NCBI GenBank assembly: GCA_020444175.1
Contig: JAHLLM010000053.1
Location: 1-32,733 of the forward strand
Length of the DNA stretch: 32,733 bases
Direction: 5' to 3'
Source of the DNA: Desulfobulbaceae bacterium
GTDB lineage: Bacteria > Desulfobacterota > Desulfobulbia > Desulfobulbales > SURF-16
A program made the position numbers and the translations under genes. The notes beneath the pieces were generated by a model, which was not told the DNA's origin, ran no database searches, and worked only from the letters and a program-made list of their open reading frames with translations. Shown piece by piece: positions 1 through 32,733 of this stretch (the stretch's first letter is position 1; each line of letters starts with the position of its first letter).

Positions 1-53
1 AATAGTTACGGCCTGGAGTTGAGGCCCATTTCGAGCCCTCGCTGAATAGATAC
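1..53 (+). repeat. Family 1 repeat, partial copy cut by window edge
   Basis: This is the 3' module of the family 1 repeat. It matches the last 53 bases of the full copy at 6660-6863 without a difference. The rest of the copy would lie left of the window. It ends 9 bases before the stop codon of the minus-strand aminotransferase, so transcripts leaving that gene run into it in antisense. It contains the small GGCCT/AGGCC hairpin and the terminal CTGAATAGATAC. Confidence 0.9.
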
Positions 54-62
54 GAAAAAATC

Positions 63-1244
63 TTACTTAAAGGAGTCCATCGCCTGCATGAATGCCTTTT
101 CCGATCGGGCGATAACAGCGTCTTCAACACAGAAAGCAAGGCGAATATAACCAGGCATACCAAATCCTCTGCCTGGCACAGCAAGAATCTTGTGCTCCTG
201 CAGATGTGCGGAGAATGCGACATCATCATCTGTCGGGGTTTTGGGAAAGATGTAAAATGCTCCTTTAGGCGGTTCAAATTGAAATCCTGCCCGGCTGAGA
301 AGGGCACAAAATGTTTCCCTGCGTCTGGCATAAATAGAAGTATCAACAGTCATCCCCTGCAATTCGGCAATAACCCGTTGCATTAAAGCCGGAGCATTGA
401 CAAAGCCAAGAATTCTGTTGGCAAGGGTCATTGCCCCCAGCAGTTCATTTTTGTCTGCAATCTCAGGGTGGACGGCAATATAGCCGATCCGCTCCCCGGG
501 AAGAGACAGATCCTTTGAGTAACTTGAGACAACGACACTGTTCCTGTATTGCCGAAAAATACTCGGAACAATGTAATCATCAAAAATAATTTTGCGATAC
601 GGTTCATCACTGAGCAGAAATATGGTTGTCCCGAATTTTTCCTGGCATTTGTCGAGAAGTTGACCCAGTTCCTGCAGATCTTTCTCCGGATAGATCTGTC
701 CGGTTGGATTATTTGGACTGTTAATAATGACTGCTTTTGTCTTCTCGTTTATGGCGTTTTCAAGTGCCGCAAGATCAAGATTGAAATCGTTCAGAGTGGG
801 AACAACAACGGTTTTGCCTCCCTGGTTATCCACATAAAACTTGTATTCCACAAAAAAAGGAGCCAGGATAATGACCTCTTCCTCGGGATTCAAAATTGCC
901 TTCAGGACAACATTGAGAGCTCCGGCCGCACCGCAGGTCATCAACATTTCATCTGCCGTGACAGACATATCCTGCTCTTTTGAAATTTGCCCGGCAACGG
1001 CTGCACGCACATGGGGATAGCCTCCATTGGGCATATAACTGTGCACGCCGGCGGCATCACTGGCTGCAAGTTTGCGCAGGGTTGCATCAAACTCCGGGGG
1101 TGGAGAGAGATCAGGGTTGCCGAGACTGAAATCAAAAACATTTTCTGCGCCAAACCGGCTTTTTAATTTAGCACCTTCCTCGAACATTTTCCGTATCCAG
1201 GATGAAGCTTTGGCGAATTCATTCATTTTTTTTGATATGGACAT
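63..1244 (-). CDS. PLP-dependent class I/II aminotransferase (aspartate aminotransferase-like)
   Basis: A 393-residue cytoplasmic fold-type I aminotransferase, a usual length for the family. Visible motifs are NSPNNPTG (about 175-182), SDEPY (212-216, with the Asp that contacts the PLP pyridine nitrogen) and SYSKDLSLPGERIGY, where Lys244 is the expected Schiff-base lysine. The C-terminal GYIRLAF carries the carboxylate-binding Arg. The exact amino donor cannot be told from motifs; aspartate, alanine or aromatic substrates are all possible. The ATG at 1244 follows an AAGGAA ribosome-binding site. The gene is last in the minus-strand run after the djlA-like gene, but a family 1 repeat separates the two, and a second copy in opposite orientation lies just past its stop. 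It is therefore bracketed by inverted repeats. Confidence 0.9.
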   Translation of the reverse strand: MSISKKMNEFAKASSWIRKMFEEGAKLKSRFGAENVFDFSLGNPDLSPPPEFDATLRKLAASDAAGVHSYMPNGGYPHVRAAVAGQISKEQDMSVTADEMLMTCGAAGALNVVLKAILNPEEEVIILAPFFVEYKFYVDNQGGKTVVVPTLNDFNLDLAALENAINEKTKAVIINSPNNPTGQIYPEKDLQELGQLLDKCQEKFGTTIFLLSDEPYRKIIFDDYIVPSIFRQYRNSVVVSSYSKDLSLPGERIGYIAVHPEIADKNELLGAMTLANRILGFVNAPALMQRVIAELQGMTVDTSIYARRRETFCALLSRAGFQFEPPKGAFYIFPKTPTDDDVAFSAHLQEHKILAVPGRGFGMPGYIRLAFCVEDAVIARSEKAFMQAMDSFK

Positions 1245-1270
1245 ATTTTTCCTTTCAGTTGTTATATTTT

Positions 1271-1422
1271 TATCTATTCAACGACGGCTCCAAATTTGCC
1301 TCAACTCCAGGACGTAACTATTGAGATGTACCTCAGATTTGGACAAGCAGGCCTGCGAGACTATAGCCTTCCTATGTGAGCAAGCCTGATCGTTCAAAGA
1401 TGGGGTGCAGCTCAATAGTTAA
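1271..1422 (-). repeat. Family 1 repeat, inverted and internally shortened copy
   Basis: Read on the minus strand this aligns along its length with the copy at 6660-6863 but lacks about 52 internal bases. Its terminal inverted repeats are GTAACTATTGAG (1314-1325) and CTCAATAGTTAA (1411-1422). Relative to the full copies, both arms carry a matching change (C to G in one, G to C in the other), so pairing is kept. The stop codon of the djlA-like gene lies inside the element. Confidence 0.88.
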
Positions 1423-2249
1423 TTATATTTTTTCTTGAAGTATTGATACGCCGCGTTGATTTCTTTCATCTTTTCTTCGGCAACGCCGCGAAATTCTTCC
1501 CCGAGATGACCAACTTTGTCGGGATGGTACTTCATACTCAATTTTCGGTACGCCTTTTTTATCATTTCAAAGTCCGTGCCCGGCGCCAGACCGAGAACTT
1601 CATAATACTGCTCTTCACTGTTTACGGATGCCCTGCGTCTGTGGATATATTTGCTCTGAATGGTCTGCAGGTCATAGGCTGAAAGATCAAGGTATTCGCC
1701 GATGTTTCCGGCAAGCTCCATATCCTTGTCACTGACATGATCGTTCGTGAAAAGGACCTGATAAATAAGTTCAACCAGGATGAGTCTGGGCTCGTAGGCA
1801 AATGAATTTTTAAATTGAGCCAGGAGAGTTTCCATGGAATCAGTGTTATGGGTAGCATCCTTGATCAATTCATTGACCCAGAACATCTGATCCTGACCGT
1901 AGCGCAGCTGAACGCGAAAGAAGTTTTTAATTGTCTGCAGCTCAGCCCGTGTAACAGTACCGTCTATCTGAGCGATCTTGACAAGTATATGAACAAGAAG
2001 GGAAACAAAATTATTGCGTGCTTCCGTCTGGTTCTGTTCATAGTCGCTTACCTTTCTTTTGATATAGTATGAGAAGACCCAGAGCCCGATAAACAGGGCA
2101 AAAAAGAAAAAAAGTCCGCTCACCATCACCATGCCGATAACATCGATCAAAAGCGGTGCCCCACCAAAAGCAAGCAGCAGCAGGGCGACTATCATCAGAC
2201 AGCCGCCGCACCCCGGCTGGTTATGATAATGATATTCGTATCTTCTCAT
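1419..2249 (-). CDS. Membrane-anchored TerB plus DnaJ-domain protein (DjlA-like co-chaperone)
   Basis: A 276-residue protein. After a short N-terminus with a GCGGC motif, two hydrophobic segments (about 17-38 and 39-60) form a membrane anchor. A TerB-like helical domain follows at about 80-190 (KIAQIDGTVTRAE), and a J domain at about 214-276 carries the HPD tripeptide at 242-244, needed to stimulate DnaK ATPase. This order matches DjlA, although E. coli DjlA has one membrane segment. It is likely an inner-membrane co-chaperone with the J domain in the cytoplasm. Its ATG overlaps the ftsY stop by four bases (ATGA), so it is probably translationally coupled to ftsY. The TAA stop is supplied by the adjacent repeat. 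Confidence 0.85.
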   Translation of the reverse strand: MRRYEYHYHNQPGCGGCLMIVALLLLAFGGAPLLIDVIGMVMVSGLFFFFALFIGLWVFSYYIKRKVSDYEQNQTEARNNFVSLLVHILVKIAQIDGTVTRAELQTIKNFFRVQLRYGQDQMFWVNELIKDATHNTDSMETLLAQFKNSFAYEPRLILVELIYQVLFTNDHVSDKDMELAGNIGEYLDLSAYDLQTIQSKYIHRRRASVNSEEQYYEVLGLAPGTDFEMIKKAYRKLSMKYHPDKVGHLGEEFRGVAEEKMKEINAAYQYFKKKYN

Positions 2250-3382
2250 GAGTCACTCTCTGCAAAAAGGGCCTCTACAAATTCATCAGCGTCAAAGTCA
2301 CGCAGATCATCCATTTGTTCGCCAATACCGATGAAACGAATGGGGATATTGAGCTCTCTGCAGATATTGACAACAATGCCGCCTTTAGCCGTTCCATCGA
2401 GCTTTGTCAAAGTAAGACCGGTTATCTCAACAGCCTGGCTGAAAAGTTTTGCCTGGGAAATGGCGTTTTGTCCTGTTGTGGCGTCAATGACCAGCATGAC
2501 TTCATGGGGAGCGGTTTCAATCTTCTTGCCCATGACACGTTTTAGTTTTTTAAGCTCCTCCATAAGGTTCACTTTGGTGTGAAGACGCCCTGCTGTGTCA
2601 ATGATGATAACATCGACATTTTTTTTCCTGGCGTGGTCCATGGCATCGAATACAACAGCGGAAGGATCGGCCCCGGATTGCTGGGAAATGACATCCACGC
2701 CAATACGTTGTCCCCAGATCTGCAACTGTTCAACAGCAGCAGCACGGAATGTATCACCGGCAACAAGCATGACGCTCTGGCCGGATGAAACAAATTTATG
2801 GGCCATCTTGCCGATTGTCGTTGTTTTGCCGACGCCGTTGACCCCAACAACCATAATGACAAATGGGCCATCTTGGGGCATGACGAGTTCAGCCGGCTGA
2901 TCCGAACTGTGAATAAAACTTGCGATCTTTTCTTTGAGGAAATTTTTCAAGGCGGCAGGATCACTGAGCTGCTTTCTGTCAACCTCCTGTCTTGCGGAAT
3001 CAACAAGCTCCTGGGTAGTTCCCACGCCAAGGTCTGCGGTAATCAGGATTTCCTCCAAATCATCAAGAAGCTCCGGATCAATAGCCTTTTTGCCAAGAAA
3101 CAACTCGTCAACCTTACTGACCAGGGAGTTTCTTGTTTTGCCCAGTTTTTCTTTCAGTCGTTTGAACAGTCCGCCGGAATCCTTGTTCTGAACTGTTTTT
3201 TTGTCCGTTTCTGTAGCAACTTCTGCTTGAGGGAGCTTGCTTTCCTCAACAGCACTCTTCTCGGCAGGTGCCTCAAAGACCTGTTTTTCATGAACAACAG
3301 GTTCTTCCGAGGATTTGACCTCTTCGACAACAGGTTCTTCTTTTTTGCCAATTTTCAGTTTCTTTTTAAACCAGCCCAACAT
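2246..3382 (-). CDS. ftsY: Signal recognition particle receptor FtsY
   Basis: A 378-residue SRP receptor GTPase that docks ribosome-SRP complexes at the inner membrane. Residues 1-70 form an acidic, low-complexity A domain rich in Glu and Lys, with an amphipathic start (MLGWFKKKLK) typical of the membrane-targeting helix. The NG domain follows: G1 GVNGVGKTT at 180-188, DTFRAAAVEQL at 210-220, G3 DTAGR at 262-266 and G4 TKLDGTAKGG at 326-335. All SRP-GTPase motifs are intact. The ATG at 3382 is preceded by AGGTG. ispH lies 27 bases upstream and the djlA-like gene overlaps downstream, so all are probably one transcript. Confidence 0.97.
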   Translation of the reverse strand: MLGWFKKKLKIGKKEEPVVEEVKSSEEPVVHEKQVFEAPAEKSAVEESKLPQAEVATETDKKTVQNKDSGGLFKRLKEKLGKTRNSLVSKVDELFLGKKAIDPELLDDLEEILITADLGVGTTQELVDSARQEVDRKQLSDPAALKNFLKEKIASFIHSSDQPAELVMPQDGPFVIMVVGVNGVGKTTTIGKMAHKFVSSGQSVMLVAGDTFRAAAVEQLQIWGQRIGVDVISQQSGADPSAVVFDAMDHARKKNVDVIIIDTAGRLHTKVNLMEELKKLKRVMGKKIETAPHEVMLVIDATTGQNAISQAKLFSQAVEITGLTLTKLDGTAKGGIVVNICRELNIPIRFIGIGEQMDDLRDFDADEFVEALFAESDS

Positions 3383-3409
3383 AATGGAGCACCTCGGTTT
3401 TATTATTTT

Positions 3410-4267
3410 TTATTGTTGTTCTTCATTTTTTTCAGGGAGAGATTCCAATGTTCTCACCACAAGATCGATTACCCAACCCGGGGTTGACGCTCCTGCCGTA
3501 ACACCGACGCTTTTATATCGGGAAAGTGCCTCAAGGTCAAAATCATGCTCAGTTTCTCCTAAAAAAACAGGGCAGCCCATTTCCTCAGCCACCTGGCCGA
3601 GCCTTTGCGTGTTCGCGCTTCCCCGGCCACCGACCACAACCATTGCATCAACTCTTCTGCAAAGATTTCTCACCTCGTCCTGACGCTTGTGGGTTGAATC
3701 ACAGATAGTATTAAAAACCTCTCCGTGGGGAAAACGTTCAAGAATCGCCTTGCTCAGTTTTTCAAAGGTGAAATCATCCTGGGTTGTCTGACTGACAATA
3801 ATATATGGCCCGACAAGCTGCAGTGACTGAATGTCTTCTTCATTGCTGACCACATGTACCTTAGGCTCAGCGTACCCCATGAGTCCGACAACTTCAGCAT
3901 GGTTTTTATCGCCAATGATGATTGTCGTATAATCCTGTTGCCGAAATTTTTTTATAATCACCTGAACCTTCATGACTCGGGGACAGGTTGCATCTTTCAC
4001 ATCAGCACCGGATGCAATAAGTTTTTCTTTGTGAGAGGGTGGAACCCCGTGGGCGCGTATGATGATGGTTCCTGATTTTTTATCCGGTATCTTATCCAGA
4101 ATCTCAACGCCCTGTTCTTTCAAGAGGTTCAGAACCTGGGGATTGTGAATGAGGGGGCCAAAGGTTGCAATACTTTCTCCACCCTTCTGTACCGTGTCAA
4201 GAGTTGTTTCCACAGCCCTGCGGACCCCCATGCAGAAGCCTGCCTTTTTAGCAAGAATTACTTTCAT
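3410..4267 (-). CDS. ispH: 4-hydroxy-3-methylbut-2-enyl diphosphate reductase IspH
   Basis: Last enzyme of the MEP isoprenoid pathway: it reduces HMBPP to IPP and DMAPP with a [4Fe-4S] cluster. I start it at the ATG at 4267 (285 residues, MKVILAKKAGFCMG). This gives an ATGA overlap with the bpt stop, matches the family N-terminus and has GGAAG upstream. An in-frame ATG at 4285 would add six residues. The cluster ligands are Cys12, Cys95 and Cys189. Substrate-binding His41, His73 and His123 and Glu125 are present (HNP, RAHG, KNHAE). All catalytic positions look intact. dxs, the first enzyme of the same pathway, lies 10 kb away in this window, so the pathway is not in a single operon here. Confidence 0.97.
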   Translation of the reverse strand: MKVILAKKAGFCMGVRRAVETTLDTVQKGGESIATFGPLIHNPQVLNLLKEQGVEILDKIPDKKSGTIIIRAHGVPPSHKEKLIASGADVKDATCPRVMKVQVIIKKFRQQDYTTIIIGDKNHAEVVGLMGYAEPKVHVVSNEEDIQSLQLVGPYIIVSQTTQDDFTFEKLSKAILERFPHGEVFNTICDSTHKRQDEVRNLCRRVDAMVVVGGRGSANTQRLGQVAEEMGCPVFLGETEHDFDLEALSRYKSVGVTAGASTPGWVIDLVVRTLESLPEKNEEQQ

Positions 4268-5001
4268 GAATTGTATTTCTTCCACTGTCCATCAATCAAA
4301 AGATAGTGGGGTTTAAAATTTTTCTTATAGCTCATGGCGCGTACCTCGCGAATGAGGTAGCCAAGGTAAAAATTAGGTATCTTATTTTTCCGACATAACT
4401 CAACAAGATAGAGAATGTTAAACGTGCCGGGACTGCGCTTTGCTTCGTCCGGATCGAAATAATTGTAAACTGCATTCAGCCAGTCCGTGCCGATGTCAAC
4501 TATTCCGACTCCAATAAGTTTCCCTTTGCTCCGATACTCAATCTCCAGCGTACTGGTGATTGAATTGGCAAAAAAAGTACCATAATAACCCACAGCGGAA
4601 TTCCCTTTGCCGGGATAGCGCTCTTCAAGAAATTTACTGCACAGGGCAAGTTTTTCCTCTGTTATTTTGAGGACGTTCATGGTGATATCAAGGTCCTCGT
4701 TTTTTCTAAAAACCCTTTTCTGATTTCTGTTGGCCTTAAATTCCTCTGGATGCAGGCGGATTGGCGTACATTTCCTGCAATCTGGACACACCATGGTATA
4801 AAGAGTATTCCCGTTACGCCTGAAACCTGCTCGAAGAAATTTTGCAAGCAAAGGGTCCGGCAGTGAAACAAATTGCTGCTGCCGGTATACAGCCTTCTCT
4901 TTTATTCCATAAGGGCATTCCACCCCAATATCATAAAAATAGGTGAGATATTCGCTGATAGAATAATCTTCCGGCCCATATGAACGTTTCAAATCAGACA
5001 T
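4264..5001 (-). CDS. bpt: Aspartate/glutamate leucyltransferase (bacterial ATE-like)
   Basis: A 245-residue member of the bacterial arginyl/leucyl-tRNA-protein transferase family. Bpt enzymes move Leu from Leu-tRNA to N-terminal Asp or Glu, producing N-degrons for ClpS/ClpAP. The N-terminal half has the family cysteines: Cys29 (ECPYG) and the CPDCRKC cluster with Cys72, Cys75 and Cys78. The C-terminal GNAT-like half includes NAVYNYFDP, YLGYLIRE and MSYKKNFKPHYLLIDG. Leu rather than Arg specificity is inferred from the bacterial subfamily and not proved by the sequence. The gene starts 16 bases after the manC stop and overlaps ispH by four bases, so it sits inside the manC-bpt-ispH-ftsY run. 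Confidence 0.93.
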   Translation of the reverse strand: MSDLKRSYGPEDYSISEYLTYFYDIGVECPYGIKEKAVYRQQQFVSLPDPLLAKFLRAGFRRNGNTLYTMVCPDCRKCTPIRLHPEEFKANRNQKRVFRKNEDLDITMNVLKITEEKLALCSKFLEERYPGKGNSAVGYYGTFFANSITSTLEIEYRSKGKLIGVGIVDIGTDWLNAVYNYFDPDEAKRSPGTFNILYLVELCRKNKIPNFYLGYLIREVRAMSYKKNFKPHYLLIDGQWKKYNS

Positions 5002-5017
5002 TTTAAAGGCTCAAAGC

Positions 5018-6433
5018 TTAATTTGTCCCCTCACGTCCGAAATCATCATCAAAACGAATAATATCATCTTCTCCGAGATAGCTGCCGTTTTGCACCTCAA
5101 TGAGTTCAAGAGGAATAACACCGGGATTTTCAAGTCTGTGTTTTTCTCCGCAGGGTATATAGGTGGATTGATTTTCAAGAACCAGATAAACATCATCGCC
5201 GCAGGTAACCTTGGCTGTGCCTTTTACCACAACCCAGTGTTCGGAACGATGATGATGCATCTGCAGCGAGAGTTGCACTCCGGGCAAAACCGTTATACGT
5301 TTTATTTTAAAGGCTTCCTGTTCTTCAAGGATTGTATAGCTGCCCCATGGACGATAAACGGTGCGATGGAGGATGTGCTCCTCCCTTTTTTCTTTTTTCA
5401 GACGATTGACAATTTTTTTGATATCCTGGGAGCGGTTTAGGGGTGCGACCAGTACGGCATCTGCTGTTTCGACAACAAGGGTGTCCTCAAGTCCCACAGC
5501 AGCCACCAGGTTTTGTTCTGCATGGATAAGGCTGTTTGAAACATCTTCAGCCATAACGTCCCCCATGAAAACATTTCCCTGCTCGTCTTTGTCGGAAACC
5601 TCCCAGAGGGCCTGCCAGGAACCTATATCACTCCAACCTAAATCAGCGGGGATGACGGCAACGTTGTCTGATTTTTCCATTATTGCATAATCAATGGAAT
5701 CATCCGGACAGTCCATCATGCTCTCCTTGTTCAGTCGAAAAAAATGCTGGTCTTTCTTTCCCTTACTCACGGCCTCGGACATTTTTTCGAGTATGTCCGG
5801 ATTAAGGCGCTCAACTTCATTAAGAAAGCAGTGAGAAGAGAAGGCAAACATACCGCTGTTCCAGAAGTAATTACCAGCGGCAAGATATTTTTCCGCTGTA
5901 AGGCGATCAGGTTTTTCAACAAAGGATTTTACCTTGTCCCCTTCCCCTTTTTCTATATATCCATAGCCTGTTTCAGGAGAACTCGGTGTAATACCGAAAG
6001 TAACGAGGTATCCCTTCCCGGCAAGATCCGTCGCTTTGCGAACAGCGTCATGAAACATTTTTTCCCGGCGAATCAGATGGTCAGCCGGCAGAATAAGCAA
6101 CACAACATCATCTTCCAGCAGTTCACGGACATAGAGGGCTGCAGCACAGATGGCAGGAGCCGTATTGCGGCCCACCGGTTCAAGCATAATATGCACGCCA
6201 TCATCAAGTTTTAATTCATCGACCTGATTCAATGTAAGAAAACGATGATCTTCGCCGACAATAACGAGGGGAGAAAGGACGTCCGGTAAAACAGAGACAC
6301 GCTTTAATGTTGTCTGCAGTAAAGAGCAGTCATCTGTTAAATGAAGCAATTGCTTAGGATAAAGTTCTCTTGATAACGGCCATAAACGAGAGCCGGTTCC
6401 TCCTGCGAGAATTACAGGTTGTATTTTCGCCAT
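5018..6433 (-). CDS. manC: Mannose-1-phosphate guanylyltransferase / mannose-6-phosphate isomerase (bifunctional)
   Basis: A 471-residue two-domain enzyme of the AlgA/ManC type that makes GDP-mannose for surface polysaccharide. The N-terminal nucleotidyltransferase has GGTGSRLWPLSRELYPKQ at 11-28, LPADHL at 115-120 and FVEKP at 171-175. The C-terminal type II phosphomannose isomerase cupin (about 355-465) has RPWGSY, QMHHHRSEHW at 391-400 with the metal-binding histidines, and PCGEKHRLENPG. I start at the ATG at 6433 because AAAGGA lies eight bases upstream; an in-frame ATG ten codons earlier has no such site. No other sugar-nucleotide genes are nearby, and its neighbours are housekeeping genes. 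Confidence 0.94.
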   Translation of the reverse strand: MAKIQPVILAGGTGSRLWPLSRELYPKQLLHLTDDCSLLQTTLKRVSVLPDVLSPLVIVGEDHRFLTLNQVDELKLDDGVHIMLEPVGRNTAPAICAAALYVRELLEDDVVLLILPADHLIRREKMFHDAVRKATDLAGKGYLVTFGITPSSPETGYGYIEKGEGDKVKSFVEKPDRLTAEKYLAAGNYFWNSGMFAFSSHCFLNEVERLNPDILEKMSEAVSKGKKDQHFFRLNKESMMDCPDDSIDYAIMEKSDNVAVIPADLGWSDIGSWQALWEVSDKDEQGNVFMGDVMAEDVSNSLIHAEQNLVAAVGLEDTLVVETADAVLVAPLNRSQDIKKIVNRLKKEKREEHILHRTVYRPWGSYTILEEQEAFKIKRITVLPGVQLSLQMHHHRSEHWVVVKGTAKVTCGDDVYLVLENQSTYIPCGEKHRLENPGVIPLELIEVQNGSYLGEDDIIRFDDDFGREGTN

Positions 6434-6484
6434 AATGCGTCCTTTTATATATATGATTACCACTCATCTTCAGCCGTTTTATAC

Positions 6485-6556
6485 GTCATTCCCGCGAAAG
6501 CGGGAATCCAGAGTAGTTGGCTAATCCGCCGAGATTCCCGCTTTCGCGGGAATGAC
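6485..6556. repeat. Inverted pair of REP-like palindromes upstream of manC
   Basis: Two 24-base arms (6485-6508 and 6533-6556) are perfect reverse complements of each other around a 24-base spacer. Each arm is itself a palindrome built on TTCCCGCGAAAGCGGGAA. This GTCATTCCCGCG-type repeat is widespread in proteobacterial genomes. It lies about 50 bases upstream of the manC start, within the manC leader or promoter region. Confidence 0.85.
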
Positions 6557-6659
6557 TTTTGTGTGGACAGTATTTTTTGAATTATTAATGCATTACAGTA
6601 CCTGCTGCAAGACTGGCTGAGTTTCAGTGGTAATCACATTTATATATCAAAAAAATTCA

Positions 6660-6863
6660 GTAACTATTCAGCTGCACCTCATCTTTGAACGATCAGGCCT
6701 GCTCACATAGACGGGCTATCGGAGTCTCGCAAGCTCGCTTACCTGCCTCGCAGGCCTGCTCGGAGTCTCCACTTCGTTGCGCTTACCTGTCCAAATCTAA
6801 GGCACATCTGAATAGTTACGGCCTGGAGTTGAGGCCCATTTCGAGCCCTCGCTGAATAGATAC
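6660..6863 (+). repeat. Family 1 repeat, full-length copy A
   Basis: A 204-base element. Its first 160 bases are bounded by perfect 12-base inverted repeats, GTAACTATTCAG (6660-6671) and CTGAATAGTTAC (6808-6819). A 44-base 3' module follows, with a GGCCT/AGGCC hairpin (6820-6836) and the near-repeat terminus CTGAATAGATAC. It differs from the copy at 9673-9876 at only four positions by my alignment. It lies between namZ and manC, downstream of namZ. No coding potential was seen. It resembles a MITE or a large REP-type element. Confidence 0.9.
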
Positions 6864-6970
6864 AAAATTCGAATTAAAAAATCCACTACCGGATCTTGAA
6901 AAAAAACTGCTTTCCCCGCCACAATAATCTGATGATAGCTTGATTTTCACAGAGGTAAATGCGACGCCAG

Positions 6971-8167
6971 CTAGTCTTCATATAGAAAATATTTTCTACG
7001 GATGGCATCGTATTCCTGCAAATCTCCCAGCCAAGATTGTTCAAGCTCCACAATATCCGTACCTCTTTCAATCGATTCCCGCACGTTTTTGGAACCAAGT
7101 ATGAGATCAAGGGGCAGTTTCTCAAATTCATACTCGTAAGGGGGAGTCTTGAAAGCAAAATCTTCAGGATACAACTTCATAATAGCCTGCAGCAGACAAA
7201 GGCTTGTCCGATATGGCCTGAAACGCTGACAGTCACTGACGTGCAACTGGAAGCCAAAACAATTTTTATTTGCCCACTTATTTGACGTGGGAAGAAAAAC
7301 GAGCGGTCGGAGGCTGCAGCCTTCTGTTGCAGCAGGATCTAAGGCATCAAGAAGAGCCCGTGTATTAATATAGGGTGATCCGAAAAGCTCGAATGGTAAA
7401 GTTGTTCCTCTGCCTTCCGAAACATTTGTTCCTTCCCAGATTACCTGACCGGGATAAACCATGGCAGAAAGAGGGCCAGGCATATTGGGCGATGGAAAAA
7501 GCCATGGAAGACCTGTTTCCGGGAAAATCATTCGCCGCTGCCAGCCCTTCATTTTGACAACCTTGTAATCCGCACCTATGCCAAAGTGCTCATTAAAAAG
7601 AAGCCCCAGTTCTCCAAAGGTAAGACCATGCCGCATTGGGACAGGATAGAGACCGACAAAAGAGCGCAGATCTTTATCCACCAGATTGCCCTCCACAAGT
7701 TCTCCGCCCACAGGATTGGGACGATCAAGAACAACAACCTGTTTGCCCCAGGAAGCAGCCGCTTCAAGGCAGTAGGCAAGCGTGGACATGAAAGTGTAAA
7801 CCCTTGTGCCGACATCAATGAGATCCACAATAAGAACGTCAAGATGCTCGAACATGGCTTTGGTCGGTCTTCTCGTTTCTCCGTAAAGGCTGAAAACCGG
7901 CAGACCGGTTACAGGATCAGTCATATGATCGGATTCAATCATATTATCCTGTTTTTCGCAGAAGAAACCGTGCTGGGGAGTAAAAAGGCAGGTAAGCTGT
8001 TCCGGGAATGCATCATAAATCAGATCCCGGCTGTGGGTAAAAAAACTATCTGTAGAGGCCTGATTAACAAGCAGCCCTATGCGTTTTTTTTGAAGCCAAC
8101 GAGGCGGATCAGCAACAAGCATTTCCACGCCGAGTTTGGTCGTATGTTTAGATTCAAGTCTGGTCAT
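6971..8167 (-). CDS. namZ: DUF1343 exo-beta-N-acetylmuramidase (NamZ-like, GH171)
   Basis: A 398-residue protein of the DUF1343 family. Its characterised member, NamZ of Bacillus subtilis, releases MurNAc from the non-reducing end of peptidoglycan fragments during cell-wall recycling. Family blocks are in order: GLLVNQAS at 31-38, TPQHGFF at 63-69, SLYGETRRPT at 93-102, IDVGTRVYTF, DRPNPVGG at 148-155, PMRHGLTFGELG at 177-188 and GTNVSEGRGTTLPFELFG further on. I see no signal peptide, so a cytoplasmic role in muropeptide salvage is likely, although many DUF1343 proteins are exported. The ribosome-binding site at this ATG is weak. It is divergent from the CooC-like gene and lies inside the block bounded by direct family 1 repeats. 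Confidence 0.88.
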   Translation of the reverse strand: MTRLESKHTTKLGVEMLVADPPRWLQKKRIGLLVNQASTDSFFTHSRDLIYDAFPEQLTCLFTPQHGFFCEKQDNMIESDHMTDPVTGLPVFSLYGETRRPTKAMFEHLDVLIVDLIDVGTRVYTFMSTLAYCLEAAASWGKQVVVLDRPNPVGGELVEGNLVDKDLRSFVGLYPVPMRHGLTFGELGLLFNEHFGIGADYKVVKMKGWQRRMIFPETGLPWLFPSPNMPGPLSAMVYPGQVIWEGTNVSEGRGTTLPFELFGSPYINTRALLDALDPAATEGCSLRPLVFLPTSNKWANKNCFGFQLHVSDCQRFRPYRTSLCLLQAIMKLYPEDFAFKTPPYEYEFEKLPLDLILGSKNVRESIERGTDIVELEQSWLGDLQEYDAIRRKYFLYED

Positions 8168-8181
8168 AATTTAAGTCTGTC

Positions 8182-8209
8182 TTGACATAATGGCGATGAC
8201 AGTTATTTT
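8182..8209 (+). promoter_or_regulatory. Candidate sigma-70 promoter for the CooC-like gene
   Basis: A perfect -35 hexamer TTGACA (8182-8187) is followed after 16 bases by TATTTT (8204-8209), four of six matches to the -10 consensus. It lies in the 117-base divergent gap between namZ and the CooC-like gene and would give a leader of roughly 70 bases. This is inferred from sequence only. Confidence 0.4.
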
Positions 8210-8284
8210 TAAACAAATGTTTCTGTAATCAGGCTTTGATATTTCTTTTTAGTTACCCGCAACCTTTAAGTAAAGGACATTATA

Positions 8285-9049
8285 ATGAAAATTGCTATAA
8301 GCGGCAAGGGCGGCGTTGGAAAGACAACGATTATGGCCCTTTTGGCCCGCCAAACTCAAAAAAGCGGCAGGGAGGTTCTGGTCGTTGATGCAGACCCAAG
8401 TCCTCACATGGCCCAGAGCCTTGGAATGGACAATATTGGTGACATCACGCCCATTGCTGATATGAAGAAAATGCTGTCCGATCGTTCCGGCAAGGTAGAG
8501 GGTTCTCCTTTTTACAACATCAATCCCAAGATTGATGATCTGCCGGCTCAATTTATGCTGGAAAAAGATGGTGTAAAACTGATGATTCTGGGCGCAATTC
8601 AGACGGCTGAAGGGGGCTGTGCCTGCCCGGAAAACACGGTCTTAAAACGATTACTCACCAAGTTGCTTCTTACTTCAACACAGACAATTTTACTCGACAT
8701 GGAGGCAGGCGTAGAGCATCTTGGCCGTGGAACGATTGCCGGTGTCGATATTCTGCTCATTGTTGTCATTCCTGCCAAATCAAGTGTAAGAACAGCCCTC
8801 AAAATCCAGAAGCTGGCCACTGAATCGGGTATTGGCAAGATACTTTTTGTCGGTAATCAGGTGGAAGATGACGAAGACAAAAAATTTCTTACTGAAGCCC
8901 TGGGTACAGAGCCGATAGCAGTCTTTTCAAGCTCATCCAAAATTCGCAGGGCCGAAAGATCCGGACTTGCCATAACGGAAGTTGATGAGGATATGGACGG
9001 AGTCGCAGCCCAACTGGTAAAAAGTATTGCTGAAGCTCTCACCTCTTGA
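8285..9049 (+). CDS. CooC-like nickel-insertion ATPase (MinD/ParA superfamily)
   Basis: A 254-residue deviant Walker A ATPase with GKGGVGKTT at 7-15 and DADPSPHMAQSLG at 36-48. Cys112 and Cys114 (EGGCACPEN) match in kind and position the CxC pair at the dimer interface of CooC proteins, which mature the nickel-iron-sulfur C-cluster of carbon monoxide dehydrogenase. The rest fits the family (LLDMEAGVEHLGRGT, VIPAKSSVRTA, FVGNQVEDDED). AAAGGA precedes the ATG. No cooS, cdh or acs gene is in the window, so the client protein is unknown. It converges with the selenoprotein gene, with 29 bases between their stop codons. Confidence 0.88.
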   Translation: MKIAISGKGGVGKTTIMALLARQTQKSGREVLVVDADPSPHMAQSLGMDNIGDITPIADMKKMLSDRSGKVEGSPFYNINPKIDDLPAQFMLEKDGVKLMILGAIQTAEGGCACPENTVLKRLLTKLLLTSTQTILLDMEAGVEHLGRGTIAGVDILLIVVIPAKSSVRTALKIQKLATESGIGKILFVGNQVEDDEDKKFLTEALGTEPIAVFSSSSKIRRAERSGLAITEVDEDMDGVAAQLVKSIAEALTS

Positions 9050-9078
9050 TTATGTACAACTCATCTTCATGGAGCCTA

Positions 9079-9597
9079 TTATCCAAAACACAAGCCGCAA
9101 TCAGGGCATGTGGTGGTGGATGTCTGAAACTCAAATCCACAGGCCGGACAGACCGCCTGCTCGGCTTGCGGATTGAAAACGTTATCACACCTGGACAAAT
9201 CGTGATCACTGATTACGGTAGTTCTGTCAATATATGACTGGATGACGGTTACGGCGTCCTGGGCTTCTTCCCTGCGAACCTGCAGGTAAAATGTCGAGCC
9301 TCAACAACTGCTGCTGCACCCCCCGCCTTCCTTGTTTATCAGCGATCCGATATTTTCCGACTCCAATTCCTTTTCAATCGCCTTTAATTCGTTGAGAGCT
9401 CCTTTATGAATTGGGATGATATCCTCACCTGGAAGGATAGCCCCTTTCCGGGAATTCTTCATGGCATCTGTTTGATTTTGGGCGGCCATCATATCGGACC
9501 CCAGAAGCAGCACGATACCGCAAGCAGCGCAAAGTTCGATTTCTGCCCTGTACTCGTCCTTACATTTGGGACAATATTTTAAATCAGGATCAATCAT
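9079..9597 (-). CDS. Probable selenoprotein: double zinc ribbon around a DUF2007-like domain (TGA read as Sec99)
   Basis: An ATG at 9597 with GGAG seven bases upstream opens a frame of 98 codons ending Cys94-Ser-Ser-Ser-Cys98-TGA (TGA at 9301-9303). The same frame then runs 73 codons with no stop to TAA-TAG at 9076-9081. Read through, it gives 172 residues: an N-terminal zinc ribbon (Cys9, Cys12, Cys23, Cys26), a polar linker, an alpha/beta domain at about 58-128 resembling DUF2007 putative signal-transducing domains (IIPIHKGALNELKAIEKEL, then FYLQVRREEAQDAV), and a C-terminal zinc ribbon (Cys150, Cys153, Cys164, Cys167, plus Cys170). The TGA falls between the two halves of the domain, next to Cys98, and a SECIS-like hairpin follows. 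A standard gene call would stop at residue 98 and miss the second ribbon. Alternatives are a recent nonsense mutation or a sequencing error. Function unknown; a thiol/selenol redox or metal-binding role is inference. Confidence 0.82.
9266..9303 (-). promoter_or_regulatory. Candidate bacterial SECIS element with the Sec TGA codon
   Basis: On the minus strand, TGA (9303-9301) is followed after 15 bases by the hairpin CCTGC-AGGTTC-GCAGG (9286-9271), a perfect 5-bp stem with a 6-base loop. The stem extends past one A/G mismatch by U-A, U-A, U-G and U-A pairs. The loop begins 20 bases after the TGA and carries the GGT that SelB recognises. E. coli fdhF has an AGGTCU loop at nearly the same distance. 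Folding was done by eye. Confidence 0.75.
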
Positions 9598-9672
9598 TAT
9601 CTTCTCCCTTATGCTTCATACTCATTGAGTGGAATTTGGGGTTTGTATTCTTCCTCTCATATTACATTATTT

Positions 9673-9876
9673 GTAACTATTCAGCTGCACCTCATCTTTG
9701 AATGATCAGGCCTGCTCACATAGACGGGCTATCGGAGTCTCGCAAGCTCGCTTACCTGCCTCGCAGGCCTGCTCGGAGTCTCCACTTCGTTGCGCTTACC
9801 TGTCCAAATCTAAGGCACATCTGAATAGTTACGGCCTGGAGTTGAGGCCCATTTCGAGCCCTAACTGAAAAGATAC
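9673..9876 (+). repeat. Family 1 repeat, full-length copy B
   Basis: A 204-base direct copy of 6660-6863 with about four differences, three of them in the last 15 bases. Terminal repeats are at 9673-9684 and 9821-9832. It ends eight bases past the hslU stop codon. Together with copy A it brackets namZ, the CooC-like gene and the selenoprotein gene. Confidence 0.9.
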
Positions 9877-9884
9877 CATTATTT

Positions 9885-11261
9885 CTACAAGATGTACCTG
9901 CTCAAATCTTCGTTTTGCGAAATTGCCGAAAGCTGGTTTGTGACATAATCGGCAGTAACGACAAATTCCTGTCCTTCCATGTCCGGGGCATGGAAGGACA
10001 GTTCCTCGAGAAGCCTTTCCATGATGGTATGCAGTCTCCTCGCCCCGATGTTTTCAGTTTTCTGATTTACTTCAGCTGCAATTTTAGCCATTTGTCGGAT
10101 GGCGTCCTCTTCGAAAACAAGCTGGATATTTTCTGTAGCCATCAAGGCGGTATACTGTTTTATCAAAGCATTTTGCGGCTCAGTCAAAATGCGGAAAAAT
10201 TCTTCTTCTCCCAAGGCATCAAGTTCCACTCGAATCGGAAAACGCCCCTGTAGTTCGGGAACAAGGTCTGAAGGTTTGCACAGATGAAAAGCACCACTGG
10301 CAATAAAAAGAATGTGATCGGTTTTCACCATGCCAAACTTGGTTGTTACAGTTGCCCCTTCAACAATAGGCAGCAGGTCTCTCTGCACACCTTCGCGGGA
10401 TACCTCCGCACCTTGTGCCACACCCTGTCTGGAGGCAATTTTATCGATTTCATCCAGAAAGATAATTCCGGACTGTTCCGTTCTCTTGATAGCAAGTTTT
10501 GTCACGGAATCCATATCAATAAGCTTCTCAGCCTCTTCCTTCTGAAGAATTTGCAATGCCTCTTCAACTTTGACTTTACGGCGCTGCTGTTTTTTGGGAA
10601 ACATTTTACCAAACATATCTTTCATGCTGGAACCGACATCATCCATGCCTGTGTTGGAAAAAATCTCAACAATGGGCATGCTTTGAGACTGGTCAACACT
10701 CATTTCGACTATTTTGTCATCAAGCTTGCCTTCACGCAGCATGATTCGAAATTTTTCCCGAGTCGACTCTGTGCTTGATTGAGGCTCCTGGTCTTTGCCG
10801 CCAGGCAGGCTGAGTCTGCCCGAGGGAGAAGCTGATGATCCAGGGACAAGCAGGTCAAGAATTTTTTCTTCAGCCATAACCGCTGCTTTGCCATCGACTT
10901 TTTTACTTTCTTCTTTTTTGACCATGTTCACGGCAAGCTGGGTCAAATCTCGTATCATTGATTCAACGTCTCTGCCAACATAACCAACTTCAGTAAACTT
11001 TGAAGCTTCAATTTTCAAAAAAGGTGATTCGGCAAGGTTGGCGAGTCTTCGGGCTATTTCCGTCTTGCCGACTCCGGTGGGGCCGATCATGATAATATTT
11101 TTAGGGGCAATCTCGTCACGAAGAGGCGGATCGACCTGTTGACGTCGCCAGCGATTACGCAGGGCCACGGCAACAAAGCGTTTTGCATCCTCCTGGCCGA
11201 TGATATACTGATCAAGCTTGGTAACAATTTCTTTCGGGGTAAGGGATTGAGGTGTTGTCAT
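9885..11261 (-). CDS. hslU: HslU, ATPase subunit of the HslUV protease
   Basis: A 458-residue AAA+ unfoldase that feeds substrates to HslV in the cytoplasm. Walker A is GPTGVGKT at 60-67, the pore loop GYVG at 93-96, the I domain about 105-245, Walker B IIFLDE at 266-271, and the conserved C-terminus ends SRYIL, whose tail inserts into HslV. I place the start at the ATG at 11261 ([13 protein letters not shown]). It overlaps the hslV stop as ATGA and matches the family N-terminus; the frame is open 24 codons further upstream, but that extension lies inside hslV. The stop is followed directly by a family 1 repeat. Confidence 0.97.
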
Positions 11262-11809
11262 ATTTTTTCCACAACTAAATGAGTGTTTGTATAAATACAT
11301 ATTGAGCCGGCTATTTCCATGGAAGCCCGGCATATTTCTTCAGCATTGAGCGAACTGTGGGCAACTAGTGCCTTGGCCGCGGCCTGGGCATAGGGTCCGC
11401 CCGAGCCAATGGCCAGGATGCCGTCATCAGATTCTATGACATCACCGGTGCCGCTTAAAATAAAGGCAGCATCTTTGTCTGCGGCAATAAGCATTGCTTC
11501 AAGACGGCGAAGCATCTTGTCTGTTCGCCAGTCCTTGGCCAGTTCGACGGCGGCCCTGGTCAGATTGCCGTTGAACTGTTCAAGTTTCTGTTCAAGTTTG
11601 TCAAAAAGAGTAAAGGCATCTGCTGTTGCTCCGGCAAATCCGGTTACAACCTTATTCTGATAGAGACGCCTCACTTTTTTTGCCTGGTGCTTCATTATCG
11701 TATTGCCAAGGGACACCTGTCCGTCGCCCGCGACAACGATGTCCCCTTTGTGACGTACGCAAAGTATCGTCGTTGATCTTATTTGCGGCTTGTTATTCTT
11801 TGGTTCCAT
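11258..11809 (-). CDS. hslV: HslV, peptidase subunit of the HslUV protease
   Basis: An N-terminal-nucleophile peptidase related to proteasome beta subunits. From the ATG at 11809 it has 183 residues. The catalytic threonine is in [13 protein letters not shown] (Thr13), followed by [11 protein letters not shown] and [13 protein letters not shown]. The usual E. coli protein exposes its Thr right after the initiator Met, so a 12-residue leader would have to be removed here. In-frame ATGs at 11824 and 11848 would make the leader longer still. None of the starts has a strong ribosome-binding site, so the start is uncertain. It is coupled to hslU by a four-base overlap and follows xerC by about 80 bases. 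Confidence 0.95.
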
Positions 11810-11887
11810 AATGTTATTTCTCATCTTTAATGTGCATTGCACGGTCATTGCCGTGGATGCTGTTTACCTGGTCCGGTTTTGATTTTT

Positions 11888-12826
11888 TCAGGAACGTTTT
11901 GCTTTCGGATGAGCCCCATCATAAACATTCATGAGGTGATCCATATTCAGATGGGTATACTTCTGTGTGGTTGATAGACTTGCATGACCAAGCAGTTCCT
12001 GAACTGCGCGAAGATCCGCTCCCATCTCCAGGAGATGGGTAGCAAAGGAGTGCCGTAACGCATGAGGAGTGACCCTTGTTGCAATACCTGCACGCTCAGC
12101 ATAATAACTTACTATTCTTTCCACGCTTCGTGTCGTTAATCTCCCACCTCTACTGTTCAGAAAAAGAGCTTTCAATTCAGGCTCATGGCCTCTTTTAACC
12201 CGGGCTGCGGTTAATTCCCGGCGTTCCGGCAAATAATCATTAATCCTGTCAAGGGCAGGGTCTCCCATGGGGACGAGACGCTGCCGGTTTCCTTTGCCGG
12301 TAACCTTAACCATTCCTCCGGCAAAATCAACCCGGTCGATATTTAACGAGGCAATTTCGGCAACACGCATGCCTGTCGAGTAAAGAAGCTCCAGTACAGC
12401 CTTATCCCTCAAACAGAAAGTATCATTCATCCCTGGTTCATCAAGAAGAGTAAAAACTTCGTCAATGGTGAGATAAACAGGGATATATTTTCCCTGTTTC
12501 GGGGTGGAGACTGCAGCAAAAGGGTCATGGTCAACAATTTTTTCTTTTAAAAGATAGCGAAAAAAAGTCCTGAGAGCGGAAAGTTTTCTGGCCACAGAAG
12601 AACTTTTGCAACGGGAGTTAAGCTGAAACACAAAGGAACGAACAAAATGAACATCAATAGAGTCGACATGCATCGGTTCTTCGGAAAATGATAAGAATTC
12701 AAGAACATCACGCCTGTAATTACTTACAGTATGAGGGGAATAGCCTTTTTCAACTTCCAGCCATTTTATAAAAGAGTGCAGATATGTTTCATCAGCTTGA
12801 TGTTTTTCCTGAAAGAAGATGGTCAT
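11888..12826 (-). CDS. xerC: Tyrosine recombinase XerC
   Basis: A 312-residue tyrosine recombinase that, with XerD at dif, resolves chromosome dimers at division. The N-terminal SAM-like DNA-binding domain spans about 10-100 (EKGYSPHTVSNYRRDV). The catalytic domain has Arg154 (TGMRVAE), Lys178 (TGKGNRQR), His255 and Arg258 (HALRHSFATH), His281 (LGHASLSTTQKYTH) and the nucleophile Tyr290. All catalytic residues are present. Its place directly before hslVU is a known gene order in several phyla and argues for the housekeeping Xer protein over a phage integrase. The start has a poor ribosome-binding site but no better ATG is close. Confidence 0.93.
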   Translation of the reverse strand: MTIFFQEKHQADETYLHSFIKWLEVEKGYSPHTVSNYRRDVLEFLSFSEEPMHVDSIDVHFVRSFVFQLNSRCKSSSVARKLSALRTFFRYLLKEKIVDHDPFAAVSTPKQGKYIPVYLTIDEVFTLLDEPGMNDTFCLRDKAVLELLYSTGMRVAEIASLNIDRVDFAGGMVKVTGKGNRQRLVPMGDPALDRINDYLPERRELTAARVKRGHEPELKALFLNSRGGRLTTRSVERIVSYYAERAGIATRVTPHALRHSFATHLLEMGADLRAVQELLGHASLSTTQKYTHLNMDHLMNVYDGAHPKAKRS

Positions 12827-12911
12827 TCTTGCGTATTAACCGAGAGGATGGTAAATATGTACAGTTATTTTGATAATAATAGGATTTTGTCCCATAAACT
12901 AACATGTTCAT

Positions 12912-13160
12912 ATGACAATGGCTAAAAAAAATTTTGAGACAGCTCTTTCAAGGCTTGAGGAAATTACCCGTGAACTCGAAGACGGAGATATCGAACTTGA
13001 TACTTCTCTTAAAAAATTCGACGAAGGGATGAAGCTCATACAGTTCTGTAATGCCAAACTTGATGAATCGCAAAAGAAAATTGATATTTTGTTGCATAAA
13101 AACGGCAAGCTTGAGTCTATACCTTTTGACCCTGAAACAGATATAAACCAAGAGACATAA
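12912..13160 (+). CDS. xseB: Exodeoxyribonuclease VII small subunit
   Basis: An 82-residue helical protein with the XseB signature NFETALSRLEEITRELEDGD followed by LDTSLKKFDEGMKLIQFC. It combines with XseA, not in this window, to form exonuclease VII, which degrades single-stranded DNA in the cytoplasm. The ATG at 12912 and another at 12918 (MAKKNFE) are both possible; the second matches typical family starts, and neither has a clear ribosome-binding site. It heads the common xseB-ispA-dxs cluster, with ispA beginning four bases after its stop. Confidence 0.93.
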   Translation: MTMAKKNFETALSRLEEITRELEDGDIELDTSLKKFDEGMKLIQFCNAKLDESQKKIDILLHKNGKLESIPFDPETDINQET

Positions 13161-13164
13161 GTAC

Positions 13165-14055
13165 GTGGACCTGAAAAAATATCTTCTCGAAAAAAAGCTC
13201 CAGGTTGAAGCCGGCCTGGAGAAATATATGCTCCAACCCGATGGACTCCTGGCCAGGCATATCGAATCAATGCGATACTCCCTTTTTGCCGGTGGCAAAC
13301 GAATTCGTCCGGTTCTCTGCCTTGCTGTAAGCGAGGCACTTCATGTTGACCCGGCACCCTGCCTCTCTCTGGCCTGCAGCCTTGAGTGTATCCATACATA
13401 CTCCCTGATTCATGACGATCTGCCGGCAATGGATAATGATGATTTGCGCCGGGGCAAACCGACAAATCATAAAGTATACGGCGAGGCCGAGGCCATTCTG
13501 GCAGGCGACGGTCTGCTCACATTTGCCTTTGAACTTCTTTCCTCTCCAACCCTGCAAGGCAATCTGACCCCTGACGAGAGGCTGAAAATCATCCATATTA
13601 TTTCCAGGGCGGTTGGTTCCCGCGGCATGGTGGGTGGACAGGCTCTTGACATTGACTCGGAAGGCAAATCGATTCCTTATGAAACACTGCAATATCTGCA
13701 CAGCTGTAAAACAGGGGCCTTGATCACTGCAGCAGTGCAGACAGGCGCTATCATCGGACATGCTGCACACAGCCAGTTCGAGGCTTTGACCTCATACGGC
13801 AACCAGATCGGTCTTGCCTTTCAGATAGTCGACGACCTCCTTAATGTTGAAGGAACAACAGAACAACTGGGCAAGGCTGCGGGTTCGGATGCCGAGCTTG
13901 AAAAGGCAACCTATCCGGCTATTTTCGGACTTGAAAAAACCCATGAGATGGCCAGGGAAGCTGTTGACGGTGCCATTGAATCTTTACAGGAATTTGATCA
14001 TCATGCCGAGCCGCTACGGGAACTGGCCAGGTATATTTATTACCGGAAAAATTAA
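13165..14055 (+). CDS. ispA: Polyprenyl (farnesyl/geranylgeranyl) diphosphate synthase
   Basis: A 296-residue trans-prenyl chain elongating enzyme condensing IPP with allylic diphosphates. GGKRIRP at 43-49 binds IPP. The first Asp-rich motif is DDLPAMD (84-90), with the two-residue insertion typical of bacterial type II FPP synthases. The second is DDLLN (223-227), where the usual final Asp is Asn. Product length (C15 or C20) cannot be fixed from sequence. Translation begins at GTG four bases after xseB, so the pair is cotranscribed. The next gene, dxs, supplies the pathway entry step, but a repeat lies between. Confidence 0.94.
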   Translation: MDLKKYLLEKKLQVEAGLEKYMLQPDGLLARHIESMRYSLFAGGKRIRPVLCLAVSEALHVDPAPCLSLACSLECIHTYSLIHDDLPAMDNDDLRRGKPTNHKVYGEAEAILAGDGLLTFAFELLSSPTLQGNLTPDERLKIIHIISRAVGSRGMVGGQALDIDSEGKSIPYETLQYLHSCKTGALITAAVQTGAIIGHAAHSQFEALTSYGNQIGLAFQIVDDLLNVEGTTEQLGKAAGSDAELEKATYPAIFGLEKTHEMAREAVDGAIESLQEFDHHAEPLRELARYIYYRKN

Positions 14056-14159
14056 CAAAGTCACAAAAAAAACGAACTGACCGCCCCTGTCGGCATCATT
14101 AAAACGCGAATCCAAATCATGGTTCATTCATTTTTTTTAAGCGAATATGTCAAAAAATA

Positions 14160-14276
14160 ATGAATTCGCAAAAAATTCTGATGCCGGCCATCCGTTAATG
14201 CACCAGCACAAGCTACACGCTTGTCAGCGATGGTCGAGCGCTTTTACCCCTCAAGGGCATACTGCGAGACAGTCAA
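14160..14276 (+). repeat. Family 2 repeat, diverged long-type copy 1
   Basis: A degenerate member lying between ispA and dxs. It keeps TTCGCAAAAAATTCTG at the left, GGCCATCCG, the centre CACAAGCTACACGCTTGTC, the long-type insert ACCCCTCAAGGGCAT and the right end AGTCAA. The left boundary is approximate. It separates two genes that are adjacent in most relatives. Confidence 0.7.
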
Positions 14277-14322
14277 AAATTAAAAACACAACAGAGTTTT
14301 TTACCATATCTGAGACAGTTAC

Positions 14323-16233
14323 ATGGAAGAAGCCATATTGAAATCACTCATTCTGCCAACCATTGATTCCCCGGCAGACTTAAAAAAACTATCCGAAAAC
14401 GATTTAAAGCAACTGGCTGGAGAAATCAGAGGGGAAATCATTCAGACAGTTTCGCGCGTTGGAGGGCACCTTGCTCCGTGCCTTGGGGTAGTTGAGCTTA
14501 CCATTGCTCTGCATTATGTATTTAATACTCCTGATGATAAGCTTATCTGGGATGTTGGCCATCAAGCCTATGCCCACAAGCTTTTAACCGGTCGCAGAGA
14601 CAAATTTCACACCTTGCGTCAGTATAAAGGTGTCAGCGGTTTTCCCAAGCGGGATGAAAGTATCTATGATGCCTTTGACACCGGCCACAGCAGCACATCC
14701 ATTTCCGCAGGACTGGGTATTGGTATCGCCCAGCATCTGAAAGGCTCGCAGGACAAAACCATTGCAGTCATCGGAGACGGCTCCATGACCGGCGGCATGG
14801 CCTTTGAGGCACTCAATCAGGCAGGTCATCTTGATAAAGATCTCATTGTCATTCTCAATGATAATGAGATGTCCATTTCCCCAAATGTGGGAGCCATGTC
14901 CAGCTTTCTCAGCAGAAAACTGACAGGCCGTGCAATGGTACGGGCAAAACATGACTTGAGCCGGTTTCTGAAACAATTTGCCCTGGGTGAAAACATCAGA
15001 CACGTCCTGAAAAAAAGCGAGGAAAGTCTGAAAGGATTTTTTACCCCGGGTATGCTCTTTGAAGCCTTGAAATTCGATTATATCGGTCCTATTCCGGGAC
15101 ACAAAATTGAAACCCTGATTGAAACCTTGCAAAACGTTCGAGACTTCAGTAAGGGGCCTGTTCTTATCCATGTTTTGACCACCAAGGGCAAAGGCTATGC
15201 CCCTGCTGAAAAGAACCCTGGTTCCTATCATGGTGTCGGGCCTTTTGACATTGATACCGGCAAACCACTTCCTGCTCCATTTAAACCGATCACCTACACC
15301 AAAGCCTTTGGTGACACTATCGTTGAAATTGCCAGGAAAGACCCCCGAGTTGCTGCCATTACTGCAGCAATGCCGGCAGGAACAGGTCTCACTGACTTTT
15401 CCCAGGAATTTCCTGATCGTTTTTTTGACGTTGGAATAGCGGAACAGCACGCCGTCACCTTTGCCGCAGGCCTTGCAACAGAAGGCATTTTACCCGTCGT
15501 TGCCATTTATTCAACATTTATGCAGCGTGCCCTCGACCAGGTCATCCATGATGTCTGTCTGCCCAATCTCCCAGTTACTTTTGCCCTGGACCGGGGTGGC
15601 ATAGTCGGCGATGACGGACCTACTCATCATGGCGTTTTTGATCTCAGCTTTCTGCGTTTTATTCCGAATCTTGTTCTCATGGCACCCAAAGATGAGATGG
15701 AACTGCGTCAAATGCTGTATACAGCCGTGTTCATGCCTTGTCCAACTGCTATACGATATTGCAGGGGCAACGGAGAAGGTGTCGATATGATCGGCGAATT
15801 TGAAAAAATACCTTTCGGCAAGGGGGAGCTTCTTCGTGAAGGGAATGATGTTCTGCTTCTTCCAGTCGGCAACCGTGTCTATCCTGCTCTTGCTGCGGCT
15901 GAAGGTCTTGAAAAACTTGGCATTGATGCCGCCGTAATCAATCCGCGTTTTGTCACTCCCCTTGACGGTGATTTAATATGTCAATGGGCAGAAACCACCG
16001 GAAAAATAATAACTGTCGAAGATAATGTAAGGCAAGGCGGTTTCGGCAGCGCCATTCTGGAACTTCTTGCCAGACGTTCACTTTCCCATATTCCCGTTAA
16101 ACTGCTCGGACTTCCTGATAAATTCATCGAACATGGAAGCCAGGATATTTTGTATCATCACTGCAAAATTGATACACCGGCAATTATCAGCAGCGCTTTG
16201 GAATTAATGGGCAAGGAAAGCAGCGAATTTTGA
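14323..16233 (+). CDS. dxs: 1-deoxy-D-xylulose-5-phosphate synthase
   Basis: A 636-residue thiamine-diphosphate enzyme that joins pyruvate and glyceraldehyde 3-phosphate, the first step of the MEP pathway. Visible are [14 protein letters not shown] with the active-site His49, [15 protein letters not shown] with His80, the TPP motif GDGSMTGG (151-158) through LNDNEMS, and the transketolase-type pyrimidine domain with [17 protein letters not shown], which holds the catalytic Glu. A C-terminal domain completes the normal length. The ATG has no clear ribosome-binding site. It belongs to the xseB-ispA-dxs cluster, although 267 bases containing a repeat separate it from ispA. Confidence 0.97.
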
Positions 16234-16263
16234 GTTCTTTGTTCCGAGTTCTGTGTCTCAACA

Positions 16264-16368
16264 TTGACAATCTCGCAAAAAGTCCTGTAGCTGACCATCC
16301 GCCAACGCAATATCAACAAGTTACACACGTTCCGGCGGCGGTTGAGAGGGTTTTTACGAAACCGTCAA
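16264..16368 (+). repeat. Family 2 repeat, short-type copy 2
   Basis: A 105-base element with ends TTGAC (16264-16268) and GTCAA (16364-16368). Just inside, TCGCAAAAAG at the left faces the complement of CGAAACC with a T-run at the right. The core is GACCATCCGCCAACG, a CAACAAGTTACACACGT centre, then GGCGGCGGTTGAG, able to fold back imperfectly. It lies 30 bases after dxs and before the MFS gene. Confidence 0.88.
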
Positions 16369-16422
16369 CATTAAGTTAACCACCATTGTTCAACATAAAA
16401 AGAACACTCAACTCAAAAATCC

Positions 16423-17904
16423 GTGACCCAGACCCCAGAACTTAAAACTCGAAATTCCTGTCCTCCATATATCTGGGCCTTTACAACCTATTTCGCAGAA
16501 GGCCTGCCGTTTGTTCTTATCAGAACAATTTCCAGTTTTTTCTTTCGGGCTGCCGGTGTCAGTCTGGAAGTGACAGGACTCACCTCCCTGTATGGACTGC
16601 CCTGGATACTCAAATTCCTCTGGGCGCCTTATCTTGACTTTTATGAGTCAAAAAGGAAATGGCTTCTCCTCACCCAGGGCACGCTTACCCTTCTATTCGG
16701 CATAATTGCCTTTTTCTGTCTGTTTTCCTGGTCCGTACCGTTCATTGCCCTGTTTTTCTTTCTGGCAAGCATCGTGGCTGCCACCCATGATACTGCTATA
16801 GACGGGTATTATCTTGAGGTGCTTGACAAGGAGGGACAGGCTAAATTTGTCGGTTACCGGGTCATGGCCTATCGCATTGCCATGATGTTTGGCAGCGGAG
16901 TCATTGTCACCCTTGGCTCACACTCAGGCTGGTTTTGGGCTTTTTTTTTGTCAGTCATTATATTTGCAGGTCTTTTTATCTTTCACACCAACAGACTGCC
17001 CCATGTTGAGAGAAAAAAGAAATCAATACAATCGCTTTTTCATAAGATATTTGCTCCCCGATTTTGGCTTTTCCTGATTTTCTGGTGTGTAATTGTCTTT
17101 GCTTTCCATTCAATCTATCAAAACACTTTCCTCGTCTCATTGCCACTGGCAAGTCTTGTCGGTATTTGTCTTCTTGTATCGCTTTTTTTGCTTGTTCTGC
17201 TTCGCAAACCCATTCTTTTTTATATTCGAAATTCACCAGATTCAAACTATGCCCAGGCATTTTTATCATTTATTGACAGGAAAAATATTACGGCCATTAT
17301 CCTTTTCATCATTTTTGTACGAGCTGGAGAATTCATGCTTTCAGCCATGCTCGGACCATTTTTCATCGATTTTGGTTTTAAAGATCACTATGGATGGATT
17401 ACCGGTATAGTTGGACTCCCCTGCTCTATTTTGGGAGCCATGGCTGGAGGATGGATGATAGCTCAATTCAGTTTCAGAAAAATGATCTGGCCGTTTCTTC
17501 TCGCCCAGAATGTGACCAATCTCGCCTACATGGCGCTTGCCTTCATTCTGCCCATAGTTCTGGACAATGTTCCGGTTCATACTGACGGAACCAGTCTGAC
17601 AGCTCTTCTTCTGATTTCAGGGGTGACAGCCTTTGATCATTTTGCGGGAGGACTCGGCACGGCGGTGCTTATGACATTTCTCATGGGATTATGCGCAGGA
17701 GAATTTAAAGCCGCCCATTACGCTATTGGCACCGGGCTTATGAGTGTGTCAGCCGTGTATGCCGGATCATTCAGCGGTTTTCTGGTCAACTGGCTGGGGT
17801 ATGCCTTCTTTTTTGGAACAAGTTTTGTTTTTTCGCTGCCGGGCATGATTCTCATATTTTATCTGCCGGCGGGTTGTATGGGAACGGCGAATAAAAAATC
17901 ATGA
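16423..17904 (+). CDS. AmpG-like major facilitator superfamily permease
   Basis: A 493-residue hydrophobic protein with about twelve predicted membrane spans. The N-terminal TYFAEGLPFVLI and SLYGLPWILKFLWAPYLDFY resemble AmpG-type permeases, which import anhydro-muropeptides. HDTAIDGYYLEVLDKEGQAKFVG fits the loop after span 4 of that group. The same fold also serves acetyl-CoA-type transporters, so the substrate is not certain. A muropeptide role would suit the NamZ homologue elsewhere in the window, but this is inference. Translation appears to start at GTG with a weak ribosome-binding site. It follows dxs across a family 2 repeat and ends near a bidirectional terminator. Confidence 0.8.
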   Translation: MTQTPELKTRNSCPPYIWAFTTYFAEGLPFVLIRTISSFFFRAAGVSLEVTGLTSLYGLPWILKFLWAPYLDFYESKRKWLLLTQGTLTLLFGIIAFFCLFSWSVPFIALFFFLASIVAATHDTAIDGYYLEVLDKEGQAKFVGYRVMAYRIAMMFGSGVIVTLGSHSGWFWAFFLSVIIFAGLFIFHTNRLPHVERKKKSIQSLFHKIFAPRFWLFLIFWCVIVFAFHSIYQNTFLVSLPLASLVGICLLVSLFLLVLLRKPILFYIRNSPDSNYAQAFLSFIDRKNITAIILFIIFVRAGEFMLSAMLGPFFIDFGFKDHYGWITGIVGLPCSILGAMAGGWMIAQFSFRKMIWPFLLAQNVTNLAYMALAFILPIVLDNVPVHTDGTSLTALLLISGVTAFDHFAGGLGTAVLMTFLMGLCAGEFKAAHYAIGTGLMSVSAVYAGSFSGFLVNWLGYAFFFGTSFVFSLPGMILIFYLPAGCMGTANKKS

Positions 17905-17991
17905 AAGTACCTCTCCGCCATCAGCCAGGAGATTGTCCCCTTCCCCGGTATCCCTGGCCAGGCGAGAGCTGCAAAAGTTTCTGGGCAAAAA

Positions 17992-18025
17992 AAAGGCATG
18001 GAGAGCAATCCCCATGCCTTTTTAA
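17992..18025. terminator. Bidirectional Rho-independent terminator
   Basis: A perfect 10-bp stem, AAAGGCATGG (17992-18001) with CCATGCCTTT (18012-18021), encloses a 10-base loop. It has a T-run to the right and an A-run to the left. It can terminate both the plus-strand MFS gene and the minus-strand skp-like gene that converge here. Confidence 0.88.
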
Positions 18026-18047
18026 TTTATAAAAAAGAGAGTTAAAC

Positions 18048-18596
18048 TTACTTGCGCGCATCAAGCAATTTTAAAATTTCTTCACTGATATCAATAGAAT
18101 CTGCGGCATACAGAAGTCCAGTGCGTGACTGCAGACCTTTTCTGGTATTTTCAAAAATCATGGTGTAATTTTCTTTTTTGCCGTATTCAGCGATAATATC
18201 GTGGAGGTTCTTCAGAATGGGCTCCATAAGCTTTTTCTCAAGCTGCTTCAGTTCAAATTGAGCGTCATCTGTTTTCAGCTTGAACTCACGCATTTTCATC
18301 TGATAATCACGTTCTTTTTCTTCCTGAACCTCGCGACTCCAGACAGAACGTTTTTTCTCTATATCAGCACCGGTTTTCTCCAACTCTTCCTGTTCTTTGC
18401 TGAATTTAGACTGAAATTCCTCTACCTTTGCCTGAAGTTCCTGTTGGGCACTTTTCCCTGCTGTTGACTGAGCAAGGACATCCTGCAGGCTGATTGTAGC
18501 CACCTTGATTTCCGCGGATAAAACCTGAGCCGGATATGCACCAAAAGAGAATAGCCCCATAACGAGTATGAGGACGAATGTACGAGAAAATTTCAT
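18048..18596 (-). CDS. OmpH/Skp-family periplasmic chaperone
   Basis: A 182-residue exported protein. A signal peptide spans about 1-28 (hydrophobic LILVMGLFSFGAY, cleavage near VLSA-E). The mature protein opens with the short strand KVATISLQDVL typical of OmpH/Skp. A long Lys/Glu/Gln-rich coiled coil follows at about 45-130, then the return segment YTMIFENTRKGLQSRTGLLYAA and a terminal helix. Skp trimers hold unfolded outer-membrane proteins in the periplasm. GGAG lies at the proper distance before the ATG. Its minus-strand neighbour upstream is pal, separated by a terminator, so it probably has its own promoter. Confidence 0.9.
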   Translation of the reverse strand: MKFSRTFVLILVMGLFSFGAYPAQVLSAEIKVATISLQDVLAQSTAGKSAQQELQAKVEEFQSKFSKEQEELEKTGADIEKKRSVWSREVQEEKERDYQMKMREFKLKTDDAQFELKQLEKKLMEPILKNLHDIIAEYGKKENYTMIFENTRKGLQSRTGLLYAADSIDISEEILKLLDARK

Positions 18597-18657
18597 GATT
18601 GCTCCTTTAATTTATTCTTTCAGTTACTGAAATGTAATTGATTTGAGGAAATTGATA

Positions 18658-18695
18658 TAAAAAAAACCGGGAAAAACAATAAACGTTCTTCCCGG
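18658..18695 (-). terminator. Rho-independent terminator of pal
   Basis: On the minus strand the arms CCGGGAA (18695-18689) and TTCCCGG (18673-18667) pair perfectly over 7 bp and are followed by nine bases with a run of T. It lies 24 bases after the pal stop codon and isolates pal from the skp-like gene downstream. Confidence 0.88.
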
Positions 18696-18718
18696 CTCAA
18701 CAACATACAAAAAAGTGT

Positions 18719-19288
18719 TTAACGAATTACAAAATCAGCACGTCTGTTTTGTGCCCAGGAATACTCATCATGCCCATAAAGAAGGGGCTTTTCCTCGCCG
18801 TAGCTGACTGTATTGACCCTGGAACTTGCAATCCCAAGGTTCGTCATGTATTTTTTTGCATTCTGTGCTCTCCGCTCACCAAGAGCCATGTTGTATTCGT
18901 TTGTGCCTCGCTCATCGCAGTTTCCTTCTATGGTCACGTTAATGGCATTATTTTCTTTAAGAAAAGAAGCATTTGTCTCAATTCGTGACTTCTGATCGTC
19001 ACGAATGTTGGATTTATCAAAATCAAAGTAAACAGGAAGCATAGGGCCATGGGTTCTGCCCTCTGAAATCTGTGCATTGCTCCTGGTTATGGCACCTGAT
19101 TCGATAGATTCCTCAGAACCCATGCTTTCCCCGACATCAACTTTAGCAGGAGCTGTTTGGGTCGTTTCAGTAGGCGTAACTTTCATTTCTTCTGAAGGGA
19201 CTTGTTTTTTACTGCAACCGCTTGAAAGAAAAGTAAATGAAACCATTACTGACGCAAAAACCATCATCCTAACCAGATTACCCTTCAT
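18719..19288 (-). CDS. pal: Peptidoglycan-associated lipoprotein Pal
   Basis: A 189-residue outer-membrane lipoprotein. The signal peptide ends at LSSGC, giving lipid-modified Cys25. A Thr/Glu-rich linker of about 50 residues follows, then an OmpA-like domain at about 82-189 with YFDFDKSNIRDD, NVTIEGNCDERGTNEYN, ALGERRAQNAKKYM and NRRADFVI, which bind the diaminopimelate of peptidoglycan. The ATG at 19288 is preferred over the ATG directly before it (19291) because GGAGG then sits six bases upstream. Pal normally works with TolB and TolQRA, but none of those genes is in this window; here pal stands alone with its own terminator. Confidence 0.94.
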   Translation of the reverse strand: MKGNLVRMMVFASVMVSFTFLSSGCSKKQVPSEEMKVTPTETTQTAPAKVDVGESMGSEESIESGAITRSNAQISEGRTHGPMLPVYFDFDKSNIRDDQKSRIETNASFLKENNAINVTIEGNCDERGTNEYNMALGERRAQNAKKYMTNLGIASSRVNTVSYGEEKPLLYGHDEYSWAQNRRADFVIR

Positions 19289-19812
19289 CATTTGCCTCCT
19301 TGACTAGACGAAAATATTATTTCAAAAGTGATAAACTCAAAAAAAAGGTGCCAATGGAATGTATTGATTAACACTAAAGAAAACTGACTTGAAATTCAAT
19401 ATATTTTTACATAATTTTTTAGAATCATTAGCGAACTTGAAAAATTAAACACAATCTTAACATTACCCAGTTATTTTCACGAAGATTTATCATGGCTGCG
19501 GCATCAATTTTCTTGCAAAATTATTGTTATTCAGTACTAAATAATCAGAACATTGATGAATTAATACTTTTTTACGGTCCCGCACTCCTGTTCCATTAAC
19601 AGTGGATTGTGTGTAACATGCTGATATTACGTTTTCTTGTGGTCCGCTGCAGATTGTGGGTGAATCTGTTCATTCGGCGCTGATTCAAGATTAGCTGTTG
19701 CCAATCTTGAATTGATTAACCGTAAAAAATTATGGCTTTTTTATGATATTTTCATTTATCCCTCTAACACACATAGTATCATTTACTATAAAACTTTATT
19801 TCTTGAAAAATT
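19289..19812. other. AT-rich intergenic region between pal and glgP with one inverted repeat
   Basis: A 524-base divergent gap with no coding frame I can support. It is AT-rich. A perfect inverted repeat, ATTCAAGATT (19683-19692) and AATCTTGAAT (19703-19712), lies about 100 bases before glgP and could be an operator or a hairpin; no T-run follows. It must hold the pal and glgP promoters, but no clear pair of hexamers stands out. A small RNA cannot be excluded. Confidence 0.6.
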
Positions 19813-21978
19813 ATGAACGACCTTATTGCTACAAATCGTTGGGGCACCTTTTTTGGAGTTTCACAAAAAACACTTGATACTGTCTGGAATAACCTCACTG
19901 ATCCCAGCGGGAATTCAGTGGTGTACATTTCAATGGAAATCGGAGCTGACCGAGATGTCTACCATCCGATAAAAAAGAAACTACAGGACAGCGATATTGA
20001 CAAAACCGCGAGCAATCTGTTGCGCCACTATGCCAAACTCTTCTTGAACGGTCCGGAGAAAATTCCAAATTACAGCGGTGGACTAGGCATTCTTGCAGGA
20101 GACACCCTGAAAAGTTTTGCTGACCTGAAAATCCCGACCCTTGCGATCTCACTCCTTTATCGAAAAGGATATTTTTCTCAACTCGTCGATTCCAGACTTG
20201 GACAAATTTCTACAGCTACGGATTGGTCGCCTGAAAACACACCTTCTCTCTATCTTCTTAAAAATCCGGACTTCCCTGACTTGCCATTGGAAATAGAGGT
20301 TCCTTTTTTTGACGACAACGACAATGAAGTGCTTGCCATAGCAAGGTTGTGGATGAAAATGGAAGTAAATGAACACCTCGATTTTTTTGTGCCCGAGATA
20401 TTGCTTGATTACAATATTCCGTCATCTCCTGAATGGATTCGACAGGTATCACAACGCCTTTACGACAGTATCTCGGATCAGGCAAAAGCTGTACAGAGAA
20501 GACTGCTCGGAGCATCTGTCATTCCGATTCAAAAAGCGATGGGGATTACAGCAAACATTTTCCATCTCAATGAACAGCATGGGGTGGTGGTGGTTTTAAA
20601 TATGATTGGTGAATGGTTAAGCAAACATGTTGGCAATGATTATCACACAAAAGCAACTGATGCAGATATATTGAAAGCAGCTGATGCGGTTGCCAAACAT
20701 ATTGTTTTTACGATTCACACCCCGGTCAAGGCCGGCCATGACCGTTTTGACAAAAGCATAATAAGTGGAATTGGCCATGCCTTTTGCAACAGGGTATTGC
20801 ACCTCCTTGCCCAGGATGATGAAAACCCCAACCAGTATAATTTTACCGCCCTGGCAATGAAGGTAAACCGCTCAACCAACAGTGTGAGCAGGCTTCATAA
20901 GGCCGTTACCCAGAAACAGTTCCCCCAATTTTCCAAAAAAATCACAGCCATTACTAATGGTGTACATCACCTCACCTGGATCAGTGAAGCAAAGGCTGCT
21001 TTTTATGACAGCTTTTCCGAGTTAAAAAACTGGCGTGATGACCCTGCTGTGTTTTCCAAAGCCGGATTGCTTTTTAATTCCGAGTCGTTCCGTGAAGCTT
21101 TTGAACTTGCCTGGAAACAAGATACCAAAATTCTTATTGACTATATCAACCAGATGCTCAGTCTTCACAGAAAACAGATGCACGAGACCTGGATTGATCC
21201 GCCGAATTTTCTTTCAAACCTCGACGATGGGATACAGGAACTCAGTCCTGATGTTTACACCATTGGTTTTGCACGGAGATTTTCAACGTACAAGCGGGCG
21301 GATCTCATATTTGACGATATTGACAAACTGGCCGACATAGTGATCAGCAATAATTATCCAGTTAATTTTATATATGCCGGCAAAGCGCATCCATCCGATG
21401 AACCTGGAAAATCCATCATTAAACTTGTTCTTGATATCCAGGAAGAGCTTTACAGAAAGACCAACGGCATGGCCAAGCTTGTTTTTATTCCGGGCTATGA
21501 TATGAAAATTGCCAAAATGATGGTTGCCGGTGTGCATGCCTGGTTAAACAGTCCCAAGAGACCCCTTGAGGCAAGCGGTACCAGTGGTATGAAATCTGCC
21601 ATGAATGGTATTCCCAACATCAGTACCATGGATGGATGGTGGGTTGAAGGATATCATGACGGGAAAACCGGATGGAAATTCGGATATGAATCAGACATTG
21701 ATACTGCCTGCCTGAGTGAAGCCCCGTCAAGTCTTCTCTATGAACAGGATTCGAACTCCTTTTACGATATCTTTCCTCAAATCCTTAAATCATTCTATGA
21801 TGCGAAATCCCGTTCCCTTTACATTGATAAATGTATTCATAATCTAGAACTCAACTGTCCAATATTCAATACCCACAGAATGGCTGCTGAGTATGTTGCT
21901 CGTTATGAATTAAAGGTGCCGAAAGCTGTACAAAACAGATTAGAGAAACTACGAAAAATTTATCAAAGCGAAAATTGA
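19813..21978 (+). CDS. glgP: Alpha-glucan (glycogen/maltodextrin) phosphorylase, short form
   Basis: A 721-residue GT35 phosphorylase that releases glucose 1-phosphate from alpha-1,4-glucans. It is shorter than the roughly 800-residue E. coli-type enzymes. Motifs include VVYISMEIG, NYSGGLGILAGDTLKS, HLNEQHG, IHTPVKAGHDRF, TNGVHHLTW, IGFARRFSTYKRADLI, FIYAGKAHPSDEPGK and EASGTSGMKSAMNG, where Lys594 is the expected PLP lysine. The active-site layout looks complete. No other glycogen gene is in the window, so it stands as an orphan. The ribosome-binding site is weak. Its TGA stop lies inside the TTGAC terminus of the following family 2 repeat. Confidence 0.93.
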   Translation: MNDLIATNRWGTFFGVSQKTLDTVWNNLTDPSGNSVVYISMEIGADRDVYHPIKKKLQDSDIDKTASNLLRHYAKLFLNGPEKIPNYSGGLGILAGDTLKSFADLKIPTLAISLLYRKGYFSQLVDSRLGQISTATDWSPENTPSLYLLKNPDFPDLPLEIEVPFFDDNDNEVLAIARLWMKMEVNEHLDFFVPEILLDYNIPSSPEWIRQVSQRLYDSISDQAKAVQRRLLGASVIPIQKAMGITANIFHLNEQHGVVVVLNMIGEWLSKHVGNDYHTKATDADILKAADAVAKHIVFTIHTPVKAGHDRFDKSIISGIGHAFCNRVLHLLAQDDENPNQYNFTALAMKVNRSTNSVSRLHKAVTQKQFPQFSKKITAITNGVHHLTWISEAKAAFYDSFSELKNWRDDPAVFSKAGLLFNSESFREAFELAWKQDTKILIDYINQMLSLHRKQMHETWIDPPNFLSNLDDGIQELSPDVYTIGFARRFSTYKRADLIFDDIDKLADIVISNNYPVNFIYAGKAHPSDEPGKSIIKLVLDIQEELYRKTNGMAKLVFIPGYDMKIAKMMVAGVHAWLNSPKRPLEASGTSGMKSAMNGIPNISTMDGWWVEGYHDGKTGWKFGYESDIDTACLSEAPSSLLYEQDSNSFYDIFPQILKSFYDAKSRSLYIDKCIHNLELNCPIFNTHRMAAEYVARYELKVPKAVQNRLEKLRKIYQSEN

Positions 21979-22079
21979 CTATATCGCAAAAAGCTCTGCA
22001 GCTGACCATCCGCCAACGTAATATCAACAAGTTACATACGTGTCGGCGGCGGTTGAGCGGTTTTTTGCGAAACCGTCAA
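21975..22079 (+). repeat. Family 2 repeat, short-type copy 3
   Basis: A 105-base copy running from TTGAC (21975-21979) to GTCAA (22075-22079), with the core GCTGACCATCCGCCAACG and GTCGGCGGCGGTTGAG. It overlaps the last codon positions of glgP and provides the stop. Copy 4 follows after two bases. Confidence 0.9.
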
Positions 22080-22081
22080 AA

Positions 22082-22204
22082 TTGACTATATAGCAAAAAG
22101 CTCTGCAGCTGACCATCCGCCACCGCAATAGCAACAAGTTACACACGTTCCGGCGGCGGATGAGAGGTTTTTTACCCCAAAGGGCATAAATACGAAACCG
22201 TCAA
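22082..22204 (+). repeat. Family 2 repeat, long-type copy 4
   Basis: A 123-base tandem copy from TTGAC to GTCAA, in the same orientation as copy 3. Relative to the short type it carries an extra segment near ACCCCAAAGGGCATAAATA in the right arm, shared with copies 1 and 6. Confidence 0.9.
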
Positions 22205-22381
22205 AATTGATAAATCGAATCAGCAGCCATATAAAAAATTAAGTTTTTTCCGGAAACACCGAAGTGATAATTATAAGCAATAAATCGACCTGTACATCAC
22301 TCCAATCATGTGCGGTGGATAATGCAAATAATTGATCAATACTTCCTGCTCAAATGAGCTGATTGTTTCCGGAGGAAATCC

Positions 22382-23290
22382 ATGACAAGTTCAATACAAA
22401 ACACGAATTTTCCCTCTTTTTTCCCCTCTTCGAAAACAGCCCAACAATCCGACTACACCTCAAATTATAAAGCAATGACGGCCCAGCGAAACCAGGCCGA
22501 TATTTCCATAATGACAAAAGACGGTGACATCGTCACTCTCTCTCAATTTCAGGAACAATCATCCACCGTTTCCCTCCAGCAATGGAACAGTCCATATGAA
22601 CAGGGATTGAATTTTACTGCTTCTTCATTATCTGTGGATGCTTTTGACCTTTCAGTCAAAGGAGATCTGGATGAAGGAGAACTTCAAGATATCCAACATC
22701 TTCTTGATGATTTATCCCTTATTGCTGAAAACTTCTTCAGCGGAAACCTGTCAGATGCCTTTGATGATGCTTTAAACCTCGGAGACATGGGCTCGTTGGC
22801 TCAACTTTCAGCATCTTTCAGCTACACAGCCCAATACGCCTATGCCTATTCTGAAAGCTCACAGCTTTCCGACTATCATCCGCTTCCCACTGCTGAAAAT
22901 ATGGAAGGAGCCTGGCAGGATTTTTTTGCTGATCTTCCTGAATTTGTTGAACAGCTAAACACTGATGAAATGAAATATGCGGAACAGCTCCATGCACAAT
23001 GGCAGCAGATAAAAGAATATCTGGAGTCCAGGAATACGGAAATTTCACCGCGAAATAATGAAACAACTCCGCCTGAATATGAAAAAAATCAACCCGTCGC
23101 CCGGCGTATGATGAACAGATTTCAGGAAATCGTCGCCCAGCACCCGAGGCTTGCTCCTTTAGGACCATCCCTGGCCCATAAGGCCATTGATGACAGGGTG
23201 GAAAATGCCGACTACCCTGCCCTTCACAGTGAAAAGAACCAATTGAAAAATAACTTCATGCGTGAATTCAACAACTGGATGTATGCTTGA
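22382..23290 (+). CDS. Uncharacterised acidic cytoplasmic protein
   Basis: A 302-residue protein that I do not recognise. It has no signal peptide or membrane segment. The first 35 residues are polar and Ser/Thr-rich, then ISIMTKDGDIVTLS looks like a beta hairpin. The middle (about 77-150) reads FDLSVKGDLDEGELQDIQHLLDDL-type acidic helices with FFSGNLSDAFDDALNLGD, followed by a Ser/Tyr/Ala-rich stretch. The C-terminal third is helical and charged with a conserved-looking ARRMMNRFQEIVAQHPRLAPLGPSLAHKAID. A strong GGAGG sits at the right distance before the ATG, and the codon use resembles its neighbours, so the gene is real. It follows two tandem repeats after glgP and precedes ppsR; the context does not reveal its job. 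Confidence 0.8.
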   Translation: MTSSIQNTNFPSFFPSSKTAQQSDYTSNYKAMTAQRNQADISIMTKDGDIVTLSQFQEQSSTVSLQQWNSPYEQGLNFTASSLSVDAFDLSVKGDLDEGELQDIQHLLDDLSLIAENFFSGNLSDAFDDALNLGDMGSLAQLSASFSYTAQYAYAYSESSQLSDYHPLPTAENMEGAWQDFFADLPEFVEQLNTDEMKYAEQLHAQWQQIKEYLESRNTEISPRNNETTPPEYEKNQPVARRMMNRFQEIVAQHPRLAPLGPSLAHKAIDDRVENADYPALHSEKNQLKNNFMREFNNWMYA

Positions 23291-23545
23291 TTTGATAGAT
23301 AAAGGCAGTCAGATATTAGCCAAACCTCGTGTCATGTCACCCTTTATTTGTCATGCAGGTCGCCATACCCATGGCGACTCTTAAGTGTCGTGAAGGCTTC
23401 TCAGTCTCTGCTTTGTTCGCTCTATCCCCACCCGCTATAAACTCCATAGATTATTTGCCATGACACTCGTTGCGAGGAAACTTGTTGGTTTAAGGAGTGT
23501 TATTTTTATCTTTCAACTTTTTCTTCTTTTTTTTATACTCAGCGA
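23291..23545. other. Intergenic region with a hairpin and 8-bp inverted termini
   Basis: No coding frame is supported. GTCGCCAT (23359-23366) and ATGGCGAC (23371-23378) form a perfect 8-bp hairpin with a 4-base loop and no T-run. GTGTCATG (23329-23336) and CATGACAC (23459-23466) form a wider inverted pair around it, which may mark another small palindromic element of about 140 bases. Confidence 0.5.
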
Positions 23546-24376
23546 ATGTGGAATTCAAAAGACGTTTATTATATATCCGATAGCACTGGTATTCTTGTGA
23601 CAAATCTCGGTCAGGCTTTAACCTGCCAGTTTCCTGAAATTAATTTTATCGAAGAAAGCTATCCTTTTGTTCGCACCATTGCCCAGGCAAGAACCATTTT
23701 AAAGGAAATTCTCCAACGCTCGGCAGCAAGGAGACCACTTGTATTTATTTCGGTCATGGACCCCAGAATCCGGCAAATTTTCGACACACCGGAAGTGGAA
23801 TTTTTCGACATTTTCGGCTCCCTTCTTGACGGTCTGGAAGAATCCCTTGAAACAAAGGCATTGCGGGAACCAGGCTTTTCCCATCATACGGATAATAATG
23901 GTATGAGCAAAAGGGTTGAAGCTATTAATTATTGTCTCGACCACGATGACGGCACAAAAACCAGTGAATACAATGAAGCTGAAATCATTATTCTCGGCGT
24001 TTCCCGTGCCGGTAAAACTCCAGTCAGTGTTTATCTGGCTACCCAGATGGGCTATATGTCGGCAAATTTTCCTTTAACTGTTGAATATATTCAGCAATAC
24101 AACAAACTTCCTACTGCCTTGAGATCTGTTCGGAAAAAGTTGGTTGGCTTGACAACATCTCCGAAGTTCCTGAGCAGTGTCAGAGAAAAACGCTATCCCG
24201 GCAGTAATTATGCCAGTCTGTCAACCTGCAAGGAAGAAATTCAGCAGGCTGAAGCTCTCTATCATCGCCACCACATTCCCATCGTTTCGTCCCAGGGGAA
24301 ATCGATTGAGGAAATTGCCACCCAGATTTGTCAGGTTATCGATTTGCCAAAGAAAAAGGTCTCCCTACGCCCTTGA
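23546..24376 (+). CDS. ppsR: PEP synthase regulatory kinase/pyrophosphorylase PpsR (DUF299)
   Basis: A 276-residue bifunctional regulator. In this family an ADP-dependent kinase activity inactivates phosphoenolpyruvate synthase by phosphorylating a Thr next to its catalytic His, and a phosphate-dependent pyrophosphorylase activity reverses this. The start YYISDSTGILVTNLGQAL, the P-loop GVSRAGKTPVSVYLA (151-165), YMSANFPLT and LVGLTTSPKFLSSVREKR are characteristic. PEP synthase itself is not in the window. In some bacteria the same fold regulates pyruvate phosphate dikinase, so the target remains open. The ATG has no good ribosome-binding site. The gene converges with the DUF362 gene, with three bases between their stop codons. 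Confidence 0.92.
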   Translation: MWNSKDVYYISDSTGILVTNLGQALTCQFPEINFIEESYPFVRTIAQARTILKEILQRSAARRPLVFISVMDPRIRQIFDTPEVEFFDIFGSLLDGLEESLETKALREPGFSHHTDNNGMSKRVEAINYCLDHDDGTKTSEYNEAEIIILGVSRAGKTPVSVYLATQMGYMSANFPLTVEYIQQYNKLPTALRSVRKKLVGLTTSPKFLSSVREKRYPGSNYASLSTCKEEIQQAEALYHRHHIPIVSSQGKSIEEIATQICQVIDLPKKKVSLRP

Positions 24377-24379
24377 AAC

Positions 24380-25216
24380 TCATGGAGTGCAGCGTATTTC
24401 CTTATATTCGGCTGAACCGAGAATCCCATCCGCATATCGAAGGTGCGCAATGTTGCTCCACCTTTTCCCCAGTAAATGACAGCCGTATGCGTCAAGTGCT
24501 ACAGGATCAAAACCTGCGGCAAGCTTGTTGACGGGAGGTGAACATGTCGGGCCCCAGAGATGGGCCTCAGCCATGCCGATTGTTGCATCGAGCAGTGTAA
24601 AATCAGCGGCACGGTAACGATTCAAATCATAAACAGCCTCATGAACACCAGTATGAAATGAGGCCTTCTTCCAATGTCCACCCTGTTGATAGTGTCTGGG
24701 AGGAGCCGCCCCCATCATATTTTTCATAGTCAAGGTGACACCGGCAAGGCTGTGTGCTTTTAACACGGGGACAGACAGCAAAAATGAATCAAAAAGAATT
24801 TCCGGCAGATAAATGGACGGAAAACGTTTACAATCGCTATTCTTGAGACACAGACATTTTTCCTCGTTCAAATCGACAAGGGAGACATTGGCTTCCCGGC
24901 TCAGATCCGTGTACCCGAGATCGTCAAAAACGCGCCAGGTGTCATATTCCAGAGAGCCGCACCCTTCGCCAATAATAATTTCACAGTGAGGCGCCTTTTG
25001 TGTTAAATAATCAACAAGAACCTTTATTATGCCTACCGGTGTCGTAATCGGAGGTTGAAGGGATTCAACCAGATTCGGTTTTATCAAGATTTGAGTTTTC
25101 CCCACCAGGTGTTCTGGCAGAGCGCTCCGATCAAGCAGAGGAGGAACACTCTTTTCCCATCCGGTAAATTCAATGGAAAAAACAGTGCCTTTTTCGCTAT
25201 TTTTTGCTGATTGCAT
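24380..25216 (-). CDS. DUF362 family protein
   Basis: A 278-residue protein of the DUF362 family, function unknown. Visible blocks are ILIKPNLVESLQPPITTPVGIIKVLVDYL (shown here in part as KPNLVE and TTPVGI), IIGEGCGSLEYDTWRVFDDLGY, FLLSVPVLKAHSLAGVTLTMKN, TLLDATIGMAEAHLWGP and GFDPVALDAYGCHLLG. These match the family core of metal- or nucleotide-binding-like repeats. Many DUF362 proteins carry a C-terminal 4Fe-4S ferredoxin domain; this one does not. It contains scattered Cys residues but no CxxCxxC cluster. No signal peptide. It is divergent from the ABC-F gene and converges on ppsR, so it is probably a single-gene transcript. Confidence 0.85.
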   Translation of the reverse strand: MQSAKNSEKGTVFSIEFTGWEKSVPPLLDRSALPEHLVGKTQILIKPNLVESLQPPITTPVGIIKVLVDYLTQKAPHCEIIIGEGCGSLEYDTWRVFDDLGYTDLSREANVSLVDLNEEKCLCLKNSDCKRFPSIYLPEILFDSFLLSVPVLKAHSLAGVTLTMKNMMGAAPPRHYQQGGHWKKASFHTGVHEAVYDLNRYRAADFTLLDATIGMAEAHLWGPTCSPPVNKLAAGFDPVALDAYGCHLLGKRWSNIAHLRYADGILGSAEYKEIRCTP

Positions 25217-25278
25217 TTCAGTTTACCCAAACCCGCTAAAGTGGAATAAAATATCAAATTCTTCAGGACTCTTTTCAG

Positions 25279-25295
25279 TACCCCCTTGAGGGGTA
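25279..25295. other. Short hairpin in the DUF362/ABC-F divergent gap
   Basis: TACCCC (25279-25284) and GGGGTA (25290-25295) pair perfectly around a 5-base loop in the 159-base divergent intergenic region. It could be an operator or the leader hairpin of either gene. No T-run follows. Confidence 0.4.
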
Positions 25296-25375
25296 TAAGT
25301 CCCTTAACAACAGGGGTAATACGTACCGGCTACGGATTTCAAATTTATAACCTGTAAATTATTTCTTTAATACAT

Positions 25376-27364
25376 ATGATTACCATTAATAACCTCTCTA
25401 TTCAATATGGAGAAAAAGACCTTTTTAAAAATATTTCATGCCGCATAAACAGCCGTGACCGCATTGGACTCGTTGGTGTAAACGGAGCGGGCAAGTCAAC
25501 CCTGCTGAAAATTTTTGCCGGGGTGACGGAAATGGAGGATGGCGTTGTTGCGTTTTCACGCCATGCCACCTGCGGTTATCTGCCCCAGGAAATAACCGGA
25601 ATCGAGCAGGGGGAAACACTTTACCAGGCAGCGGAAAGCGCTTTTTCCCACCTTCTTGAAAAACAACAGGAACTCGATGCCCTTAATAAACGTCTTGCAA
25701 CGACATCAGTTTCCTCCTCCGAACTGGAAGATCTTCTCAAACTCCAGGGAGAACTGCAGCACGAACTCGACCATTCCGATATTTTTCAAATGCAGGCCAA
25801 GATAGAAAAAATCCTCATGGGTCTGGGGTTCAAGCAGCAGGATTTCACTCGCGACTGTCACTCATTCAGCGGTGGCTGGCTCATGCGCTTGATGCTTGCC
25901 AAACAGCTTCTGGCCTCTCCTTCATTTCTCTTTCTTGACGAGCCGACAAATCATCTTGACCTTGAAACATTGACCTGGCTTGAAGATTTTCTTTCTTCTT
26001 ATCCCGGTGCTCTGATCATCGTATCCCATGATCGCTCCTTTCTTGACAACATGACAAATCTTACCTGGGAGCTGAGTCTCGGTAACTTGAACGTATATAA
26101 AGGAAATTATTCAAGTTACGTTCAGGAAAAGGAAGAGCGCCTACAGATTCAGCGTGCCGCCTATGCCAACCAGCAGGCTAAAATCGATCAGACCAAGCGC
26201 TTTGTTGAACGATTCAGGGCTAAATCAACCAAGGCAAAACAGGTTCAAAGCCGGATCAAGCAGCTTGAAAAGATGGATTTAATTGAACTTGAGGACAGTG
26301 AACATCATATTTCTTTCCGGTTTCCCCCAGCTCCCGCCAGCGGCAAACTGGCCATCACTGTAGATGATCTCTGCAAATCCTACGGCAAGCTCCTTGTTTT
26401 TGATAAAATTAATTTTGAACTGCAAAGAGGCGACAAACTCGCCATTGTCGGGGTCAACGGGGCCGGGAAATCGACTCTTGTTAAAATAATCGCAGGAATC
26501 GAATCAATAACCAGCGGCTCCATACGTCCGGGACACAATGTTTCACTCTCCTATTTCGGACAGCATCAGGCACAGGAACTTTCTCCACAATACACTGTTC
26601 TTGAAACCCTCACCCATGTTGAAGCGGAAAAGACCATAAGCCAGACCAGATCGCTTCTGGGTGCGTTTCTCTTTCGTGGAGAAGATGTGGATAAAAAGGT
26701 GCAGGTCCTTTCCGGAGGAGAGAAGAGCAGGCTGGCCCTTGCCAAGATGATAGCAACACCGGCCAACCTTCTTGTCATGGACGAGCCCACCAACCATCTT
26801 GATATGATGTCCCAGGAAATCCTGCAGGATGCTCTTGCCCAGTATGACGGATCCATTATTATTGTCAGCCATAATCGTTTTTTTCTTGATCACTTTATAA
26901 ACAAAGTGTTGGAAATAAAAGACGGCGCAGCCACTATTTATGAAGGCAACATCAGCCGCTATCTGGAAAAAGTTTCTGAAGAAAAAGCTTTAAAGAAACA
27001 ACAATCAGCTGCCACAGCAGAGAACATACAAAGTCAGGGGGATACGGATTCAAAGGAAACCATCAAGTCCAAGGGGAAAAAATCACGCCAGGAGCAGGCC
27101 AGGATACGACAGGAAAAAGGAAAGCTTCTCAAGCCTTTTTTAAAGGTAATTAAAGAGTCTGAACAACAAATTGAAGAGCTTGAAACTCAAAAAAGCGAAC
27201 TTGAAACCCTATTGGCAGATCCCGAGCTTTATAAAGACCAGGAGGCATTTGCTGCAAAAAACAAACAATATGCTCAGGTAGATCGCCGGCTTGGCCGCTG
27301 TTATCAAAAATGGGAAGAGGCACAGGAGAAAGTTGAGGACATAGAAGCACAATATGCGCAATAA
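25376..27364 (+). CDS. ABC-F family ATPase (YheS/Uup-like)
   Basis: A 662-residue protein with two tandem ATP-binding cassettes and no membrane segments, the ABC-F layout. ABC-F proteins act on the ribosome, rescuing stalled translation or protecting it from antibiotics. Cassette 1 has GVNGAGKST (34-42), signature FSGGW and FLDEPTNHLD. The linker is a charged helical arm (RFVERFRAKSTKAKQVQSRIKQLEK, given here in part). Cassette 2 has GVNGAGKST at about 360, LSGGEKSR and MDEPTNHLD. A C-terminal coiled coil fills about 560-660. Which ABC-F subtype this is cannot be settled by eye. The gene is followed by the inverted family 2 pair and the carbonic anhydrase gene. Confidence 0.93.
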   Translation: MITINNLSIQYGEKDLFKNISCRINSRDRIGLVGVNGAGKSTLLKIFAGVTEMEDGVVAFSRHATCGYLPQEITGIEQGETLYQAAESAFSHLLEKQQELDALNKRLATTSVSSSELEDLLKLQGELQHELDHSDIFQMQAKIEKILMGLGFKQQDFTRDCHSFSGGWLMRLMLAKQLLASPSFLFLDEPTNHLDLETLTWLEDFLSSYPGALIIVSHDRSFLDNMTNLTWELSLGNLNVYKGNYSSYVQEKEERLQIQRAAYANQQAKIDQTKRFVERFRAKSTKAKQVQSRIKQLEKMDLIELEDSEHHISFRFPPAPASGKLAITVDDLCKSYGKLLVFDKINFELQRGDKLAIVGVNGAGKSTLVKIIAGIESITSGSIRPGHNVSLSYFGQHQAQELSPQYTVLETLTHVEAEKTISQTRSLLGAFLFRGEDVDKKVQVLSGGEKSRLALAKMIATPANLLVMDEPTNHLDMMSQEILQDALAQYDGSIIIVSHNRFFLDHFINKVLEIKDGAATIYEGNISRYLEKVSEEKALKKQQSAATAENIQSQGDTDSKETIKSKGKKSRQEQARIRQEKGKLLKPFLKVIKESEQQIEELETQKSELETLLADPELYKDQEAFAAKNKQYAQVDRRLGRCYQKWEEAQEKVEDIEAQYAQ

Positions 27365-27430
27365 TTGCCCCCCGTTTACAAGTTTTTGATCAAACGTCCT
27401 TATTTTATTATATAAAACAGGTTTGATCTC

Positions 27431-27459
27431 TTGACCATCACACGAATTGTCAGTATTGT
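27431..27459 (+). promoter_or_regulatory. Candidate promoter for the carbonic anhydrase, with adjacent inverted repeat
   Basis: TTGACC (27431-27436), a 17-base spacer and TATTGT (27454-27459) make a plausible sigma-70 promoter. Just upstream, GATCAAAC (27388-27395) and GTTTGATC (27421-27428) form a perfect inverted repeat that may be an operator. Transcripts would carry both following family 2 copies in a leader of nearly 300 bases. Confidence 0.35.
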
Positions 27460-27504
27460 CTTTTGCTTATTTACCTTATATTTTTTTGAGGATGACCACC
27501 AAAA

Positions 27505-27609
27505 TTGATGGTCTCGCAAAAAGCTCTCAAGCTGACCATCCGCCAACGAAATATCAACAAGTTACATACTTGTCGGCGGCGGTTGAGGGGTTTTTTACGA
27601 AACCGTCAA
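27505..27609 (+). repeat. Family 2 repeat, short-type copy 5
   Basis: A 105-base copy from TTGAT (27505) to GTCAA (27609) with the GCTGACCATCCGCCAACG core. It is paired with the inverted copy 6, two bases away, forming a large palindrome. Confidence 0.88.
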
Positions 27610-27611
27610 AA

Positions 27612-27735
27612 TTGACGGTCACGCATTTATGCCCCGTGAGGGTGAAAAAACAGCTCAACCGCCGCCGTAAAGCATGTAAATTTTAATATTGTATTGGCGG
27701 ATGGTCAGCTTCAGGACTTTTTACGAGTTCGTCAA
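27612..27735 (-). repeat. Family 2 repeat, inverted long-type copy 6
   Basis: A 124-base copy in opposite orientation to the others, from TTGAC (27612-27616) to GTCAA (27731-27735). Read on the minus strand it has GTAAAAAGTCCTGAAGCTG, GACCATCCGCCAATAC and the long-type GGGGCATAAATGCG. It ends five bases before the carbonic anhydrase ribosome-binding site. Confidence 0.88.
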
Positions 27736-27754
27736 AATTCAAGGAGAGATTGAA

Positions 27755-28558
27755 ATGAAAAAAAATGTAAAAAAATGTTTCATTGCTTTTAGTCTTGCCG
27801 CATTTCTTGCTGTTACACCTTCAGCATTTGCCTCTGGAGGAGGTCATGGTGGTGGGCATGGCGCTGGTGCCGCAACTCAGGCTGCAAAATCTCCCAGTGA
27901 AACAATAAAGGCCGTCATTGAAGGCAACAACACCTTTAAAGAGCACGCAGGCAGCCGGCATTTCGACTCCTTCCAGAATGGACAGGTTCCGAACCTGACT
28001 GTTATCTCATGTGCAGATTCACGGGTCCACACCCATCTCTTCGGGTTTGAGCCTGACAACAATATTTTCATTATCAGAAATGTGGGAAACCAGGTTAAAA
28101 ATTCAGAAGGCTCTGTTGATTATGGAGTCCATCACCTGCCCACAAAAATTCTTCTCATTATGGGACACTCAAGCTGTGGCGCTGTTAAAGCAGCCATGGG
28201 AGATTATTCCGGAGAAACAAGCGGTATAAAAAATGAGCTTGATCCCCTTATGCCTGTTATTTCCCAAGATGACGGAGAAGGTTCCTTTAAAGAGCGCTGG
28301 GCTAAAAATGTCGAACGCAACGTGGACTATCAGGTTGACTATTCCATGAAGTTATATCATGACAAAGTTTCCCATGGAGACATGGTTGTTGTCGGCGGTG
28401 TCTATGATTTTAACAATAACTACGGTCAGGGACGAGGCTCTCTTATTATCACAAACATAAACGGCGAAAAAGCACCAAACAAGATTATGCAAGATCCTGT
28501 GTTAAAAGAGCTTGCCAAAGGTGATGTTGTTACTCATGTAAGCAGCCTTGCTCCCTGA
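27755..28558 (+). CDS. Exported beta-class carbonic anhydrase
   Basis: A 267-residue zinc enzyme converting CO2 and water to bicarbonate. I start at the ATG at 27755, with AAGGAG nine bases upstream and a clear signal peptide (about 1-27, ending SAFA-SG); the open frame runs 22 codons further back but into a repeat. The mature N-terminus is Gly/His-rich (GGGHGGGHGAG), a possible metal-binding tail. The catalytic core has SCADSR with Cys86, the Asp88/Arg90 dyad, then GHSSCGAV with His138 and Cys141. All zinc ligands are present. Location is probably the periplasm. It is followed by a terminator-like hairpin and then dgt. Confidence 0.93.
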   Translation: MKKNVKKCFIAFSLAAFLAVTPSAFASGGGHGGGHGAGAATQAAKSPSETIKAVIEGNNTFKEHAGSRHFDSFQNGQVPNLTVISCADSRVHTHLFGFEPDNNIFIIRNVGNQVKNSEGSVDYGVHHLPTKILLIMGHSSCGAVKAAMGDYSGETSGIKNELDPLMPVISQDDGEGSFKERWAKNVERNVDYQVDYSMKLYHDKVSHGDMVVVGGVYDFNNNYGQGRGSLIITNINGEKAPNKIMQDPVLKELAKGDVVTHVSSLAP

Positions 28559-28596
28559 GAACATCCCTTGCTTTTTCCCACGCTGTAATTTCATAA

Positions 28597-28634
28597 TCCC
28601 ACAGAGGCGGCCAAGCTTCTGTGGGAACTTTTTT
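28597..28634 (+). terminator. Rho-independent terminator of the carbonic anhydrase
   Basis: TCCCACAG (28597-28604) and CTGTGGGA (28619-28626) form a perfect 8-bp stem around a 14-base loop, followed by ACTTTTTT. It lies 38 bases past the stop codon and only about 15 bases before the dgt start. Confidence 0.85.
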
Positions 28635-28648
28635 GGGATATTGCAAAC

Positions 28649-29710
28649 ATGATACGCTGTCTGCGCAAAGAACTCGAAGAACGGGAGGCAAGAAATCTTT
28701 CTCCTTTTGCCTGTCACAGTAAAAACAGTAAAGGGAGGCGTCGTGAGGAGACCGAATGCCCTATCAGGTTGATCTTCCAGAGAGACAGAGACAGAATAAT
28801 TCACTCAAAAACCTTTCGAAGACTGACCCATAAGACCCAGGTTTTTCTTTCTCCAACTGGTGACCATTACCGCACCAGGCTGACGCACGCCCTTGAGGTT
28901 GCCCAGATAGCCAGAACCATTGGCGTCGCACTGAGCCTGAACGGCCATCTGATAGAAGCCATCTCTCTTGGGCATGATCTTGGCCACACTCCTTTCGGAC
29001 ATGCCGGTGAATCTGTTTTAAATGAACTCTCGCCACATGGCTTCAGGCACTACGAACAGAGTCTTCGCGTTGTGGAGGTCCTGGAAAACAAAGGAAGAGG
29101 CCTGAATGCCGCCTATGAAGTCCGGGATGGCATACTGAAACACTCAAAAGGAAGAAAGGATATCCTGCCGGACGATTTAAGTGAGCTGCCCGAAACAATG
29201 GAAGGTCAGGTTGTTCGGGTTTCCGACATAATTGCCTATGTGAACCATGATCTTGACGACGCGGTGCGGGCAGGTCTTATTGAAGAAAAAGACATGCTCG
29301 ATCACATTCGGACCAGCCTTGGCAACACAAATTCCGAACGGATCAGCGCCATGGTGAACGACCTCATAGTCAAGACTCTGGAACTTGGTCAGCCACGTCT
29401 GGCCATGAGTCCGAAAATTTTGCAGGCCACTTCAGATCTGCGGACTTTTCTTTTTGAAAGAGTCTATCAGACCAAACGTGTTCACGATGAGTTTGTCAAA
29501 GCCATGAAAATTATCAAAGAACTCTATCATTATTTCATGGAAGAAGATATAAAACTTGCCGACGGACACATCTGGCAGGCGGAAACAGCGTATGGAGAAG
29601 AAACGCCCAGGCAGCAGAAGGTCTGTGATTTCATTGCGGGTATGACCGATCGATATGCTCTTGACCTTTACACAAATATTTTCTTCCCTAAACGCTGGAG
29701 TGTGCGTTAA
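28649..29710 (+). CDS. dgt: Deoxyguanosinetriphosphate triphosphohydrolase-like HD-domain protein
   Basis: A 353-residue HD-superfamily hydrolase that splits dNTPs into nucleoside and triphosphate, controlling nucleotide pools. Metal ligands are seen in RTRLTHALEVAQIAR (His80), SLGHDLGHTPFGHAGE (His109, Asp110) and VRVSDIIAYVNHDLDDA. The N-terminal FQRDRDRIIHSKTFRRLTHKTQVF block is diagnostic. The length fits the shorter type 2 dGTPase-like group, compared with about 500 residues for E. coli Dgt, so dGTP specificity is not assured. The start ATG has a weak ribosome-binding site and follows the carbonic anhydrase terminator closely. Confidence 0.92.
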   Translation: MIRCLRKELEEREARNLSPFACHSKNSKGRRREETECPIRLIFQRDRDRIIHSKTFRRLTHKTQVFLSPTGDHYRTRLTHALEVAQIARTIGVALSLNGHLIEAISLGHDLGHTPFGHAGESVLNELSPHGFRHYEQSLRVVEVLENKGRGLNAAYEVRDGILKHSKGRKDILPDDLSELPETMEGQVVRVSDIIAYVNHDLDDAVRAGLIEEKDMLDHIRTSLGNTNSERISAMVNDLIVKTLELGQPRLAMSPKILQATSDLRTFLFERVYQTKRVHDEFVKAMKIIKELYHYFMEEDIKLADGHIWQAETAYGEETPRQQKVCDFIAGMTDRYALDLYTNIFFPKRWSVR

Positions 29711-29747
29711 GTTATACCCCCTGAGTGAACCGGGTTATAAAATGAAC

Positions 29748-29827
29748 GTAGCTGTTTAGATGAGCCTCAGAAGTAACAGTTACGGCCTGGAGTGAAGGCT
29801 TATTCCGTGCCTTCGATGATGAGATAC
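29748..29827 (+). repeat. Family 1 repeat, short degenerate relic
   Basis: An 80-base relic between dgt and valS. GTTACGGCCTGGAGT is identical to the other copies and is followed by a diverged 3' module ending GATGAGATAC. The paired arms survive in altered form: GTAGCTGTTTAG (29748-29759) and AGTAACAGTTAC (29772-29783), keeping pairing through an A-T to G-C swap and a G-T wobble. Nearly all of the internal region is missing. Confidence 0.7.
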
Positions 29828-29871
29828 AAATTACCAATCAATTTACCACTATTTCTTATTTGAGTATACGT

Positions 29872-32553
29872 ATGACAAACAGATCCGACACAACAGACAC
29901 TGCAGAACTTCTTGCCAAGGCCTATGATTTCAAGGATGTTGAAAAAAAATGGTACGCCAACTGGCAGGAACAGAAACAATTCAGAGCAAACATGGATGAG
30001 AGCAAGCCTTCTTTTTCCATCGTAATCCCGCCGCCCAATGTTACGGGTGTCCTCCACGTCGGCCATGCCTTGAATAACACCATGCAGGATGTGCTTGTCA
30101 GATATAAAAGAATGCAGGGCTATAACACCCTCTGGGTCCCAGGTACAGACCACGCTGGAATCGCCACCCAAAATGTCGTTGAAAGACAACTTGCTGCCGA
30201 GGATCTGTCCCGTCATGATGTTGGCAGAGAAAAATTTATAGATCGCGTCTGGAAGTGGAAAGCTGAATCAGGCGGACAGATCATCAACCAGCTCAAACGT
30301 CTTGGCTGCTCCTGTGACTGGGAACGGGAACGCTTTACCATGGACGAAGGTCTTTCTAAAGCGGTGCGTACGGTATTCACCCGTCTCTACAAAGAAGGCT
30401 TGATCTACCAGGGGGACTACATTATCAACTGGTGCCCTCGTTGCCATACAGCCCTGGCAGATCTGGAAGTCGAGCATGAGGAAACAAACGGGAAGCTCTA
30501 CAAGATTCGATACCCCCATGCAGAAGGTGACGGCTATATCGTTGTTGCCACAACGCGACCCGAAACCATGCTCGGAGATACTGCCGTTGCCGTCCACCCG
30601 GATGACGAACGTTTTAATTCTCTTCCTGAAAAGGCTGTTGTTCTTCCTCTGGTCGACAAAAAAATACCCATTGTTTTTGATGAACATGTTGAGCGTGAAT
30701 TCGGAACAGGCGCCCTTAAAGTAACACCTGCCCATGATCTGAACGACTTTGAAATTTCACGCCGACATGATCTTCCTTTTGTCAAGGTCATGGATGACAA
30801 CGGCAATATGAATGTTGAGGCCGGACCCTATGCGGGACTGGACCGCTTTGCCTGCAGAGAACAGGTTGTCAAAGATCTTGAAAAACAGGGATACCTTGAG
30901 GGCATCGAGGATTACCAGCATGGCGTGGGACACTGCTACCGCTGCAACACTGTTGTTGAACCGGCACTGTCAAAGCAATGGTTTGTCTCGGTAAAACCGC
31001 TAGCTGAAAAAGCCATAGAGGCTGTTAAAAACGGTGATATAAAAATTCATCCGAAAACCTGGGAAAACACCTTTTTTGACTGGATGTATAATATTCGTGA
31101 CTGGTGCATCTCTCGCCAGATCTGGTGGGGACACCAGATCCCTGCCTGGACCTGTGAAGCCTGTGGCAAAATGATAGTCAGTGAAACCGATCCGGCAAGT
31201 TGTCCAGAGTGCGACTCCAGGCAACTCCTGCAGGAAACCGATGTACTTGACACCTGGTTCAGTTCGGCTCTCTGGCCCTTTTCAACCCTGGGGTGGCCTG
31301 ATAAAACCGATGAACTGAAATTTTTCTACCCCACCTCAGTTCTGATCACAAGCTTTGACATTCTCTTTTTCTGGGTTTCCAGAATGATGATGATGGGCCT
31401 TCACTTTATGGATGAAGTGCCTTTCAAGGATGTCTATCTGCATGCCCTTGTACGGGACGCTGAAGGACAGAAAATGAGTAAATCCAAGGGCAATGTCATG
31501 GATCCTCTCCTGGTAATGGATAAGTTCGGCACGGACGCCCTGCGTTTTACCATGACAGCTTTTGCCGCCCAGGGCCGTGATATACGCCTTTCAGAGGAAA
31601 GAATTGAAGGCTACCGTCATTTTATCAATAAAATATGGAACGCCTGCCGCTTTTCACTGATGCATATCAGCCAGTGTGATCCCGGCATTACCAGAAACCT
31701 TTCAGTTGATGGACTGAGCCTCTCCCATCGCTGGATTTTAAGTCGTTTGAATCAGACAGTTGCGACTGTTCACAAAAGCCTCGGAGATTACCGGTTCAAT
31801 GATGCAGCCTCCGCCATGTATAAATTCGTCTGGCATGAATTCTGCGACTGGTATCTGGAACTTGTCAAACCGGAACTCTATTCTGCCTCGGAGGAAGACA
31901 AGAAAAAAGGCCAGGCAGTTCTTTTTACTGTTCTTGAATCAGTTATCAAGCTGATGCATCCTGTCATCCCCTTTGTTACAGAGGAGATATGGCATGTTCT
32001 CCCCGGAGACAGGACAAGCATCATGACTGAACCTTATCCTGAACAGATAGAGTCCTGGGACGACCCTGAAGCTGAAAAAACCGCAGATCTTATTATGGGT
32101 GTCATTGGCGGCATCCGCAATATCCGCAGTGAAATGCAGATTCATCCATCTGCCCAGGTTGAAGCTGTTGTGGTGGCCCATGACAGCCAGAGGGCGGAGA
32201 TCATAGTTGATCATACATCTGAAATCAAAGCTATGACAAGAACCGAAAGCCTGACGGTATTAAACGATGGCAAGGGACCAGAAGGAGCTGCTTCATACAT
32301 TTTTGAAGACATTGAAGTTTTTGTTCCTCTTGAGGGGCTTATAGATGTTGACAAGGAGCTTGCCAAACTCGATAAAGAACAGAAAAAGATTGACAAGCAA
32401 CTGAATCAAAGCAATGGCAAGCTTAAAAATGAAAAATTTCTCGCCAATGCACCAGCTGATGTCATTGCCAAGGAGAAAGACAAAGTCGCAGGACTTTCCG
32501 CAACCATGGCAAAAATTACTGAAAGTCGAAAACGACTTCTGGAGCTTAAATGA
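29872..32553 (+). CDS. valS: Valyl-tRNA synthetase
   Basis: An 893-residue class Ia synthetase charging tRNA-Val. HVGHA (62-66) is the HIGH motif after IPPPNVTG, and KMSKS lies at 534-538. The CP1 editing domain includes TTRPETMLGDTAVAVHP and GTGALKVTPAHDLNDFE, used to hydrolyse mischarged Thr-tRNA. CPRC and paired CEACG/CPEC cysteines mark zinc-binding inserts. The C-terminal 65 residues form the tRNA-binding coiled coil. I start at the ATG at 29872; an in-frame TTG at 29860 would add four residues. Length is normal. A family 1 relic lies just upstream. Confidence 0.97.
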   Translation: MTNRSDTTDTAELLAKAYDFKDVEKKWYANWQEQKQFRANMDESKPSFSIVIPPPNVTGVLHVGHALNNTMQDVLVRYKRMQGYNTLWVPGTDHAGIATQNVVERQLAAEDLSRHDVGREKFIDRVWKWKAESGGQIINQLKRLGCSCDWERERFTMDEGLSKAVRTVFTRLYKEGLIYQGDYIINWCPRCHTALADLEVEHEETNGKLYKIRYPHAEGDGYIVVATTRPETMLGDTAVAVHPDDERFNSLPEKAVVLPLVDKKIPIVFDEHVEREFGTGALKVTPAHDLNDFEISRRHDLPFVKVMDDNGNMNVEAGPYAGLDRFACREQVVKDLEKQGYLEGIEDYQHGVGHCYRCNTVVEPALSKQWFVSVKPLAEKAIEAVKNGDIKIHPKTWENTFFDWMYNIRDWCISRQIWWGHQIPAWTCEACGKMIVSETDPASCPECDSRQLLQETDVLDTWFSSALWPFSTLGWPDKTDELKFFYPTSVLITSFDILFFWVSRMMMMGLHFMDEVPFKDVYLHALVRDAEGQKMSKSKGNVMDPLLVMDKFGTDALRFTMTAFAAQGRDIRLSEERIEGYRHFINKIWNACRFSLMHISQCDPGITRNLSVDGLSLSHRWILSRLNQTVATVHKSLGDYRFNDAASAMYKFVWHEFCDWYLELVKPELYSASEEDKKKGQAVLFTVLESVIKLMHPVIPFVTEEIWHVLPGDRTSIMTEPYPEQIESWDDPEAEKTADLIMGVIGGIRNIRSEMQIHPSAQVEAVVVAHDSQRAEIIVDHTSEIKAMTRTESLTVLNDGKGPEGAASYIFEDIEVFVPLEGLIDVDKELAKLDKEQKKIDKQLNQSNGKLKNEKFLANAPADVIAKEKDKVAGLSATMAKITESRKRLLELK

Positions 32554-32733
32554 TCATATCTTTGAATTTAATAATTCGAGGATATGCGAGATCAAGAGCG
32601 TGTTCCCTCTGTTACGAGTACGAGCACAGCTCTCCTTTATCTAGCTGATATAAAAGAGGCTTTGGGCCGAAGGAGGAAACCCTCTGTGTCAATGTAAGTG
32701 AGACATCTACCCCTTGAAAAATTAGTGTAGGGC
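32554..32733. other. Region after valS with possible RNA structure, cut by window edge
   Basis: No gene is supported here. AGAGCGTG (32595-32602) can pair with CACAGCTCT (32625-32633), allowing one bulge, and GAGGAAACCCTC gives a small hairpin further on. It may be the leader of the next gene or part of a mobile element. A 37-codon frame from the ATG at 32584 has a GAGG upstream but no recognisable content. Confidence 0.4.

Follow-up and report, generated by a model that had tools for sequence, protein, structure and literature searches.

A DG-family selenoprotein with predicted selenocysteine at the second of two vicinal thiol positions, encoded directly behind hslU in a Desulfobulbaceae bacterium

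Does the in-frame TGA of a short gene behind hslU in a Desulfobulbaceae bacterium end a protein of 98 amino acids, or is it decoded as selenocysteine (Sec), and what might the resulting protein do? The gene lies in a DNA stretch of 32,733 nucleotides, analysed as a whole and called the window here (Table 1). A standard listing of open reading frames ends the protein at the TGA. When the TGA is translated as Sec, the frame starts with the ATG at 9597, contains this single internal TGA and gives a protein of 172 residues. A preliminary description had correctly placed the gene at 9079-9597, leaving its minus strand unstated, and had proposed readthrough to a tandem stop; the 172-residue frame indeed ends with TAA TAG. 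C150, C153, C164 and C167 and the Cys-x3-Cys-Sec context that it named are present in the translation. The motif residues are C94-S-S-S-C98-U99-G, with the local reading S-C-U-G-S, and both four-cysteine ribbons that characterise family NF049953 are intact.

Table 1 Features of the DG locus and the genes upstream of it in the window
Feature	Position	Strand	Basis
Selenoprotein DG gene; 172 codons, predicted Sec at codon 99, TAA TAG end	9079..9597	-	Frame translation, NF049953 match
U99, TGA predicted to be decoded as selenocysteine	9301..9303	-	Frame; identical codon in G001
Cys/Sec motif C94-x3-C98-U99	9301..9318	-	Translation, alignment
N-terminal zinc ribbon C9/C12/C23/C26	9520..9573	-	Cysteine pattern
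C-terminal zinc ribbon C150/C153/C164/C167, 3' of TGA	9097..9150	-	Cysteine pattern
Predicted SECIS apical hairpin CCUGC[AGGUUC]GCAGG	9271..9286	-	Folding; rules from PMC13188914
hslU, 5' of DG, same strand	9885..11333	-	ORF list, profile match
hslV (ORF as listed, longest start)	11258..11848	-	ORF list, profile match
xerC-type tyrosine recombinase	11888..12826	-	ORF list, profile match

The window protein matches NCBIfam NF049953 with residues 2-172 over model positions 1-172 of 172 (220.5 bits, E 1.3e-65, cut-off 130). NCBIfam names this family 'zinc ribbon-containing (seleno)protein DG', and the available part of PMC13188914 lists it as NF049953 with the Sec motif GUxG. 'Hypothetical protein DG' was predicted in 2025 in two Desulfosediminicola strains, and the accessible portion of that paper (PMC12013277) describes homologues with Sec and with Cys as well as SECIS-like structures. 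The window protein resembles DG in its full-length match, its two ribbons and its central Sec/Cys motif. The architecture had been thought unrecognised; the curated family and the two papers, as far as their available text goes, contradict this, and the NF049953 match and the published protein DG rule out a new family. As the DG family is already on record, the leading claim of a novel selenoprotein does not stand. The motif GUxG, in the form published in the accessible text, puts Sec at the first of the two Cys positions, whereas C-U-G of the window puts it at the second and retains the Cys before it. The window protein belongs to the DG family and, with Sec at the second position, lies outside the published GUxG Sec subtype. 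From the frame, the Sec codon, the hairpin, the Sec genes, the family match and the alignment, the gene is very probably a member of this known selenoprotein family with Sec99.

The two zinc ribbons flanking a middle part are supported for the window protein. The middle part had been called DUF2007-like; weak matches do exist, but all fall below cut-off. DUF2007 (PF09413, putative prokaryotic signal transducing protein) was matched in one of 11 DG members scanned, with 20.0 bits at best (E 7.6e-4, cut-off 25.7), so that none of the 11 reached its gathering cut-off, and NF040569 ('DUF2007_rel') gave a below-cut-off match in two of them. PF09413 was absent among the window protein's own matches at E 1 in the profile scan. 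DG differs from DUF2007 in having extra flanking ribbons and the Sec/Cys motif. Profile scans of the window protein and of DG members gave no match to a thioredoxin-like or other enzyme family, and the ribbons matched HypA, rubredoxin and rubrerythrin models weakly and below cut-off. A search of solved structures with a profile of five DG sequences gave a best E value of 0.092.

DG is widespread in the class, which is probably Desulfobulbia, given that G157 and G158 belong to the window's order: of 257 genomes, 215 have a match, 207 of them above cut-off. An even draw of 297 genomes from the phylum yielded 66 matches, of which the 10 above cut-off all come from the window's order; remote, near-full-length relatives elsewhere in the phylum score 45-88 bits. 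Among the matches listed, together with 65 lower-scoring genomes that were searched again, an in-frame TGA occurs in 19 genomes (the window genome G000, G001, G005, G013, G095, G099, G123, G156-G159, G163, G164, G185, G187, G189, G211, G212 and G213). The DG locus of G212 (L134, G212:C77) changes frame midway and has a Sec98-type motif, GGGUSG, in another frame; this broken locus is absent from the tree and from the counts of motifs and hairpins, and was assigned to Sec98 by eye.

Several lines of sequence evidence indicate that the DG gene of the window almost certainly encodes a selenoprotein. The preliminary description had called it a selenoprotein and had proposed to look for selA, selB, selC and selD; all four are present in the genome above their cut-offs (selC 67.2 bits against a cut-off of 47, selB 367.8, selA 621.9 and selD 379.1 bits), and the complete Sec machinery joins the family match, the hairpin and the TGA shared with G001 in bearing it out. 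The hairpin has a 5-bp stem and a 6-nt loop, AGGUUC, starting 19 nt past the TGA, and lies within the bSECIS rules given in the available part of PMC13188914. The 42 nt 3' of the TGA fold with -13.8 kcal/mol. Under a coded rule near the published one and not identical to it, 17 of 18 Sec forms have such a hairpin versus 15 of 56 Cys forms, with G212 left out and G086 lacking an anchor; these counts are not independent and are inflated because the Sec members are related. The sole Sec form without it is G158, taken as one of the two published strains. Mean fold energy 3' of the codon is -14.3 in 11 Sec forms versus -8.7 in 56 Cys forms. Compared with versions made of synonymous codons, the stability of the window hairpin shows a modest excess (z -1.85; 4.8% of 500 versions equally stable), and the mean z in this control is -1.20 for Sec forms and -0.15 for Cys forms.

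The TGA stands at the identical codon in G001, the only genome of the same genus that was compared. Between the two, the part past the TGA has 0.141 nonsynonymous and 0.662 synonymous site differences, and the part before it 0.155 and 0.759, respectively. The region downstream of the TGA is, judged from these differences, under purifying selection. That the TGA is a genuine stop, a sequencing error or the mark of a pseudogene, with a chance remainder behind it, would fit the minority status of TGA-bearing members (19 of the 215 genomes with a match), but is effectively ruled out by the TGA in two species, the downstream selection, the family match spanning the TGA, the hairpin and the Sec genes. 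The selD gene of the window genome (L102, G000:C79:89271-90194) has an in-frame TGA of its own, and SelD is therefore probably a selenoprotein as well.

The position of Sec divides the family. The motif was aligned in 75 proteins, 57 Cys and 18 Sec forms, which are not a random sample. Residues 94, 98 and 99 are C/C/C in 50 of the 57 Cys forms; G112, G222 and L090 are Cys forms that carry a thiol at 99 and lack one at 98. Seventeen of the 19 TGA members, G212 included, have Sec98, at the first of the two adjacent Cys positions in C94-x3-C98-C99, and G157 and G158 read GUGG in agreement with the published GUxG. Sec99 with C98 retained is found only in the window and G001. In all 16 aligned Sec98 forms residue 99 is Gly or Arg, C99 never being kept, and C94 is missing in 7 of the 16. 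Because C99 and often C94 are lost once Sec stands at 98, one selenol would suffice, which argues against an obligatory C94-Sec98 bond. A tree built without the motif columns requires five changes for two-state and for three-state labels alike, and a constraint uniting the two Sec genera of the window's taxonomic family, its own and that of G005/G013, gives a p-AU of 0.0326; this grouping was picked after the first tree had been viewed, and the support is moderate. A single Sec gain shared by the two genera is accordingly disfavoured, and the tree changes and the p-AU value suggest that Sec99 arose by a Cys-to-Sec change of its own.

In the window, the genes xerC-hslV-hslU-DG follow one another on one strand. 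Conservation of this arrangement was assessed in 76 genomes, a non-random sample made up of close relatives, the members with the best scores, those with a TGA and a few further choices, from which G021 and G026 were dropped for having less than 700 nt upstream. In 51 of the 74 genomes that remain, all with 700 nt or more upstream, hslU immediately precedes DG in the same orientation; eight Sec genomes were entered by hand with rough upstream lengths. The same holds for 11 of the 19 Sec members. The spacing, taken between BLAST match ends and not gene ends, is 18-353 nt with a median of 108. A search of 22 of the 23 non-adjacent genomes located hslU elsewhere in 21; the remaining genome is 63% complete. 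Seven of 10 searched genomes lacking DG have hslU, and in none of 13 remote relatives does DG stand beside hslU, nor was a common neighbour seen in their gene context. Within the class, the tie between hslU and DG is thus strong without being obligatory; the remote relatives examined lack it. The main text of the deep-Sep paper (PMC12013277) does not contain the words 'HslU', 'operon', 'neighborhood', 'ribbon' or 'adjacent', and no paper on a redox- or selenium-dependent HslUV partner was found among titles and abstract openings of the open-licence literature. The part of that literature covered likewise gave no earlier record of the split between Sec99 and Sec98, of the loss of C99 and C94, or of the adjacency to hslU.

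Other features surround the gene. The gap between hslU and DG in the window is 287 nt, or about 119 nt without a repeat of about 170 bp at 9665-9840, which recurs at 6660-6827. The ends of this repeat form an imperfect 28-nt inverted pair, GTAACTATTCAG...CTGAATAGTTAC. It matches 50 places in the genome, fragments included, and 12 copies, itself among them, reach nearly the full length with at least 92%; by its looks it is MITE-like. A scan for promoters and terminators gave 3 and 2 sites versus 1.4 and 1.2 in shuffled sequences. A ParA/MinD/ArsA-like P-loop ATPase gene (8285-9049) converges on DG and also adjoins it in several relatives. The gene at 6971-8167 encodes a NamZ-type exo-beta-N-acetylmuramidase with both Pfam NamZ domains and no NCBIfam match. 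In G198 (G198:C21:39909-41123), the hslU match spans model positions 2-383 of 441 and contains a single TGA, which may reflect a frameshift or a broken copy.

Because DG lies directly behind hslU in most sampled genomes, coupling to HslUV would be its single most likely job, and the simplest use suggested by this adjacency is that of a redox-dependent HslUV partner. The preliminary description had inferred a redox or metal sensor or carrier, without noting the adjacent hslU or the atypical Sec position. We tentatively propose that DG is a thiol/selenol redox switch that may serve HslUV as an adaptor or regulator. UGA is very probably decoded as Sec99, the second residue of the vicinal thiol pair, under the direction of the hairpin just downstream. 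Selenols are more reactive than thiols. The C94/C98/U99 loop would form a reactive, reversibly oxidised thiol/selenol site between the ribbons, and the two zinc ribbons may dock partners. As the motif lies inside the DUF2007-like middle part, itself assigned from weak matches, between the ribbons, oxidation or metal binding could shift the relation between the docking modules. McsA of Bacillus subtilis, which to our knowledge has no Sec, is likened to DG by description alone and serves McsB/ClpC, not HslUV. According to the available part of PMC7235348, McsA is a double-zinc-finger partner in an AAA+ protease system, and its second zinc finger is oxidised under thiol stress, breaking the tie to McsB. 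DG might make the HslUV protease responsive to redox state, much as McsA does for McsB/ClpC. The 23 of 74 genomes without adjacency, the 7 of 10 DG-lacking genomes with hslU and the 0 of 13 remote relatives beside hslU count against this step.

Gene order can persist without shared function. DG could then be a free thiol/selenol oxidoreductase or a peroxide-type enzyme that is not specially linked to HslUV, its gene order being inherited history, a possibility that we hold to be about as likely as the HslUV reading. In keeping with it, Sec98 replaces a near-invariant Cys and the accompanying losses of C99 (16 of 16) and C94 (7) look as if one selenol suffices; 8 of the 19 Sec members have no hslU next door, and remote relatives have other neighbours. 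The failure of thioredoxin-like and other enzyme families to match speaks against such an enzyme, and two ribbons suit a binding protein better. It is somewhat less likely that DG is a carrier or sensor of a metal or cluster, in which C94, C98 and C/U99 bind a metal ion and the ribbons hold structural zinc. The C/C/C set of most Cys forms, the weak ribbon matches to HypA, rubredoxin and rubrerythrin models and the converging ATPase gene in part of the class favour such a role, but several Sec98 forms retain one of the three ligands and the ATPase neighbour is limited to 7 of 21 regions examined.

The fullest form of the HslUV proposal is that DG is a class-specific, McsA-like redox/metal switch of HslUV whose site may be a trithiol, Sec98 alone or C98-Sec99, selenium having reached the neighbouring residue separately in the window's genus; we give it a probability of about 0.27. 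DG offers a natural mutagenesis series, with three Cys, with Sec and the neighbouring Cys lost, and with Sec on the adjacent residue. If the proposal is true, the Sec99 genus would be a natural test of which of the vicinal thiols reacts. Should the link to hslU be functional, many anaerobes of the sulphur cycle would possess an HslUV partner that depends on redox state or selenium.
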